A stretch of DNA of 64,000 nucleotides from Leeuwenhoekiella aequorea. GTDB lineage: Bacteria > Bacteroidota > Bacteroidia > Flavobacteriales > Flavobacteriaceae. The translations under genes were made by a program, and so were the position numbers. The stretch is from NCBI RefSeq assembly GCF_004104375.1, contig NZ_QOVM01000002.1, positions 124,001-188,000 on the forward strand, in the 5' to 3' direction. The notes beneath the pieces were generated by a model. That model did not search any database. It was not told where the DNA came from and was given only the letters and a program-made list of their open reading frames with translations. This document shows, in pieces, positions 1-64,000 of this stretch; position 1 is the stretch's first letter, and each line of letters begins with the position of its first letter.

Positions 1-1
1 G

Positions 2-70
2 AATCTAAAGTCTGTAAATCCCTGCAAAGGGGATGAGAGTAGGGTGTACGACATTAATTTTATTAGTTAA
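2..70 (+). CDS. possible 3' end of an upstream gene (partial)
   Basis: The reading frame starting at base 2 is open from the window edge to a TAA at 68-70. It would encode about 22 C-terminal residues ending in YDINFIS. The composition looks protein-like, but the piece is too short to assign to a family. It could also be non-coding DNA that happens to be open. It lies upstream of the LpxR-like gene on the same strand. Confidence 0.3.
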   Translation, partial: NLKSVNPCKGDESRVYDINFIS

Positions 71-192
71 CCAAAGATAAAGTAATGATGCAGTTGAAAA
101 TATACGGATTCTAGAAATTTTAAAATTTGTTCACATTGAGGCACTTTAATAGAACTATATTTGTCTTTCTGGTATATTTTCAGGCTATTATC

Positions 193-1143
193 GTGAGTTT
201 ATTTCATCGTTTTTTACTGGGTTATTTGCTGGTTATGAGTGTAGCTAGCACGGCACAGGAAACTAAATATAAGTATCAGTTTACATTAGGTCACGATAAT
301 GATATTACCCTAATAGGGAGCCCTACAGATTGGCACTATACCTACGGAATACATCTTAATTTCAATTGGTTACCGAAGCAAAATTCTTTTACAGGCAGTT
401 TATTTAAAAATAAAGAATTTGTAATGTTTAGATCTGGTTTGCACGTGGAAGCTTATACACCAGATTACTCAACAAAAAAACAACACGTTAATATACGCCA
501 ACCTTTTGCGGGATGGGGATATGTTGATTTTGAAAGCACATATACTTTTGAAAATTCGTTCCTTAAATTAGGATTAGAACTAGGTATTTTAGGTCCTGCA
601 GTGCAAGCCGGGGAAATACAAAATTTTATTCATCAGTATATTTCCGGAGATAAATTGGTAACGCAATGGGAGGATCAAATTCCAAATAAATTAGGAATAA
701 ATTTAAGAGCTACTTACGCTAGAAATATATTTACAAAAGATTGGTTTAATATTTATGCAAAAGCCGCAGCTTCCGGAGGAACTGTTTTTGCGTATATAGA
801 ACCTTCACTAAACCTACGCTTGGGTTTATTTGATAAACTTTCCAGGACAAACTCTCAAGGAAATGTGTTGCTAAGCAGTATGCGTAAAGAACTCTATTTT
901 GAAGGTTCTCTTTCACCGCGATTGTCTTTTTATAATGCTACTTTACAGGAAGAAGATGCTAATGGCGATATTTTAGTTGCTGAAGACTTGATAGAGTCAT
1001 TTTATTTAAATGCCTCTCTTGGGCTGTTTTATACAATAAACCGATATTCTTTTGGTATAAATTGGAACTATTCCGATGGTAAAATTGAAGGCAACAGACC
1101 ACACCGCTATATGATGCTAAGGGGGAGTATTCGATTTAATTAA
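193..1143 (+). CDS. LpxR-like lipid A deacylase family outer-membrane protein (DUF2219)
   Basis: This is probably an outer-membrane beta-barrel of the LpxR family. Members of this family remove the 3'-acyloxyacyl chain of lipid A. Family signatures seen are the N-terminal HDND segment followed by TDWHYTYG, the central PFAGWGYVD strand, and a GPAVQAGEIQNFIHQYI segment with a WEDQIPNKLGINL strand. The His in NFIHQY matches the position of the family catalytic His. The frame is open from a TTG at 127, but the GTG at 193 gives a compact signal peptide (SLFHRFLLGYLLVMSVASTAQ), so that start is preferred. An ATG at 235 would cut into the signal. Its stop is one base from the convergent SulP gene. 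Family assignment is good; enzymatic activity is inferred. Confidence 0.75.
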   Translation: MSLFHRFLLGYLLVMSVASTAQETKYKYQFTLGHDNDITLIGSPTDWHYTYGIHLNFNWLPKQNSFTGSLFKNKEFVMFRSGLHVEAYTPDYSTKKQHVNIRQPFAGWGYVDFESTYTFENSFLKLGLELGILGPAVQAGEIQNFIHQYISGDKLVTQWEDQIPNKLGINLRATYARNIFTKDWFNIYAKAAASGGTVFAYIEPSLNLRLGLFDKLSRTNSQGNVLLSSMRKELYFEGSLSPRLSFYNATLQEEDANGDILVAEDLIESFYLNASLGLFYTINRYSFGINWNYSDGKIEGNRPHRYMMLRGSIRFN

Positions 1144-1144
1144 A

Positions 1145-2860
1145 CTAATAATTTTGATGTGAAATTCGATTTTCAATCTCAGTACGAGAATGTTTCCCAT
1201 CTATATACTCTACAGCTTCTACCACACGTACAAAGAGATTTTCACGACCCAGAAGATCTACAACACCGGTTTTAAACAAAATGTCCCGTGTAGGTCCTGT
1301 GGCGCCGGCTATCATTAATTGTATTTCTTGATCTTTCAATTCAAGGATAAGGTGTTTAATGATATAAGTAGCACTACTATCTATATAATTTATGGCTTCT
1401 GCATTTATGATAATTACCTTCAGATCGGGTCCTTTCGCAATTTTGTGTCGTTTTAATTGCTTGTAGAAGTAATCTTTATTTCCAAAGAACAACTGCGCAT
1501 CAAATCGTAAAACTAAAATATCTTTTCGGTCTATAATATCAGGTGCAAAGCGCGTAATATTTTTAAAATAGGTAGTTCCTTTAATTTGACCTAACACGGC
1601 CATATGCGGCTTTGATGTCCTGTAAACCATTAAAAGTAAAGAAAATAAAACTCCTAATATTATACCTTCTTGAATTCCTACTAACAGGGTGATAAAAAAG
1701 GTAGCCATAAGAAGAACAAACTCATCTTTCTGGTATTTATATAATTCTTGCGGGTATTTAAAATCTATCAAACTTGTGATTGCCAACATTATAATAGAAG
1801 CCAGAATCGCATTGGGTAAATAATAAAATAAAGGGGTCAAGAAAAGTAAGGTAAGCGCTACAAGAGCAGCACTCATAAAAGCGGCAACACCCGTTTTAGC
1901 ACCAGCTTGAAAATTTACTGCGGTACGGCTAAAACCGGCAGTTGTAGGATAACTTTGAAATAGCGATCCCATAATATTGCTTGTTCCCAACGCTATAAGT
2001 TCTTGATTGGGAATAATCGTATTTGCATTTACTTTCTCATCAAGCGCTTTGCCTATAGATATAACCTCCATAAAAGCAATTAATGCCATTGCCAGAGCAA
2101 TTGTAAATAAGTCTCCCAAATTTGACCAGGGAACTTCTGGTATTTTAAATGCGGGAAGACCATCTGGTATTTTACCTACTAGTTGGAGTCCGTAATCTGC
2201 AATAGGTGTAAAATAGGCTAGAGCAATACCCAGAATAACAACCACAATTGCTGTCGGAATTTGACTATTAAGCCTTTTTATGATTAGCATTAGAGCTATT
2301 CCCGAGAGACCTACAATTACAGCAAGAGGATTAATCTGATCGAGCTGCAAAAATGTTTGTTGTAAAATATGAAGCGTCTTATTACTGGTAATTTCTATAC
2401 CTAATAAATGCTTCAGCTGACTTATTCCTATTATCAATGCAGCGGCAGATGTGAATCCATTTATTACGGGTTTAGATAAAAAATTTACTAAAAAACCCAT
2501 TTTGAGAAAGCCCATTGCTAGCTGTATGGTACCAATAAATAGCGATAAAAATATGGCCATCGATATATACTCATCAATGCCAGAAATCGATAAAGCGCCT
2601 AAACCCGATGCAATTAACAAAGAATCCATTGCAACAGGACCTATGGCAAGCTGCCTACTCGTTCCTGTAAGTGCATAAATGACCTGTGGAACTAATGCTG
2701 CGTAAAGTCCAAAAACTGGTGGCAGACCCGCAATCATTGCATAGGCCATACCTTGAGGAATGAGCATTACACCTACTGTGATTCCAGCAAAAATATCACC
2801 AGATAAATAGGCTTTTTTATAGGCGGGTAACCAACTTAAAATGGGAAAATACCTTTTCAA
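1145..2860 (-). CDS. SulP/SLC26-family inorganic anion transporter with STAS domain
   Basis: This is an inner-membrane secondary transporter of the SulP family, which carries sulfate, bicarbonate or similar anions. The N-terminus holds the family signature (GITVGVMLIPQGMAYAMIAG, then PPVFGLYAALVP). About 10-12 hydrophobic segments run to roughly residue 415. A cytoplasmic STAS domain follows at about 445-555, with the conserved NYIDSSATY loop. The length of 571 residues is normal for the family. The substrate cannot be read from sequence, and no sulfate-assimilation or carbonic-anhydrase gene lies next to it. It is transcribed alone, convergent with the LpxR-like gene. Confidence 0.92.
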   Translation of the reverse strand: MKRYFPILSWLPAYKKAYLSGDIFAGITVGVMLIPQGMAYAMIAGLPPVFGLYAALVPQVIYALTGTSRQLAIGPVAMDSLLIASGLGALSISGIDEYISMAIFLSLFIGTIQLAMGFLKMGFLVNFLSKPVINGFTSAAALIIGISQLKHLLGIEITSNKTLHILQQTFLQLDQINPLAVIVGLSGIALMLIIKRLNSQIPTAIVVVILGIALAYFTPIADYGLQLVGKIPDGLPAFKIPEVPWSNLGDLFTIALAMALIAFMEVISIGKALDEKVNANTIIPNQELIALGTSNIMGSLFQSYPTTAGFSRTAVNFQAGAKTGVAAFMSAALVALTLLFLTPLFYYLPNAILASIIMLAITSLIDFKYPQELYKYQKDEFVLLMATFFITLLVGIQEGIILGVLFSLLLMVYRTSKPHMAVLGQIKGTTYFKNITRFAPDIIDRKDILVLRFDAQLFFGNKDYFYKQLKRHKIAKGPDLKVIIINAEAINYIDSSATYIIKHLILELKDQEIQLMIAGATGPTRDILFKTGVVDLLGRENLFVRVVEAVEYIDGKHSRTEIENRISHQNY

Positions 2861-3029
2861 ATTATTAATTTTAAGGCGTAAATGTATATAGGTTCAACAA
2901 ATCTTCAAGTAACACAGGTTACAAACCTAACTATTAAATGTACAACTATTGTTTAGCTTAAATCTATCTTAACTTAATTTGAATGGTGAGAATTTAAAGT
3001 ATAATTGAAATTGGGAATCAAATAGGTAG

Positions 3030-3058
3030 TTTGTCTAAGAAAGTACATCACAACTTTG
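3030..3058 (+). promoter_or_regulatory. candidate Bacteroidetes-type promoter for tilS-dsbD
   Basis: TTTG at 3030-3033 is followed after 17 bases by CAACTTTG at 3051-3058. This is one mismatch from the Bacteroidetes -7 consensus TAnnTTTG, at an accepted spacing from the -33 TTTG. It would place the transcript start about 35-40 bases before the tilS ATG. Only a pattern match supports it. Confidence 0.35.
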
Positions 3059-3103
3059 CACTTTTAAAAGTATCTGAATCCTAAAATTGTATATTTGAAA
3101 ACT

Positions 3104-4417
3104 ATGTTTGATGCCTTCTTAAATCACATTTCTAATAACTTTCCTATTCTCTTTAAAAGCAGAGTTCTTCTTGCCGTTAGTGGAGGGATCGACAGCGTTG
3201 TACTTTTACATCTGCTCAAAAAAGCCGATGTTGATTTTGCAATTGCGCATTGCAATTTTTCGCTACGCGGAAAGGAAAGCGATCAGGATGCAAAATTTGT
3301 AGAGGAGCTTGCACGAGCATTAAACGTACCTATTTATATTCAAAAGTTTAATACTAAAGCGTTTGCCTTAGAGAATAAAGTTTCTACCCAAATGGCAGCC
3401 CGCGAATTACGATATGCCTGGTTTATGGAGCTATGTGCTGAGCACAACTTAAGCCATACCATTACCGCGCATCACGCACAAGATGATCTGGAAACATTTT
3501 TAATTAATATAAGTAGAGCAAGCGGTATTGAGGGACTCACAGGAATGACCGAGAACAGCGATTTTATATTGCGTCCATTATTACCGTATAGCCGAGATCA
3601 AATAGCGGCTTATGCAGAGCAACACGCGATTAACTGGCGTGAAGACAGTAGTAATTCTACCGATAATTACCTACGAAATCATTTGCGGCATCACGCAATT
3701 CCTGCTTTAAATGAAGCATCGCCTGATTTTCTGACACAATTTAAAAAAACGCAAACCTATTTACATGAATCTGCTACGTTATTAGAAGATTATACAGCTT
3801 TTTTATTTTCAAAAATTGTCACGCAATCCTTTAAGGGTTATGAACTTAATATTCCTCAATTATTAGAAGTGCCGAATACTAAATTGGTATTATATCAATT
3901 ATTAAAAGGTTTTGAGTTTACAGATTGGGACACTATTTACGATTTGCTTGCGGCACAATCTGGTAAAAAAGTAATAGCAGGAAAGCATCGTTTAATAAGA
4001 GATAGGGATGTACTGTTGTTAACAGAACATAAAGTAGAGGTTCAAGAAGACTTTAAGGTAACGCGCAAAGATTCTTTGATTAATATTCCCGGGCTCACTT
4101 TAATAATTGATGAAGCATCTCAATTAGATATAAAAGATAATAACGTTGCTTTTTTTGATAGCGACCAGTTAGAATTTCCACTTACAGTGCGCAAATGGAA
4201 GGAAGGTGACATCTTTTACCCTTATGGAATGCACGGAAAGAAAAAAATAAGCAAATATTTTAAAGACAATAAATTTTCGACTTTAGATAAAGAAAGCGCC
4301 TGGTTACTTTGTTCTGGAGAATATATAATATGGATTGTAGGTGAGCGTACAGACAATCGTTATAAAATAAAGTCGGGCACGACTAAACTTGTAAAATTCA
4401 CGGTTATTTATGATTAA
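3104..4417 (+). CDS. tilS: tRNA(Ile)-lysidine synthase TilS
   Basis: TilS makes lysidine at the wobble C34 of the CAU-anticodon tRNA-Ile, using ATP and lysine, so that the tRNA reads AUA. The ATP-pyrophosphatase PP-loop SGGIDS lies near residues 26-31. It is followed by the N-type core motifs (HCNFSLRGKESD, TAHHAQDDLETFL, RPLLPYSRDQI) and a C-terminal TilS domain with the conserved RKWKEGDIFYPYGM. The length of about 437 residues is typical. The ATG at 3104 is preferred over an in-frame TTG nine bases upstream. The 3' end overlaps dsbD by 8 bases, suggesting translational coupling. Confidence 0.96.
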   Translation: MFDAFLNHISNNFPILFKSRVLLAVSGGIDSVVLLHLLKKADVDFAIAHCNFSLRGKESDQDAKFVEELARALNVPIYIQKFNTKAFALENKVSTQMAARELRYAWFMELCAEHNLSHTITAHHAQDDLETFLINISRASGIEGLTGMTENSDFILRPLLPYSRDQIAAYAEQHAINWREDSSNSTDNYLRNHLRHHAIPALNEASPDFLTQFKKTQTYLHESATLLEDYTAFLFSKIVTQSFKGYELNIPQLLEVPNTKLVLYQLLKGFEFTDWDTIYDLLAAQSGKKVIAGKHRLIRDRDVLLLTEHKVEVQEDFKVTRKDSLINIPGLTLIIDEASQLDIKDNNVAFFDSDQLEFPLTVRKWKEGDIFYPYGMHGKKKISKYFKDNKFSTLDKESAWLLCSGEYIIWIVGERTDNRYKIKSGTTKLVKFTVIYD

Positions 4418-6407
4418 ATATGGTTTCCTTCTTGTAATGTTCTTTTTTACACTTACAGGAAATGCACAGATATTCACAGATTTAGAAAAAATACAAAATC
4501 CTGTAGAATGGGAGGCGAGCGTAAATAAGCTTGACAGTTCTAGATTTGAACTTATAATTGACGGTGTTATAGATACAGATTGGCACGTTTATTCACAATT
4601 TACAGATACAAATGGCTCTTTACCATTGGAGCTTGAATTTTTAGGTAGTGAATCTTCATATACACTAGAAGGTCCTACAGAAGAAGGAGAAACATTTACA
4701 GCTTATAGCGAGGTGTTTAAAGTAGATGAGACTTTTTTTAAAGATAAAGCCAAACTTTCTCAGACCATTAGCGTGACTGACTCAAACGTCAATTTTGTAA
4801 AACTGATACTTAAGTATCAAGTATGTAAGGAAGTTTGCATTAATGAAGAGAAGTACTTTGTCTTTAATCTTCAGACTTTAGAAGGAGAAGTTATTAAGGA
4901 TTACAATGAGTTCGAAAATTTTTCTACAGAGCTTGAAAATCCAAAACAGTCGCAAACGGCAATAGAAGATTTTGAAGATGAAGAAAAACAGGATTTATTG
5001 ACTATATTTTTGCTTGCATTTGCTTCCGGATTTTTAGCACTTTTAACTCCGTGTGTTTTCCCAATGATTCCTATGACGGTTAGTTTTTTTACGAAGCAAA
5101 GTAAAAACGCTGCGGTAGGAAGACGTAACGCCTTATTGTACGGATTGTTTATCGTCGTTATTTATGTTCTTTTAGGAACATTGGTTACTGCGATATTTGG
5201 TGCAGATGCGTTGAATGCATTATCAACAAATGTTTGGTTCAACATAGTTTTCTTCGTTCTATTAGTCATTTTTGCTATTTCGTTTTTTGGAGCTTTTGAA
5301 ATTATGTTGCCTAATTCGTGGGCAAATGCGGTAGATCGTAAAGCTGATAGAGGAGGAGTTATAGGCATATTTTTTATGGCATTGGCTCTTGCCATAGTTT
5401 CATTTAGCTGCACCGGGCCCATCGTTGGTACATTACTAGTACAGGCGGCTTCAGAGGGAGGATTAGCTCCTATATTAGGAATGCTTGGTTTTTCATTAGC
5501 TATCGCTATACCCTTTGCTTTATTCGCATTATTCCCAGGATTAATGAACTCTTTACCTAAATCTGGTGGGTGGTTAAATTCTGTGAAAGTGGTGCTAGGT
5601 TTTCTAGAACTAGCATTGGCATTTAAGTTCTTGTCAAACGCCGATTTAGTTTTACAAGCTCATCTGCTAGAACGCGAAGTTTTTCTCGCTATTTGGATTG
5701 CAATTTTTAGCGGACTAACCCTGTATCTTTTTGGAAAAATCAGACTATCTCACGATTCGCCATTAGCGCATATATCTTCAGGTAGAGTACTGCTAGGATT
5801 AACTGTATTAGCCTTTACTATATATCTTATACCAGGTCTCTGGGGAGCACCGCTTAAATTAATTAGTGGATTTCCGCCGCCTATGAATTATAGCGAATCA
5901 CCATACGGTGTGGGATATATGAAAGGTGGTCAAAATGAGTTGGGAGAATTACCAGAAGATTCAGAACTGGGTCCTTATCAATTAATAACCTTTACAGATT
6001 ATGATGCAGGAATGGCTTATGCAAAGGCTGAAAATAAACCCGTATTATTAGATTTTACCGGTAAAGCCTGCGTTAATTGCAGAAAGATGGAGGAGCGCGT
6101 TTGGGGTGAACCACAAATTCTTGGAAAACTTCAGAATGATGTAGTTTTAATATCATTGTTTGTTGATTTAAAAGAAGATTTGCCTAAAGATGAGCAATAT
6201 GTAAGTCAAACAACCGGAAAACGCGTGAAAACTGTAGGTAATAAATGGAGCGATTTTCAGATTACAGAATATCAAATTAATGCACAACCTTATTATGTTT
6301 TATTGAACACGCAGGGGGATGTTTTAAATACCCCTATTGGTTATACACCAGATGTATCAGAGTTTGAAGCCTGGCTAAAAGAAGGTATTTCAGCTTATAC
6401 AAGATAA
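4410..6407 (+). CDS. dsbD: thiol:disulfide interchange protein DsbD
   Basis: DsbD moves electrons from cytoplasmic thioredoxin across the inner membrane to periplasmic thiol proteins. After a signal peptide (cleavage near GNAQ) there is an N-terminal DsbD-alpha domain with the Cys139/Cys143 pair (CKEVC). An eight-helix membrane domain follows, with the redox cysteines Cys215 (TPCVFP) and Cys334 (FSCTGP). The C-terminal thioredoxin domain has Cys554-Val-Asn-Cys557. All three redox pairs are present, so the protein should be active. The start overlaps the end of tilS by 8 bases. Confidence 0.95.
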   Translation: MIKYGFLLVMFFFTLTGNAQIFTDLEKIQNPVEWEASVNKLDSSRFELIIDGVIDTDWHVYSQFTDTNGSLPLELEFLGSESSYTLEGPTEEGETFTAYSEVFKVDETFFKDKAKLSQTISVTDSNVNFVKLILKYQVCKEVCINEEKYFVFNLQTLEGEVIKDYNEFENFSTELENPKQSQTAIEDFEDEEKQDLLTIFLLAFASGFLALLTPCVFPMIPMTVSFFTKQSKNAAVGRRNALLYGLFIVVIYVLLGTLVTAIFGADALNALSTNVWFNIVFFVLLVIFAISFFGAFEIMLPNSWANAVDRKADRGGVIGIFFMALALAIVSFSCTGPIVGTLLVQAASEGGLAPILGMLGFSLAIAIPFALFALFPGLMNSLPKSGGWLNSVKVVLGFLELALAFKFLSNADLVLQAHLLEREVFLAIWIAIFSGLTLYLFGKIRLSHDSPLAHISSGRVLLGLTVLAFTIYLIPGLWGAPLKLISGFPPPMNYSESPYGVGYMKGGQNELGELPEDSELGPYQLITFTDYDAGMAYAKAENKPVLLDFTGKACVNCRKMEERVWGEPQILGKLQNDVVLISLFVDLKEDLPKDEQYVSQTTGKRVKTVGNKWSDFQITEYQINAQPYYVLLNTQGDVLNTPIGYTPDVSEFEAWLKEGISAYTR

Positions 6408-6410
6408 ACT

Positions 6411-6426
6411 TCACTAAATTTAGTGA
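6411..6426 (+). terminator. short palindrome after dsbD, possible weak terminator
   Basis: TCACTAAATTTAGTGA is a perfect 16-base palindrome four bases after the dsbD stop. It is AT-rich with no real loop and is followed by TCC and five A, not a T run. It may be a weak hairpin or a protein site; the terminator call is tentative. Confidence 0.2.
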
Positions 6427-6461
6427 TCCAAAAATTTGAATTAACTTATACATACAACTGA

Positions 6462-8306
6462 ATGAAAAACTTTAAAATTGCACTGGTTGCATTATTCATG
6501 TTCCTTTTTGCAGGATTACAAGCTCAAACCGAAGCCTATGTAAAAGAGCATTATGACAAAAAGGAGGTCAAAATTAAGATGCGTGACGGTATTCTTCTGC
6601 ACACAACGATTTACAGTCCAAAAGATAAATCACAGGAGTATCCCATCTTAATGATGCGTACTCCGTATAGCTGTGCTCCATATGGAGAAGAAAATTTTAA
6701 AGGAAGAATAGGACCTAACCAATATTTAGTAGAAGAAGGCAATATTTTTGTTCATCAAGATGTGCGTGGCCGTTGGAATAGTGAGGGTGTTTATGATAAT
6801 ATGCGAGCATACATTCCTAATAAAAAGAAAAAACAGGTAGATGAAGCTAGTGATACATACGATACTATTGATTGGTTAGTTAAGAATGTAGATAATACCA
6901 ATGGTAATGTAGGAACCTGGGGAATTTCTTATCCCGGTTTTTATGCGACTTATTCACTACTGAGTGAACACCCTGCGTTAAAAGCAGTCTCTCCACAGGC
7001 TTGTATTTCAGATTTTTTCTTTGACGATTTTCATCATAATGGTGCTTTTTTAGAAAGCTACTGGAGAGCCATTTCGTTATTCGGCTATATGAAGACCGAG
7101 CCTACCACAGAAGCCTGGTATAAGTTTCCTGATTTACCATCTGAAGATCAATATCAATTTTTCTTAGATCAAGGTCCCTTAACAAATTTAGATACCTTCT
7201 ATAAAAAAGATAATATATTCTGGGAGCAGTTTAAAGAGCATCCCAATTATGATGAGTTCTGGAAAAGCCGCGGAATTCTTCAACATTTAAAAAATATTAA
7301 GCCAGCAGTAATGGTAGTAGGCGGTCTTTTTGATGCTGAAGATTTATATGGGCCGTTTAATACCTATAAGAATATTGAGGCCAATAGTGATAATTATAAT
7401 ATTATGGTTTTCGGTCCTTGGAGTCACGGAGACTGGGCAAGACAAAGTGAACGTCAGGCCATAGGTAATGTATATTTTGGAGATAACCTATCAAGAGATT
7501 TCCAAAAAAACTATGAGACCGTATTTTTTAATCACTTCCTAAAAAATGATGGTAAAGGAACTATTAATTTACCGGAAGCCTCTATGTATGATAGTGGAGC
7601 AAGAGAATGGAATAGCTATTCTAATTGGCCGGCTAAAGAAGCTGTGAAGAAGAGCTTTTATTTAGGTGCAGGTCAGTTGCTATCTGAAAATGCAGATCCA
7701 GATTTTGAAAATACATTTGTAAGTGATCCTCAAAAGCCGGTACCATATTCAGAAGATATTAAGATGGTTTTTACACCTCGTAAATATATGACCGATGATC
7801 AGCGCTTTGCGGCGCGCAGACCAGATGTCTTAGTTTATGAGACACCGGTTCTAACTGAAGATATGACTTTGAGTGGTGAGATACTGGCAAAATTACAAGT
7901 TGCTACGACAGGAACAGATGCAGATTGGGTTGTAAAGCTAGTAGATGTATACCCTCCAGATGCAGCAGATTTCCCCGAGACTCAAGATTATTTAAAAATG
8001 GGTAACTATCATATGATGGTGCGTAGTGAGGTTATGCGTGGTCGTTTTCGAGATAGTTTTAGTGATCCAAAACCTTTTGAATCCAATACTAAAACTCCGG
8101 TAAATATGACACTTCAAGGGGTTAACCATACCTTTTTAAAAGGTCATAAAATTCAGATTCAAATTCAGAGTACGTGGTTCCCATTAATCGATCGTAATCC
8201 ACAAACCTTTGTACCTAATATTTATAAAGCAAAGGTTGAAGATTTTACTAAAGAATCACATAGCGTATTTGGGGATTCAGAAATTCAATTCAGTATTATA
8301 AATTAA
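6462..8306 (+). CDS. CocE/NonD-family secreted alpha/beta hydrolase (X-Pro dipeptidyl-peptidase-like)
   Basis: This is an exported hydrolase of the CocE / glutaryl-7-ACA acylase / X-Pro dipeptidyl-peptidase (S15) group. A clear signal peptide (MKNFKIALVALFMFLFAGLQAQ) is followed by the alpha/beta-hydrolase domain. The nucleophile is Ser156 in GTWGISYPG, with Asp291 in GGLFDAED and His322 in GPWSHGDW. A C-terminal jelly-roll domain (about residues 395-610) is typical of the family. The length of 614 fits. Members cleave esters, amides or prolyl peptides, and the exact substrate is unknown. It lies four bases before a peptidase-like lipoprotein gene, suggesting a joint role in peptide breakdown. 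Confidence 0.88.
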   Translation: MKNFKIALVALFMFLFAGLQAQTEAYVKEHYDKKEVKIKMRDGILLHTTIYSPKDKSQEYPILMMRTPYSCAPYGEENFKGRIGPNQYLVEEGNIFVHQDVRGRWNSEGVYDNMRAYIPNKKKKQVDEASDTYDTIDWLVKNVDNTNGNVGTWGISYPGFYATYSLLSEHPALKAVSPQACISDFFFDDFHHNGAFLESYWRAISLFGYMKTEPTTEAWYKFPDLPSEDQYQFFLDQGPLTNLDTFYKKDNIFWEQFKEHPNYDEFWKSRGILQHLKNIKPAVMVVGGLFDAEDLYGPFNTYKNIEANSDNYNIMVFGPWSHGDWARQSERQAIGNVYFGDNLSRDFQKNYETVFFNHFLKNDGKGTINLPEASMYDSGAREWNSYSNWPAKEAVKKSFYLGAGQLLSENADPDFENTFVSDPQKPVPYSEDIKMVFTPRKYMTDDQRFAARRPDVLVYETPVLTEDMTLSGEILAKLQVATTGTDADWVVKLVDVYPPDAADFPETQDYLKMGNYHMMVRSEVMRGRFRDSFSDPKPFESNTKTPVNMTLQGVNHTFLKGHKIQIQIQSTWFPLIDRNPQTFVPNIYKAKVEDFTKESHSVFGDSEIQFSIIN

Positions 8307-8310
8307 ACGT

Positions 8311-10140
8311 ATGAGAGTTCAATTTAATCTCTTTATATTAAGTGTTTTCCTTGTTTTAGGATCTTGTAAAAAAGAATCTTCAGAAACAGTAACTCAAGAA
8401 GAAATTAATAAGCAAAGTAGTGCCTTAAATGCCTGGTTTGAAAAACAGTTTCAAGAAGATTTAGCATTATCTCCACAGGGTCAAACCAATTTAGGATACA
8501 AGACCAACTACGGAAAATGGGATGATATCTCTTCAGAAATGATGCTTACTAATCTCAACAATGCCAAGGAGCGCCTTTCATATCTTGAAAATGAAGTTAA
8601 TGTAAATGCATTAGATTCTGTTACAGCTGTGAGTTATAAGCTGTATGTATTAAATATGAAAAACGATATTGAAGATTATGAATATCGTTTTTATAATTAT
8701 CCTGTAAATCAGATGTACGGTTTACACTCGAGCGTTCCCGCATTTCTTATCAATAAACATAGAATAGATAGTATTGCAGATGCAGAGGCCTATATTTCTC
8801 GGATTAAAGGGGTTAAGCCATTGTTTACTGAGTTGCGCAATCAGTTAGGAATACGGGAGTCAAATCAAATAATTGCTCCAAAATTTGTATTAGATCGTGT
8901 ACTTGATGATAGTAGAAATATTTTAAAGGGTAGACCATTTGAAAAGTCTCAGGAACAAATGCCAATTTTAGCCGATTTTGAGTCTAAAATTGACAAGTTG
9001 AAGCTTGATAGTGCAAGTAAAGATAGATTAATGCTTGAAGCGACAAATGCACTTATCGATAGCTTACAACCCGCGTATAATGAGCTAATCGACTTCGTAG
9101 AGAATCAGAAAATAAGAGCAACCACAGATGATGGCGTATGGAAATTTCCTAGAGGTGATGTTTTTTATGGTATTGCTTTAAAGAGAACAACTACAACCTC
9201 TATGACTGCGGAAGAAATTCACGAGTTGGGACTGAGTGAAGTAGCACGTATTCAAGGTGAAATGAAAGAAATTATGAAGCAGGTAAAATTTGAAGGAAGT
9301 TTACAGGATTTCTTTGAATTTATGCGCAATGATAGCAAGTTTTACTACGAAGACTCAAATGAAGGAAGAGCAGCGTATATGAATAAAGCAAAGTCAATTA
9401 TTGATGATATGCGTGGTCGCCTTGATCAATTGTTTATTACAAAACCAAAAGCAGCAATAGAAGTTAAGCAGGTAGAATCATTTAGAGAAAAAAGTGCTGG
9501 TAAAGCTTTTTATAATTCTCCGGCACCCGATGGTTCAAGACCGGGAGTTTACTATGCAAATTTATATGATATCAAGGCTATGCCAAAGTATCAAATGCAA
9601 GCTCTTGCTTATCACGAGGGAATTCCCGGTCATCATATGCAGTTAGCCATCGCTCAGGAGCTAGATAGCTTACCAAAATTTAGAAAATTTGGTGGCTATA
9701 CAGCCTATATAGAAGGCTGGGGTTTGTATTGTGAATATTTACCTAAGGAAATGAATATGTATAAAGACGCGTATTCAGATTTTGGAAGGCTTGCCATGGA
9801 ATTATGGAGAGCATGCAGACTGGTAGTCGATACGGGTATACACCATAAAAAATGGACGCGTGAAGAAGGTGTAGCTTATTATAAAGAAAATACTCCTAAT
9901 GCAGAAAGTGACTGTATCAAAATGGTAGAACGCCATATCGTAATGCCAGGACAGGCCACGGCTTATAAAGTAGGGATGAATAAAATTCTCAATTTGCGTT
10001 CAAAAGCTCAATCAGAATTAAACGATAAGTTTGATATTAGAGCATTTCACGAAGTACTATTAGGACAGGGAGCATTACCTCTTTCGCTTTTAGAAGAACG
10101 AGTAAATACCTATATAACTACGGAAAAACAAAAACAATAG
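8311..10140 (+). CDS. DUF885-family lipoprotein, putative metallopeptidase
   Basis: This lipoprotein has a lipobox (VLGSC, Cys near residue 19), so it is anchored in the envelope. The bulk of the protein matches the DUF885 family, which has a gluzincin-like metallopeptidase fold. The key motif HEGIPGHH lies at about residues 435-442, followed by YIEGWGLYCEYL, which supplies the downstream metal-ligand/catalytic Glu region. The length of 609 is usual. It starts four bases after the CocE-type hydrolase, so the two are probably co-transcribed and may degrade peptides in the periplasm. Substrate and activity are inferred from family only. Confidence 0.85.
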   Translation: MRVQFNLFILSVFLVLGSCKKESSETVTQEEINKQSSALNAWFEKQFQEDLALSPQGQTNLGYKTNYGKWDDISSEMMLTNLNNAKERLSYLENEVNVNALDSVTAVSYKLYVLNMKNDIEDYEYRFYNYPVNQMYGLHSSVPAFLINKHRIDSIADAEAYISRIKGVKPLFTELRNQLGIRESNQIIAPKFVLDRVLDDSRNILKGRPFEKSQEQMPILADFESKIDKLKLDSASKDRLMLEATNALIDSLQPAYNELIDFVENQKIRATTDDGVWKFPRGDVFYGIALKRTTTTSMTAEEIHELGLSEVARIQGEMKEIMKQVKFEGSLQDFFEFMRNDSKFYYEDSNEGRAAYMNKAKSIIDDMRGRLDQLFITKPKAAIEVKQVESFREKSAGKAFYNSPAPDGSRPGVYYANLYDIKAMPKYQMQALAYHEGIPGHHMQLAIAQELDSLPKFRKFGGYTAYIEGWGLYCEYLPKEMNMYKDAYSDFGRLAMELWRACRLVVDTGIHHKKWTREEGVAYYKENTPNAESDCIKMVERHIVMPGQATAYKVGMNKILNLRSKAQSELNDKFDIRAFHEVLLGQGALPLSLLEERVNTYITTEKQKQ

Positions 10141-10143
10141 GAT

Positions 10144-10365
10144 TTGATCTATCTTAGAATTGTATTTATAATTTTGGTTCTTTTAGAACTCCGCTATAAA
10201 AAATTTAAGACACCCAAAGAATTAATTCTTTGGGTGTTTCTCGTTGGTATCTTTAGTTGGTTAGGCTATATTTTATTTCTTGTTTTTAGAAAAAGACTTT
10301 TGATGAGAAGAGATCGGTTTAATCTTGAATTCAAAAAAAGGAATCAAAATACTTTAGATAATTAA
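10144..10365 (+). CDS. small membrane protein, PLDc_N-like
   Basis: This 73-residue protein has two hydrophobic segments (YLRIVFIILVLL and ILWVFLVGIFSWLGYILFLVF) separated by a basic loop, and a charged C-terminus. The W-x(n)-G-Y-x-L-F pattern resembles the PLDc_N group of small membrane proteins; the function is unknown. The only plausible start is TTG at 10144, three bases after the DUF885 stop. A perfect 28-base palindrome sits inside the coding sequence, so a terminator with a fortuitous ORF around it is the alternative. The protein-like composition favours a real gene. Confidence 0.6.
   Translation: MIYLRIVFIILVLLELRYKKFKTPKELILWVFLVGIFSWLGYILFLVFRKRLLMRRDRFNLEFKKRNQNTLDN
10210..10237 (+). 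terminator. perfect 14-bp-arm palindrome inside the small membrane protein gene, terminator-like
   Basis: The arms are ACACCCAAAGAATT (10210-10223) and its exact reverse complement (10224-10237), followed by TTTCTCG. The hairpin would start 70 bases after the DUF885 stop, a usual place for an intrinsic terminator, although the T run is short. It encodes TPKELILWV in the small membrane protein. It could be a coding coincidence or a real attenuating hairpin. Confidence 0.4.
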
Positions 10366-10478
10366 GGGAATAATTCTTCAGAAACGTCATTTCATTTCAG
10401 CATTATATTAGGTAAAAACTGCGAACTGTAAATAATATAAAAAGCCGTTAACGAGCTGATAAATAGTTATTTAAAACA

Positions 10479-10527
10479 GAAAAACACCTTGCTTTCGCAA
10501 AGTGCCTTTCACCCCTAAATTATTAAT
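10479..10527 (-). repeat. 49-bp hairpin repeat, copy 1
   Basis: Copy 1 of an element found twice in full in this gap; 47 of 49 bases match copy 2. Read on the minus strand (the amylase strand) it gives AGGGGTGAAAGG, then the hairpin CACUUUGC-GAAA-GCAAGGUG with a GNRA tetraloop, then UUUUUC. It therefore resembles an intrinsic terminator with a conserved upstream box. The loop change between copies keeps the GNRA class. Confidence 0.65.
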
Positions 10528-10629
10528 GACATAGTAAATTTACAATTTACTTGAGAATATCCTTAGAGAATTTATAAGTAAATCGATTAAGTTTTTACAA
10601 GTATATAATTTTCAGATTTATCCAAAAAA

Positions 10630-10678
10630 GAAAAACACCTTGCTTGCGCAAAGTGCCTTTCACCCCTAAATCATTAAT
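10630..10678 (-). repeat. 49-bp hairpin repeat, copy 2
   Basis: Copy 2 lies 151 bases from copy 1 in the same orientation. On the minus strand the hairpin is CACUUUGC-GCAA-GCAAGGUG followed by UUUUUC, so the loop changes from GAAA to GCAA and both are GNRA loops. The AGGGGTGAAAGG box and the following ATTAAT are kept. It may be a tandem terminator, a small RNA or a dispersed repeat family. Confidence 0.65.
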
Positions 10679-10778
10679 ACATTTTAAATTTAATTCCCCT
10701 ATTAATTAAATGAAAAACGGTATAAATCATTGATTAATACACTGTAAATCTATTTAAATGTATAGTTTCTCAAAAGGG

Positions 10779-10790
10779 GAAAAACACCTT
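10779..10790 (-). repeat. 12-bp fragment of the hairpin repeat, copy 3
   Basis: The first 12 bases of the element (GAAAAACACCTT on the plus strand) recur here, with the rest replaced by unrelated T-rich sequence. It is the copy nearest the amylase stop and may be a decayed remnant. A 12-base match in AT-rich DNA could also be chance. Confidence 0.35.
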
Positions 10791-10876
10791 TTTTAGAATA
10801 CCGAATCATCGGAATTTTCTACAAAAACTTTTTTTTCCTTTATTAATAGAACATTGATAAATTATGCAAGCAAATT

Positions 10877-13669
10877 TTAATTGACAATTAATTTAAGTGT
10901 TTGCTTGAATTCTCCACGTATTGTTTCTACTAGATATATTCCGGAGGTTAAATCATCAATTGGAACTTGTTTATTTTTTAAGTTTTTAAAATCTATCCTT
11001 TTTACAAGTGCACCATCCGTTGTGTAAATATGAAGATCATCTACATCTTGACTTAATTTAAAGTAGGAGCTTGCCGGATTGGGAAATAAAGCAATTTGGT
11101 TTGCAAAATTTTCGCTACTAGTACTTAAAGTTGTATTTGTATTTCCAAAAATTCTATATTCTCCAGCTTCTAAACGTATGGGAGTTGTTGTAGCCGTTAC
11201 CTCATATTCTTCATTATTCATAAGGTTGTACCACATACCAGTTTCTTGAAATTGAGGATTAATAACTTGTGAAGTCATACTTAAATTTGCAAGTACTGTG
11301 ACATAGTTGACATCACCTTCAATTGCATTTTTATTAGATAAATGTATTTTTTTTACAAGATCTGTATTTCCGGTTTCTACTGTAAAATCAGTTGTTTCAA
11401 AAATAGGAAGTTGCTTTTTTAAAGCAATCATAGCAGCCCATGTGTTTCGTAATTTTATACGAGCATCGGTACTCAAGTAATTCCAACCTGTGGGTTTGGG
11501 GCTTAACTTACAGCTATCATCACCAGGATTACTTCCATCCTCGCAAGTAAAGATGCTTATGTCATATCCTAATTCACCAAACTGCCAGATCATTTTAGGT
11601 CCCGGAATCGTGAAAAATACCGCTCCCGCAGCTTCCATACGTGCTAAGGCCGTATTTAAGTCTTTTGTACTATAAGAAGTCGTTGAATTTCCGAATGCTA
11701 TATTTTTATACATTAAGCGTTCTTCATCGTGACTTTCCATATAGGTAACAGCAGCAGGATTATTAAATCCCTTTACTTTGTACGATGCAGCATCAAAATT
11801 AGAATCGCTTGCATAACCCATAGTAGATTGATTGTACGCATTGGTTTGTTTATTCCATAGCATTATTCCTTTTCCTTCATTAAGGCGATAATCTGCCCAT
11901 TGTTTTTCTTCAGATAAGGTTCCCAGATGCTCAAAAATGATCATAAAATCTGAATCTAATTCCCATTGCATATCTGCATATTCTTTGAGAACATCTACAC
12001 GATCTTGTTGATATGCATTTGTACAGGATTCGTCTGCAGCGGTACAATTTTGAGTAAAGCCTTTAGTCAAGTCCCAGCGAAATCCATCCACTTTAAATTC
12101 CTCTATCCAGTATGATGCCGTACGCTTAACATAATTTTTTGTAGCGGTCTTAGAATGATTAAAATCATTAAAAACACTATAAGAATGAGTTGCGGTTTGA
12201 GTAAAGAACGGACTATCTGCACTGGGTTGACCGCCAGTACCACCATTACTTGTATTATACATTCTGTAGTACGGATTTTGCCCACTTGCATGGTTGTAGA
12301 CCACATCGATAATTACAGCGATTCCTTTTGCATGAGCTGCATCAATTAAAGCTTTGAATGCATTTCGGGTTCCATAATATTTATCTAATGCCATATGAAA
12401 TGATGGATTATATCCCCAACTCGAATTACCATCAAATTCCTGAACAGGCATAAGCTCTAAAACATTAATACCCAATTCTGATAAGTAATCCAAACGATCG
12501 ATGACACTTTGAAAATTTTGCTCGGTATCAAAATCACGAATCAACACCTCATAAATGACCAAATCCTCGCGTTTTGCAGGTTTAAAATCTGTGATCTGCC
12601 ATTGGTAATCCTCTTCATTTAGCTGAATATAGGATATCGCCTCTGAAGTTTTACCAGAGGGATAAGCAGGTATGTTTTCATACGTGGATGTCTTTATAAA
12701 TTTATCATTAAACTCATCAAGAATAAGTGTAGAGTAGGGGTCTGCAACGCGCAGGTTATACTCAACAACATATTGATACAATAAATGTTCTTTTGGAGTA
12801 TTAGTAAGATCAATCGTTATCCAATGACGATCTGCTGTATCATCATAGTTCATTAAATACTTTGAATCTAAGGTCCAGTTAGATTCATTAAAATTCCCTA
12901 TTATATGAATAAACTCTTTTCCTGGAGCATAAAATACTAGAGTAGCTTCGTTTGGTTTAGACTTATCATAATTAAAACCATCTTTCACTCCTTCAGGCAT
13001 AGGTAATATTTGAGGAACAGGTTTTACTAAAGTCGTAAAACTGCGCACCACAAGATTTGAAGTTCCTGATTGGGTAACCTCTAGACGGTAATTTGTATTT
13101 AGTGTAGGGTTTGCTGTATATGTATAATTTTTTGTCGAGTTCACTGTATTAATAAGATTTCCGTTTGCAAATAATTTAAAATCAGCCGTTACAGTAGAAG
13201 TTGCTACAATATTAAGATCAGAACCACTTGTCACACTAGAACTGGTGGTAGTGGGTGAAGTTAATGTAACATCAAAAGCACCTACTGATTTAATGAGATC
13301 GGTACTTTGCTGTGAACCATTTTGATTTTTCACCAATAAACCTATTCGGCTAATACCGGTATTTTTATAGAATTCAGTTGGTTTTAGAACGTAAGAATAC
13401 GTACCATCACCATTATTTGTAAAGCGTGCAGATTCTGGAGAATTCCCAAAATCTGTTCCTATTGCCTCCGGATTATTAATTTGAGTTCCTGAAGAATCAT
13501 AATGCCAAGTCCACAAGTAAACTCCAGAAGTCCAGGAAACGTTTGAGGCAGTTATTGTAATATTCTGATCTTCTGAAAAAGGCTCTGGACTCAGCGTGAT
13601 ATTTTGAGCAAAAAAGGAAACTGGTAAAGCAAGGAAAAAAAGTACGAGTAGTTTTGTTTTCATTCTCAA
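10877..13669 (-). CDS. secreted GH13 alpha-amylase with T9SS C-terminal sorting domain
   Basis: This endo-acting alpha-glucan hydrolase is sent to the cell surface or medium. It has a signal peptide (ending SFFAQ), two N-terminal beta-sandwich regions (about 22-130 and 130-215) and a CBM48-like domain (about 225-320). The GH13 (beta/alpha)8 domain follows, with DVVYNH, nucleophile Asp533 (GFRWD), acid/base Glu580 (IFEH) and Asp648 (ESHDEE). The last 75 residues form a type IX secretion sorting domain (FPNPASSYFKLS ... GIYLVE ... KLIVN). All catalytic residues are intact. It is the last gene of the susCDE-like set and probably plays the SusG role, but a terminator hairpin separates it from the gene before it. 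Confidence 0.93.
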   Translation of the reverse strand: MRMKTKLLVLFFLALPVSFFAQNITLSPEPFSEDQNITITASNVSWTSGVYLWTWHYDSSGTQINNPEAIGTDFGNSPESARFTNNGDGTYSYVLKPTEFYKNTGISRIGLLVKNQNGSQQSTDLIKSVGAFDVTLTSPTTTSSSVTSGSDLNIVATSTVTADFKLFANGNLINTVNSTKNYTYTANPTLNTNYRLEVTQSGTSNLVVRSFTTLVKPVPQILPMPEGVKDGFNYDKSKPNEATLVFYAPGKEFIHIIGNFNESNWTLDSKYLMNYDDTADRHWITIDLTNTPKEHLLYQYVVEYNLRVADPYSTLILDEFNDKFIKTSTYENIPAYPSGKTSEAISYIQLNEEDYQWQITDFKPAKREDLVIYEVLIRDFDTEQNFQSVIDRLDYLSELGINVLELMPVQEFDGNSSWGYNPSFHMALDKYYGTRNAFKALIDAAHAKGIAVIIDVVYNHASGQNPYYRMYNTSNGGTGGQPSADSPFFTQTATHSYSVFNDFNHSKTATKNYVKRTASYWIEEFKVDGFRWDLTKGFTQNCTAADESCTNAYQQDRVDVLKEYADMQWELDSDFMIIFEHLGTLSEEKQWADYRLNEGKGIMLWNKQTNAYNQSTMGYASDSNFDAASYKVKGFNNPAAVTYMESHDEERLMYKNIAFGNSTTSYSTKDLNTALARMEAAGAVFFTIPGPKMIWQFGELGYDISIFTCEDGSNPGDDSCKLSPKPTGWNYLSTDARIKLRNTWAAMIALKKQLPIFETTDFTVETGNTDLVKKIHLSNKNAIEGDVNYVTVLANLSMTSQVINPQFQETGMWYNLMNNEEYEVTATTTPIRLEAGEYRIFGNTNTTLSTSSENFANQIALFPNPASSYFKLSQDVDDLHIYTTDGALVKRIDFKNLKNKQVPIDDLTSGIYLVETIRGEFKQTLKLIVN

Positions 13670-13681
13670 AATTTTAAGATT

Positions 13682-13708
13682 AAAAAAGGCCGTGCAAGCA
13701 CGGCCTTT
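13682..13708 (-). terminator. intrinsic terminator between the SusE/F-like gene and the amylase gene
   Basis: On the minus strand AAAGGCCGTGC pairs with GCACGGCCTTT (arms 13698-13708 and 13685-13695, 11 bp, GC-rich core), running into six U and then AA. It stands 17 bases after the SusE/F-like stop and only about 15 bases before the amylase ATG. It should cut down read-through and set amylase expression below that of the binding proteins, or fix an mRNA 3' end. Confidence 0.8.
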
Positions 13709-13724
13709 ATGGTTTTAATTTTTT

Positions 13725-15173
13725 TTATTCTACAGGAATAAAAATATATCCGGCGGTTAGATCATTAAACCAAATATCATACGTTCCTGCTGTAACAGGA
13801 ATATTTGATGAAGAATTGAGAACTCCGTAACCGCTTATTGCAGTAGTCGCTCCCCAGTTGACATCCCATGAATCATTTGCTCTAAATTTAAATTCACCAT
13901 TAAATAATTTCACATTTTTTGCATACCAGATATGAGGATCAAAAGTAGATTGTGTAAGGTTTGAATCTGGATCACTCCAGCCATCATCTCCACCAGTACG
14001 TGAAGAACCTATATAGCCCATAGCCGGGTAAACCGTTGCAGCACTAGCATCATATGGAGCAATGCTATAAACACCCGTTTTTGTATTTACATCAAGTTTG
14101 TAATAACCGGTAGTAGGAACACTCAACACACCGGGCTCTTGACCTAAAGTTTCATTACTTACAAATGTATTATTTGTAACACCCCACTGTGGCTGCCATT
14201 GTCCTGGCGTCTCTAATAATTTAAATGCAAAATCACCGCCACCATTAAATTTAGCAGTATATGAATACACATTCTTGTTATTAGGATCTCTTATTATAGG
14301 TGCATTATTATTGTTGTTTACCCAGTTTGCAGCCGTCGCACTTCCTACTAAAAATAAATTAGTTACTGCTGTGCTATAGGTAGTCACAGAAAATGCAACT
14401 GGTAGAGCAAGTCGTTCGTTTACTCCTGTATCACTTGTTATAGTAGCTCTAATTCGAGTTTCAAGCTCAATAGAACTTTCTTCATCAGCGCCTAGTGACA
14501 ACGCGAGCGCATTAAGCTGTGAATTGGAAAGGGTGAAAGCATTCAAATCTGTTACTTGCCCAATGGTCTGAACCTCTTCAAAATTTGTTTCTGCAACTGC
14601 CAGTTCTATGCTATAAACAACTGAAACCGCAGTACCTTCAGTAGAAAAATCGGTCCACATCATTTCAAGTGCTGTTGCATCAGGAGTTTCCCCATCTAAA
14701 ACAATACTAAAATCAGCAGCCGGATTAGTAATTACCGGAGCGGCTACAGCATAAGGGGTTATTGTATAACTTAGAGCTTCCGTAGATTGACTTTCAGAAT
14801 TAATACGCACATAAACTGGAAATGCTTTATACGGCTCTGCTCCCGCGTCTAATAAAAGTGCATTTAAGTTACTTACCGATATGGTAAAATTAGTATCCTC
14901 ACTGGTACCTAGAGCGATCTCGTTAGTAAAACTCTCATCTGTCGCCATTACCACCTTATACGTAGATGCAGCGTCTAGCTCCTCATTCCAGCTAATTGTA
15001 AAGGCTGCATTCTCGGGGTAAGAAGCGTTTAAAACTAAGTTTGAAAAATTAGTGCTGTTTATCTCAAATGAACTTTGACCCTCTTCAAGAATAAGATCTT
15101 CAGTATTATCGCAGCCTATTAATGTAGCTAAAGCGAAAAGACTAAATAGTGACTTTTTTAATAGTGTGTTCAT
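13725..15173 (-). CDS. SusE/SusF-family starch-binding outer-membrane lipoprotein
   Basis: This surface lipoprotein binds starch or maltodextrin next to the SusCD transporter. The lipobox is LATLIGC (Cys near residue 21). Two Ig/FN3-like SusE domains follow at about 33-140 and 145-270; each has a motif like ISWNEE or MMWTDF and ends before ITPY or VTTY. Two C-terminal starch-binding modules follow at about 272-370 (FLVGSATAANW, then GQWQPQWG) and 380-482 (DPHIWYAKNVKL). The exposed Trp residues are typical carbohydrate contacts. It starts five bases after the neighbouring SusE-like gene and ends before a strong terminator. Confidence 0.88.
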   Translation of the reverse strand: MNTLLKKSLFSLFALATLIGCDNTEDLILEEGQSSFEINSTNFSNLVLNASYPENAAFTISWNEELDAASTYKVVMATDESFTNEIALGTSEDTNFTISVSNLNALLLDAGAEPYKAFPVYVRINSESQSTEALSYTITPYAVAAPVITNPAADFSIVLDGETPDATALEMMWTDFSTEGTAVSVVYSIELAVAETNFEEVQTIGQVTDLNAFTLSNSQLNALALSLGADEESSIELETRIRATITSDTGVNERLALPVAFSVTTYSTAVTNLFLVGSATAANWVNNNNNAPIIRDPNNKNVYSYTAKFNGGGDFAFKLLETPGQWQPQWGVTNNTFVSNETLGQEPGVLSVPTTGYYKLDVNTKTGVYSIAPYDASAATVYPAMGYIGSSRTGGDDGWSDPDSNLTQSTFDPHIWYAKNVKLFNGEFKFRANDSWDVNWGATTAISGYGVLNSSSNIPVTAGTYDIWFNDLTAGYIFIPVE

Positions 15174-15178
15174 ATTCT

Positions 15179-16249
15179 TTATTTTGAAAAGTTAAGTGGA
15201 ATCATCGCGTAATCACCCGTGATATCATTAAACCATATTTCGTAATTATCTTTTACCGGTACTGGGATACTCACACCATCAACAACAGAAACTCCAGAAA
15301 ACTCTGAAGAACCTCCGTATGTCGTACTTCCGTTTGCTAAAAATGTCACAGAACCTGCTTCTAATGGAGTAGAGCGTATGTACCAGATATGCGGATCAAA
15401 ATCTAAAGCCGTTAATGAAGCTGAACTTCCTTCATTGCCATCAAGAGAAACCGATGTAAAAGGAGCACCTACGTTAGATACCTCTGTAAGTGTAAAACTT
15501 CCTGTAGAAAAGTTTACAGTAAATTTTTGATACCCTTCTGAAGTGGAGCTAAAAACCGGAGGATCTGGATCATCATCTGTAGCTCTTAAAACCAATGTTC
15601 CGCCATCTTGACCATACTGTGGAGCCCACTGACCACGATTTGCTAAAATTTTGAAAGCATCTGCAAGAAATCTTCCTGTATAGGAGTACTCATTTTCGTT
15701 GAACGCATTTCTAAATAGAAGCGGGTTATTTTGATCATTGTTCCAGCCTGGAGCAGTTGCAGCACCTACTAAATAATAGTCGTCAAAAGGATATGAAAAG
15801 TATGGATTAATCATAATTTCAATAGGTTCAGAATAGCTTACGTTAGAAGCTTGAGTACCTATAGACGATTTAATACGGATGAATGCCTGCTGCCATTCAA
15901 AAGGAACAAATCCTAAATCATTTGCGGTATTGTTTAAAGCACTTACTGAGATTGTAGCTTCGGTATTTGTAGTGCTTACAGCTGTAATTGGAGTTGTAAA
16001 GGTATCTTCAGTAGCAAATTCTACAACATAATTTACCAACGTAGGCAAACCATAGCTTGCCTTATTCCAACTAATGGTTACTGCGGGATTACCGGGATTG
16101 GTTTGATCTAAAGCAACCCGGTTTATATCTAATTCTGCAAGTAAGGGTGCATCTTCAACCGCCACGGTCAATTTTTCATCGTCTTCACTGCAACCAGTCA
16201 TTATAACCAGCGCAATCAAGAGTGCACCATATTTAATTTTTGATATCAT
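15179..16249 (-). CDS. SusE-family starch-binding outer-membrane lipoprotein
   Basis: This second SusE/F-type surface lipoprotein is a shorter relative of the protein downstream. The lipobox is ALVIMTGC (Cys near residue 20). One SusE-type Ig domain (about 25-150, with VTISWNKASYG) is followed by two starch-binding modules (about 155-250 with GQWAPQYG, and 255-356 with DFDPHIWYIRSTPL). The kept aromatic residues suggest real glycan binding. It lies 19 bases after susD in the same operon. The pair probably arose by duplication, the downstream copy having gained an extra Ig domain. Confidence 0.86.
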   Translation of the reverse strand: MISKIKYGALLIALVIMTGCSEDDEKLTVAVEDAPLLAELDINRVALDQTNPGNPAVTISWNKASYGLPTLVNYVVEFATEDTFTTPITAVSTTNTEATISVSALNNTANDLGFVPFEWQQAFIRIKSSIGTQASNVSYSEPIEIMINPYFSYPFDDYYLVGAATAPGWNNDQNNPLLFRNAFNENEYSYTGRFLADAFKILANRGQWAPQYGQDGGTLVLRATDDDPDPPVFSSTSEGYQKFTVNFSTGSFTLTEVSNVGAPFTSVSLDGNEGSSASLTALDFDPHIWYIRSTPLEAGSVTFLANGSTTYGGSSEFSGVSVVDGVSIPVPVKDNYEIWFNDITGDYAMIPLNFSK

Positions 16250-16268
16250 AGTTTGTATGTTTTAGTTT

Positions 16269-17873
16269 CTAGTAACCTGCGTTTTGAGTTAGGTTAGCAT
16301 TAGAGGATAAACTTTGATTAGGTATTGGAAACAATTCTCTGAATTGAGGAATAGCCGTTCCTGTTTGTGGTCCTCCTTTATAAGACCATAAGTAAGAACT
16401 TCCAGAATAAACACCAAAGCGTATTAAGTCTTGTCTACGATGACTTTCCCAATACAATTCTCTTGAGCGCTCATCTAATATAAAATCCAGAGTAAGTTGG
16501 CTCTGCGTAATATTTCCAGATGTATTTCCAAAAGCACGTTCTCTTAATTCATTAATATAACCCAGCGCTTGAGCAGTAGAACCACCACCACCTCTTAAAG
16601 TAGCCTCGGCATACATAAGAAGAACATCTGCATATCTAAATAGGGGATAGTCTGTATCTGTGAAAGTACGATCACTTCCAAAACCTCCGGTTGAAGTTCT
16701 GTTTGAGAATTTTGTGATAATATATCCTTCTGCAGTATTTCCTACATTGTTTATTTCTTCAGTACGATCTGCAGTAATTAGTGTATTACGGCTGTCATTT
16801 CGGTAAAGTGGATTACTGGTAAATAATCTTGAGAATTCTGGACGAACTCTAAAAAGACCACCAAAACCAGTAGCATTTACACCCAGGCTCTCCCCGTTAT
16901 TTTCAGGAACACCTACTTCACCTTGAATAATAATGGTGGTACCGCCGTAATTCTGAGTATTTGTACCATCATTTGATATTGGGAAAATGATTTCGTTTTG
17001 AGCACCATTCGTATTGTTATCTGCCATAAAGTTGAACAAATAATTAGGTGTTAAACTGTATCCACTTCCTATTAAAGTCTCACAAACAGTAATACAATCT
17101 GCATAACGGGCAGTACCTGTATAAACCTCAGCGTTTAAATATAATTTTGCAAGAAGCATATTTGCTACTCCCTGATCTACCCGTGCGTATTCATTTTGTC
17201 TTGCAGCAATAAGATCTGGTAATGCAGCAAGTAGTTCTGACTCAATAAAATTAAATAAATCTACACCTACTAGTTCTGGTACCTGATCAAAACCTACAGC
17301 ATCATTTTCGGTAACTGAAGGAGCCTTGCCAAACATATCAAGTAAGTGATAATTAGCTAAAGCACGTAATACGCGTGCTTCTGCACGATAAGTTTGTATA
17401 GTTGCTTTTAACTCTTCACTTTCGCCTCTACCGCTTAAAGCTTCCGTTGTGGTTTGTCTTAAAAACTCATTTGCTAATGCAATTTCGTAAGAAGCTCTAG
17501 CAAAAACTCCTAATATAAGCGGATTGTCGGAGCTCCAGGTATTGCGTTGCATGCCACGAAGGCCAGGATCATTTTCATACGTCCAGATAACCTCATCTGT
17601 AGATAAGTTTTGAAGGTTAAATAAACCACGAATATATTGCCCTGTACCGGCATCAAGACCAGCAATGTTAGATCCTCCCGGATCATTTATACTTGTTAAA
17701 CTCAAGTTTGCGTAAACACCTGCAAGCGCTTGCTTATAAGCTCCTTCGTTTTCAAAAAAGCCATCAGCTAAAAGCTCATCATCATCTTCTGGTGTTACAT
17801 CTAAATCTGACTCGCAAGAAATGAATACTCCACCTAGGAGTAGCATTAATACGAATGTTCTTAATTGTAGCAT
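16269..17873 (-). CDS. SusD/RagB-family nutrient-binding outer-membrane lipoprotein
   Basis: SusD-type lid lipoprotein that binds glycan and closes the SusC pore. From the ATG at 17873 it has a short lipoprotein signal (MLQLRTFVLMLLLGGVFISC). SusD-like N- and C-terminal domains follow, with TPR-like helices, YADVLLMYAEA, and the ending FPIPNQSLSSNANLTQNAGY, a classical SusD C-terminus. An alternative ATG at 17894 would overlap susC by 11 bases and give a longer signal region; the shorter form is preferred. The locus context predicts alpha-glucan as ligand. Confidence 0.93.
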   Translation of the reverse strand: MLQLRTFVLMLLLGGVFISCESDLDVTPEDDDELLADGFFENEGAYKQALAGVYANLSLTSINDPGGSNIAGLDAGTGQYIRGLFNLQNLSTDEVIWTYENDPGLRGMQRNTWSSDNPLILGVFARASYEIALANEFLRQTTTEALSGRGESEELKATIQTYRAEARVLRALANYHLLDMFGKAPSVTENDAVGFDQVPELVGVDLFNFIESELLAALPDLIAARQNEYARVDQGVANMLLAKLYLNAEVYTGTARYADCITVCETLIGSGYSLTPNYLFNFMADNNTNGAQNEIIFPISNDGTNTQNYGGTTIIIQGEVGVPENNGESLGVNATGFGGLFRVRPEFSRLFTSNPLYRNDSRNTLITADRTEEINNVGNTAEGYIITKFSNRTSTGGFGSDRTFTDTDYPLFRYADVLLMYAEATLRGGGGSTAQALGYINELRERAFGNTSGNITQSQLTLDFILDERSRELYWESHRRQDLIRFGVYSGSSYLWSYKGGPQTGTAIPQFRELFPIPNQSLSSNANLTQNAGY

Positions 17874-17883
17874 ATTTTTTATA

Positions 17884-20802
17884 TTAAAATCCATAATTCA
17901 GTCCGAATAAGAAAGTGCGTCCTCTAGGGAAAATTGTATTGTCTACACCATTGTTAGTTATTTCTGGGTCAAGACCCGAGTAATCTGTAATTACAAATAC
18001 ATTTTGAACACCTCCCCATAATCTTAGAGTACCTTTACCCATTTTGTCTGCATCAAAGGTGTAACCTAGCGTAATGTTATCCATACGTAGAAAATCTGCA
18101 TCTTCTAAGTAATAATCTGATAGTATAACATCTGGTGTATTTACAAAATTGGTTTCCAGAACCTGTGTAGGAACATTGTTTAATACCGTTCTAAAAACAT
18201 TACCATATTGTGCATTACCAGAATTTACATTGTTATAGATGTCATTTCCAAAACTAGCTCGTAGATTAAAGCTGAAATCCCAATCTTTATAATTCATAGT
18301 AGATTGAAAACCCATTGTTACATCTGCACGACCGTTGCCTGCGATGTATTTATCTTCATCATTTAAAATACCGTCATTATTAACATCAACATATGCACCT
18401 TCTATAGGAGCTCCTGCAGTATCGTATAATTGTCTATATACAAAGAATGAGTTAGGAGCAAAGCCTTCACGTTGAACTTGTATAGTATTCCCCGTACCAC
18501 CTGAAATACCTTGAGTCAAAATATCTTGTCCAAAGGCAAGTTTATTTATCTCACGGTCGATGTACGTTGTATTGTAATTTACATTCCAATTAAAGTTATC
18601 ATTAGAAACGACATTGTAATCAATTACAAACTCAACACCCTGAGTTGTAAATTTTCCGATGTTCTGAAATCCTTGATTAGAAAAGTTTACCCCATCAGGA
18701 ACCGGAGCTGATGATAATAAATCATTAGATTCTTTACGGAAAAAGTCTAAAGAACCACTAAGCTTTCCGTTGAAAAAGCCATAATCAATACCCGCATTAT
18801 ATTCTGTAATTTCTTCCCATTTAATACCTGCATTTCTGAAGAAAGGCTGACCTATTGTATAGTACTGATCACCAAATAGATATTGAGATCTTGAATCACC
18901 CAATCCATAACGAGATAAATAATCATACTGTGAAGAAATATCCTGTTGACCGGTGATACCATATCCTAAACGTAGTTTTAAAGCACTTAAAGTTTCTGAA
19001 TCTTTTAGGAAATCTTCATCAGAAATTTGCCAAGCACCAGATACTGCAGGAAAATAACCAAAACGCTCATCTGGACCAAAACGTGAAGTACCGTCACGAC
19101 GAATAGAAGCACTTAAAAAATATTTGCTTTGGTAATTAAAGTTACCACGTGCAAAATAGGCAAGTAAAACAACGTCTGGACTTATAGTGTTTTCTGGAGG
19201 AGCAGAGTTAGGATCACGAACGTTATTTGTTGTGAAATTTTCATTTTCAAATATTTGATATGAATATCCAGCTGTTACTTCTGTATTAAAATCTCCAAAA
19301 GCTTTCGTATGCACTAAATATGCATCAAATAAGCGGTTAGAAGATTTAAAATCGGTGTCAGAACGTTGTCCTAAGGTTTCACCCTCTTCCGCGTTAGTAC
19401 CTAAAGCACTGTTGCGATCAACTTCATAAAAACGGTCTGAAGTACTTTCGTCAAGACCCAAGTTTACAACTGCACGTAATGGCTCATAAAAAGGTAGTTT
19501 ATAATCTACTTTGAAGTTTCCGTAATAACGACGAACGCTAGCAATATCTTGGGTTTGCATTAGCTGCGCCACAGGATTGCGAGGTACATTACCTAATATA
19601 AGTCCGTTTGCTCCGGTATATTCATAAAACCCTCCGTATTGCGAATTGGGATCATAAATAGGTTGTGTAGGATTAAATTGTAAAGCGTTACCTTCTATAC
19701 CTGGTGCAAATTGATTGCGCTCAAAGTTTAAGTTAGCATTGAAGTCAATTTTTAAATTTCCTTCAAAAAAACGTGGATTTAAAGATAGCGAAGTAGTAGT
19801 ACGCTCAAACGATGAAGTTTTACGTAATCCTTCCTGGTCTGCATAACCTACAGAAAGTCTTGCAGGTAAATTGTCTGCCAGAGCACCACTTACAGATAAG
19901 TTGTGCTGTGAAGAAAATGCATCCCGGTAAATAGCATCTTGCCAGTCTGTATTTGCATTTCCTAATAAATCTACACGGTCGGGAAATCGCTCTGTTACTA
20001 AACTACGGAATTCTGCTGCGTTAAATACATCAATTTTATCGGTTAGACGTGATACACTTGCTTGGCTATCAAAGCTTACTTTTAAGCCTTGCTTTCCTTT
20101 TTTAGTAGTAATAATAATAACCCCATTTGCACCACGGTTACCATAAATTGCCGCTGCAGAAGCATCTTTTAAAACCGAAAAAGATTCAATATCTGCAGGG
20201 TTGATAGAAGAAATAATAGAGCGAGTACCATTTGCAACATTGCTTACCGGTAAACCATCAATTACAATTAATGGATCGTTAGAAGCATTTAAAGAAGCAC
20301 CACCACGTATTCTAATTTCAGAATTAGATCCTGGAGAACCTCCTGTGTTTACGGTTAAACCAGCAACCCTTCCATTAAGTAAGTTTTCTGCCGTTACATT
20401 GTTACCTTTATTAAAATCATCTTCCCCTATAAGTGCTACAGATCCTGTAAGATCTTTCTTTGTTGTAGTACCATAACCTACAACAACTACAGCGTCTAAT
20501 TCTGAAGCATCTTCGGTGAGTGTGACATTTAATGTGCCCTGGCCCGTAAACGGTATCGTTTGCGTTCTAAAGCCGAGATAAGAAAAAGTAATTTTAGATC
20601 CTTGATTTACACCCGAAAGGGTATAATTTCCATCAAAATCTGTTGTTGTTCCATTGGTTGTACCATCTACTATAACATTAACACCGGGAACGGGTTGTTT
20701 AAGTGTGGCATCAACTACAGTTCCACTTATTACCGATTGCGCAATCGTTGTAATTGGCAATAAGAGTAAGAGAAAAAGCGTTCGTTTAAATAACATTTTC
20801 AT
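17884..20802 (-). CDS. SusC/RagA-family TonB-linked outer-membrane transporter
   Basis: TonB-dependent oligosaccharide importer of the SusC family. After a signal peptide (ending TTIAQ) come a CarboxypepD_reg-like beta domain (about 24-100, ISGTVVDA...GVNVIVDGT), a TonB box region (DAVVVVGYGTTTKKDLTGSV), a plug (VAGLTVNTGGSPGSNSEIRIRG) and a 22-strand barrel ending RTFLFGLNYGF. The length of 972 is normal. It is the first gene of the operon, with a candidate -7 box and a LacI-type operator upstream. With the divergent LacI gene and GH13 enzymes, the likely substrate is starch or maltodextrin. Confidence 0.95.
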   Translation of the reverse strand: MKMLFKRTLFLLLLLPITTIAQSVISGTVVDATLKQPVPGVNVIVDGTTNGTTTDFDGNYTLSGVNQGSKITFSYLGFRTQTIPFTGQGTLNVTLTEDASELDAVVVVGYGTTTKKDLTGSVALIGEDDFNKGNNVTAENLLNGRVAGLTVNTGGSPGSNSEIRIRGGASLNASNDPLIVIDGLPVSNVANGTRSIISSINPADIESFSVLKDASAAAIYGNRGANGVIIITTKKGKQGLKVSFDSQASVSRLTDKIDVFNAAEFRSLVTERFPDRVDLLGNANTDWQDAIYRDAFSSQHNLSVSGALADNLPARLSVGYADQEGLRKTSSFERTTTSLSLNPRFFEGNLKIDFNANLNFERNQFAPGIEGNALQFNPTQPIYDPNSQYGGFYEYTGANGLILGNVPRNPVAQLMQTQDIASVRRYYGNFKVDYKLPFYEPLRAVVNLGLDESTSDRFYEVDRNSALGTNAEEGETLGQRSDTDFKSSNRLFDAYLVHTKAFGDFNTEVTAGYSYQIFENENFTTNNVRDPNSAPPENTISPDVVLLAYFARGNFNYQSKYFLSASIRRDGTSRFGPDERFGYFPAVSGAWQISDEDFLKDSETLSALKLRLGYGITGQQDISSQYDYLSRYGLGDSRSQYLFGDQYYTIGQPFFRNAGIKWEEITEYNAGIDYGFFNGKLSGSLDFFRKESNDLLSSAPVPDGVNFSNQGFQNIGKFTTQGVEFVIDYNVVSNDNFNWNVNYNTTYIDREINKLAFGQDILTQGISGGTGNTIQVQREGFAPNSFFVYRQLYDTAGAPIEGAYVDVNNDGILNDEDKYIAGNGRADVTMGFQSTMNYKDWDFSFNLRASFGNDIYNNVNSGNAQYGNVFRTVLNNVPTQVLETNFVNTPDVILSDYYLEDADFLRMDNITLGYTFDADKMGKGTLRLWGGVQNVFVITDYSGLDPEITNNGVDNTIFPRGRTFLFGLNYGF

Positions 20803-20869
20803 AAAATAGTTTGAGTTGAGCTTTAATTTTTTTGAATAGAATTATCTTTAATTTGTTTGTTTAATGCAA

Positions 20870-20877
20870 CAAACTTA
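20870..20877 (-). promoter_or_regulatory. candidate -7 promoter box of the susC operon
   Basis: On the minus strand the sequence is TAAGTTTG, an exact match to the Bacteroidetes -7 consensus TAnnTTTG, 68 bases upstream of the susC ATG. No good -33 TTTG is visible at the usual spacing, which would fit a promoter needing an activator. Confidence 0.45.
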
Positions 20878-20908
20878 CCTAAAAGGATAAGTTAATAGCG
20901 CATTGTTT

Positions 20909-20925
20909 TGTGTTAACTATACACA
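20909..20925. promoter_or_regulatory. inverted repeat TGTGT-N7-ACACA in the susC/lacI gap
   Basis: Five-base arms flank a 7-base centre (TTAACTA plus T), directly next to and overlapping the stronger LacI-type palindrome. It could be a second half-operator or a Crp-like site; the evidence is symmetry only. Confidence 0.25.
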
Positions 20926-20942
20926 CTCTAACGTTTTCGTGT
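20923..20942. promoter_or_regulatory. candidate LacI-family operator between susC and lacI
   Basis: The imperfect 20-base palindrome is ACAC-N3-AACGTT-N3-GTGT (14 of 20 positions symmetric). The central CG within AACGTT is the hallmark of LacI/PurR-type operators. It lies about 50 bases upstream of the susC -7 box and about 80 bases before the regulator ATG, placed to serve either gene. Confidence 0.5.
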
Positions 20943-21024
20943 TGATAAGTTTTTCGCAATTAAAAACCCTTGATTTTATCAAATAGTTAAATAAAGGGTC
21001 AAATTTGAAGTGCAGATTATTACA

Positions 21025-22041
21025 ATGAAAAGAAAAATTACACTTAAAGACATAGCAAAAGAACTCGACGTCTCTATATCTACCGTCTCTAAAGCGCTTA
21101 AAAACAGCAATGAAATAGGTTTTGATACCCGAGAAAAAGTTCAGGCGTTTGCAAAATTATACAACTATAAACCTAACAATATAGCGGTTAGTCTTCAAAA
21201 TAGTCGAACAAAGCATATTGCCTTATTCATACCAGAAATTGTACATGATTTCTTTACAACTGTTCTCAAAGGAGTGGAAGAGGTAGCTCATAAGAATGGA
21301 TACAATGTACTGGTATGTGTATCTAATGAATCTTTTGAAAAAGAGGTTTTAAGTATGGAGATGTTTGCACGTGGAGGAATTGTGGACGGATTTATTATTT
21401 CACTATCTAAAGAAACGCAGTTAAAAGAAGACTACAATCATTTAATAGAAATTGAAAATCAAGGGATGCCTTTGGTTATGATAGATAGGATTACAGATAA
21501 GGTAATATCAGACAAAGTGATTGTAGATGATATGCGCGGCTCTTATACCGCAATTAGTCATTTAATTAATCAAGGGCGCAAGCGTATTGCATTAATCACT
21601 ACGGAAGATTACATTAGTGTGGGATCACTTAGAAAAAAGGGATACAAAAAAGCACTGGCAGATCACGATATAGAACTTGATGAGCGTCTTATTTTGACTA
21701 TAAATAATATAGAAGATTCAGATAAAGCGATAGAAAAGTTTATTAGAGAAACGACATTTGATGCGGTTATGGGGGTAAATGACGTTTTTGCAGTAGTAGC
21801 TATGAAGGCTTTGCAAAATCAAGGAAAAAAAATACCCGAAGACGTTGCGATTATAGGCTTTTCTGATGGCAAATTACTTAAATATGCAGCGCCTACAATA
21901 TCTGCGGTGAACCAGCACGGTGATGAGATGGGTAAAGCAGCAGCTCAAATGCTTATCGATCGTCTAGAAAGTGATAAAGAAGCTGAAAATTATAAGACAA
22001 CTGTAATTACAACCACACTCATTGAAAGAGAATCTACTTAA
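21025..22041 (+). CDS. LacI-family transcriptional regulator of the alpha-glucan locus
   Basis: DNA-binding regulator with an N-terminal LacI helix-turn-helix (ITLKDIAKELDVSISTVSKAL, about residues 5-25) and hinge (NNIAVSLQNSRT). A periplasmic-binding-protein-like ligand domain follows (about 60-338). The ATG at 21025 is preferred over an in-frame GTG 15 bases upstream because the HTH then starts at the usual position. It is divergent from the susC operon and upstream of a GH13 lipoprotein gene on its own strand. It most likely senses a maltodextrin-type ligand and controls the locus; whether it represses or activates cannot be read from sequence. Confidence 0.92.
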   Translation: MKRKITLKDIAKELDVSISTVSKALKNSNEIGFDTREKVQAFAKLYNYKPNNIAVSLQNSRTKHIALFIPEIVHDFFTTVLKGVEEVAHKNGYNVLVCVSNESFEKEVLSMEMFARGGIVDGFIISLSKETQLKEDYNHLIEIENQGMPLVMIDRITDKVISDKVIVDDMRGSYTAISHLINQGRKRIALITTEDYISVGSLRKKGYKKALADHDIELDERLILTINNIEDSDKAIEKFIRETTFDAVMGVNDVFAVVAMKALQNQGKKIPEDVAIIGFSDGKLLKYAAPTISAVNQHGDEMGKAAAQMLIDRLESDKEAENYKTTVITTTLIEREST

Positions 22042-22105
22042 ATATCAAATTATGGGTTTGACTTGGTAAGTAGCTATTATTAAAAAATATTCAGATTATA
22101 TTAAA

Positions 22106-23989
22106 ATGATTAGAAACGCAGGACTGGTTATACTTATCTTAAGCCTAATTTTAAGTTGTAAAACTGGAAGAAATACACAATCTAGCACCGCTATGAAATT
22201 AAAAAATACGCCTAAAAAAGAAGTTGTTTATCAAGTTTTTACCCGACTTTTTGGAAATACAAATACAACCAATAAACCCTGGGGTACTTTAGCCGAAAAC
22301 GGAGTAGGGAAATTTGATGATTTTAGTAGTCTAGCCTTAAAACAAATTAAAGATTTAGGTGCTACTTACATCTGGTATACGGGAGTTCCGCATCATGCAG
22401 TTATAACAGATTATACGGCTTATGGTATTTCTAATGATGATCCTGATGTTGTAAAAGGTCGTGCCGGTTCGCCCTATGCAGTGAAAGATTATTATCAAGT
22501 AGATCCTGATATGGCCAATGATCCCGCAAAAAGAATGCAGGAGTTTGAAGCGCTTATTAAACGTTCTCACGATGCTGGTCTAAAGGTTATAATTGATATT
22601 GTGCCTAATCACGTGGCTCGTAAATATGAAAGTTTGAATACTCCAGAGGGATTAATTCCCTTCGGAAAAAATGACGATACCTCAGTCGATTATAAACGAG
22701 ATAATGATTTCTATTATATACCTAACACCGAATTCAAAATTCCAGAATGGCAAAATGGATACCTTCCTTTAGGTGGTGAATTATCTGATGCGTTAGATAA
22801 TACATTTAAAGAATCTCCTGCAAAATGGACAGGCAATGGCAGTAGAAATGCTCAACCTAATCAAAATGACTGGTACGAAACTGTAAAAATTAATTATGGT
22901 GTATGGCCAGATGGTGGAATTGATTTTGAACCCTTACCTCAGGAGTCTGCACAATGGGAAATTAAAGAACATCAGGAGTTCTGGACCGGAAAAGAAGTGC
23001 CTGCAAGTTGGGTTAAATTTAAGGATATAGCACTTTTCTGGACAAATAAAGGAGTAGACGGATTTCGATTTGATATGGCTGAAATGGTTCCTGTGGAATT
23101 CTGGAGTTATATGAACTCTGCTATAAAAATCAAAAATCCCGATGCATTTCTTCTGGCTGAAGTTTATAATCCATCATTATATAGAGAGTATATTTTTAAA
23201 GGAAAAATGGATTATTTATATGATAAAGTAGAGCTATATGATACCATAAAAAATATAATGCAAGGTCACGGAAGCACAGACCATATTGCACCAATTGTAG
23301 AGCATCAGAAGGACATTGCTGTAAATATGCTTCATTTCTTAGAAAATCACGATGAGCAACGTATTGCAAGTCCGGAGTTTGCAGGAAATGCAGAGAAAGG
23401 AAAACCGGCAATGGTCGTTTCTACATTATTATCCAGTTCACCTACTATGATTTACTTTGGTCAGGAACTGGGTGAACCGGCATCAGAAGATCTGGGTTTT
23501 GGCGATCCTTCGCGCACTTCAATTTTTGATTATGGTAGTGTTCCTTCTGTTGTACGTTGGGTAAATGACAAAAAGTTTGATGGAGGAAAATCTTCAACGT
23601 CAGAACTTGAATTACGTGATTTTTACAAGCGTTTACTGAATTTCAGTACCCAGAATTCTGCAATTACCGGTGAGTATGCAGATATTCACGCACATAATAG
23701 ACAAAATACAGAGTGGTATAATGATAAAGTTTATTCATTTGTTCGCTGGTCTGATACTGAAAAATTAATAGTTGTAACCAATTTTGATGCGCAAGACACA
23801 TTTGGATTCGAATTGCAACTTCCAGAATCAATAATAAAAAAATGGCACCTCTCTAATGGAAAATACCAGGTTATTGATCAGTTGTATGGTAACCAAGAAG
23901 GAGAATTAAATGTTTATGAGGGAAAAGCGGAGTTGAGAGTAGATATAAAACCCCTACAATCATTTATTTTTAAAGTTATTCAAAGTTAG
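22106..23989 (+). CDS. GH13 alpha-amylase-family lipoprotein (SusA-like)
   Basis: Glycoside hydrolase family 13 enzyme anchored as a lipoprotein (lipobox LSLILSC, Cys near 18). The catalytic domain runs from about residue 38 (VVYQVFTRLFGN) with IIDIVPNHVA, nucleophile Asp323 (GFRFD), acid/base Glu352 (LLAEVYN) and Asp416 (ENHDEQ), then a C-terminal beta domain. All three catalytic acids are kept. It probably trims imported maltodextrins in the periplasm, the role of SusA, complementing the T9SS-exported amylase. It starts 64 bases after the LacI gene on the same strand and may be co-transcribed with it. Confidence 0.9.
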   Translation: MIRNAGLVILILSLILSCKTGRNTQSSTAMKLKNTPKKEVVYQVFTRLFGNTNTTNKPWGTLAENGVGKFDDFSSLALKQIKDLGATYIWYTGVPHHAVITDYTAYGISNDDPDVVKGRAGSPYAVKDYYQVDPDMANDPAKRMQEFEALIKRSHDAGLKVIIDIVPNHVARKYESLNTPEGLIPFGKNDDTSVDYKRDNDFYYIPNTEFKIPEWQNGYLPLGGELSDALDNTFKESPAKWTGNGSRNAQPNQNDWYETVKINYGVWPDGGIDFEPLPQESAQWEIKEHQEFWTGKEVPASWVKFKDIALFWTNKGVDGFRFDMAEMVPVEFWSYMNSAIKIKNPDAFLLAEVYNPSLYREYIFKGKMDYLYDKVELYDTIKNIMQGHGSTDHIAPIVEHQKDIAVNMLHFLENHDEQRIASPEFAGNAEKGKPAMVVSTLLSSSPTMIYFGQELGEPASEDLGFGDPSRTSIFDYGSVPSVVRWVNDKKFDGGKSSTSELELRDFYKRLLNFSTQNSAITGEYADIHAHNRQNTEWYNDKVYSFVRWSDTEKLIVVTNFDAQDTFGFELQLPESIIKKWHLSNGKYQVIDQLYGNQEGELNVYEGKAELRVDIKPLQSFIFKVIQS

Positions 23990-24008
23990 ATTGTACTAAT
24001 AATCTATT

Positions 24009-25742
24009 ATGTCAAAAACGCTGGAGGTCGCAGTAGTAGGAGTTGGTCCCAGAGGTTTGGCTGCTTTAGAGGCATTATTTTTAGCGAAAGAAGAATATAA
24101 ATCAAGTGTATCTATACAGGTACGCCTATTTGAAGATTTCAAATTTCCCGGTGCAGGTCCTATATGGAATCCTGACCAGGTTATTACAAACCTATCTAAT
24201 GTAAGTGAACGCCATTTATTCTCAAGTTTAACCGGTAGAAAAGAAATTGATTATAACGGAATTTACATTCCGGGGTTTCCATCTTATGCGGAGTGGAGTC
24301 AATCTGAAACTCAAATTAATGAATCTAAAATAGATTTTTTTCCGCCCCGCGCAACATTAGGTTTGTATCTTTATGAGCGCTTTGAGTCTATTAAAAGGAG
24401 CTTACTTTTAACCGGAAGTCTTACTCATATCAAGCAAAAAGTTGTTAAGGTGAGCCCCTTTGAAAATCAATGTAAGATTATAGACGTTAAAAATTGCGTT
24501 TATATCGTTGATGAAGTTGTGCTAACTGTGGGGCACCAGAACACCCAATTGACAAATCAGTTAGAAAAATGGAAAAAGCATGCATCAGAAAATAAAAGTT
24601 TAAAGTTATTTGAAGATCCTTATCCGGTAGGAGCATTAGAAACATCAGCAATAGATACAAATTCGATTATTGCATTAAGAGGTTTTGGTCTTACAATGAT
24701 TGACCAATTGCGTGCATTAACAATAGGTTTTGGTGGTGAGTTTGTAGAAGATTTTGATTCTGAGTTAAGATATATACCGTCAGAAAAAGGTCCGAAGAAA
24801 ATTCTGGTATTTTCACTAGATGGTTTACCGCCGGTTCCAAAACCTTTAACTGCTGAAATAGATAATTGGTTCAAACCAACAGAAAATGAATATAAAGCTT
24901 TCCGTAATTCCTTAGATACCGCCTTAAAGGAAAAGCAAAATCTAAAAGATGCAGCATTCTTTATACATGCTCTTGCCACTCTTAATAGTTCTGTTTACAG
25001 AAGACTTGGGGATAAAGCACGTCAAGATAATTCTGAGAAAATTTCACTACAAACGCTTTCTAGAGATCTTATAAAAAATTTCCAATTATCACATATACTC
25101 ATAACTGATTTAACCTTACCAGCATCAGAACAAATGCAACTCTTGGTCAATATGGCAGTTGGCAACCAAGAGATTAGTTTAGATTATTGTCTAGGACAAG
25201 TGTGGCGTTATGTTTTAGGAGTAATCTATAAAGACTACACCTATCTCAATGTCAATGAGAAAATTTTGGTAGAAATTGTACAACTTATTGAAGCCAGTAA
25301 GCGATATTCTTATGGACCGCCTGTGTTAAGTTTGCAGCAACTAATTGCAGTGCACAAAGCCGGAGTTTTAGATTTAAATTATGTGTTAGATCCTAAAATA
25401 AAGTTACATCCTGATGGTTGGGAATTATACAAAAATAACAAAAGCTGCATTGCAGATACACTGGTAAATTCTGTAGTAGATCCTCCGCAGTTAACCGCCG
25501 TTACTAGCAAAATAATCACAAGTTTATTAGCCAATCTTCACGTAAGCCCTGTTGGACATAAATTGGGTTTACATACTTTGAAAGATGGCAGGCTTTACCG
25601 GGAAACTGGTGAAATAATTGAGCATATAGCTTTTTTGGGAAGATTAGCTAAAAGTAGTGTTATTGGGGTAGATGATCTTATTGAGTGTTTTGGCAAACCG
25701 GTAAGTCGATGGGCAAGCGCTATTTTTGATAGAATGAAATAA
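24009..25742 (+). CDS. FAD/NAD(P)-binding protein (NAD_binding_9-like), function unknown
   Basis: Flavin-dependent oxidoreductase-like protein. The N-terminal Rossmann motif is VAVVGVGPRGLAALEAL (GxGxxG-like, about residues 7-23), followed by GAGPIWNPDQ and NLSNVSERH. A second nucleotide-binding stretch (DEVVLTVGHQNTQ) lies near 170-182. No signal peptide is seen, so it should be cytoplasmic. The FAD/NAD(P)-binding family has uncharacterised members of about this size. It starts 20 bases after the GH13 lipoprotein, so it may be co-transcribed with the glucan genes, but no direct role in glucan use is evident. Confidence 0.7.
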   Translation: MSKTLEVAVVGVGPRGLAALEALFLAKEEYKSSVSIQVRLFEDFKFPGAGPIWNPDQVITNLSNVSERHLFSSLTGRKEIDYNGIYIPGFPSYAEWSQSETQINESKIDFFPPRATLGLYLYERFESIKRSLLLTGSLTHIKQKVVKVSPFENQCKIIDVKNCVYIVDEVVLTVGHQNTQLTNQLEKWKKHASENKSLKLFEDPYPVGALETSAIDTNSIIALRGFGLTMIDQLRALTIGFGGEFVEDFDSELRYIPSEKGPKKILVFSLDGLPPVPKPLTAEIDNWFKPTENEYKAFRNSLDTALKEKQNLKDAAFFIHALATLNSSVYRRLGDKARQDNSEKISLQTLSRDLIKNFQLSHILITDLTLPASEQMQLLVNMAVGNQEISLDYCLGQVWRYVLGVIYKDYTYLNVNEKILVEIVQLIEASKRYSYGPPVLSLQQLIAVHKAGVLDLNYVLDPKIKLHPDGWELYKNNKSCIADTLVNSVVDPPQLTAVTSKIITSLLANLHVSPVGHKLGLHTLKDGRLYRETGEIIEHIAFLGRLAKSSVIGVDDLIECFGKPVSRWASAIFDRMK

Positions 25743-25813
25743 TCGCTATAAATCTCATTATCAAGGGTTAAGTTTCTAATAAAAGTTTATTTTTAGAAAT
25801 CTAACTTAAAATT

Positions 25814-27352
25814 ATGTTAACTAAAGTTTACGGTTCGGCCGTTTTTGGCGTTGAAGCCACTACAATTACTGTTGAGGTAAATATTGATAAAGGGATAGGG
25901 TATCATCTTGTGGGACTTCCAGATAATGCAATAAAAGAAAGTAACTACCGTATAGCAGCAGCCCTTCAAAACAATAATTTCAAAATTCCGGGAAAGAAAA
26001 TTACGCTTAATATGGCACCGGCAGATATGCGTAAGGAGGGTAGTGCATATGATCTTACGTTAGCAATAGGGATTTTAGCTGCCAGCGGACAAATTAACGC
26101 CGAAAATCTGGATGAATATATTATAATGGGCGAACTCTCTCTGGATGGTAGTTTACAGCCTATTCGAGGCGCCTTACCAATAGCAATAAAAGCGCAGGAA
26201 GAAGGGTTTAAAAAATTCTTACTACCCAGTCAAAATGCTCGTGAGGCAGGAATAGTAAAAGACATAGAAGTATATGGTATAGATTCAATTTCACAGGTAA
26301 TTGATCACTTTGATAATGGTGCAGAACTCGAGCGAACCTATGTAGATACGCGGAATGAATTTTTTAATGCCTTAGAGCATCCCGATTTTGATTTCGCTGA
26401 TGTTAAAGGGCAGGAGTCTATAAAGCGTTGTATGGAAATTGCAGCTGCTGGAGGTCATAATATAATTTTAATAGGTCCGCCGGGAGCCGGTAAGACAATG
26501 CTTGCAAAAAGATTACCTTCCATATTGCCACCTATGACACTACGAGAAGCACTTGAAACAACAAAAATACACAGTGTTTCAGGCAGAATGCGAGAACACG
26601 TAGGTCTAATGGCTCAACGACCTTTTAGAAGTCCGCATCACACCATATCTGATGTTGCTTTAGTAGGGGGTGGAGCATATCCACAACCGGGAGAAATTTC
26701 CCTATCGCATAACGGAGTTCTATTTTTAGATGAATTGCCAGAGTTTAAGCGCACTGTACTTGAGGTTATGCGCCAACCATTAGAAGACCGCGAGGTTACC
26801 ATTTCGCGTGCAAAATTTACAGTTACCTATCCCAGTAGCTTTATGCTTGTAGCAAGTATGAATCCCAGTCCGGGAGGATATTTTAACGATCCTAATGCAC
26901 CAGTATCCAGTACTCCAGCCGAAATGCAACGTTATCTAAGTAAGGTAAGTGGTCCTCTTTTAGACCGTATAGATATTCACATAGAAGTCACACCCGTACC
27001 ATTTGATAAATTGTCTGATGAACGAAAGGCCGAAAGCAGCGTTTCAATTAGGGAGCGGGTAACTAAAGCCCGCGCATATCAAACAGAACGCTTTAAAGAA
27101 AACACCAGTGTTCATTACAACGCGCAAATGAATGTGAAGCAAATACGTACACATTGCGCTCTGGATGAAAATTCGAAGAATCTTTTAAAAACAGCTATGG
27201 AAAAACTCAATTTATCTGCCAGAGCGTATGATCGTATATTAAAGGTTTCCAGAACCATAGCAGATCTAGAAGATTCTGCCACTATCGAAAGTCATCATAT
27301 TAGTGAAGCCATTCAATATAGAAGTTTAGATAGGGAAGGCTGGTTGGGCTAG
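25814..27352 (+). CDS. YifB/ComM-family Mg-chelatase-like AAA+ ATPase
   Basis: ATPase of the YifB/ComM family; ComM is a helicase that helps branch migration during natural transformation. An N-terminal Lon-S5-like domain (about 1-170) precedes the Mg-chelatase AAA+ core with Walker A GPPGAGKT (221-228), Walker B VLFLDELPEF and the arginine-finger region GPLLDRIDIHIEV. A C-terminal Mg_chelatase_C domain (RAYDRILKVSRTIADLE) closes it. The length of 512 is exactly typical. It is monocistronic here, and competence relevance is inferred from family. Confidence 0.93.
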   Translation: MLTKVYGSAVFGVEATTITVEVNIDKGIGYHLVGLPDNAIKESNYRIAAALQNNNFKIPGKKITLNMAPADMRKEGSAYDLTLAIGILAASGQINAENLDEYIIMGELSLDGSLQPIRGALPIAIKAQEEGFKKFLLPSQNAREAGIVKDIEVYGIDSISQVIDHFDNGAELERTYVDTRNEFFNALEHPDFDFADVKGQESIKRCMEIAAAGGHNIILIGPPGAGKTMLAKRLPSILPPMTLREALETTKIHSVSGRMREHVGLMAQRPFRSPHHTISDVALVGGGAYPQPGEISLSHNGVLFLDELPEFKRTVLEVMRQPLEDREVTISRAKFTVTYPSSFMLVASMNPSPGGYFNDPNAPVSSTPAEMQRYLSKVSGPLLDRIDIHIEVTPVPFDKLSDERKAESSVSIRERVTKARAYQTERFKENTSVHYNAQMNVKQIRTHCALDENSKNLLKTAMEKLNLSARAYDRILKVSRTIADLEDSATIESHHISEAIQYRSLDREGWLG

Positions 27353-27492
27353 CCCATTAAATTATATTTATCATTTTTAACTTTTTATTACATATACTTT
27401 AGCACTTTTGTAACTTAGTTGTTCTAAATGCGTCATTTATAAATAAATACCGAACGTATTTATTGTTCTTATTAATCAAAAAATCAAATTCA

Positions 27493-30363
27493 ATGATCAA
27501 AACAAAATGGACACCGATGGCTCTTATGCTATCTTTGTTTGTAGTATCATTCGTTTCCTGTGATGACAAAGCAGAGAAAAGCGAAGATATTGCAGAGGCA
27601 AATCTCTCAATCGATTATGAAAAGTACGAATTAGAAAATGGCTTAAATGTTGTTTTACACAAAGACACGAGTGATCCTATAGTGTCTGTTGCTATTCAAT
27701 ATGGTGTAGGTTCTAATCGGGAGAAAAAAGGACGTACAGGATTTGCTCATTTATTTGAGCATATGCTATTTCAAGAATCAGAAAATGTTCCGCAGGATCA
27801 ATTCTTTAAAACGATACAGGATGTGGGAGGTACGCTTAATGGTGGAACCTGGCAGGATGGTACAGTTTATTATGAAGTTGTTCCTAACAATGCTCTGGAG
27901 ACTGTATTATGGCTTGAGTCTGACCGTATGGGATTCTTAATTAACACCGTGACCGAGTCAGCTTTTGCAAATCAGCAAGAGGTGGTTCAAAATGAAAAAC
28001 GCCAGCGTGTAGACAACAATCCATATGGTCATACAAGTTGGGTGATAGATAAAAATTTATTTCCAGACGGGCATCCGTATAGCTGGCAAGTAATTGGAGA
28101 ACTTGAAGATCTTCAAAATGCAACAGTGGCAGATGTTAAAGAATTTTATGACAAATATTATGGTCCTAATAATGCGACGCTAGTAATAGCAGGAGATTTT
28201 GATGATGCTAAAACAAAAAAACTTGTTGAGAAATATTTTGGTGAAATAAAGAAACGTCAGGAAGTTGAGCCATTAGCAGTTCAAAATGTAACCCTTGATG
28301 CAACTAAGCGCTTGTATCACGAAGATAATTTTGCAACTGCGCCTCAATTAAATATGGTATGGCCTGCAGTAGAATTTTACACAGACGATGCCTATGCATT
28401 AGATTTTTTAGGTGAAATTCTTTCTGACGGAAAAAATGCGCCGCTGTATCGAGTTCTAGTAGAAGATATGAATCTTACTTCTCAACCTTATGCCTGGAAT
28501 AGTGCAGATCAAATTGCCGGAAAATTTAGAATTTCAGTTACTGCAAATTCCGGAGTTGATCTCGATAGTGTAGAAACAGGTATTACTAAAGCCTTTGCTC
28601 TGTTTGAAAAAGAAGGAGTTAAAGAAAGCGATATTGAGCGTATAAAAGCGGGGCAGGAAACCGAGTTCTATAACGGTATTAGCAGCGTTTTAGGAAAGTC
28701 CTTTCAGCTTGCTCAATATGATGTATTTGCTGGAGATCCTGATTTTATAGAAAAGGATATTCAAAATATAAAAAATGTATCGGCTGCAGATGTGATGCGC
28801 GTATATGAGAAGTATATAAAAGGAAAGCCATTTATATTAACCAGTTTTGTTCCTAAGGGACAGTTAGATCTTATAGCTGAAAATTCGGAAAAAGCAGAAA
28901 TTGTTGAAGAAGAAATCACTGAAAATGTTCAAACAGAAATAGTAGAAAATAAGAAGGAAATAGAGAAAACTCCATCTAAGTTTGATCGTTCTGTTCCTCC
29001 GGCAATGGGTGAAACTCCAAAATTAAATATTCCGGATTCTTGGACGGCAAAACTACCTAACCAGATGCAGGTATATGGAATTGTACAAAACGAACTACCT
29101 CTTGTGAATTTCAGTCTTGTAATGGATGGCGGTCACTTACTTGATGATTTAAGTAAGAATGGAGTAGCTAACTTAATGAGTGATATCCTTATGGAAGGTA
29201 CCGCTTCAAAAACTCCGTTAGAACTTGAAGAAGCCATTGACCGATTAGGAGCTAGTATTTATATGTACACAACAAATGAGTCTATTGTGATTAGAGGAAA
29301 TACACTAGCCCGTAACTTCGATAAAACGATGGAGCTTGTACAGGAAATCATTTTAGAGCCCCGATGGGATGAGAAAGAATTTGCACGTTTAAAAACAAGC
29401 ACTATTAATGGTATAAAGCGTTCTGATGCTAATCCTGAAGTTATTGCTAACCGCGTTTATAACAAAATGCTGTATGGTGAAGAACATCCTTTAGCGCAAT
29501 CTACATCTGGTACCATAGAGTCTGTAGAAGCTATCACAATGGAAGATTTGAAAGCTTATTATGAAAATTACTTTTCACCTTCTGTAAGTAAATTTCACGT
29601 TGTGGGAGACGTTTCAGAAAATAAGGCTCTAGCGGCGTTAGAAGGATTTAAAGAAAACTGGAAAGCTAAAGACGTTAAGATTCCAGAATTTCCTGTAGCT
29701 AACAATAGAGATAAAACATCATTGTATTTTGTAGATGTTCCTAATGCTAAGCAGTCTGTTATTAATATAGGATACATTGCTATGCCGCGTACCGATAAGG
29801 ATTTTTACGCTGCTGAGGTGATGAACTATAAGTTAGGAGGTTCTTTTTCTGGTAATGTAAATTTAGTACTCCGGGAAGAAAAGGGATATACCTATGGTGC
29901 ACGCTCTGGTTTTAGCGGAACTAAAATACCGGGAACTTTTACAGCTTCTTCAAGTGTACGTACGAATACAACTGGTGAGTCTGTGAGTATTTTTAAAGAT
30001 GAGATTGCCAACTATAAGGCGGGAATTTCTGAAGAGGATTTAGCTTTTACCAAAAATGCACTTATCAAATCTAACGCACGTCGTTTTGAAACTCAGGGTT
30101 CATTATTAGGAATGCTTCAAGAACGTAGTGCTTATGGTTTAGATGCAAATTATATCGAAAAAGAAGAGGCTACGATTAATAATATGACACTAGAACAACA
30201 CAAAGCCTTAGCTAATAAATATTTGGACGAGTCTAAAATGGCGTATTTAGTTGTAGGTGATGCTGCAACTCAATACCAACAGTTTAAAAATATGGGCTTC
30301 GATGAGGTTGTATTGCTAGATAAAGATGGTAAAGAAGTAAAACTAAAAGAGATTAAAAAATAA
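27493..30363 (+). CDS. M16-family zinc peptidase lipoprotein, two-repeat form
   Basis: Insulinase/pitrilysin-type (M16) metallopeptidase with two tandem M16 halves. The lipobox is VVSFVSC. The active N-terminal half (about 35-460) carries the inverted zinc motif HLFEH (86-90), with the downstream acidic ligand in the QQEVVQNEKRQ region. A Glu-rich linker (about 465-495) leads to a second half (500-950) lacking HxxEH but keeping the R/Y segment (GYTYGARSGF) that helps bind substrate. The ATG at 27493 is preferred to the TTG 30 bases upstream, since it places the signal peptide correctly. It likely degrades peptides in the envelope. A strong terminator follows. Confidence 0.92.
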   Translation: MIKTKWTPMALMLSLFVVSFVSCDDKAEKSEDIAEANLSIDYEKYELENGLNVVLHKDTSDPIVSVAIQYGVGSNREKKGRTGFAHLFEHMLFQESENVPQDQFFKTIQDVGGTLNGGTWQDGTVYYEVVPNNALETVLWLESDRMGFLINTVTESAFANQQEVVQNEKRQRVDNNPYGHTSWVIDKNLFPDGHPYSWQVIGELEDLQNATVADVKEFYDKYYGPNNATLVIAGDFDDAKTKKLVEKYFGEIKKRQEVEPLAVQNVTLDATKRLYHEDNFATAPQLNMVWPAVEFYTDDAYALDFLGEILSDGKNAPLYRVLVEDMNLTSQPYAWNSADQIAGKFRISVTANSGVDLDSVETGITKAFALFEKEGVKESDIERIKAGQETEFYNGISSVLGKSFQLAQYDVFAGDPDFIEKDIQNIKNVSAADVMRVYEKYIKGKPFILTSFVPKGQLDLIAENSEKAEIVEEEITENVQTEIVENKKEIEKTPSKFDRSVPPAMGETPKLNIPDSWTAKLPNQMQVYGIVQNELPLVNFSLVMDGGHLLDDLSKNGVANLMSDILMEGTASKTPLELEEAIDRLGASIYMYTTNESIVIRGNTLARNFDKTMELVQEIILEPRWDEKEFARLKTSTINGIKRSDANPEVIANRVYNKMLYGEEHPLAQSTSGTIESVEAITMEDLKAYYENYFSPSVSKFHVVGDVSENKALAALEGFKENWKAKDVKIPEFPVANNRDKTSLYFVDVPNAKQSVINIGYIAMPRTDKDFYAAEVMNYKLGGSFSGNVNLVLREEKGYTYGARSGFSGTKIPGTFTASSSVRTNTTGESVSIFKDEIANYKAGISEEDLAFTKNALIKSNARRFETQGSLLGMLQERSAYGLDANYIEKEEATINNMTLEQHKALANKYLDESKMAYLVVGDAATQYQQFKNMGFDEVVLLDKDGKEVKLKEIKK

Positions 30364-30380
30364 AACAGTTTAACTTTTAA

Positions 30381-30415
30381 AAACCCGCTAAACTTATGTT
30401 TAGCGGGTTTTTTTT
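30381..30415. terminator. strong bidirectional terminator between the M16 gene and a convergent lipoprotein gene
   Basis: A perfect 13-bp stem, AAACCCGCTAAAC (30381-30393) with its complement (30398-30410), has a TTAT loop and is followed by T8 on the plus strand. On the minus strand the same hairpin runs into U-rich sequence, so it can end both transcripts. It overlaps the stop region of the minus-strand gene. Confidence 0.92.
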
Positions 30416-31238
30416 ATCCCTGTGGCCACTCAACTATAAATTTCATTTCAAAATTTATAGCAGCATCCCTAAGTGTAATTTTTGTAGGTCTTCTTGTGTT
30501 ATATTCTTTAAAGTCAAGGATACGATAATCAGGAGTGTCAAGCATTAAAGACTGTCCTATATTTTTTCCGTCATCATCTCTCAGAGTTATACGCACTTCT
30601 TTGGCTAAGTCTATATACAGATCTTCAGAAGAAAAATCAAAAAATAAATCAGTTTGATTTTCACGTGTTTCAGAAATATACCACGTATCAAATTCAAACG
30701 AAGGTGTATCAAAACGCTCTACCAATTTCGATTTTGAAAATGCAATTTTCACATCTGCCAGTCGGTTGGAGTCATTTGCATTAAATTCTGGATCCCAGGT
30801 TTGATCTTTGTTGTAGAACGAGATGACTTCCGCAGAAATTATACGTACTGCATTTCCGCGAGTAACCGTAATTGTTTCACTAAAAGGCACTTTCTGATTA
30901 TAAATATCTGTAACTAGAAATTCTAACTTATAGGCGCCTAAAGTAGGATACATAAAAAACAAATCTAAAGTTGTTCCCAAATCATCACCGGTAGAGGAAA
31001 CCTTTGTAGTGTATGATAACCCGCCATTATCTGTAACTTCAATTTCTTTAATTGGGTTTGAAGTGCTAATAGTAGCTTCTAAAACATAGTCAACAAAAGG
31101 AGTAGCGGTATTTGTGGTTATTTGAACACGTAAAGCAGGTAACTGCTCTGGGATATCTTCTTCTGTATTTGATTCGGAATCACACGCGCTAAGCATAGCT
31201 AGAAAAAGTATAGAAGCTAAAATTAATTTTATTCGCAT
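30414..31238 (-). CDS. hypothetical lipoprotein with Ig/PKD-like N-terminal domain
   Basis: Secreted lipoprotein with lipobox LAMLSAC (Cys near 19) and an acidic linker (DSESNTEEDIPEQ). An N-terminal beta-rich Ig/PKD-like region follows at about 35-130 (VDYVLEATIS ... PTLGAYKLEFLVTD), then an uncharacterised C-terminal beta-rich domain. No family is recognised with certainty. It probably sits in the outer membrane and may bind a ligand or partner. The coding end lies within the shared terminator hairpin. The next gene upstream (on the minus strand) is a membrane protein, 63 bases away. Confidence 0.75.
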   Translation of the reverse strand: MRIKLILASILFLAMLSACDSESNTEEDIPEQLPALRVQITTNTATPFVDYVLEATISTSNPIKEIEVTDNGGLSYTTKVSSTGDDLGTTLDLFFMYPTLGAYKLEFLVTDIYNQKVPFSETITVTRGNAVRIISAEVISFYNKDQTWDPEFNANDSNRLADVKIAFSKSKLVERFDTPSFEFDTWYISETRENQTDLFFDFSSEDLYIDLAKEVRITLRDDDGKNIGQSLMLDTPDYRILDFKEYNTRRPTKITLRDAAINFEMKFIVEWPQG

Positions 31239-31301
31239 ATTTCAGTTTAATAGTCCACATGAAAAGTACTACTTAAAAGAATCTGATTTTTTAAAAAATT
31301 A

Positions 31302-32036
31302 CTAGTCTTGCATCAATGCTTCGCCTTTAACTAACCAACTAAATCCCAAACACTCTACCGCTAATGCTTCCATCCAGAATGTTAGATTTAATCGATCATA
31401 GCTTTCACGGGGTATGATATTTAAAAGACCTAAGAAAATTACACATAAAGCAATAAGCATTATAATGCCACAAACACGATAAACGCGATTCCGTTTTATC
31501 TTTTCTGGACTTCTCTTTCCTTTCGGAATATTAGACTTAACAAACAAAAATAGCGACATAAATGCCAAGGCCATTAAAAACAAAGCGGCTGAAATATAAT
31601 GTACGAGTGCACGCCAGTATTCATAGCGATCTTCAATATAAGTCACTGCATAAGGAATGCTGGAGTCACAGCATCCTGTTCCTAAATTACTCGTCGGAAA
31701 AAAAACTACAAACAGAGCAGCTACGCCTGCAGTGTTTGAAATCCAGAAATCTATAGGCTCTTCACCGCTATAAACGATTAAGAAAATACCTATAAGACTT
31801 ACAATGCCTATAAATAGTGGAGTAGCGCGCGTATAGTAATAATGACTGATAGATTCTAACGGACCATTAAGTTCAAAAAAGGTAAGTGAAACTGCGAGGA
31901 GCAGAATAGGGAGTAACATACCGGCAGTGCCTACAATCTTACGTAAGGTTTTGCCTTTATGAAGCCAGATGCCATTATCTGTTTTGTAATTTAAATTCAG
32001 TTTATGATTAACAACATCCTGGTCTTTAGTATTCAT
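31302..32036 (-). CDS. six-helix hypothetical membrane protein
   Basis: Integral membrane protein of 244 residues with about six hydrophobic segments (near 36-53, 74-92, 99-118, 138-163, 187-207 and 215-235). Two notable loops are LESISHYYYTRA after the first helix and NLGTGCCDSS with a Cys pair before the fourth. The arrangement resembles small bacterial membrane families such as DUF998, but a clear family match cannot be claimed from reading. Function is unknown. It is probably transcribed on its own, or with the lipoprotein that follows. Confidence 0.75.
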   Translation of the reverse strand: MNTKDQDVVNHKLNLNYKTDNGIWLHKGKTLRKIVGTAGMLLPILLLAVSLTFFELNGPLESISHYYYTRATPLFIGIVSLIGIFLIVYSGEEPIDFWISNTAGVAALFVVFFPTSNLGTGCCDSSIPYAVTYIEDRYEYWRALVHYISAALFLMALAFMSLFLFVKSNIPKGKRSPEKIKRNRVYRVCGIIMLIALCVIFLGLLNIIPRESYDRLNLTFWMEALAVECLGFSWLVKGEALMQD

Positions 32037-32172
32037 AACCTACTATTTAATTCATTAGAACTCTAAATTAGTATTTTAATTAGAGTTACATTTTAGGAAC
32101 TCAGCGTATTTAAGTAACAATACCATCTGGTAACGCAACATTATTTTTATATTTAAAATTTACATTTACTCT

Positions 32173-33396
32173 ATGCGTAATCCATTTAAAAATATAGGAC
32201 CGGGGGCATTAATTGCAGCGGCCTTTATAGGTCCCGGTACGGTTACCGTTTGTACACTTGCAGGTATTAAATATGGGTATACCTTACTATGGGCAATGAC
32301 ATTGTCTATAATAGCCACCATCGTTTTACAAGAAACGGCTGCGCGTATAGGACTTGTTTCTCAAAAAGGTTTGTCACAAGTTTTACGTACACAGTTACCA
32401 GAAGGTATGTTGCGAAAATTCATTTTGGGTTTAGTTCTCGCAGCCATTGTAATAGGTAATGCTGCATATGAAGGTGGTAATATAAGCGGTGGTGTTCTAG
32501 GATTACAAGCTCTGGGAAGTAGCGGAATATACTCTATAGGAGCTGTTTCAATTAACCTGTATAGTTTATTGATAGGAGGTATTGCTTTTGTGCTATTGTA
32601 TATAGGAAACTATAAAGTTTTAGAAAAGGTTTTTCTGGTACTGGTGATTTTAATGAGTTTATCGTTTGTAATAACTGCTATTTTAACCAAGCCGGATGTA
32701 TTAGGTTTATTGAAAAGCAGTTTCATTCCTTCGTTTCCTAAAGATAGTATTTTGATGATAGTGGCACTTGTAGGAACTACAGTAGTACCTTACAATTTAT
32801 TTTTACACGCATCTCTTGTTAATCAAAAATGGAAAAATAAAGCTGATTTGCCTGCGGCACGAAAGGATACTATTGTTGCTGTTATCTTAGGTGGACTTGT
32901 GTCTATGTGTGTAATTATTGCAGCTAGTTCTTTAAGTGGAGAAAATATAGATAGTGCTGCTGGTCTTGCTCAAAGTTTAGAACCACTTTATGGTAGTGCA
33001 GCACGCTACTGCATAGGTTTAGGATTATTTGCTGCTGGTATTACTTCAGCTATTACCGCGCCGCTAGCTGCGGCTTATGTAGCTCAGGGTTGCCTAAATC
33101 TTGGCAACGGATTAAAGTCTCGAAATTTTAGGTTGATATGGATGTCGATATTAATTATTGGGGTTTTATTGGCGACTTTTGGCATTAAACCCATACAAAT
33201 AATACAGTTTGCACAAATAGCGAATGGAATTTTACTTCCGGTAATTGCAGGTATATTAATATGGCTTGCTAATCAGGAAGATTTACTAGGTATTTATAGA
33301 AATTCAAAAGTAAAAAATGGTATAAGTTTAATAATATTAGCGATTACTCTCATACTGGGTGTTCGCGCAATTTTAAGCGTATTAGGAATTTTATGA
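32173..33396 (+). CDS. Nramp-related transporter lacking the metal-binding motifs, in a 5-oxoprolinase operon
   Basis: LeuT-fold membrane protein of the Nramp superfamily with about 11 hydrophobic segments. In true metal transporters helix 1 has DPGN and helix 6 has MPHN. Here the same places read Gly20-Pro-Gly-Thr23 (FIGPGTVT) and Val205-Pro-Tyr-Asn208 (VVPYNLFLH), so the Asp, the first Asn and the Met ligands are lost. It overlaps pxpA by four bases (ATGA) and heads the pxpABC operon, as YcsG does in the Bacillus ycsF-kipI-kipA region. The inference is an organic-solute carrier, probably for 5-oxoproline, rather than a Mn/Fe importer. Confidence 0.85.
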   Translation: MRNPFKNIGPGALIAAAFIGPGTVTVCTLAGIKYGYTLLWAMTLSIIATIVLQETAARIGLVSQKGLSQVLRTQLPEGMLRKFILGLVLAAIVIGNAAYEGGNISGGVLGLQALGSSGIYSIGAVSINLYSLLIGGIAFVLLYIGNYKVLEKVFLVLVILMSLSFVITAILTKPDVLGLLKSSFIPSFPKDSILMIVALVGTTVVPYNLFLHASLVNQKWKNKADLPAARKDTIVAVILGGLVSMCVIIAASSLSGENIDSAAGLAQSLEPLYGSAARYCIGLGLFAAGITSAITAPLAAAYVAQGCLNLGNGLKSRNFRLIWMSILIIGVLLATFGIKPIQIIQFAQIANGILLPVIAGILIWLANQEDLLGIYRNSKVKNGISLIILAITLILGVRAILSVLGIL

Positions 33397-34145
33397 CACA
33401 ACAAAGGCAATTTATAGATCTTAATTGTGATCTGGGAGAAGGTGTAGGTAACGAGCGTGAATTAATGCCTTTAATTAGTTCGTGTAATTTAGCTTGCGGT
33501 GGACATGCAGGAGATTTAGAAACAATAAACTCGGTAATCACTTTAGCAACTAAATATAATGTTGAAGTAGGGGCGCACCCGTCTTTTCCCGATCGAGAGA
33601 ATTTTGGCAGAACCGCTATAAAAATTTCCTTTGAAGAACTGAAAAATTCAATTCTTAAACAAATTGATCTAGTAAAAGAATCTTGTCATAGATTTAATAT
33701 AAAACTTCACCATATAAAATTTCACGGTGCCTTATATAATCTGAGTGCTTCAAATGAAGATTATGCACAATTTATCACCAGATTAATTGAAGAGTATTAT
33801 CCGGAAATACCCATTTATGTTCCATTTAATTCTGCAATTGGCAACTTAGCAGACGGACGTGTAAAATTGATCTATGAAGGTTTTGCAGATCGTAATTATG
33901 AGAAGGATGGGAGTCTGGTTTCAAGATCAAAAAATGATGCTGTTCTAACCGATTTAAATAGAATTTTTGAGCACGTTTTTGGGATGGTAAATCGCAATGA
34001 AATTAAAACCATATCAGACACTATTCTGAATGTAAATATTGATACAATTTGTGTTCACGGAGATACCCCAAAGGCAGTTCAAATTTTAAAAGATTTAAAT
34101 CATAATCTCCTAAATTCAGGAATAGAAATTAAAGCTTTAAAATGA
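33393..34145 (+). CDS. pxpA: 5-oxoprolinase subunit PxpA (LamB/YcsF family)
   Basis: PxpA acts with PxpB and PxpC to open 5-oxoproline (pyroglutamate) to glutamate using ATP. The LamB/YcsF fold is shown by IDLNCDLGEG (about residues 6-15), SSCNLACGGHAGD, VGAHPSFPDRENFGR, HHIKFHGALYN and a late ICVHGDTPKA. The length of 250 is typical. It starts inside the stop of the Nramp-like gene (ATGA) and ends inside the start of pxpB (ATGA), so all are translationally coupled. Cytoplasmic. Confidence 0.95.
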   Translation: MTQQRQFIDLNCDLGEGVGNERELMPLISSCNLACGGHAGDLETINSVITLATKYNVEVGAHPSFPDRENFGRTAIKISFEELKNSILKQIDLVKESCHRFNIKLHHIKFHGALYNLSASNEDYAQFITRLIEEYYPEIPIYVPFNSAIGNLADGRVKLIYEGFADRNYEKDGSLVSRSKNDAVLTDLNRIFEHVFGMVNRNEIKTISDTILNVNIDTICVHGDTPKAVQILKDLNHNLLNSGIEIKALK

Positions 34146-34870
34146 ATTTGAAACCGCAAATTATTAGATATGGAGAACGGGCTATTTTACTACAATGGGA
34201 TTTTAAAATTACTTCAGAAAATTTACATTTTATATTAAGTTTTAAAAAATATTTAGATGATTTTTATATTAAACGAAATATTTATATAAACAACACATAT
34301 AATTCATTACTAGTATTTTACAGGAGCTCTATAGATTGTATCTATGATGATTTATCATACTTGAAAACACTTGATTTTTCTACGATTAAACCACTAAGAA
34401 ATTCTGGAAATTCTTATCATATTCCGGTATGTTATGATCTTGAATTTGGACTTGATTTAGAGTTTCTAGCTACTCAAAAAAGTTTGGAAGTTAATGAGAT
34501 TATCAACCTACATACTGCTGCAGATTACACTCTTTATTTTATGGGTTTTTTACCCGGATTTTTATACTTGGGCGGTATGCCTGAAACGTTAGCTTATCCA
34601 CGAAAAATACACCCTCGAAAATCTATTTTAAAAGGGGCTGTTGGTATTGCTGAAAATCAAACCGGAATTTACCCAACTAGTAGTCCTGCAGGATGGCAAA
34701 TTATTGGCAATTCCCCGGTAAATTTATTTGATAAAAACAAAACAAAACCGTCTCCTTTTGAAGCTGGAGACCGTATTAAATTTTATGAAATAACTTCAAA
34801 GGAACACCAGCTCATTACAAATGATATAGCTCAGGGAACTTTCCAATTAAAACCGGAAACAGATGTCTAA
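34142..34870 (+). CDS. pxpB: 5-oxoprolinase subunit PxpB (KipI family)
   Basis: KipI-type carboxyltransferase-like subunit that pairs with PxpC. Diagnostic segments are IRYGERAILLQW at the N-terminus, YHIPVCYDLEFGLDL, YTLYFMGFLPGFLYLGGM, and RKIHPRKSILKGAVGIAENQTGIYPTSSPAGWQIIG split over the C-terminal half. The length of 242 is usual. The first 150 bases are notably A+T-rich compared with neighbours. It overlaps pxpA by 4 and pxpC by 8 bases. In Bacillus the homologue KipI also inhibits the sporulation kinase KinA, a role not expected here. Confidence 0.94.
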   Translation: MNLKPQIIRYGERAILLQWDFKITSENLHFILSFKKYLDDFYIKRNIYINNTYNSLLVFYRSSIDCIYDDLSYLKTLDFSTIKPLRNSGNSYHIPVCYDLEFGLDLEFLATQKSLEVNEIINLHTAADYTLYFMGFLPGFLYLGGMPETLAYPRKIHPRKSILKGAVGIAENQTGIYPTSSPAGWQIIGNSPVNLFDKNKTKPSPFEAGDRIKFYEITSKEHQLITNDIAQGTFQLKPETDV

Positions 34871-35729
34871 TATCCATATCATTCAGCCGGGTTTCTTTAG
34901 TACAATTCAAGATTTGGGGAGAAATCAATTTACACATTTTGGAGTACCTGTAAGTGGAGCAATGGATAGCTTTTCAGCAACGCAAGCAAATCTTTTGCTC
35001 AATAACGATAGAAATGATGCCGTGTTAGAAATTACAATGACCGGCCCTATATTACAATTTGAAAGTGAAACTCAAATATGCATTTGTGGAGCAGAATTTG
35101 AAATGCTATTAGATGACAAAGCTATTGTAAATGGAAAGGCATACGTAGTATCTAGAAATTCTAAATTAGTATTTAAGTCTATAAAAAAGGGATTTAGAGC
35201 ATATCTCGCGGTACAAAATGGTTTTAAAATCCCTGTTGTTTTGGGAAGCCGCAGTCAATATCAAGGTATAACAGAGCAAACACGTTTGCAAAAAGGAGAT
35301 GTTTTGAATATAGAAACAGTATCTACAACTTCAGGCAACGCCGGAGCTCGTATTAAAATTGAAAACGAACAGTTGTGGGAAACTGAAATACCTGTTTTTA
35401 AGGGACCCGAATTTGTAAAGTTATCTTTAGAGCAACAAAATCTTATTTTAAATACGAAATTTTCATTGATGCCTGAAGGCAATAGAATGGCTATTCCTTT
35501 AAGAGAACCCTTTTCAAATGAACTACAAGGAATAATTACAGGACCGGTACTTCCGGGTACCGTGCAGTTAACACCTAGCGGATCTTTAATTGTTTTAATG
35601 CGTGATTGTCAAGTAACAGGTGGCTATCCTCGAATTTTACAAATTCTAGAAAAAGGTCTATGTAAAATTGCACAGAAGAAGCCAGGAGAGTTTATTACTT
35701 TCAAAATGGTTGAATACGATCCGCATTAA
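34863..35729 (+). CDS. pxpC: 5-oxoprolinase subunit PxpC (KipA / biotin-dependent carboxyltransferase family)
   Basis: Third subunit of the PxpABC 5-oxoprolinase. The family signature begins IIQPGFFSTIQDLGR near the N-terminus with GVPVSGAMDSFSATQAN; GFRAYLAVQNGF and the C-terminal TPSGSLIVLMRDCQVTGGYPRI follow. The length of 288 is normal. As the last gene of the overlapping operon it completes the set transporter-A-B-C, so the cluster can take up and recycle pyroglutamate to glutamate. No biotin carboxylase is nearby, which fits the oxoprolinase role rather than a carboxylase. Confidence 0.94.
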   Translation: MSNIHIIQPGFFSTIQDLGRNQFTHFGVPVSGAMDSFSATQANLLLNNDRNDAVLEITMTGPILQFESETQICICGAEFEMLLDDKAIVNGKAYVVSRNSKLVFKSIKKGFRAYLAVQNGFKIPVVLGSRSQYQGITEQTRLQKGDVLNIETVSTTSGNAGARIKIENEQLWETEIPVFKGPEFVKLSLEQQNLILNTKFSLMPEGNRMAIPLREPFSNELQGIITGPVLPGTVQLTPSGSLIVLMRDCQVTGGYPRILQILEKGLCKIAQKKPGEFITFKMVEYDPH

Positions 35730-35824
35730 TAGTTAGATCCTCTTTAAGTCGTATTGTCAATAATAATTACATATGGCAGTAAATGTGATTTCCTTATGAA
35801 TTTGTTAAGTGATTAAAAATCAAC

Positions 35825-35837
35825 GGGGAATTTCCCC
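35825..35837. other. perfect GC-arm palindrome in the pxpC-lipoprotein gap
   Basis: GGGGAATTTCCCC is a perfect palindrome with six-base arms and a single central base, in an otherwise A+T-rich 180-base gap. The lack of a loop makes an operator more likely than a hairpin. The regulator is unknown. Confidence 0.3.
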
Positions 35838-35909
35838 CTATTTATAGCGTTTGACCTTCTGAGGATATTTAAATGTATATTTTAGATGTGATCTCAAACA
35901 CTTTTAATA

Positions 35910-36404
35910 ATGCACATTAATTTTCATCACCATCGTCTTTGCTATGTGTTTTTAATTACAATTATTACTAGTTGTCACGACCAAGATTCCTATGTAAAAC
36001 CTCCCGGAGGTGTAATTTCTATCGAAGAAGCAAAACTACTAGATAGAACCTATACAGAAACCCGTCAAGGTATTTTAGAAAATGCATTAGGAAGGGAAGA
36101 GGGCAGATCTAGTTGGTGGTCTGTTGAGGAGTTAGAAGCTTATATAGCCTACGCAAAATTCCAAGCAGAAGAAAAAGGAATGCGTGTAAAAGGTTTTAGA
36201 ATTTATCAAGGTGCATATCCTAAAAATTATGGAGATCATAAGCGAGCGGGCTCTGCAACTCTATTCATCGTTCCTACAGGTACAACTGCAAAAAAAGAAG
36301 GAACAATTTTAATTAATCTTGCACCTCTTGAGGGAGGTGATGATTTAGAAATCGCTCCTTTGAATATGGGGCATCCACGTAATCCTCCGTCAGCTAATTA
36401 CTAG
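35910..36404 (+). CDS. hypothetical small lipoprotein
   Basis: A 164-residue lipoprotein with a His-rich start (MHINFHHHR), hydrophobic core and lipobox ITSC near residue 22. The mature part has IEEAKLLDRTYTETRQ, the Trp-rich SSWWSVEELEAYIAYA and the segment VKGFRIYQGAYPKNYGDHKRAG, followed by an LFIVPTGT strand. It looks like a compact globular domain found in flavobacteria, but no function is known. A frameshifted membrane-protein gene and a response regulator follow on the same strand. Confidence 0.75.
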   Translation: MHINFHHHRLCYVFLITIITSCHDQDSYVKPPGGVISIEEAKLLDRTYTETRQGILENALGREEGRSSWWSVEELEAYIAYAKFQAEEKGMRVKGFRIYQGAYPKNYGDHKRAGSATLFIVPTGTTAKKEGTILINLAPLEGGDDLEIAPLNMGHPRNPPSANY

Positions 36405-36413
36405 ATACTTCGT

Positions 36414-37060
36414 ATGGATGCACTTGGCTCATATTCATATTATCTTGAGATTATTACGCTTATTATAGGTTTAATACGGTACAAAGAATTTAGAAACTTT
36501 GAATTTAAGTTTATCCTGTTTTTTTAGCTTATGTTGTTTTAAATATTCTGCTTTTAAAAATTTTTAAAGCTTATTTAATTAATGTTACAGTGTATCACGC
36601 TATTAATACATTAATATATTTTGCTTTTTTTCTATTGTGGTATAAATCCTTATTGACAAATACATATCGCAAAAGAATTCTAAGTATTCTCCTCATCATC
36701 TTTATAGTATTTTGGATCTACGATATTTTTCTACTTGAAGGGTTTCAGCAGATCTTTATGAGTTACTCGTTTTTACTGGGTACATTTTTGCTAATTATCG
36801 CTGTGGTATTTTATTTTATTGAGATGCTAAAGCGTAATGTAGTGCTAAATATAACACGCTCCCCTTATTTTTGGGTGTCTTTCGGGGTATTAGTCTATTG
36901 TGCAACTTATTTTGCATTTTATATAACATCTCTTATTTTATCAACCGAAAGTCCGGTTATTTTAAGTGTAGTACTATTTCTCATACATAGCATTTTGTAT
37001 GGTTGTTTTGGAATCGCTTTTATCAGAGCAAATCGTAAAAAGTTAGAACATCCACTATAA
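36414..37060 (+). pseudogene. membrane protein gene interrupted by a -1 frameshift at a T7 run
   Basis: From the ATG at 36414 the frame encodes 37 residues (a TM helix, LEIITLIIGLIRYKEF) and hits TAG at 36525-36527 just after seven T. Reading one base back at the T run gives LAYVVLNILLLKIFKAYLIN, which joins without a break to the downstream frame ending at 37060. The joined product is 215 residues with about six or seven helices. The downstream part alone has only an implausible GTG start at 36590. One missing T (8 T expected), programmed or transcriptional slippage, or a sequencing error would each explain it. In flavobacteria such proteins often precede a kinase and regulator pair. Confidence 0.75.
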
Positions 37061-37183
37061 TTTTTTATTTAGATTTTAAATTTCTAAAACGAAAAATTAT
37101 TTCCTTAATTATTCTAAAAATTAATATTCATTTAATTTGACTAAATTTAGAACACTCTAAAACACAACTTAAGTTCTTATTTT

Positions 37184-37831
37184 ATGGATGACTGCATTGT
37201 AGGGGTCGTTGATGACCATATGTTATTTGCACAATCTCTTCAAGGATTGATTAATAGCTTTGATGGATTTTCAGTAGCTTTTATAGCACGTAATGGGAGT
37301 GATCTTATAAATAAATTAGAAACTATAGACCAGGATCCTCATATTATTTTACTGGATATTAATATGCCCATAATGAATGGTTTTGAAACCATTAACTGGT
37401 TAAATGAGCATAGAGCCCAAATTAAAACCATAGCGTTATCAATGGATGATGATGAGGAAACAATAATTAAAATGCTCAAATTTGGTAGTAAAGGTTATTT
37501 ATTAAAGGACATACACCCCGATACTTTAAAGCTTGCCCTTATTGAAGTGGCAGAAAAAGGACATTATTACACAGATAATGTTACTTCGGCACTACTCAGG
37601 GGCTTTTCTCGAAAAGAAGATGCATATTCCCAAATGAATTTTTCTGATCGCGAATTAGAATTTATGGAGCTGGCTTGTTCTGATAAAACGTACAAAGAGA
37701 TTGCCAGTGATATGTGTTTAAGTCCTAAAACAATAGACAATTATCGAGATACGTTGTTTAAAAAACTAGAGGTTAGAAGTAGAATAGGGCTTGTCCTGTA
37801 TGCTTTAAAAAATAAAATTGTAAAAAATTAA
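37184..37831 (+). CDS. LuxR/NarL-family response regulator
   Basis: Two-component transcription factor with an N-terminal receiver domain (about 5-120; VVDDH acidic pocket, phospho-acceptor Asp58 in LLDINMPIMNG, then SMDDD and KGYLLKD). The C-terminal LuxR-type helix-turn-helix (about 148-210) has SDRELEFMELACSDKTYKEIA and LSPKTIDNYRDTLFKKL. No histidine kinase gene lies beside it; upstream is the broken membrane-protein gene. Its cognate kinase must be elsewhere or lost. The 3' end overlaps the convergent aldehyde dehydrogenase by four bases. Confidence 0.92.
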   Translation: MDDCIVGVVDDHMLFAQSLQGLINSFDGFSVAFIARNGSDLINKLETIDQDPHIILLDINMPIMNGFETINWLNEHRAQIKTIALSMDDDEETIIKMLKFGSKGYLLKDIHPDTLKLALIEVAEKGHYYTDNVTSALLRGFSRKEDAYSQMNFSDRELEFMELACSDKTYKEIASDMCLSPKTIDNYRDTLFKKLEVRSRIGLVLYALKNKIVKN

Positions 37832-39258
37832 AGCCAGCCGACCAGCTTCTTTATCCATTTTATTTTTCCTTGATATGGCGCGTAGCGCGTAGGAATATCT
37901 ATCCAAGTTCCACGGTGAACTATTGATTTTTTGTGAGAGAAGGTTTTAAATGATTTTTCTCCATGGTAGGAACCTATACCACTTTTACCAACTCCACCAA
38001 AGGGTAGGTGATGATTTGTAAACTGCACAATAACATCATTAATAGCACCACCGCCAAAAGCATAATCAATACTTATTTTATCAATCATCTTCTTACTTTT
38101 AGAAAATAAATAGAGTGCCAGAGGTTTGTCAAATTTTTGCACCCAATAATCTAATTCTTCGTGATCGCTATAGGAAATTATAGGAAGAATAGGTCCAAAA
38201 ATTTCGTCTTGCATAACCTCAGGAAGCTGCTCTAATTTAGTAGAAGAATTGAGATCGGAAAGATCTAATAGTGTAGGAGAAATGTACAAGTCATTGAGAT
38301 TGCACGTTCCTCCATAAACAATGTGATCTTTTAAGATGAGACGCTGAAGCCTTTCAAAATTAGATTGGTTTACGATACGTGGATAATCTGGTGATACAAA
38401 TACATCTTTACCATATGCATTTTCTATTTCTTCAATAAGATAGGTTATGAGTTCGCTTTTTATTTGATGATTGACGAGCAAATAATCAGGTGCAATACAC
38501 GTTTGACCGGCATTAACAAACTTACCCCAAACAATACGCTTAGCTGTAAGTTTTAATAGAGCAGTCTCATCTACAATACAGGGATTTTTACCTCCTAATT
38601 CTAAGGTTACTGGTGTAAGAAACTTTGAAGCAGCCTCATATACAATTTGACCAACTTTAGGACTACCTGTAAAGAATATATAATCCCATTTTAAACTCAG
38701 TAATTTTTGTGACTGCTCAACATCGCCTTGTACAACTGCAATGAATTTAGGATCAAATAGCTCCGAGATAATTTGAGCTACAAGCTGCGACGTGTGAGGG
38801 GTAAGTTCGCTGGGCTTAAGCACAATCGTGTTTCCGGCCGCTATAGCAGCAATCAATGGAGCCATAATTAACTGGAAAGGATAATTCCACGGACCTATTA
38901 TTAATGCATTACCATAGGGTTCAAAAATAATTTTAGAGCTTGATGGAAAGTTCAAAATACCAGATGAAACACTTTTAGGTTTTGTCCATTTTTTAAGATT
39001 CTTTATAGTTCTGTTGATCTCCTTAACTACAATCAAAAATTCAGTAAGCTCGCTTTCAAAAAAAGGTTTTTTAAAATCTGCATATAGAGCTTCACAAATA
39101 GCATTTTCCTTTTCAAGTACAGATTTTTTTAACGCAAGTAGCATTTTGTATCTATATGTGATAGAATAAGTTTCTTTAGTCTGAAAATAATTTTGCTGGA
39201 TTTTGTGTATTCGCTCTATTTCTTGAACAGAAGTATAATTTGCTGCAGATTCTCTCAA
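37828..39258 (-). CDS. class 3-type aldehyde dehydrogenase
   Basis: NAD(P)-dependent oxidation of an aldehyde to its acid, cytoplasmic or membrane-associated. The architecture is that of the ALDH3/YwdH branch: GPWNYPFQL, LKPSELTPHTS, FTGSPKVGQIV, the catalytic Glu in TLELGGKNPCIVD, the catalytic Cys in NAGQTCIAPDY, DEIFGPILPI, and the end HLPFGGVGKSGIGSYHG. The length of about 476 fits. No ATG is found near the N-terminus, and a TTG at 39258 gives the expected start. The substrate is unknown; long-chain or general aldehydes are possible. Confidence 0.92.
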   Translation of the reverse strand: MRESAANYTSVQEIERIHKIQQNYFQTKETYSITYRYKMLLALKKSVLEKENAICEALYADFKKPFFESELTEFLIVVKEINRTIKNLKKWTKPKSVSSGILNFPSSSKIIFEPYGNALIIGPWNYPFQLIMAPLIAAIAAGNTIVLKPSELTPHTSQLVAQIISELFDPKFIAVVQGDVEQSQKLLSLKWDYIFFTGSPKVGQIVYEAASKFLTPVTLELGGKNPCIVDETALLKLTAKRIVWGKFVNAGQTCIAPDYLLVNHQIKSELITYLIEEIENAYGKDVFVSPDYPRIVNQSNFERLQRLILKDHIVYGGTCNLNDLYISPTLLDLSDLNSSTKLEQLPEVMQDEIFGPILPIISYSDHEELDYWVQKFDKPLALYLFSKSKKMIDKISIDYAFGGGAINDVIVQFTNHHLPFGGVGKSGIGSYHGEKSFKTFSHKKSIVHRGTWIDIPTRYAPYQGKIKWIKKLVGWL

Positions 39259-39323
39259 TGAATTATAGGCTTTAGTTTATGTGTTATAAATTAAACAAAT
39301 CTTAAATAATAAGCTACTATTAC

Positions 39324-39845
39324 TTAATAAGCAGAATTATTCTTGAGAATGCTACACGTTACCAAAAGTTGTCCTAAATGTCTTTGACTATGTTCTGCGG
39401 CATGAAATAATAAACCTATAACTGTTGACGGTAATTTTTTACGGCCTACAAAACGTTTTTCAATTAAGATTTTGTCGTCTAATGTTTTGAAGTAGTTCAA
39501 TACTTCGTGCAGTTTTTCGTGATATTGCTCAAGGAGTATTGTTATAGAAAGGGAGCTGTTCTCGACACCTTCATTTTTTAGATATTCAAATTGTGTATCA
39601 TTCAGTTTTAAATCTTAAGCATAGGTCATCATTCGATCTAAAACACCGGTTATATGTTGAAGATGAAATGCAATACTAGCTCTGCCGGCAGGCTTTAACC
39701 ATAATTGATTATCTGTAAAATCAGATAACCAATAATTCAAATCTTCTCCAGTCTGCCTCAAAGCGTGTGCCGCCGGTTGTAGATAAGTTGATATATTATC
39801 AATAGGACCTCTTAACCAAACTTCTTCTTTCTTTAGATTATTCAT
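39324..39845 (-). pseudogene. DinB-family protein gene split by an in-frame TAA
   Basis: The first 76 codons (from the ATG at 39845) encode a DinB/YfiT-like start (DLNYWLSDF, then AFHLQHITGVLDRMMTYA) and end at TAA at 39615-39617. The same frame then stays open for 96 more codons to TAA at 39324-39326. That part encodes the rest of the fold, including LLFHAAEHSQRHLGQLL. The three metal-type His positions are thus split between the halves. A single nonsense change, for example from CAA or AAA, explains the break. It could also be a sequencing error. DinB proteins are four-helix, metal-binding enzymes often acting in thiol transfer. Confidence 0.82.
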
Positions 39846-39854
39846 AGTTTAGTT

Positions 39855-40241
39855 TTAACATCCACATTCTCCATATATTGGTGTTGTAAATACTGCACCA
39901 TCGGGAGCGGTTACCGTAAGAATACCTTCTTTGTGAAATAGTTCTTGATCTAATTGAACCTCTTTTTCAACTTCAATTTGTATCTGATAATTTTTTAAAT
40001 CTTTATTTTCCGGATCTACAGCAATAAGATCACCTGCAACATTTATCATACCGGGAGCTTCACCATATTTATCGAGATAAATAAACTTTTGAGCTGCAAA
40101 TTCTTCTTCACTTACAGCATAATAGCAGCTGCAACCAATCATTTTTGTTGGGAAACCCTCTATTTTATCGAGTTCCAGGACTTTGTCAGATTTGCAACCA
40201 CTAGCAATTAAAATAATACTGAAAATTAATAGTAAACGCAT
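39855..40241 (-). CDS. hypothetical lipoprotein
   Basis: A small lipoprotein starting at the ATG at 40241 (MRLLLIFSIILIASGC, lipobox ASGC). A TTG 36 bases upstream is open but would extend past the signal peptide. The mature part is about 112 residues with paired cysteines (MIGCSCYYAVSEEEF near its start, and a terminal YGECGC), so a disulfide or metal site is possible. No family is recognised. It lies 32 bases after the DUF5686 gene on the same strand and 9 bases before the DinB remnant. Confidence 0.7.
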   Translation of the reverse strand: MRLLLIFSIILIASGCKSDKVLELDKIEGFPTKMIGCSCYYAVSEEEFAAQKFIYLDKYGEAPGMINVAGDLIAVDPENKDLKNYQIQIEVEKEVQLDQELFHKEGILTVTAPDGAVFTTPIYGECGC

Positions 40242-40273
40242 AATTTTTAAATTAAAATACAAAGAATAAGCGA

Positions 40274-42733
40274 TCAAAAACTAATACCAAATACAAATGT
40301 CCCTTCTTTATTAGGACCATTAAAGGATCTAACGTAGTCAACTCGTAAAAATTTTAATTTACCAAAACCTAGATTATCTACACCAATATTGAATTCGGTG
40401 TATGGTTTATTTTCATTCGTTAGAAGGGTATGAACTCCGGTAACTAGATTTAAGTTTAGTGCTCTAAGAGCTGGTACTTTCCCAAGAATAAAACCTTTAA
40501 AATTATGCTCGATATGTGCCTCAAGAAAGCTATTATTAGTACTAAAATCATAGTATGGCATTGCATTAAAACCGGTTAATCTTTGGTTTCTGAGATTTAC
40601 AAAGGTTTGGTTACCATTAAAGTGCTGGTAATCAACAAAACTTATATTTTCAGCATTTAAAAATGTTCCTCCGGTAACAGCATAACCAAAATCTCCTTTG
40701 TTACCTAATGTTAACTCCTGGCGTATTTCTGCTTTGAGCTCTGTAAAGTTATAATCTGAATTTGTAGCTCCAAGAGTTTGCTCGGCAGTTAAATAAAGTG
40801 TTGGATATTTTGAATCGTCTACTTTGAACTTTCCATCGGGATAACTCATGTATTTCTGATCAAAATTTACTACAGCCTGTAAATTAAACTTTGCAAGACT
40901 ATGGGTTTCAAAACTAGGATTTGTAAAATCTTGCGGATTTAATGGATTGTTTGAAGTATATGGAAAATCCCAATCAAAAAATGTCTGGTCTGTAGTATTA
41001 AACAGGGGTGAACGTTTTTCATACCCTGCTTGCACTGTAAGTTGCAATCCATTAACTACTTCTTGAGAGAAAGTTAGTCTTGCAAAATCAAGCTCATAGA
41101 ATTTCGCGTAGTTCTTTTTCCAAATCAGAGTCGCAAAACTATTTTCTAATGTAGAGATCGGTTGTTCAGAATTAAACTGCTGCGTTTGAGTTCCCGCAGC
41201 TAGGGCTAAGGTTGTATTTTTTATTCTATCAAAACGTTTGGCAAATCTTCCAGTAACTCTCAAACGTTCCTCATCAAGACCATAATTTGCAGCTAGACTC
41301 ACGTTAGTTGCCTGTTTATAATTTTCTGTCCACGTAGAATAGTTAATGCCGGCTGAAGCGTTAAATCCCTGAATGGTATTAAAAGCCACCGAAGTTAAAA
41401 CGGGATCGTAACTCAATCGCCATCTGTCGTATGTATTCTGAAAACTGTAGCCCATAAGTATATCACCCAACCTAAATTTGTTATGTGCAGTATCTACGGA
41501 ATCTTTATAAGGTTTAGAATCGCGTTTTTCTTGCAAACTATCCTTTATTACATAATCCTGGCGCTCTGCAGAAGTAAGCGGAATTGGACGGATTTGCTGC
41601 CAGAAAGCACTATCTTTTGTATTGGCTTCGGGTTTAAAACTTAATACTTCATTGGTAAAACTCGTACGATCAAATTTCGGGTTAAAATCATAGTTACTAT
41701 AAACTGCTGAAAATCTTCCGTTTCCACCAAAACCAAATAGTTTAAAACTGAAATCGATACTTTGCGAAATTTTCACCCATAACTCTTGGATTTCATCATA
41801 CTTAAAATTATGCTTGAAAACTAAAGACTCTACAAAAGGAACTTGAATTGCAGAACCTGTGGTTGTAAGTTCTACACCATAAAGCTGCCAGTCATCTTCA
41901 ACTACATACAATAAACCTTCAAATACGCGATCATTTTTACGTTTTGGCGTAACCTGAATTTTATTTATGAGTTTATTATCTGTTTTAAATGTGCCTATGA
42001 GTTTGTAAGTATAGTAGTTAAAGGCGTTATCTGCGATAGGAGAAACCAGTTGTGCCTGTATTTCTAAAGTATTGTTGTAAAATGAAAAGTCTGCTTCTTG
42101 AGCACTATTAAAACTAAAGCCATTACTATCACCACTCACTTTACTAGCCGTAATAACTTCTTTAAAATCATCTGGAGCCTTATAAGCGATTTTAGATATA
42201 GTTTCACTTAGATAAACAATTCCGGTTCTTGTTGAGTCTAAGCCGCCTCCGAGATCTCCAATTTCCTGACCAAAGAATTTCTCTGGAGCATTTTCTACAC
42301 GCCATAATCCCCGGGAATAAAAATCTGCAGTGTACTCTCTTTGTTTATCTAAAATTTGAGGTTTAGACTTAATGACCTCGCGTATAATTCTATCTGCGGG
42401 GTTTGTTTTTGCGTTTAATACAACTTCATCGAGAGAAGTCGTTTCCTCGGTTAATACCGCATTTAATGTAAAAGGAAACTTTTTGATATCAATTTCAATA
42501 TCCTGAGTTGTATATCCTAAAAATTGAAAAGTAACGACGTGTTTTCCTAATTTACCCACATTTAAGTTATAAACACCATCACCGTTAGAAGTTGTCCCGG
42601 TGTTGGCATTTTTTAGATAAATATTTACATAGGGTAGCGGCTCATTTTGAGCATTAGTAACAGTACCGTTTATTTGACTATAACCAAAAGAAGATACAAC
42701 TAGTAAAATGGAGAATAGTAACTTTTTTATCAT
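40274..42733 (-). CDS. DUF5686 outer-membrane protein with CarboxypepD_reg-like domain
   Basis: Outer-membrane protein of a Bacteroidota family. A signal peptide (ending SFGYSQ) is followed by a carboxypeptidase-regulatory-like beta domain (about 21-95; INGTVTNAQNEPLPYVNIYLKN), a linker with LDEVVLNA, then the large DUF5686 region to the end with repeated amphipathic strands, ending in an aromatic-rich FVFGISF typical of barrels. No TonB plug domain is present, so it is not a normal TonB-dependent receptor. The function is unknown; related proteins are often linked to surface maintenance. Confidence 0.85.
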   Translation of the reverse strand: MIKKLLFSILLVVSSFGYSQINGTVTNAQNEPLPYVNIYLKNANTGTTSNGDGVYNLNVGKLGKHVVTFQFLGYTTQDIEIDIKKFPFTLNAVLTEETTSLDEVVLNAKTNPADRIIREVIKSKPQILDKQREYTADFYSRGLWRVENAPEKFFGQEIGDLGGGLDSTRTGIVYLSETISKIAYKAPDDFKEVITASKVSGDSNGFSFNSAQEADFSFYNNTLEIQAQLVSPIADNAFNYYTYKLIGTFKTDNKLINKIQVTPKRKNDRVFEGLLYVVEDDWQLYGVELTTTGSAIQVPFVESLVFKHNFKYDEIQELWVKISQSIDFSFKLFGFGGNGRFSAVYSNYDFNPKFDRTSFTNEVLSFKPEANTKDSAFWQQIRPIPLTSAERQDYVIKDSLQEKRDSKPYKDSVDTAHNKFRLGDILMGYSFQNTYDRWRLSYDPVLTSVAFNTIQGFNASAGINYSTWTENYKQATNVSLAANYGLDEERLRVTGRFAKRFDRIKNTTLALAAGTQTQQFNSEQPISTLENSFATLIWKKNYAKFYELDFARLTFSQEVVNGLQLTVQAGYEKRSPLFNTTDQTFFDWDFPYTSNNPLNPQDFTNPSFETHSLAKFNLQAVVNFDQKYMSYPDGKFKVDDSKYPTLYLTAEQTLGATNSDYNFTELKAEIRQELTLGNKGDFGYAVTGGTFLNAENISFVDYQHFNGNQTFVNLRNQRLTGFNAMPYYDFSTNNSFLEAHIEHNFKGFILGKVPALRALNLNLVTGVHTLLTNENKPYTEFNIGVDNLGFGKLKFLRVDYVRSFNGPNKEGTFVFGISF

Positions 42734-42781
42734 CTATATGCTTTTGCTTTAAAGACTTAAGCTACTTTTAATACGTTGCAA

Positions 42782-43246
42782 TTAATTATTAAATGCCTTC
42801 TTAATTTGTCCTAGTCTCTTCTTAGAATCCCGATCTTTTATAACCTCTCGTTTATCGTATAATTTTTTACCCTTAGCAAGCGCGATCTGCATTTTTGCAA
42901 GGCCTCGGTCATTTATAAATAAGCGTAACGGTACGATTGTGAGTCCGCCATTTTTAACTTCTTTATGCAGTTTGTTAAGTTCTCTGCGATTAAGCAGGAG
43001 CTTACGACTACTTTTAGGGTTGTGGTTAAAATAGGTAGCGTGAGAATATTCCTGAATGGTCATATTAATAACAAATAACTCATCACTAGAAAATTCACAA
43101 AAGCTTTCTGCAATAGACGCTTTTCCTTCACGAATAGATTTTATTTCGGTGCCTGCAAGTTTAATACCTGCAATATATTTATCAAGAATCTCATATTCAA
43201 AACGAGCCTTCTTGTTTTTAATGTTTATTGTGTTTTCTTGTTTCAT
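42782..43246 (-). CDS. smpB: SsrA-binding protein SmpB
   Basis: SmpB binds tmRNA and brings it to stalled ribosomes for trans-translation. Diagnostic segments are INIKNKKARFEYEILDKYIAGIKLAGTEIKSIREGKASI at the N-terminus (in pieces), FVINMTIQEYSHATYFNH, RKLLLNRRELNKL, LRLFINDRGLAKMQIALAKGKK and the basic C-terminal tail (YDKREVIKDRDSKKRLGQ). The length of 154 is typical. It is divergent from a lipoprotein gene. The tmRNA gene is not seen in this window. Confidence 0.96.
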   Translation of the reverse strand: MKQENTINIKNKKARFEYEILDKYIAGIKLAGTEIKSIREGKASIAESFCEFSSDELFVINMTIQEYSHATYFNHNPKSSRKLLLNRRELNKLHKEVKNGGLTIVPLRLFINDRGLAKMQIALAKGKKLYDKREVIKDRDSKKRLGQIKKAFNN

Positions 43247-43328
43247 AAGATTGTAAAAGTACTAATTTATCAAATGGACTGCTATTGGCATCAATTACTT
43301 TAATTTTGTAAGTCACAAAAAATATATA

Positions 43329-44081
43329 ATGAAAAAATTACTTCTTTTATCCTTTGCAATTTTAAGTTTTGTAGGATGTAAAAAAGAAATCAAAGATCTA
43401 GACTCAGCTACAATAATTTCGCGGGCCATTGAACGTGCGGGAGGAAATATTATAGATACTGCAACCATCACATTTAATTTTAGAGATAAATTTTACAGAG
43501 CTTATCGCAATAATGGTGCGTATCGCCTGGAGCGCTGTTCTGATGGTACTTGTAACGATACACTTGATCAATTGACAAATTCAGACTTTAAACGTTTGAT
43601 AAATAATAAAGCAATTACTCTAGAAGATTCATTGATAAGTAGTCTTGCGGGTGGTGTAAATTCTGTTCATTATTTTTCGGTGTTACCCTATGGTCTTGAT
43701 GCAGATGCAGTACAAGCAAAGAATGTAGGAGAGTCTGTTGTTAACGGAAAAACATATTATAAAATCGAAGTTAAGTTTGATGAAGAAGGAGGAGGAGAGG
43801 ACTTTGAAGACAATTATATGTATTGGATAAATACCGAAGATTTTACGGTCGGTTATTTAGCCTACAACTACCACGTCAACGAAGGAGGAACACGTTTTAG
43901 AGAAGCTTATAACGAGAGAACTGTGAAGGGTATTCGTTTTGTGGATTATAATAACTACAAAACGGAAGAACAATTTCCTCCGTTAGAATCCTTAGACAGT
44001 CTTTTTGAAAATGGAAAACTCGAGCTTCTTTCAAAAATCGAACTAGAAAATATTGAAGTTACTGGTTGTTCCAGTTGTTAA
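43329..44081 (+). CDS. DUF6503-like lipoprotein
   Basis: A lipoprotein of 250 residues with lipobox ILSFVGC (Cys near 17). It starts the mature region with IISRAIERAGGN, a pattern typical of the DUF6503 group of Bacteroidota proteins that have an LolA-like beta sheet. FRDKFYRAYRNNGAYRLER and VNGKTYYKIEVKFDEEGG follow, then YWINTEDFTVGYLAYNYH. It ends with TGCSSC. The function is unknown. Its last 23 bases overlap the end of the convergent phosphatase gene. Confidence 0.75.
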   Translation: MKKLLLLSFAILSFVGCKKEIKDLDSATIISRAIERAGGNIIDTATITFNFRDKFYRAYRNNGAYRLERCSDGTCNDTLDQLTNSDFKRLINNKAITLEDSLISSLAGGVNSVHYFSVLPYGLDADAVQAKNVGESVVNGKTYYKIEVKFDEEGGGEDFEDNYMYWINTEDFTVGYLAYNYHVNEGGTRFREAYNERTVKGIRFVDYNNYKTEEQFPPLESLDSLFENGKLELLSKIELENIEVTGCSSC

Positions 44082-44604
44082 ATTCTTTTAGCTCAACTTC
44101 AGCAACGCCATTAATAATGCGTACGATGTACAAATTGCCGTAGGTCGCATCATTTATTTCTGAATATTTTTGAGTTCCTAAAATCGCGTTCACAAAGGCT
44201 GGTGTCGTATTGCTATGTCCTACAATTAATACCGTTTGTCCAGAGTTCTCATTTTTAAAATTAGAATAGAACGTGGATGAGGGTTCATAGATCTGTACTG
44301 ATAGATTATTCTTTTTTGCAGTGGGTAGTGCAGTATTGCGTGTACGCTTAAAATCTGTGCTATATACAGCATCAAAATCAATGTCCTTAAATTGCTCTGC
44401 CCAGAAATCGGCACGTGCTTTACCGGTTTCGTTTAAAGCAGGATTTTCTCCAGCATTAGGTCCCCTCACTTTGTCAGCATGCCTTATAAAATAGTAGGTG
44501 GCATCAGCAGAAGTGGTTTGATCAGGGGTAGCTTTGTTTTTAGATGAATTATTACAAGCTGTTATAATCAGTAGCAATATTGCGGAAAAGATAATTTTAG
44601 GCAT
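44059..44604 (-). CDS. histidine phosphatase superfamily lipoprotein
   Basis: Phosphohydrolase of the phosphoglycerate-mutase-like (SixA/histidine phosphatase) superfamily, exported as a lipoprotein (lipobox LLIITAC, Cys near 17). The catalytic RHADK motif is near residue 42, followed by LNETGKARADFWAEQF and the Arg-bearing STDFKRTRNTA. The second catalytic His is in VLIVGHSNTTPA. All core residues are present. The substrate is unknown. A 181-residue length suits the short branch. The 3' end overlaps the convergent lipoprotein gene. Confidence 0.88.
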   Translation of the reverse strand: MPKIIFSAILLLIITACNNSSKNKATPDQTTSADATYYFIRHADKVRGPNAGENPALNETGKARADFWAEQFKDIDFDAVYSTDFKRTRNTALPTAKKNNLSVQIYEPSSTFYSNFKNENSGQTVLIVGHSNTTPAFVNAILGTQKYSEINDATYGNLYIVRIINGVAEVELKEFNNWNNQ

Positions 44605-44724
44605 CGTTTTTTAATTTTAAGTAAATTTAACGCTTGCTTATTAAAGATTGGCTTTTTCTTGGGCGAAATAGTTTATTGATAGAAGTAATTTTAAATATTA
44701 CTAATAATCAAAAATCTAAATATT

Positions 44725-44910
44725 ATGAATAGCGATCAATTAGAAGGAAAGTGGAAGCAAGTAAGAGGTAAATTTAAAGAAGAGTATGGTGATCTTACTG
44801 ATGACGATACTACACACGCAGAAGGAAAATTTGACCAAATGCTAGGAAGGCTTCAAGAGAAAACAGGAAAAACTAAAGAGGATATTAAATCCTGGATAGA
44901 TAAACAATAA
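44725..44910 (+). CDS. CsbD-family stress-response protein
   Basis: A 61-residue hydrophilic protein with the CsbD pattern: LEGKWKQVRGKFKEEYGDLTDDD, then EGKFDQMLGRLQEKTGKTKEDI. Such proteins are abundant under general stress or phosphate limitation, but the mechanism is unknown. It is likely monocistronic, closed by a strong terminator 21 bases after its stop. Confidence 0.9.
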   Translation: MNSDQLEGKWKQVRGKFKEEYGDLTDDDTTHAEGKFDQMLGRLQEKTGKTKEDIKSWIDKQ

Positions 44911-44931
44911 TCTATCTCTAAATTTAAAAGT

Positions 44932-44960
44932 AAACCGCTAATTATATTAGCGGTTTTTTT
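44932..44960 (+). terminator. intrinsic terminator after the csbD-like gene
   Basis: The 10-bp stem AAACCGCTAA (44932-44941) with its exact complement (44947-44956) has a TTATA loop and is followed by further T to make a seven-T run. It has classical form, 21 bases after the stop codon. Confidence 0.9.
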
Positions 44961-44988
44961 ATTTCAATAACTGTAATTTTACGCTCAT

Positions 44989-46281
44989 ATGCGTAGTACA
45001 GTCACAAGGCAAATTCCGAATGATGTAAATATTGAAACCAGTTTACTACACTGGTTAAAGACATACAACGTGGGATGTTTATTATTATCTAATGGTCATA
45101 TTGACCCTTATGGGAAATTTGATTATTTATTAGGTGCTGGTGTTAAATCACAATTTGAAACTCAAACAGATGGCGTTTTTGAGGATCTTGAATATTATAG
45201 ATCTAATACTAAGGATTGGCTTCTGGGTTTCCTAACCTACGACTTAAAAAATAATTTAGAAGATCTAGAATCCGCTAATACTGATGGACTAGGCTTTCCT
45301 ACAGTATATTTCTTTCAGCCGCTGAAGCTCATTAAAATTAGGAATAGTGTCATAGATTTTATGTATCTGCCAGATGTTGAAGAGGATATTGAAACAGATT
45401 ATCAGAATATATTTTACAAGTCTCAAAATGATAAATATTCTCAGCGTTATGAATCGCCAGAAATCAAAGTAAGATTTAATAAAGATGCGTATTGTAACCA
45501 AGTAAGAAGTATGCTTGACCATATTCAGCGAGGTGATATTTATGAAGCGAACTTTTGTCAGGAGTTTTATGCTGAAACACAAATAGATCCTATAAGAAGT
45601 TTTACTCATTTAAATAAAATTTCTCAAGCGCCATTTGCTGCATTTTTAAAGCTAAAGAACAGGTATGCGTTGTGTTCTTCTCCAGAACGTTATTTATGTA
45701 AAAGAGGAAGTGAATTAATTAGTCAACCCATAAAAGGTACTGCCGGTAGAAATATAGATCCTAACAAAGACCAACAGGTAGTTTTTCAATTACAAGACGA
45801 TCTCAAAGAACGTTCTGAGAATATCATGATAACTGACCTCGTTCGTAATGATTTATCTAAAATAGCTAGCAAAGGAAGTGTTGAAGTAGTAGAACTTTGT
45901 AAAGTATATTCATTTAAGCAGGTTCATCAAATGATTTCTACTATAACTGCTAAAGTTTCAGGATCAACAAATCCCGTTATGTGTATTGAAAATACATTCC
46001 CGATGGGCAGTATGACTGGTGCGCCTAAACTTTCAGCAATGCAAATTATTGAGTCATTAGAAAATACAAAAAGAGGATTATACAGCGGATCGATTGGCTA
46101 TTTTGAACCCAATGGTGATTTTGATTTCAATGTGGTAATACGTAGTATTTTATATAATGCAGAGAAACCTTACGTTTCCTTTTCAGTAGGAAGTGCAATT
46201 ACCGCTCAGGCGACACCAGAAAAGGAGTATGAAGAATGTTTGTTAAAAGCAAAAGCGATGCGTGAGACGCTAGAAGCTTAG
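44989..46281 (+). CDS. pabB: aminodeoxychorismate synthase component I PabB
   Basis: PabB converts chorismate to aminodeoxychorismate for folate synthesis, using ammonia from a glutamine amidotransferase partner. The chorismate-binding domain (about 160-425) includes GDIYEANFCQEF, SSPERYL, PIKGTAGR, ENIMITDLVRNDLSK, FPMGSMTGAPK and SGSIGYFEPNGDFDFNVVIR. The Lys249 in PIKGT marks PabB; anthranilate synthases have Ala there. The N-terminal region is shorter and diverged. No pabA or pabC is adjacent. It is convergent with the Crp/Fnr gene, overlapping by four bases. Confidence 0.92.
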   Translation: MRSTVTRQIPNDVNIETSLLHWLKTYNVGCLLLSNGHIDPYGKFDYLLGAGVKSQFETQTDGVFEDLEYYRSNTKDWLLGFLTYDLKNNLEDLESANTDGLGFPTVYFFQPLKLIKIRNSVIDFMYLPDVEEDIETDYQNIFYKSQNDKYSQRYESPEIKVRFNKDAYCNQVRSMLDHIQRGDIYEANFCQEFYAETQIDPIRSFTHLNKISQAPFAAFLKLKNRYALCSSPERYLCKRGSELISQPIKGTAGRNIDPNKDQQVVFQLQDDLKERSENIMITDLVRNDLSKIASKGSVEVVELCKVYSFKQVHQMISTITAKVSGSTNPVMCIENTFPMGSMTGAPKLSAMQIIESLENTKRGLYSGSIGYFEPNGDFDFNVVIRSILYNAEKPYVSFSVGSAITAQATPEKEYEECLLKAKAMRETLEA

Positions 46282-46913
46282 TCTAAATTAAGAAGTTCTA
46301 TCTTATTCCGTTGAATGCGAATACGGCCTTCAATTTCTAGTTTTTTAAGTAATCTTGAAATTACTACTCTAGAGGTATGCATCTCATATGCAATATCTTG
46401 ATGCGTGCTTTGTAAACTAGTACTTTGAGTTAATTTTTGTTTATCTCTAAGGTATTTTAGCAGGCGTTCATCCATACGCATAAACGCAATACTATCGATA
46501 GTATCTAACATCTCCTGAAGTCTGTTTTGGTAACTGTCGAATATAAAATTGCGCCAGGATTTATAGGCAGAACTCCATTCTTCCATTTTTTGAATAGGAA
46601 TCATTATAAGAACGGTATTTAATTCTGCAATCGCTCTAATCTCACTTTTACGTTGACCGCGGTTAACAGATAAGGTAAGTGCACACGTATCACCTTTTTC
46701 TAAAAAATACAACAACAACTCATTTCCTTCTGCATCCTCTCTAAGGATTTTTATAGCGCCAGAAATTAATAAGGGCATTGCAGAGATATACTGTCCTATA
46801 TCCATAAGTAGCTCTCCCTCGGAAACTTCTTTAATGATTCCCACATCTATTATTTCCTGCATTAATTCAGGTTCAAAAATATGGGCATAATTTGCGTGTA
46901 ATAAATCCTTCAT
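46278..46913 (-). CDS. Crp/Fnr-family transcriptional regulator
   Basis: Regulator with a cyclic-nucleotide-binding-like beta-roll (about 15-125; EGELLMDIGQYISAMPLLISGAIKI) and a winged-helix DNA-binding domain (about 150-205) with HQDIAYEMHTSRVVISRLLKKLEIEG. No Fnr-type N-terminal Cys cluster is present. The frame is open 180 bases further upstream, but that part overlaps the MscS gene and reads as a shadow of it. The ATG at 46913 gives a 211-residue protein of standard length. It follows the MscS-like gene by 19 bases and may be co-transcribed with it. The ligand is unknown. Confidence 0.9.
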   Translation of the reverse strand: MKDLLHANYAHIFEPELMQEIIDVGIIKEVSEGELLMDIGQYISAMPLLISGAIKILREDAEGNELLLYFLEKGDTCALTLSVNRGQRKSEIRAIAELNTVLIMIPIQKMEEWSSAYKSWRNFIFDSYQNRLQEMLDTIDSIAFMRMDERLLKYLRDKQKLTQSTSLQSTHQDIAYEMHTSRVVISRLLKKLEIEGRIRIQRNKIELLNLD

Positions 46914-46932
46914 AATTAAGTAACCTAACAGT

Positions 46933-48687
46933 CTATTGATCTGGGTTGTTTTCTCTCGTTTTCTCGTGCTCAATACGCATTTTAGATAAATGCTCACCAT
47001 TATCCAATTTGCAAATATACGTGATGAGTTTCTCCCGTAGTGTACAATGAAGGTCCCAAGTTGCTGATGCATCTTTAGCGCTACATAATGCACGTACTTG
47101 CATTGTTTTTTCGCTCATATCTACCACCTGTACCACGGGTGGGTGATCGCGATCCCATTTTTCTTCATTTTCAAGTAATTCTTCAAATTTAGATCTAATT
47201 GCATTTACATCTGTTTTATAATCTACGTGGAGAATTATAGGTCTAATTTGATGAGCGTTTGTCATGGACCAGTTTTCAAAAGTTTTAGAAATTATTTCCT
47301 TAAGCGGTACAATTAAGCGTCTCTCATCCCAAGTGCGAACGACCATATACGTAAATCGAATATCTTCAACATATCCCCAATCGTCATCTATTATCACAGT
47401 ATCACCTATTCGGGCGGGACGAGTAAGAGCTATTTGAATACCCGCAATTATATTTCCTAAAGTACTTTGAGCAGCAACACCTAAAACAACTGTTGCTAGT
47501 CCGGCGGAAGCTATAAGTGAAATTCCTAATTTTTCTAATGATCTAAATTGAGATAGTATTACTGAAAAACCGACGATAATTACTACAAAAGTGAGCACTC
47601 TTCTTGCGACAGAAATATAAGTTAGCATCATTCTGGACTCGTTATTCTCTTCCAGATTAGTATCACCTATTTTAGTCTCTGCAACGTAAACCATAAATGA
47701 ATCGATGAAACGCATTATAAACCAAGTGATTGTACCAATTACGGCAATTAGGAGTATCGCATATAAAGTACTTGCAAAAGTTCCGCCAAAGGAAATAAGT
47801 TTATTTAATGAAATGTAAAAAAACAAAACACCTATTGCCCAACCCGCGGGAGTTGCTAATCGTTTAGCAATGGTCTTTACCCAAATTTTATTGGATTTTT
47901 TAAAGAGCTTTCTTAAAACTATTAAACTCAATTTTCCTAAAAGGTAACTAAGAAAAATAAGTAGTAACGTTCCTACAAACTTCCAGACGGGCATATTTAG
48001 AAATTGAATACGAGCCCAATCTGGCATCATACGATCTAATTCTCTGGGACCATACTTATCATACAAGTCATCAATATTTTCTACAGTATTTGCAGAAATC
48101 ACCCAGAAAGCACCATATTCTTTGTACTTAATGCGTTGCAAACGTAAAATTATATCTCTACCATCAAGATCTACTTCGCCAAATACCACACTACGCATTG
48201 GTTTTCCTGCAATAGCCTGATTTGTGGTTGTACTTATATCTATTTGGCCATCTGGACGGTCTGAGAGTCCGCCCCAATTAATTTTGACTCGTTGATTTAA
48301 AACAAAGTAAAATTTTTCAGCAAGTGTGGCAGCCTGCTCTTTAGTTATCGTATTGGGTAATAAATTTAGGTTTAGAGCATAGCTGGCATCTTCAAAATTT
48401 CCATTACGAGAACTGTATATAAAATGCTCTAAGGTAGCTTGAGGGGATTGAAAGTTAAACTTGTTTGGAGGTAATCCTGTAGAAGTATTTAATCGGTCAA
48501 GTACAAAATAAGCTTCGTTATATTCTCTGATGGCATTAGACAAGTAGGGTCCATTTTTAGAAATGGAAGCCTCATTATCTGGCAAAGAATCTCCGGCTTT
48601 ACTAGTGGTTAAATCTTGAGCTGTTCCATTAAAACATGTTAGGAATACAAGGATTTTGATTGTGGTGGAGAAGTGGTTGTATCGCAT
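46933..48687 (-). CDS. MscS-family mechanosensitive ion channel with periplasmic N-terminal domain
   Basis: Membrane channel that opens under membrane tension to release osmolytes. A signal peptide (ending CFNGTAQ) and a soluble periplasmic region of about 200 residues precede the membrane part. Helices run from about 233 to 430, with the pore-lining glycine/alanine-rich GISLIASAGLATVVLGVAAQSTLGNIIAGIQIALTRP region (in pieces). The MscS beta domain follows, with GDTVIIDDDWGYVEDIRFTY, VPLKEIISKTFENW, then an alpha/beta C-terminus. It is larger than E. coli MscS and near plant/MscK-like forms. The Crp/Fnr gene follows at 19 bases. Confidence 0.92.
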   Translation of the reverse strand: MRYNHFSTTIKILVFLTCFNGTAQDLTTSKAGDSLPDNEASISKNGPYLSNAIREYNEAYFVLDRLNTSTGLPPNKFNFQSPQATLEHFIYSSRNGNFEDASYALNLNLLPNTITKEQAATLAEKFYFVLNQRVKINWGGLSDRPDGQIDISTTTNQAIAGKPMRSVVFGEVDLDGRDIILRLQRIKYKEYGAFWVISANTVENIDDLYDKYGPRELDRMMPDWARIQFLNMPVWKFVGTLLLIFLSYLLGKLSLIVLRKLFKKSNKIWVKTIAKRLATPAGWAIGVLFFYISLNKLISFGGTFASTLYAILLIAVIGTITWFIMRFIDSFMVYVAETKIGDTNLEENNESRMMLTYISVARRVLTFVVIIVGFSVILSQFRSLEKLGISLIASAGLATVVLGVAAQSTLGNIIAGIQIALTRPARIGDTVIIDDDWGYVEDIRFTYMVVRTWDERRLIVPLKEIISKTFENWSMTNAHQIRPIILHVDYKTDVNAIRSKFEELLENEEKWDRDHPPVVQVVDMSEKTMQVRALCSAKDASATWDLHCTLREKLITYICKLDNGEHLSKMRIEHEKTRENNPDQ

Positions 48688-49025
48688 AAAATGTAAAATA
48701 CTCCCATTTGAGATAAAAGCGTATTAGTAAATCGTTAAAACTAATTTTAAAGAAGTTTTTTATCACTAATTGTTAAACAAACCAACTCTTAATTTAAAAT
48801 TTATACAGACTTAATTTTTGCTTAAAGTAAAAAGCTATAGATTTAGATTATGAGTTTATGAAAATTGCATTAAATGTAATGGAGCGGTAGTGTGTTTTAA
48901 ATATTATTTAAGATAATATAATTATTGAAGTACTAATTTGTTCTCTCTTGGAATTATATATAAAGTCCACAATATAATAGAGTTGTTTATTAAACGTGCT
49001 TATAGCTAGATCAATACCGAAGTAG
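48688..49025 (+). promoter_or_regulatory. 338-bp divergent gap with a candidate promoter for the glycogen synthase gene
   Basis: No gene is supported in this A+T-rich gap between the divergent MscS-like and GT5 genes. A promoter-like pair, TTTTTG (48815-48820) and TAGATTTA (48838-48845, one mismatch to TAnnTTTG), with 17 bases between, faces the glycogen synthase. It would leave a leader of about 175 bases. Nothing else is recognised. Confidence 0.3.
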
Positions 49026-50561
49026 ATGAAAAATTTCTTATTTGTTTCCGCAGAAAATGATGCGATTGCTAATTGTAAAGCGGGAGGTATGGCAGATGTA
49101 GTGAGAGACGTTCCAAGACAACTGGCTGCAAATGGCGATCAGGTTCATGTAGTTGTGCCAGCTTATAACAGACTGCATCACAATGCTTTTTTTATAAGTG
49201 ACTTAAGGATTAGAATACGAGGTGAAGAAAGTATTGCCTATTTATATGAAGTAAAACCAAAGAAAGATTATTCAGGTATTAAACATTATGTAATACATCA
49301 TCCTGAAATTGTAGAGGGCAATATTGCTCATATTTATAATGATGATCCTGAAGAGCCCTTTTTCACTGATGCTGTAAAATATTTCATTTTTAATACTGCA
49401 GTAGCACAAGCAATAAAACAGAATTTATTTGATCACGTCGATGTGATACACCTTCACGATTGGCATACTTCATTTTTGCTTTTTCATAAACGATATAATT
49501 TAGAATACAGTCTATTAAAAGAGAGTTGGTTTGTTTACAGCATCCACAATCTTAGTTTACAAGGAATACGGCCTTTAAATGCAAATTTTGCTTCAGTTAA
49601 TAATTTTTTTCCTGAAATAGGATATGAATATGAAGTGGTAAAGGATGATCGTTATAACGATTGTATAAACTTGATGGCATTAGGTATACGACTTGCAGAC
49701 CGGGTGCATACGGTAAGTCCGTCCTATAAACAGGATATTTTAAAACCCAGCCAAAAACCGGAATTTATAGGTGGTGAAAGTTTGGAAAGCGATCTTATCA
49801 AAGCAGACCAGGAGGGTCGTTTATATGGGATTTTAAATGGTGTAAACTATGAAAATATCCGTATTGCTGAAAAAGGTAAATTATATCCAAACATTTTAAG
49901 GCAATTATTTAAATGGATCCAGGAGGAATCAAAAAAATATAAATCGGATATCTTGGCTAATACCGGTGAGAAAGTAGTTTGTCTATTAGATAACCCGCCT
50001 AGTTTTATCGCTTCGAGTGTAGCTAGAATGACCGAGCAAAAATTCTATTTTTTTAAACGGAATCCGCAGGCTTTTAAAGCAATATTAAATGACTTAGCAG
50101 CACAAAACGGAATTTTTATTTTGTTAGGAACTGGTGAGCCCGAATATGAAGCTTTAATGCGCGATATAAGTTATGAGCATCCTAATTTTATATTCATAAA
50201 TGGGCAATCTGAAGATATCATTGATTCTATATATCTAGAATCTGATCTCTATTTTATGCCAAGTCTTTTTGAGCCCTGTGGTATTAGTCAGATGCTAGCT
50301 ATGCGCAATGGCGTGCTTTGTCTGGTACATCATACCGGTGGGTTAATAGATACTGTAAAGGCCAATATTAATGGTTTTGCATTTGATGGAGACACAATTG
50401 ATGATAAAATCAACAACATGGTTTTGGCTTTTAATAATGTGCTTGAAGTATTTTATACCGATAAACCAAGATGGAAACGGATGTGCAAAAACGCAAAAGA
50501 AGCTCGATTTTCTTGGGAAAATACAGTTGAGCAGTACTACAGCCAACTCTATACCAAATAG
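49026..50561 (+). CDS. glgA: glycogen/starch synthase (GT5)
   Basis: GT5 glycosyltransferase that adds glucose from ADP- or UDP-glucose to alpha-1,4-glucan. The N-terminal nucleotide-sugar site is CKAGGMADVVRDVPRQL (the KxGGxxDV family motif, near residue 18). LHDWHTSFLLFHKRY, YSIHNLSLQG and HTVSPSYKQDI follow, with the C-terminal catalytic segment MPSLFEPCGISQMLAM and HHTGGLIDTV. The length of 511 fits GlgA. No glgB or glgC lies nearby. It fits storage-glycogen synthesis, and is separate from the sus-like locus about 25 kb away. Confidence 0.88.
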   Translation: MKNFLFVSAENDAIANCKAGGMADVVRDVPRQLAANGDQVHVVVPAYNRLHHNAFFISDLRIRIRGEESIAYLYEVKPKKDYSGIKHYVIHHPEIVEGNIAHIYNDDPEEPFFTDAVKYFIFNTAVAQAIKQNLFDHVDVIHLHDWHTSFLLFHKRYNLEYSLLKESWFVYSIHNLSLQGIRPLNANFASVNNFFPEIGYEYEVVKDDRYNDCINLMALGIRLADRVHTVSPSYKQDILKPSQKPEFIGGESLESDLIKADQEGRLYGILNGVNYENIRIAEKGKLYPNILRQLFKWIQEESKKYKSDILANTGEKVVCLLDNPPSFIASSVARMTEQKFYFFKRNPQAFKAILNDLAAQNGIFILLGTGEPEYEALMRDISYEHPNFIFINGQSEDIIDSIYLESDLYFMPSLFEPCGISQMLAMRNGVLCLVHHTGGLIDTVKANINGFAFDGDTIDDKINNMVLAFNNVLEVFYTDKPRWKRMCKNAKEARFSWENTVEQYYSQLYTK

Positions 50562-50583
50562 TTTTCTAAACAAGCTATAAGCA

Positions 50584-50608
50584 GATAGATATAAAAGGTC
50601 TATCTATC
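50584..50608 (+). terminator. possible hairpin after the glycogen synthase gene
   Basis: An 8-bp stem, GATAGATA (50584-50591) with TATCTATC (50601-50608), has a nine-base loop and stands 23 bases after the stop. The stem is A+T-rich and no T run follows directly, so terminator activity is uncertain. Confidence 0.3.
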
Positions 50609-50697
50609 GGGCATCTTTATTTGTATCTTAGGTTTTATTGTAAGCACGACTATTGAAACCAAAATAGCGTGTATATTCATTTATATCATAAATCATT

Positions 50698-51291
50698 TTG
50701 GACAAACAAATCCTAACTCCATTCAATAAAGTTATAGAAGCCATAGATAAGTTAAATGCTGAAGATCCCAACTTAGAATTTTCGGAGGGGCAGGAGATAC
50801 CTAAAGAACTTTTGTATTCACAGCGTATGACATCACAATTAAATTCATTTGAAACAGAAGCTTCTCTCGAATTACAAATCGCTGCCCGAGCCCAACATAT
50901 ATGTAGATGGAAAATTCCGCGACAAAGTTATCCTATGAATAGAGTGGGCTATTTGACCTGGCGTGAAGATTTAAAAAAAATGCACGCAGATCTTACCGGC
51001 TCAATTCTTAGAGAATTTCACTACAAACAGGGATTTATAGATCGAGTCCAGTTTCTAATAAAGAAAAAACACATAAAGAAAGATGAAGATTCTCAAACAC
51101 TGGAAGACGTTATTTGCTTAGTTTTCCTACAGTATTATTTTGAAGATTTTGCAGCTAAGCACGACAAACAAAAAGTGATTAATATTGTTCAAAAAACCTG
51201 GGCAAAAATGTCTGAAAAAGGACATTCAGCTGCATTAAAATTGCCTCTCAGTTCAATAGCTTTAGAACTTGTAGGGAAGGCTTTAGCGTAA
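50698..51291 (+). CDS. DUF4202-family protein
   Basis: Cytoplasmic protein of 197 residues matching the DUF4202 pattern: FNKVIEAIDKLNAEDPN at the N-terminus, AARAQHICRWKIPRQSYPMNRVGYLTWR in the centre (in pieces), HADLTG, and LEDVICLVFLQYYFEDFAAKHD. The conserved His residues (AQHICRW, KMHADL) suggest a metal-dependent fold related to HD-type helices; this is an inference. No near ATG exists, so TTG at 50698 is taken as start. It is convergent with moaA, with a 31-base gap. The function is unknown. Confidence 0.8.
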   Translation: MDKQILTPFNKVIEAIDKLNAEDPNLEFSEGQEIPKELLYSQRMTSQLNSFETEASLELQIAARAQHICRWKIPRQSYPMNRVGYLTWREDLKKMHADLTGSILREFHYKQGFIDRVQFLIKKKHIKKDEDSQTLEDVICLVFLQYYFEDFAAKHDKQKVINIVQKTWAKMSEKGHSAALKLPLSSIALELVGKALA

Positions 51292-51322
51292 TTTAATTGA
51301 GCTTATAATGAACAATTAATAT

Positions 51323-52330
51323 TTAACCACCTATTGCAATCATACTTCGATTATTTGAATGGAGATCAGGATTTGTTAATTGATCAAAATCGGTCATTCC
51401 GGCACGCACAGCCTTTTTGCTATTTAGCGACTTATTGATTAAATCTTCAATATTTTCACCATTTCTAAAGGCGGTCAGCAAGTTAGTTTCATCGTTAGAA
51501 AACAAACAGTTTTTTAATTTGCCATCAGCTGTTAGCCGTATACGATTACAGCTATCACAAAATGGATTTGTAACTGAACTAATTATTCCGAAGCTGCCTT
51601 TAAAGTGTTCAATTTGAAAATTACGAGCCGTAAAATTTTGTTCATTTGTAAGAGGTTTTAATGATTGTACTCCGTAGAAATCGGTAACTCGATTTAATAT
51701 TTCGGCTTGACTAACAAGTTTATTTTTATTCCAGGCGTTACCATCAAATGGCATAAACTCTATAAATCGAACATTAATCTCTTGATTGCGAGTTAATTCA
51801 ATAAAATCGGTGATTTCATCTTCATTAAAATCCTTCATCAAAACCGCATTTATTTTCACATTAAATCCCTCATTTATAAGTTGCTGAATATTATCGTAAG
51901 CTAATTTAAACTGGTCACGCCGAGTAATAAACTTGAATTTTTCAGTATCTAAAGTATCTAGACTAACATTAATATCATGTAGTCCGTATTTTTTGAAATC
52001 TTCAATAAATCGATCTGTTAGTAAAGCGTTTGTGGTGATTGAAAGCTTAACGGGCAGCTTAGAAAGCTTCTCTAAAATGATCTTAAAATCTTTACGTACT
52101 AATGGTTCACCACCAGTAAGTCTAATTTTGTCAACTCCATGGTCTACAAATACTGTAGCAATAGACTCAATCTCATCTGCAGTCATTAAATGTGCACGCG
52201 GGCTCAATGCAATACCATCTTTAGGCATACAGTATGTGCAGCGTAGATTACATTTTTCGCTCAACGAAATTCGCAAATAATTATGCGTTCTATTGTGAGT
52301 ATCTGTAAGTATATTTGAGTCTTTAATCAT
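51323..52330 (-). CDS. moaA: GTP 3',8-cyclase MoaA
   Basis: Radical-SAM enzyme making (8S)-3',8-cyclo-7,8-dihydroGTP, the first step of molybdenum cofactor synthesis. The N-terminal 4Fe-4S motif is Cys27-x3-Cys31-x2-Cys34 (SEKCNLRCTYC). The second cluster is bound by CDSCNRIRL with a later Cys (KNCLF). The C-terminus ends in Gly-Gly, as needed for catalysis in the family. The ATG at 52330 overlaps the end of moaCB by 8 bases and is chosen over a GTG at 52348. It is the last gene of the Moco operon. Confidence 0.95.
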   Translation of the reverse strand: MIKDSNILTDTHNRTHNYLRISLSEKCNLRCTYCMPKDGIALSPRAHLMTADEIESIATVFVDHGVDKIRLTGGEPLVRKDFKIILEKLSKLPVKLSITTNALLTDRFIEDFKKYGLHDINVSLDTLDTEKFKFITRRDQFKLAYDNIQQLINEGFNVKINAVLMKDFNEDEITDFIELTRNQEINVRFIEFMPFDGNAWNKNKLVSQAEILNRVTDFYGVQSLKPLTNEQNFTARNFQIEHFKGSFGIISSVTNPFCDSCNRIRLTADGKLKNCLFSNDETNLLTAFRNGENIEDLINKSLNSKKAVRAGMTDFDQLTNPDLHSNNRSMIAIGG

Positions 52331-53240
52331 TAGAATTGTGTTGGGCACCTCTTAAAATTTTAAAAACGTGCAGTAAGTGAGGAAATACAGCATCCATAGA
52401 TTCGCTCGCTCCGTTTGTAGAGCCTGGCAACGCCAGAATTAAACAATTGCCTAACGTACCGGCAACACTACGCGAAAGCATAGCATAGGGCATACGATCC
52501 TGACCATAATTACGAATAGCTTCTTCCACACCTGGAATTCGCCGTTCAAGTATAGGCTCTAAAGCTTCTGGAGTAACATCTCGCATACTCAAACCTGTAC
52601 CGCCGGTAAATATTAATAAATTAACTGTATCAGATAGTTGAAACGCTTTGCTGCGTATAGTCTCTAAATCATCTGGGATAATCTCATAACCTTGAATTTG
52701 CACATTGTGGTTTTGTAATTTGCTGATGATAGCTTTTCCTGCCTGATCTTCTTTTTTGCCTTCTGTAATTGAATCTGAACAAACTATTATATGTGCAGAC
52801 AAACGGGACGGATTCTGATCTTTAAAGCTGCTTTTACCCCCTTTTTTATGCAGCAACTTCACCGAATTTATTTCAATGCCTTTATCTATAGGCTTAAGCA
52901 TGTCATACATGGTAAGTGCTATTACCGATGCTCCGTGCATAGCTTCTACCTCAACACCGGTTTTATAAACGGTTTTTACAGTTATTTCAATCTGAATAGA
53001 TAAATCTTTAATAGAGTAAGCTACAGCAGTATATTCTATAGGTAATGGATGACAATCGGGAATTGTCGTATGTGTATTTTTTACGGCAAATAAACCTGCT
53101 GTTTTTGCCATTTCAAATACATTTCCCTTGGGCACTTTATTCTTTTCTAGCGCTTCAATTGTTTCCGGTTTACTAACCGTTACAGTAGCTTGTGCTGTAG
53201 CGGTGCGTAAGGTGGTTATTTTATGAGTTATATCTACCAT
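52323..53240 (-). CDS. bifunctional MoaC-MoaB/MogA fusion protein
   Basis: Fusion of cyclic pyranopterin monophosphate synthase (MoaC, about 1-148) and a MoaB/MogA-type molybdopterin adenylyltransferase (about 155-305). The MoaC half shows MVDITHK, GNVFEMAKTAGLFAVKNTHTTIPDCHPLP (in pieces) and VEVEAMHGASVIALTMYDM. The MoaB half has IIVCSDSITEGKKEDQAG, the LIFTGGTGLSMRDVTPEAL binding loop and SRSVAGTLGNCLILALPGS. This joins step two with the adenylation step before metal insertion. It is followed by moaA with an 8-base overlap. The fusion is known in Bacteroidota. Confidence 0.93.
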   Translation of the reverse strand: MVDITHKITTLRTATAQATVTVSKPETIEALEKNKVPKGNVFEMAKTAGLFAVKNTHTTIPDCHPLPIEYTAVAYSIKDLSIQIEITVKTVYKTGVEVEAMHGASVIALTMYDMLKPIDKGIEINSVKLLHKKGGKSSFKDQNPSRLSAHIIVCSDSITEGKKEDQAGKAIISKLQNHNVQIQGYEIIPDDLETIRSKAFQLSDTVNLLIFTGGTGLSMRDVTPEALEPILERRIPGVEEAIRNYGQDRMPYAMLSRSVAGTLGNCLILALPGSTNGASESMDAVFPHLLHVFKILRGAQHNSND

Positions 53241-53270
53241 TATATAAATTCTAGTTGAGAGATTTTAGCT

Positions 53271-53699
53271 TTAACTATTAACTTTCCATTGATGACTATT
53301 ATCTTCAAATAATTCTTTACCAAAAATAGGAGTGCGGTCCTTTACAGCATTTACAATCCATTCTGTAGCAGCATAGACTTCTTTGCGTCTTTTTGAAGAT
53401 ACAAATACAAAGAAGCAAACTTCACCAGATTTTATGGTGCCTATACTATGATAGATGTGCATACATATTAAATCAAATTTCTCAAAAGCTTCTTCTCGTA
53501 TCTCATGAAGTTTTTCATTTGCTAATGCTTCATAACATGTATATTCTATGGCTGCTACCTTTTTGTCATCAATAACATCAGCGCGTACCTGACCTAAAAA
53601 AATATTATGTGCGCCTATGCTTGTTTTAATTTGATGTTTAGCAATTGATTGTGCTATAAAATCACTGGAGACAGGGCCTTCAATAAAAACTTTTTTCAT
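53271..53699 (-). CDS. moaE: molybdopterin synthase catalytic subunit MoaE
   Basis: MoaE forms the heterotetramer with MoaD that adds two sulfurs to cyclic pyranopterin monophosphate. Family segments are GAHNIFLGQVRAD, VAAIEYTCYEALANEKLHEI, ICMHIYHSIGTIKSGEVCFFVFVSSKRRKEVYAATEWIVNAVKDRTPIFGKE (in pieces, holding the catalytic Lys residues). The length of 142 is typical. It lies between the moeB-like gene and moaCB on the same strand, about 30-40 bases from each. Confidence 0.94.
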   Translation of the reverse strand: MKKVFIEGPVSSDFIAQSIAKHQIKTSIGAHNIFLGQVRADVIDDKKVAAIEYTCYEALANEKLHEIREEAFEKFDLICMHIYHSIGTIKSGEVCFFVFVSSKRRKEVYAATEWIVNAVKDRTPIFGKELFEDNSHQWKVNS

Positions 53700-53742
53700 T
53701 TTTTCTTATTTGTAATACTATTGGTACTTAACTCTTAATAGT

Positions 53743-54774
53743 TTAATTATTGTGGTTCGCAATTACTTCTGCACCATCTGTAATGGCAGTTACATAATTG
53801 AAACCAGCATCATACATCTGTTGGGCAGCACTTAATGCTCGCTTTCCACTTTGACAAAATATATAGTAAGTTTCAAATTTATTTAGTTGGTTCATTTTCT
53901 GGTTCAACTCTAAAATTGGAATTTCTATTAGCTGATTAAAATTGACTCTTGGTAACTCATCCAGTTCCCGAACATCTATAAAAGTCCCGGCGTCTGGTTG
54001 GTTATTATTAAAACCTGCTGTGTTTACGTCTTGTCTCATATGTGATTTCTCAAAAAAATCTTGAGAGATTTCTGCTCTTTCCGTTTTTGTAAATTCAAAA
54101 CACTGTTGATTTGCTGTAAGGGTATTGTACATTATTAATTTTCCAGATAACACATCCCCAATTCCAAGAATCACCTTTATAACCTCTTGAGCCTGAATTA
54201 ATCCAATAAAACCCACACAGGTACCTAATACACCTGCCTCTGCACAATTAGGAACTTCAGCAGCTTTAGGAAATAGACATCTATACGTAGGACCATTCTT
54301 ATAATTAAATACCGAGACTTGTCCTTCAAAACGATGAATACTTGCGTAAACAATTGGTTTATTACATAAAACAGCAGTATCATTGATTAAATACCGCGAA
54401 CTAATTCTATCTGTTGCATCAACAATAACATCATATTCTTCAACTATTTTATGGGCATTCAATCCTGTTAAGTAGGTCGAATATGTATCAATCATAACAT
54501 CTGGCCTTTGCATCAATAAAAACTGCTTTGCTTCGTCCACTTTGTATTTACCTACAGAATCTGGTGTATAAAGAATTTGTCTATGCAAATTGCTAGGATC
54601 TACACGGTCGCCATCTATAATACCTATGCGCCCTATTCCCGAACCTACTAAATAGGGCAGTAGTGCACATCCTAATCCACCGGCACCCACAACCAGAATG
54701 CGGGCATCAGCTAGCTTTTTTTGTCCTGATTCCCCAATCTCGGGTAAAATTATTTGTCTTTGATAGTTGCTCAT
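53743..54774 (-). CDS. MoeB/ThiF-type MoaD adenylyltransferase with C-terminal rhodanese domain
   Basis: E1-like enzyme that adenylates the C-terminus of MoaD for sulfur loading. The ThiF domain (about 1-235) has RQIILPEIGESGQKKL, the nucleotide loop VVGAGGLGCALLPYL, and DGDRVDPSNLHRQILY. A rhodanese domain follows (about 255-343) with the sulfur-carrier loop CQSGKRA, so one protein can activate MoaD and pass sulfur. The usual zinc-binding Cys pairs are reduced: the CYRC site reads TYRC and the second CxxC is missing. It sits nine bases after moaD, its likely partner. Confidence 0.9.
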   Translation of the reverse strand: MSNYQRQIILPEIGESGQKKLADARILVVGAGGLGCALLPYLVGSGIGRIGIIDGDRVDPSNLHRQILYTPDSVGKYKVDEAKQFLLMQRPDVMIDTYSTYLTGLNAHKIVEEYDVIVDATDRISSRYLINDTAVLCNKPIVYASIHRFEGQVSVFNYKNGPTYRCLFPKAAEVPNCAEAGVLGTCVGFIGLIQAQEVIKVILGIGDVLSGKLIMYNTLTANQQCFEFTKTERAEISQDFFEKSHMRQDVNTAGFNNNQPDAGTFIDVRELDELPRVNFNQLIEIPILELNQKMNQLNKFETYYIFCQSGKRALSAAQQMYDAGFNYVTAITDGAEVIANHNN

Positions 54775-54782
54775 AATTTTGG

Positions 54783-55022
54783 TTAACCTCCAGCAAAAGG
54801 AGGAAGTAATGCGAGGGTATCACCATCATTTAGGTTTACTTGTTCGTTACAATCAATTATTCTTTGATTTACGGCTATTTGATAGGGAATGTGATCGAGA
54901 TCATAGCCACTACTTATTTCCTTTATCAAATCAGTTACATTTATATTCTCAAGATCGCGGGTCTCCTCACTAGTTTCAAAAACCTCTGCTAGTTGTCCAA
55001 AATACTTTAAAGTAATTGTCAT
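54783..55022 (-). CDS. moaD: molybdopterin synthase sulfur-carrier subunit MoaD
   Basis: A 79-residue ubiquitin-like sulfur carrier ending in PPFAGG. The terminal Gly-Gly is adenylated and thiocarboxylated. The N-terminal strand ITLKYFGQLAEVF and the DTLALLPPFAGG end fit the family. The start codon shares one base with the mobA stop (TAATG), so the two are translationally coupled. Works with MoaE and the MoeB-like enzyme in the same operon. Confidence 0.93.
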   Translation of the reverse strand: MTITLKYFGQLAEVFETSEETRDLENINVTDLIKEISSGYDLDHIPYQIAVNQRIIDCNEQVNLNDGDTLALLPPFAGG

Positions 55023-55597
55023 TATTTAATATTATTTTCAAGTTCTTTCAATTCTAGAGGTGTATTTATATTACTTAAAGAGCGTGCATCATCAATTTCT
55101 ATTTTTTGAAAATTTTGTTCCTTAACAAAATTCATCACTTTCAAATCGTTATTATCTAATGCGTCTTCTAACTTTTTTAATAAGCTCTTTTTATAAAATC
55201 CTACTAGAGGATGATCTTTTCCGTTTGCAGTTGCGTAAACAACTTCTTTTTCAGGCAAAGCTTTTGAATGAAGAGTTGTAAGTGTTTGAGTATTAAATAA
55301 TGGAATATCACAACTAAGGATCAAAATGCTTTCCTTTTTACAGTCTGCTAAAGCCGAATGTATTCCAGCTAAAGGACCTTTATTGATATAAATATCCGGT
55401 AAAATTTTATATCCCAATTCTGAATAATTTTCATTTTCAGTAATCAACTTTACTAACATATTTTTAGATTGTAAAACACTAGTAATAAGCTCTATAAATG
55501 TCTTTTCTTGAAGCTTTACTAAACCTTTTTCCGAAGTCATTCTACTGCTTTTTCCTCCACATAATATGTAAACCGGAATCTGATCTAATGGTTCCAT
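55022..55597 (-). CDS. mobA: molybdenum cofactor guanylyltransferase MobA
   Basis: MobA links GMP to molybdopterin to give the guanine-dinucleotide form used by the DMSO-reductase family of oxidoreductases. Motifs are VYILCGGKSSRMTSEKGLV (the nucleotide loop GGxSxRM...K near residues 13-26), NKGPLAGIHSAL, ILILSCDIPLF and DHPLVGFYKKSL. The length of 191 is typical. The need for a guanylylated cofactor fits the YdeP-type oxidoreductase divergent from this operon. The stop overlaps the moaD start by one base. Confidence 0.93.
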   Translation of the reverse strand: MEPLDQIPVYILCGGKSSRMTSEKGLVKLQEKTFIELITSVLQSKNMLVKLITENENYSELGYKILPDIYINKGPLAGIHSALADCKKESILILSCDIPLFNTQTLTTLHSKALPEKEVVYATANGKDHPLVGFYKKSLLKKLEDALDNNDLKVMNFVKEQNFQKIEIDDARSLSNINTPLELKELENNIK

Positions 55598-55607
55598 ATT
55601 TGTATTA

Positions 55608-55943
55608 TTACAATTGATAGAGCTTTTTAAATTCTGTATTTAAAAAATCTTCGCAGGCTGCATTTAACGTTTCAAAATTTACAATCATTTTTTTTCCATA
55701 TGGAGTTAATGTTGTTCCGCCACCATCTTTCCCTCCGGTGTTAGTAATTACCAATGCGTCTTGCGAACTTACATTCATTGAATTAATAAGTTTCCAAGCC
55801 TTTTTATAAGACATATTTAATTCTTTTGCTGCAGCTGAAATAGAATTGGTTTCTTCAATTTTTTTTAATAGCTGAACACGTCCATATCCTAAAAACACAT
55901 TTTCATTATCCTCGATCCATATTCTACTTTTGATGCTTTTCAT
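55608..55943 (-). CDS. ModE-like winged-helix regulator (no TOBE domain)
   Basis: DNA-binding protein of 111 residues matching the N-terminal domain of ModE: LGYGRVQLLKKIEETNSISAAAKELNMSYKKAWKLINSMN (in pieces; the helix-turn-helix near residues 30-55) and the ModE wing signature NTGGKDGGGTTLTPYG. The molybdate-binding TOBE domains of E. coli ModE are absent, so ligand sensing must work differently. It lies two bases after moeA inside the Moco operon. A palindrome of ModE-box form lies upstream of that operon, which suggests autoregulation. Confidence 0.9.
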   Translation of the reverse strand: MKSIKSRIWIEDNENVFLGYGRVQLLKKIEETNSISAAAKELNMSYKKAWKLINSMNVSSQDALVITNTGGKDGGGTTLTPYGKKMIVNFETLNAACEDFLNTEFKKLYQL

Positions 55944-55945
55944 AA

Positions 55946-57121
55946 CTAATAATTGAGATCTAAATAACTTACTGAATCACCTATCTCTAAATCCTCTATC
56001 TGTTCAGGAACAATTAATAATGCGTTACTATTTGCAAAAGTATTAAGCATAGAGCTCGCTTGTCCTGTAAAAGGGGTGATCTCATTGTTATAGACACCAG
56101 CTTTTAGAAAAAGTGTTTTGCTATGAATGTTTTTAATTTTTTCAGTTAAAAATGCGGTACGTTTTTCTAAAAACGGATTGAGACTGCCCGATCTTTTTTG
56201 TATATGTGGTAATACGTATGCATAAAAACAAGATAAACTTGAAGCAGGATTACCTGGAAGTCCAAATACAGATTTTGATCCCTTAGTACCAAACCATAGC
56301 GGTTTGCCGGGCTTTTGATTAACTTTATAAAAGTACTCTTCAATTTCGTTTTGCTGAAATGCCTCTCGTACAAAATCAAAATCTCCTACAGAGATTCCTC
56401 CCGAAACAAGAAGGATATCGGCGCTCTTGAGTGCATTGTGTACTGCATCGATTGTTTGAGACAAACTGTCTTCAACTTTTACTATTTGAATGTCAAAAAC
56501 ACCCAATCGTTTTAAAGCAGTTTCAAGCATTATCCCATTGCTTTCATAGATATGATTAGGCTTTAGAACAGTCCCTCGTTTTTGCAATTCGTTTCCGGTT
56601 GTTAATATGCAAATTTTAGGTTTTTGATATGCTTTTATATGGGTTAAACCCAGACCGGCCATAAATCCTATAGATGCTTCGTTTATTTTATGTCCAGTTT
56701 TTAGTACTGTAGTTCCTGCTTTTAACTGTTCTGCAATAGGCCGAACATTTGCACCAAGTGCAGGAAGTTTTTCAATATGTATAGAATCACCATCCCGATT
56801 AACGTGTTCTTGAATTACCACCGTATCTGCACCATCAGGAAGCGGTGCGCCTGTAAAAATCCGAATGGCCTCACCAGATTTGACTTGCGGAGTTATAGAA
56901 TCTCCTGCTTGAACCTGACCAATAACTTTAAGATGTTTGTCGCCCGTATTAATAAAGGCATAACCGTCCATTGCAGATTGGCGAAATGAAGGTAGTGAAA
57001 TAGGAGCTACACAATCTTCAGCTAAAAAATACCCTAAACTGTTTTCAAGTTCGATGTTACAAACAGGTAACTTTTCGGCATATTTTATAACAAGAGTTTG
57101 TGCTTCAGAAACAGATATCAT
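55946..57121 (-). CDS. moeA: molybdopterin molybdotransferase MoeA
   Basis: MoeA inserts molybdate into adenylated molybdopterin. Family segments are SLPSFRQSAMDGYAF, GEAIRIFTGAPLPDGADTVVIQE (in two pieces), GLTHIKAYQKPKICILTTGNEL, the MoCF loop ILLVSGGISVGDFDFV, and GKPLWFGTKGSKSVFGLPGNPASSLSCF (in pieces). The length of 391 is normal. It is the first gene of the Moco operon; a ModE-type palindrome ends only 10 bases upstream of its ATG. Confidence 0.95.
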   Translation of the reverse strand: MISVSEAQTLVIKYAEKLPVCNIELENSLGYFLAEDCVAPISLPSFRQSAMDGYAFINTGDKHLKVIGQVQAGDSITPQVKSGEAIRIFTGAPLPDGADTVVIQEHVNRDGDSIHIEKLPALGANVRPIAEQLKAGTTVLKTGHKINEASIGFMAGLGLTHIKAYQKPKICILTTGNELQKRGTVLKPNHIYESNGIMLETALKRLGVFDIQIVKVEDSLSQTIDAVHNALKSADILLVSGGISVGDFDFVREAFQQNEIEEYFYKVNQKPGKPLWFGTKGSKSVFGLPGNPASSLSCFYAYVLPHIQKRSGSLNPFLEKRTAFLTEKIKNIHSKTLFLKAGVYNNEITPFTGQASSMLNTFANSNALLIVPEQIEDLEIGDSVSYLDLNY

Positions 57122-57130
57122 ATTTAGAGG

Positions 57131-57154
57131 CGTTATGTCTTAGCGAATATAACG
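57131..57154. promoter_or_regulatory. ModE-box-like operator upstream of moeA
   Basis: The 24-base palindrome CGTTATGT-N8-ATATAACG (arms 57131-57138 and 57147-57154) has seven of eight arm positions symmetric. It matches the known E. coli ModE site pattern (CGnTATAT and ATATnACG arms). It lies 10-33 bases before the moeA ATG in the moeA/ydeP divergent gap, close enough to block transcription of the operon that encodes the ModE-like protein. Confidence 0.7.
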
Positions 57155-57396
57155 ATTGTTTATTTGCAAGTTTTTAAAGTAGGATGGGTTTAACAGCAAT
57201 TTTGGTTTTTATAAATTAAGTCAAGAGCACTGTATTTAGTGTTTCATTAGTATTTCAGGGTTTAAAAATTGTTTAAATTGAAAACCGAAATTATCAATTC
57301 TCTTTGTACTTAAACCGCGTATCTAATATTTTAGTTTGTAGTTTTTTATTATAAAATTCAGAAAAATGATAATTGAAAATTCTCAATAATTTTACT

Positions 57397-59715
57397 ATGT
57401 CTCAAAACTTTAAGCGTAATATTTCACTAACTGGAGCTGAAGAATTTACAAATATTAAATTGGGTGATCCTGTTCGCGACGCAGCAGGGATGTTAGGTGT
57501 GAAAGAAGCACTTAAGCACGGCTTTAAAGAGATGGGAGTTTTACGTTCTATGGGGGCGCTTCTTAAAATGAATCAAAAAGATGGATTTGACTGCCCCAGT
57601 TGTGCTTGGCCAGATCCTGAAAAGAGATCATCTGTTGCAGAATATTGTGAGAATGGTGCAAAAGCACTCGCCGATGAATCAACTACCGATAAAATAGGTG
57701 CAGATATGTTTAAGAAATGGTCTGTGGAAGAGTTGTCTCATTTATCGGACTACGAACTGAATAAATTTGGTCGTTTAGTAGAGCCTCTTGTGCTTAGGCC
57801 GGGAAGTTTACATTACGAATCGATAAGCTGGGATGACGCGTATAAACTCATTGCAGACGAACTAAAGAAATTAGACTCACCAGACGAAGCTATATTTTAT
57901 ACCTCAGGTAGATCAAGCAACGAGGCGGCTTTTCTTTACGGAACATTTGCTCGTGCTTTTGGCACAAATAATATGCCCGATTGTTCAAATATGTGCCATG
58001 AGTCTAGTGGTGTAGCACTTGGTGAAACGCTAGGAATAGGTAAAGGTTCTACTGTTTTAGAAGATTTATACGAAGCAGAAGTTATTATCATAGCAGGTCA
58101 AAATCCGGGGACAAATCACCCGAGAATGCTTTCTGCTTTAGAGAAGTGTAAAAATAATGGTGGTAAAATTATAAGTATAAATCCATTAGAAGAATCCGGA
58201 CTTGTAAATTTTAAAAATCCGCAGCATTTAAGTGGCGTTATTGGGAGTGGTGTAGATATGGCAGATGTTCACCTTCCTGTTAATATTAATCAAGACATCC
58301 CACTTATTAAATTGATACTAAAAAAGCTTGCGATTCTTGATTCAGTTGACAAATCGGTTTTTGATCATGTATTTATTGAAAAGTACACCAGTGGTTACGA
58401 TACGCTAATTGCAGACCTTATGCAATACGATGAGAAAGATTTGCTTAAACGTACCGGTGTAGATGAATCTGCAATAAATAAAACAGTAGCATTACTTCGG
58501 CATTCTTCTAAAATTATTATTTGCTGGGCAATGGGACTCACTCAACACAAAAATGGCGTTGAGAATATTAGAGAATTTGTAAACCTATTGCTATTAAAAG
58601 GAGCATTAGGAAAGCCTGGAGCAGGAACTTGCCCTGTACGCGGACACAGCAATGTACAAGGAGATAGGAGCGTAGGGATACAACATTTTGTTGATAAGGA
58701 TATGAATGCTCGTATTGAGAAATATATGCATTTTACACCACCTTCGGAACAAGGTCTCGATGTTGTAGAATCGATGCAAGCCATGCATAATGGAAAAGCT
58801 AAAGCCTTTTTATGTCTGGGCGGAAACTTCTTAATGGCCGCTTCAGATACAAAATATACGGCTGAAGCTTTACAGAATTGCAATTTAACGGTGCAAATAA
58901 GTACTAAATTAAATCGAACTCATTTAGTAACCGGTAAAACCGGAATTATATTACCAACGTTAGGTCGATCTGAAAAAGATGAGCAAAATGGTAAAAGACG
59001 GTATTTTACGGTTGAAAACAGTATGGGTAAAATAAGCCAGTCAAAAGGTGTATTGAAACCTGCATCAGATAATGTGCGTTCTGAACCACAAATTATAGCA
59101 GAGCTTGCAGATGCTTACTTTGAGAATCATCCGTTAGACTGGAAAGCAATGGGTGAAGATTATGAGATAATAAGAAATTATATAGATCTTGTCGCAAAAG
59201 GTTTTGAAGATACAGCTAAAAAATCTGAGGGACACGGTTACTATCTACCTAACAATGTGCGTAATCTAGACTTTAGTATGTTACCTAAAGGTAAAGCTCA
59301 ACTGACCATAAATAAACTTCCAGAGCATGTATTAGCTCCAGATGAATTGATGTTGATGACTATACGATCTCACGATCAATTTAATACAACTATTTATGGT
59401 CTTGATGATCGCTATAGAGGTGTTTATAATGAACGTAGAGTTGTTTTTATGAATCAAAAGGATATGGATGCGAGAGGACTTAAAAAACTTGATGTTGTAA
59501 ATCTTACAAGTACTTATGATGGGATTGTACGAAAAGCAAATAAGTTCTTAATAATACCCTATAAAATCCCTACAGGTAATATAGCGGCATATTTCCCGGA
59601 AACTAATTTACTCGTTCCCTATAACCATTTTGCAAAGCGTAGCAATACGCCAATAAGTAAATCTGTACGAGTTAGGGTTTATAAAAAAGAATCAAATCCC
59701 GTGGCGATTGATTAA
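57397..59715 (+). CDS. FdhF/YdeP-family molybdopterin oxidoreductase
   Basis: Large molybdopterin enzyme of the YdeP group within the DMSO-reductase family. The N-terminal region has DCPSCAWPDPEKRS. The core begins at about 150, with FYTSGRSSNEAAFLYGTFARAFGTNNMPDCSNMCHESSG (in pieces), IIAGQNPGTNHPRML and a WAMGLTQHKNGV segment; the C-terminal MopB-binding domain has LMTIRSHDQFNTTIYG. No Tat or Sec signal is seen, so it is cytoplasmic. The four-Cys Fe-S motif of formate dehydrogenases is missing. The ATG at 57397 is preferred over a TTG 24 bases upstream. It is divergent from, and probably served by, the Moco operon. In E. coli ydeP is linked to acid resistance; the substrate is unknown. Confidence 0.9.
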   Translation: MSQNFKRNISLTGAEEFTNIKLGDPVRDAAGMLGVKEALKHGFKEMGVLRSMGALLKMNQKDGFDCPSCAWPDPEKRSSVAEYCENGAKALADESTTDKIGADMFKKWSVEELSHLSDYELNKFGRLVEPLVLRPGSLHYESISWDDAYKLIADELKKLDSPDEAIFYTSGRSSNEAAFLYGTFARAFGTNNMPDCSNMCHESSGVALGETLGIGKGSTVLEDLYEAEVIIIAGQNPGTNHPRMLSALEKCKNNGGKIISINPLEESGLVNFKNPQHLSGVIGSGVDMADVHLPVNINQDIPLIKLILKKLAILDSVDKSVFDHVFIEKYTSGYDTLIADLMQYDEKDLLKRTGVDESAINKTVALLRHSSKIIICWAMGLTQHKNGVENIREFVNLLLLKGALGKPGAGTCPVRGHSNVQGDRSVGIQHFVDKDMNARIEKYMHFTPPSEQGLDVVESMQAMHNGKAKAFLCLGGNFLMAASDTKYTAEALQNCNLTVQISTKLNRTHLVTGKTGIILPTLGRSEKDEQNGKRRYFTVENSMGKISQSKGVLKPASDNVRSEPQIIAELADAYFENHPLDWKAMGEDYEIIRNYIDLVAKGFEDTAKKSEGHGYYLPNNVRNLDFSMLPKGKAQLTINKLPEHVLAPDELMLMTIRSHDQFNTTIYGLDDRYRGVYNERRVVFMNQKDMDARGLKKLDVVNLTSTYDGIVRKANKFLIIPYKIPTGNIAAYFPETNLLVPYNHFAKRSNTPISKSVRVRVYKKESNPVAID

Positions 59716-59790
59716 CCTCACTATTATCAGTGCAGTAAGATATTTTGAAAAAAGTTGAATACTTTGTGAAGAACTTAAAATTTGTGCAGT

Positions 59791-60207
59791 TTATAAACTC
59801 CCGTGCTCCTCGAGGTTCTTAATAATATGTACAAGTTCCCCTTTTTTAATAGGCTTAATAATGTAATCAGAAATTTCGTTGAGACTTTTGGCTCGTTCAA
59901 TATCTACAGGATCTACGGAGGAAGATACCATATAAATGATGATTTTTTTATTTACCTCTGGTTTGATCTTTATGTATTCTTCCATGAACTGAAAACCATC
60001 CATTATGGGCATATTCACATCTAGAAAAATTACATCAGGAAGTTCATTTTGTTTGTTTAGGTTACCTATCATAAAGTCGAGAGCCTCTTCACCGTCAGAG
60101 AAAAGAATAATTTTCTTAGATAAGTTTAAAGATTCTAGGATTTTAATCATTGTAAATTGATAGATGTCATCATCATCAACAATACAAATATTAAAAGGGT
60201 CTTTCAT
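59791..60207 (-). CDS. single-domain response regulator (CheY/Rcp1-like)
   Basis: Receiver-only protein of 138 residues with the acidic pocket VDDDDIYQ, phospho-acceptor Asp63 in IFLDVNMPIMDG, a Ser switch position (VSSSVD) and the Lys in DYIIKPIKKGE. There is no output domain. It starts two bases after the stop of the PAS histidine kinase, so it is its partner in the same transcript. Rcp-type regulators commonly follow PAS or phytochrome kinases in flavobacteria, and its downstream target is unknown. Confidence 0.93.
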   Translation of the reverse strand: MKDPFNICIVDDDDIYQFTMIKILESLNLSKKIILFSDGEEALDFMIGNLNKQNELPDVIFLDVNMPIMDGFQFMEEYIKIKPEVNKKIIIYMVSSSVDPVDIERAKSLNEISDYIIKPIKKGELVHIIKNLEEHGSL

Positions 60208-60209
60208 AA

Positions 60210-62852
60210 TTAATTTAAGTTAATAATAAAGGTTGTGCCTTCGTTAACCTTACTTTTTGCGGCTATTGTACCACCCATTGCCTCGACCTGCATTTTAGTC
60301 ATAAATAATCCCACGCCCTTAGCCTCGGGATGTCTATGGAATACTTTATTAAGCCCGAAAAGTTTATTTCCGTTTCTCATCAAATCTATTCCAAGACCAT
60401 TGTCTTCAAAACTCAATATAATCTTTTTATCGATAATTTGAGACATTATATGGAGTTTGGGTAGTTTTTCTTTAGAACGGTATTTTATAGCATTACTCAT
60501 TAAATTAAGAAATATACTCTCTAAATATACTTTATTATAAGATACCTTTTTTAGAGCTTCAAAATCTGAAGTTATTTGAATATTAGATTGAATAATTTCA
60601 CCACTAAGTATTTCCTGAGTTTTACTTAGAACTGATTCTAAAGAAATTACCTCTAGAGCTTTATCTGTCTCACTTTTTGTTTTTAATGCTTCAATTAACG
60701 TGTTTAAAGTAAGTGTGAGATGATTAATTACTTTTTCAAACTTTTCAAATAAAATATCCTTTTCTTCATCAGTGTCTGATGTATTGTAAAATTCTAATAA
60801 CGAATTAAGATTACTTACTGGGGCTCTAAGATTATGAGAAGTGATATGAACAAAATCTGCTAGTTGGGTATTTTGAGCAGTAAGTTTATTCGCAAGGACT
60901 TCAAGGTTCTCTTTGGCCTCAAGTATTTTTCTCGATGCTTGTTTTTGAGTAGTTATGTCGCGTATAGCTGCTGAAACTAACAAACCTTCTTCAGTTTGTA
61001 ATGGACTTAAACTTATTTGAATTGGGATTTCTATACCTTCCTTATTAATTCCATATAAATCTTTACCGCTACCTACGCCAAATGCTTTTACTTTTGGCTT
61101 CGCAAAAAATCCATTACGAAGACCTATATGCGCATTATTACCAGTAAAACGTTTGGGAATAAGAATTTCTACGGGCTTGTTAAATAACTCATCAAGAGTA
61201 TAACCAAATAGCTTTTCAGCTTGATTATTAATAAGTTGAATTTTACCCTTCTCATTTACAATAACCATTGCATCAGGAGCAGATTCTAGTAAGCCTCTAA
61301 ACTTATTTTCTGCCATCTTGTTAGTCGTTACATCAAGACAGGTTCCCACGAGTTCGATGACTTTCCCTTCCTGATTTTTTGTAGTAACCGCAGATAGTTG
61401 AATAATTTTTAAAGTGCCATCTTTCAATCTAATTCGATGTACAACCTTATTAAAATCCAAACCATTTAGACATTCTTTAATGCTCTTATTAACTTTATCG
61501 AAATCTTCGGGATGTATAAACGAAAAATAGGAATCGATTTTTAATTCGGATTCTTTATCAACTCCAAAAATTTTATACATATTATCAGACCATATAAGTC
61601 TGTTTGTAACTACATCCCACTGCCAATTACCCATCAGTGTAATTTTTTCAGCAAAATTTAAAAGTTGGTTTTTCCGCAGTAATTCGTCCTGGGCTTTTTT
61701 GCGCTCTGTTATATCAAATGAGACACCTAAAATTCCTATAGGATTGCCGGTGTCATCTTTTATGGTATTTAAAGTGAGTTGTACTGGGAATGATAAACCA
61801 TCCTTACGCTTAAAAATCCATTCTCGACTGTCTGTAAAATTAGAGGTTTTAGGAGTGGCTGAAGACTTGCCGGTACCAATTTGTAAAGAATTTAATAGTT
61901 CTTTTAACTTTGGAATTTCATCTTCTATGTGAAAAATTTCTAAGGAATGTTTCCCCACCAATTCTGAAGCAGAATATCCTAAAAGTAATTCTGCAGCGCT
62001 ATTAAAATGGTTGATAATACCCCTTTTGTCTGTTGTAATAATTGCGATAGATCCAGAGTTAAAAATCGCATTCATTTCTCGATTTGCCTTATTGAGAGCT
62101 ATTTGAGAGCGTTTTATAGTATCTATATCTTGAAACATCCCCGATAATCGCACACATTTACCATCTACCATTTCTGGCTGGCCTATAGATCTAGCCCACA
62201 CCGTCAATCCCTTAGCCGTAATAATCTCAACTTCAATATCAAAGGCTTCACCTTGATTTATAGCATTATTAACGGCATTTGTAATAGCCAATCTACTAGC
62301 TCCTTCTTTATAAAAATCGATACTAGATTCAACATTTGGTTTATGGCTTTCTGATATTTCGTGTATTTCATAAACCACCTTACTCCAGAACACTTCCTGT
62401 GTTAAAACATTTACTTCCCAAATGCCTATACGCGCAATCTCATTTGTTTTTTCAAGAACTTTCTCTATACGTTCCTTTTCAAAATCACGTTTTTTGAGAG
62501 AGGTAATATCGCCGGAATGTATAATTATACCACCTACATTCTTATCTGAATCATACCAAGGGCGAACATCCCAATAAATCCATTGGACAGTTCCGTCAGC
62601 TCTAACGAATTCTGCTCCGTCGCAAATATCTATGGCTCCATTGAGACATTTTTGATGATTTTCTTTCCATTCTTCACTAATTTCAGGAAAAACCTCATAA
62701 TGTGAACACCCTATAATTTCTTGATTTTCGAGTTTATAATCTGTTATCCATTTTTTTGATACAGCTAAGTAAATCATATTTTTATCGAGCATAGCGATAG
62801 CCGTTGGTGCTTGCTCAATTAAAATTTTATTATAGGATTCAAAATTTTCCAA
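60210..62852 (-). CDS. multi-PAS sensor histidine kinase
   Basis: Soluble sensor kinase of 880 residues with five PAS domains in tandem, at about 7-120, 130-248, 252-385, 392-508 and 512-635 (the third and fifth end in DITERKKAQ and DITTQKQAS). A short coiled linker leads to the phospho-acceptor His673 in ITSHNLRAPVSNL, then an ATPase domain with NLMSNAIKYRS, DNGLGID and KGVGLFMTK. No membrane helix or signal peptide is seen, so the signal is cytoplasmic; ligand or cofactor is unknown. The receiver gene follows at once. Confidence 0.93.
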   Translation of the reverse strand: MENFESYNKILIEQAPTAIAMLDKNMIYLAVSKKWITDYKLENQEIIGCSHYEVFPEISEEWKENHQKCLNGAIDICDGAEFVRADGTVQWIYWDVRPWYDSDKNVGGIIIHSGDITSLKKRDFEKERIEKVLEKTNEIARIGIWEVNVLTQEVFWSKVVYEIHEISESHKPNVESSIDFYKEGASRLAITNAVNNAINQGEAFDIEVEIITAKGLTVWARSIGQPEMVDGKCVRLSGMFQDIDTIKRSQIALNKANREMNAIFNSGSIAIITTDKRGIINHFNSAAELLLGYSASELVGKHSLEIFHIEDEIPKLKELLNSLQIGTGKSSATPKTSNFTDSREWIFKRKDGLSFPVQLTLNTIKDDTGNPIGILGVSFDITERKKAQDELLRKNQLLNFAEKITLMGNWQWDVVTNRLIWSDNMYKIFGVDKESELKIDSYFSFIHPEDFDKVNKSIKECLNGLDFNKVVHRIRLKDGTLKIIQLSAVTTKNQEGKVIELVGTCLDVTTNKMAENKFRGLLESAPDAMVIVNEKGKIQLINNQAEKLFGYTLDELFNKPVEILIPKRFTGNNAHIGLRNGFFAKPKVKAFGVGSGKDLYGINKEGIEIPIQISLSPLQTEEGLLVSAAIRDITTQKQASRKILEAKENLEVLANKLTAQNTQLADFVHITSHNLRAPVSNLNSLLEFYNTSDTDEEKDILFEKFEKVINHLTLTLNTLIEALKTKSETDKALEVISLESVLSKTQEILSGEIIQSNIQITSDFEALKKVSYNKVYLESIFLNLMSNAIKYRSKEKLPKLHIMSQIIDKKIILSFEDNGLGIDLMRNGNKLFGLNKVFHRHPEAKGVGLFMTKMQVEAMGGTIAAKSKVNEGTTFIINLN

Positions 62853-63024
62853 AATTTCTAATTTAGTGATAAAACTTTATAGACTCTAGTTTTCACGAGG
62901 TAATAGGGACAATTGCAAATTAAAATAAACTTAATCTATTATTAACATTTATTATTTACATATATGTAGGATTTTTTAGAAGTCACCTCTGTTTATAAAG
63001 CACTTGCCTATTCTAAAGAATTAG

Positions 63025-63063
63025 AGAAGCCTCTTTAAATTTAATTTTAAAGAGGCTTCTTTT
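63025..63063. terminator. 15-bp perfect hairpin after the serine hydrolase gene
   Basis: Arms AGAAGCCTCTTTAAA (63025-63039) and its exact complement (63046-63060) surround the loop TTTAAT. On the plus strand TTTTA follows; on the minus strand, the direction of the upstream serine hydrolase gene, the tail is less U-rich. It sits 24 bases after that gene's stop and is most likely its transcript end. Confidence 0.7.
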
Positions 63064-63086
63064 ATCATCACTTGCAAGAACTTTAT

Positions 63087-64000
63087 TTACTGTCCTGTAT
63101 TAGATTCTTGTAAAGCTTTATCAATTCTACCAGCAAGATACATGTGATCTGAAGCCGAATTTTTACGTAGAACATTCGTCATTAAACAAACGATATATTT
63201 GGGTCCGCCACCGGGGTGTTCAACTATTATTACTGAATTCATATAATTAAAAACATTTCCTGCATAATCTCCGCAAGCACCTTTAGATCTATCACACTTG
63301 TAAAAACTTCCACTTTTAAAATATACGGCAGCAGAATCAAGAGTTTTTGACTGTGCGTAGCGAATACGACGCTCTGTCTGGTACATAATACGTTTCATTT
63401 CTAAGCTAGAAAGAGAATCTACAGCTTTACCTTGTTCAATATTCACTAAAAATTTCATTAATCCCTTAGGCGAACCAATGCTACCCCCTTGACGACTAAC
63501 ATAACGTTCTGCACCATTTGTAAAAAAACCTCCTAAACGCCATTCATCTTCTGTAATACCTAAATCTCTAAGTGGCTGATTTACTACTTCAAAGGCAAGG
63601 TCTGAAATTTCCTTACGGTCTGTTTCTTTAAACCATTTCATCGCTTCCTCGTCGGTAAGGGTAAAATATTTTTCTCCAAAAACTTTCAATAAAAGTGCTT
63701 CCCTGTACACCACACTTGCTGCACCATTATTACTCACAGCTACCATATGATCTATCCACTCATACAAACTAAAAACATCATCTTCACGAGCTGTTCTCCT
63801 CGTTAATTTGTCTTGCTCAATATCATATAGTGGAATAGTATGATGATCATACACTGCAAATGGTCCGCCTTTTACTTTTTTATGCTTTAGTAAGCTTTCT
63901 CGCGCACCCCAGTCGTTTGGGCATAATTTTTCAAGCTGATCAAACATGGCAAGTAAGATTGCTAACTTACCTACGCTACCCGGTTGGTAACCTCTAGTTT
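63087..64000 (-). CDS. serine hydrolase of beta-lactamase/DD-peptidase fold (partial, 5' end beyond the window)
   Basis: The frame is open to the right edge, so the N-terminus is missing. The ATG at 63947 is not the real start, because the coding sequence before it encodes TRGYQPGSVGKLAILLA, with the SxxK catalytic Ser (codon 63977-63975) and Lys. The SxN motif (VAVSNNGAA) and the KSG triad (YFKSGSFYKC) follow downstream. All three motifs of the serine beta-lactamase / penicillin-recognising fold are thus present. It could be a class A-like hydrolase acting on cell wall or another substrate; beta-lactamase activity cannot be claimed. A hairpin follows its stop. Confidence 0.82.
   Translation of the reverse strand, partial: TRGYQPGSVGKLAILLAMFDQLEKLCPNDWGARESLLKHKKVKGGPFAVYDHHTIPLYDIEQDKLTRRTAREDDVFSLYEWIDHMVAVSNNGAASVVYREALLLKVFGEKYFTLTDEEAMKWFKETDRKEISDLAFEVVNQPLRDLGITEDEWRLGGFFTNGAERYVSRQGGSIGSPKGLMKFLVNIEQGKAVDSLSSLEMKRIMYQTERRIRYAQSKTLDSAAVYFKSGSFYKCDRSKGACGDYAGNVFNYMNSVIIVEHPGGGPKYIVCLMTNVLRKNSASDHMYLAGRIDKALQESNTGQ

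Follow-up and report, generated by a model that had tools for sequence, protein, structure and literature searches.

The reference point for this locus is, of course, ModE of E. coli, in which a winged helix (1b9m) is joined to tandem C-terminal TOBE (Mop) domains that bind molybdate. The ModE box of E. coli stands at modABC, and the modA promoter of strain K-12 contains the operator CGTTATATTGTCGCCTACATAACG. The consensus core of the E. coli site is printed in excerpts of a 2004 report as CGNTATATA-N6-TATATANCG (PMC545781).

Those excerpts also report a single-domain ModE, which has one DNA-binding domain and whose way of sensing molybdenum is called "not clear" in Desulfovibrio; its predicted site there, CGGTCACG-N14-CGTGACCG, lies at molybdate transport genes (PMC545781). 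A putative single-domain ModE from Agrobacterium tumefaciens has a solved structure (2ijl), which holds the helix-turn-helix (HTH) part only. Geobacter metallireducens offers the mirror case, where, according to excerpts of the report, only the C-terminal part of ModE is kept and the boxes are being lost (PMC2700814).

The locus described here lies in a window of 64,000 nucleotides from Leeuwenhoekiella aequorea; by "window" we mean this whole stretch of DNA. Its minus strand carries a Moco operon in the order moeA, modE, mobA, moaD, moeB/moeZ, moaE, moaCB, moaA, with a molybdoenzyme gene diverging from it. The features are as follows.

57131..57154, no strand: very probable ModE-type operator, the 24-bp palindrome CGTTATGT-N8-ATATAACG (pattern scan, relatives, arms of the E. 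coli modA operator)
57144..57151, minus strand: TATATTCG, within the operator; putative -7 element for moeA, one mismatch from the consensus TAnnTTTG
55946..57121, minus strand: moeA, molybdenum insertase, at the head of the operon (ORF and Pfam)
55608..55943, minus strand: modE, 111 aa, single-domain (HTH-only), with Cys97 (ORF, Pfam, NCBIfam, structure)
55022..55597, minus strand: mobA, MobA-like nucleotidyltransferase (ORF and Pfam)
54783..55022, minus strand: moaD, ThiS family (ORF and Pfam)
53743..54774, minus strand: moeB/moeZ, ThiF plus rhodanese (ORF and Pfam)
53271..53699, minus strand: moaE (ORF and Pfam)
52323..53240, minus strand: moaCB fusion (ORF and Pfam)
51323..52348, minus strand: moaA, last gene of the operon (ORF and Pfam)
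57397..59715, plus strand: FdhF/YdeP-family molybdoenzyme gene, divergent neighbor (Pfam, NCBIfam)

The original prediction, made from the letters of the window, held that this palindrome matches the E. coli ModE box, that it lies 10-33 bases upstream of moeA, and that moeA is followed at two bases by a ModE-like winged helix that lacks TOBE domains. All of this stands. Nine bases separate the operator from the ATG of moeA, and modE starts two bases past the end of moeA. On the other side, the start of the YdeP-type gene is 242 bp from the operator. Read on the moeA strand, the operator is CGTTATATTCGCTAAGACATAACG. It has the 24-bp length of the K-12 modA operator and is identical to it in the outer 8+8 bases (16/16), with 18/24 bases agreeing overall; by hand count, 13 of the 16 specified bases of the consensus core in the excerpted report agree as well (PMC545781). 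The box pattern CGTTATAT-N8-ANATAACG, in E. coli spacing, is thus found before a molybdenum gene, here moeA, the first gene of a Moco operon that encodes its own ModE.

A whole-genome scan finds the perfect palindrome once in 3.46 Mb, where base composition predicts 0.043 copies per genome and 3e-6 in 275 bp. With up to three mismatches allowed, the window holds four matches against 0.89 expected, two of the four being the operator itself read on both strands. A further window match with two mismatches, at 36833, was rejected as a second operator; it sits within an ORF. Across the genome, up to two mismatches give 21 matches against 33 for a reversed-pattern control, and weight therefore falls only on the one perfect site. 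The search for further regulon sites by mismatch scanning was abandoned because the real pattern is rarer than its control. Elsewhere in the genome lies a tight cluster of modA, a gene for a 134-aa TOBE protein, modB and modC, and the whole-genome scan finds no perfect box there. Thus, of the autoregulated Moco regulon first proposed, the operator and the autoregulated layout find strong support in comparison, and the extension of the regulon beyond the operon does not, with one perfect box in the genome and none in the mod cluster.

The 111-aa protein is ModE-like at the DNA. Pfam recognizes a LysR-type HTH in it and no TOBE domain. The NCBIfam model for the ModE DNA-binding domain (TIGR00637) matches with E 1.2e-25 and 89.4 bits, slightly below its curated cut-off of 98.5, and this shortfall counts against the assignment. 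The best sequence match is 2ijl (E 2.8e-16), followed by 1b9m (E 6.6e-15). An AlphaFold model built from 10 sequences (mean pLDDT 89.7) matches the same two folds, with TM-scores of 0.82 for 2ijl and 0.77 over the query for 1b9m. Family model, sequence and fold therefore agree on a ModE-type winged-helix DNA-binding domain. Further, the alignment with E. coli ModE preserves the motif SYKxAW; together with the identical outer arms, this supports the proposal that the protein reads the classical site. Its domain make-up is that of a single-domain ModE, of the Desulfovibrio and 2ijl type, and not of a full ModE. What sets it apart is Cys97, which the model places in a long C-terminal helix (81-110). 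This cysteine has no counterpart in the aligned stretch of E. coli ModE, which runs to about residue 95, and the aligned stretch of 2ijl has no cysteine near position 97.

Conservation of the palindrome upstream of moeA orthologs had been named as the check on the prediction, and the palindrome is conserved. Here, the sample was 120 Flavobacteriaceae genomes, one per genus, of which 37 have a match to this ModE. The strict box pattern CGYTATNT-N8-ANATARCG occurs in 32/37 ModE-bearing genomes and in 3/83 ModE-lacking ones (p 2e-20, kinship ignored); the matches in those three (G037, G060, G073) are without TATATTTG. A strict match in G090 and the second strict matches in G014 fall within ORFs and were taken as chance, and the moeA box of G090 is one base off the strict pattern. 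When each operon is examined in turn, 35 of 36 testable genera with ModE have the box in front of their Moco genes, comprising 28 inspected genomes plus G017, G019, G059, G062, G066, G079 and G118. G048, whose contig ends within moeA, lies outside the 36. Arm bases in the 28 inspected boxes agree at 12/12 in 20 genomes and at 11/12 in eight. The exception is G031, whose Moco operon has no box; its ModE is divergent (40% identity) and is encoded beside an apparent xanthine-dehydrogenase-type gene.

The control consists of all 30 family genomes that have MoaC but lack this ModE. Each has moeA, and at the best moeA locus per genome, over the 400 bp before the match and its first 60 bp, none of the 30 reaches 10/12 arm bases. 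The control is fair without being perfect, as its moeA genes are mostly distant (about 27-36% identity, with at least 39% in 7/30), it covers the best copy only and so leaves out the second moeA of three genomes, and some matches start elsewhere than at the start codon. The distance of these genes and the restriction to one copy must be counted against the case.

A second view comes from 80 named loci that were picked by likeness to ModE, some of them from genomes already in the family count. In 73 of these, moeA lies upstream of modE, and the box there has 11 or 12 arm bases in 58 loci and fewer in 15. Seven of the 15, all Aquimarina-type, have a box that has drifted symmetrically to CGYTGTRT-N8-AYACARCG (at least 14/16 bases), about 10 bp before moeA; that both arms should drift together would speak for an operator. 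Against it stand two weak drifted boxes (L166 and L168, 12/16 bases), five loci with no clear box (L155, L160, L161, L163, L183) and one whose box region is cut off by a contig end (L180). The contig of L180 has Chlorobiota in its title, but its Moco operon is of the flavobacterial type and it falls within Flavobacteriaceae in the tree; it is probably mis-binned. In the remaining seven of the 80 loci, the box lies before modE and has 11 or 12 arm bases. Where modE heads the operon (L157, L159, L192, L193), it is modE that the box precedes. In G118, modE and mobA form a pair 229 kb away from the other Moco genes, and moeA nonetheless keeps its box. The box therefore tracks the promoter of the Moco operon, given a ModE anywhere in the genome.

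A lone modE of the Cys97 type was also seen diverging from a Tat-type molybdoenzyme gene in six loci (L144, L151, L164, L171, L178, L028). Between the two genes lies a box, with 11 or 12 bases in five of the six and 10 bases in L028.

The promoter itself deserves attention. In Bacteroidota promoters, TAnnTTTG is the -7 element. The consensus of the 28 boxes, in the direction of moeA, is CGYTATATTTG-N3-RGA-N-ATAACG, and in 24 of them TAnnTTTG occupies box positions 4-11. In the window, the -7 element has its one mismatch and the moeA promoter shows no clear -33 element, which are points against. The -33 element is weak among relatives too, where TTG at spacings of 20 and 21 is found in four and three of 49 promoters, respectively, against 0.8 per position.

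Since box and promoter overlap, the conservation of the one owes something to that of the other. One might then suppose that the palindrome persists because it belongs to the promoter, or because a different regulator uses it, and that its likeness to the ModE box is coincidental; the binding of ModE to the box does, after all, rest on comparison. Such a coincidence would have to explain why both arms are kept, including the arm that lies outside TAnnTTTG, why the box accompanies the presence of ModE and stays at moeA when modE is unlinked, and why the outer arms are those of the E. coli operator. We consider it very improbable.

The palindrome is real and conserved, and it is very probably a working ModE operator. 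It is highly likely, as judged from sequence comparison, that the TOBE-less ModE uses it to block the promoter and so repress the operon that encodes it. The observed support consists of the palindrome, the fact that it is conserved and co-occurs with ModE, its position on the promoter element and the conserved DNA-reading motif. A ModE dimer would bind both arms. As the operator covers the -7 element and ends nine bases before the start of moeA, RNA polymerase would be kept out, lowering transcription of moeA-modE-mobA-moaD-moeB-moaE-moaCB-moaA. Blocking of the promoter appears the best mechanism for repression, given that the box embeds TAnnTTTG. The outcome would be negative autoregulation of Moco synthesis, with the operon presumably opening when Moco or molybdate runs short.

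Some relatives carry a second palindrome, TGAY-N4-RTCA, which is found in nine of 49 non-redundant moeA promoters (shuffled sequences average 0.27 and never exceed 2). In eight of these (L117, L119, L121, L127, L128, L140, L152, L153) its center lies 29-30 bp before the -7 element; in the ninth (L124) its position differs. Activators of the CRP/FNR type usually sit near -41, and the palindrome would be a candidate site, near -41, for such an activator of Moco genes. None was seen in the 40 bases before the operator of the window.

How, then, might the repressor learn about molybdenum? The TOBE domain was searched for (PF03459, E <= 0.01) in the 120 family genomes and found in eight, including three of the 37 with ModE (G000, G062, G077), L. 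aequorea being one of the three; none was found in the other 34. A diverged TOBE domain could be missed at this threshold, as only the second half of the 134-aa protein of L. aequorea is recognized. modA is present in 11/120 genomes and in 5/37 with ModE (G000, G059, G062, G077, G118). MoaC is present in 67/120, including all 37. The ModE of this clade is thus tied to the making of Moco, and not to ModABC or a TOBE sensor. The L. aequorea genome, with modABC and a TOBE protein, is an exception within the clade.

That exception suggests a ModE split in two, an HTH half working with the separate 134-aa TOBE protein of the modA-TOBE-modB-modC cluster, which would sense molybdate. Both halves are present in L. 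aequorea. Further, a cluster in G287 (L255) places modA, a related gene for a 134-aa TOBE protein, modB, modC and an HTH-only modE together, and in G509 a 72-aa TOBE frame adjoins an HTH-only modE. If this were the rule, the TOBE protein should be found wherever the HTH half occurs. It is found in only 3/37 ModE-bearing genomes (with the caveat on diverged TOBE domains given above), and five of the eight TOBE-bearing genomes lack this ModE. The split was therefore rejected as a general mechanism, and as an account of this regulator it is unlikely, if conceivable in L. aequorea with its TOBE protein. The original claim that the protein senses in a different way is supported, short of proof, for the clade, where 34/37 lack a TOBE match, and is less secure for L. 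aequorea.

For most of the clade, the signal would then have to bypass any TOBE domain. Moco status and molybdate are the likeliest inputs, sensed perhaps by the helix that bears Cys97 or by a partner protein. The loci yield 138 ModE proteins, with near-copies and shared genomes counted; Cys97 is present in 115 of these, and every other position has at most one cysteine. It occurs in 109 of 110 Moco-linked copies (the exception is L185), in all six copies that neighbor a gene for a Tat-type molybdoenzyme (L028 and five loci of Tenacibaculum), and in none of the 22 others. This sample is biased toward the cysteine, as the alignment used to retrieve the named loci consists entirely of proteins with Cys97. 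A tree joins the Moco-linked and molybdoenzyme-linked copies (68 rows, support 84/94) and leaves the others apart; it rests on few columns and a midpoint root, and that fork is outside the well-supported ones. Cys97 is accordingly put forward as a candidate sensor on the strength of its distribution.

The protein might, of course, sense nothing. Variants of E. coli ModE with a damaged C-terminal half repress without molybdate, and neither Pfam nor NCBIfam finds a known ligand-binding domain in the window protein. ModE would then bind with or without molybdenum and hold the operon at a steady level. The retention of Cys97 in 115/138 copies, with at most one cysteine at any other position, weighs against this. 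So does an experiment in Flavobacterium IR1, where, according to excerpts of the report, loss of moeA raised MoaA, MoaC2 and MobA and left MoaE and MoeZ unchanged (PMC12758843). That response fits Moco feedback, which is compatibility and not proof; IR1 may or may not carry this ModE. On balance, a repressor blind to any signal is rather unlikely.

Relatives' operons hold one more clue. Many carry, after modE and usually before mobA, a TauE/SafE-family gene of about 247 aa, for example in L245 (2017-2760, minus strand) and L246 (2827-3567, plus strand). Both permeases that were scanned contain PF01925, and a relative is found in 73 loci. The window lacks the gene, its modE and mobA being separated by 55598-55607, and the L. 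aequorea genome has modABC. On the IR1 report (PMC12758843), the extra gene of the relatives could be taken for sumT; that identification was rejected, as the sequence is that of a TauE/SafE permease.

Among the 37 ModE-bearing genomes, the permease is present in 30 of 32 without modA (the exceptions are G001 and G031) and in none of the five with modA (p 5e-5). A second set comprises 56 genomes, of which 0/28 with the permease and 14/28 without it have modA, one of these 14 (G531) by a weak match in a 495-aa frame. Combined, and leaving out two genomes already counted (L117, L126), the sets have modA in 0/57 genomes with the permease and in 19/34 without (p 1e-10, kinship ignored); the other 15 of those 34 have neither. 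From gene content, the TauE/SafE permease is a candidate molybdate importer that would replace ModABC. No description of such a TauE/SafE molybdate permease was found in the open literature.

HTH-only ModE proteins also occur elsewhere in Bacteroidota (L194-L206, L210, L212). These resemble the window protein in being HTH alone; they differ in lacking Cys97, in falling outside the Moco clade of the tree, and in their gene neighbors, which are not moeA but modABC or genes for TonB-dependent receptors or molybdoenzymes. Several have a box or drifted box near modE. A TOBE match was found in three of 17 such genomes searched, and also in G318, which has both kinds. Full-length ModE proteins of families f18 and f16, from the same phylum set (L207-L211, L214, L215), share the HTH type of the window protein but run to 260-295 aa, with a C-terminal half that by eye looks like a tandem Mop/TOBE. 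A box was found in three of six such genomes scanned (G124, G247, G298); the looser pattern used is noisy, and only CG...CG matches were kept.

Several side observations belong with these loci. In L202, L204, L205, L210, L212, L249 and L251, a ModE-type box precedes a TonB-dependent-receptor-like gene, in several cases right after an HTH-only modE; some of these ModE proteins are encoded beside the box and some merely share its genome. The plug domain was recognized by Pfam for L205 and L210, and the rest were assigned by N-terminal likeness. Box and gene together make a candidate outer-membrane route for molybdenum. HTH-only modE lies near modA in L253, L254 and L255, and the cluster of L255 (2739-5909) might encode a split ModE in one operon. 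In three Flavobacterium-type loci (L195, L198, L203), ModE has AYRQAW in place of SYKKAW, and by eye a drifted palindrome of the type CAGTAT-N12-ATACTG lies in the following intergenic stretch, possibly a case of co-evolution between recognition helix and site. A box with perfect arms also stands at 1517-1540 of L250 (G306), directly before a cysteine-desulfurase-like gene.

No description of a ModE operator at flavobacterial Moco operons was found in the open literature, where "mode" as a common word blunts the search. The finding gives a clade with a defined regulator, operator and target operon, in which 34/37 sampled genomes have no TOBE match, and for which a near-invariant cysteine can be named as candidate sensor. 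The mutual exclusion of permease and modA points, in turn, to an unrecognized molybdate importer in flavobacteria. The boldest reading joins these points: the TOBE-free ModE would read Moco status or molybdate through Cys97, for example by a thiol that ligates the molybdenum of Moco, the TauE/SafE permease would stand in for ModABC in most relatives, and the operon would form a self-contained unit. We offer this only tentatively, as improbable in its full form. If true, it would be a way of sensing molybdenum unlike that of TOBE proteins, with uptake, cofactor synthesis and feedback in one operon. With a single small protein and a single 24-bp site, the question of molybdenum sensing becomes testable here.
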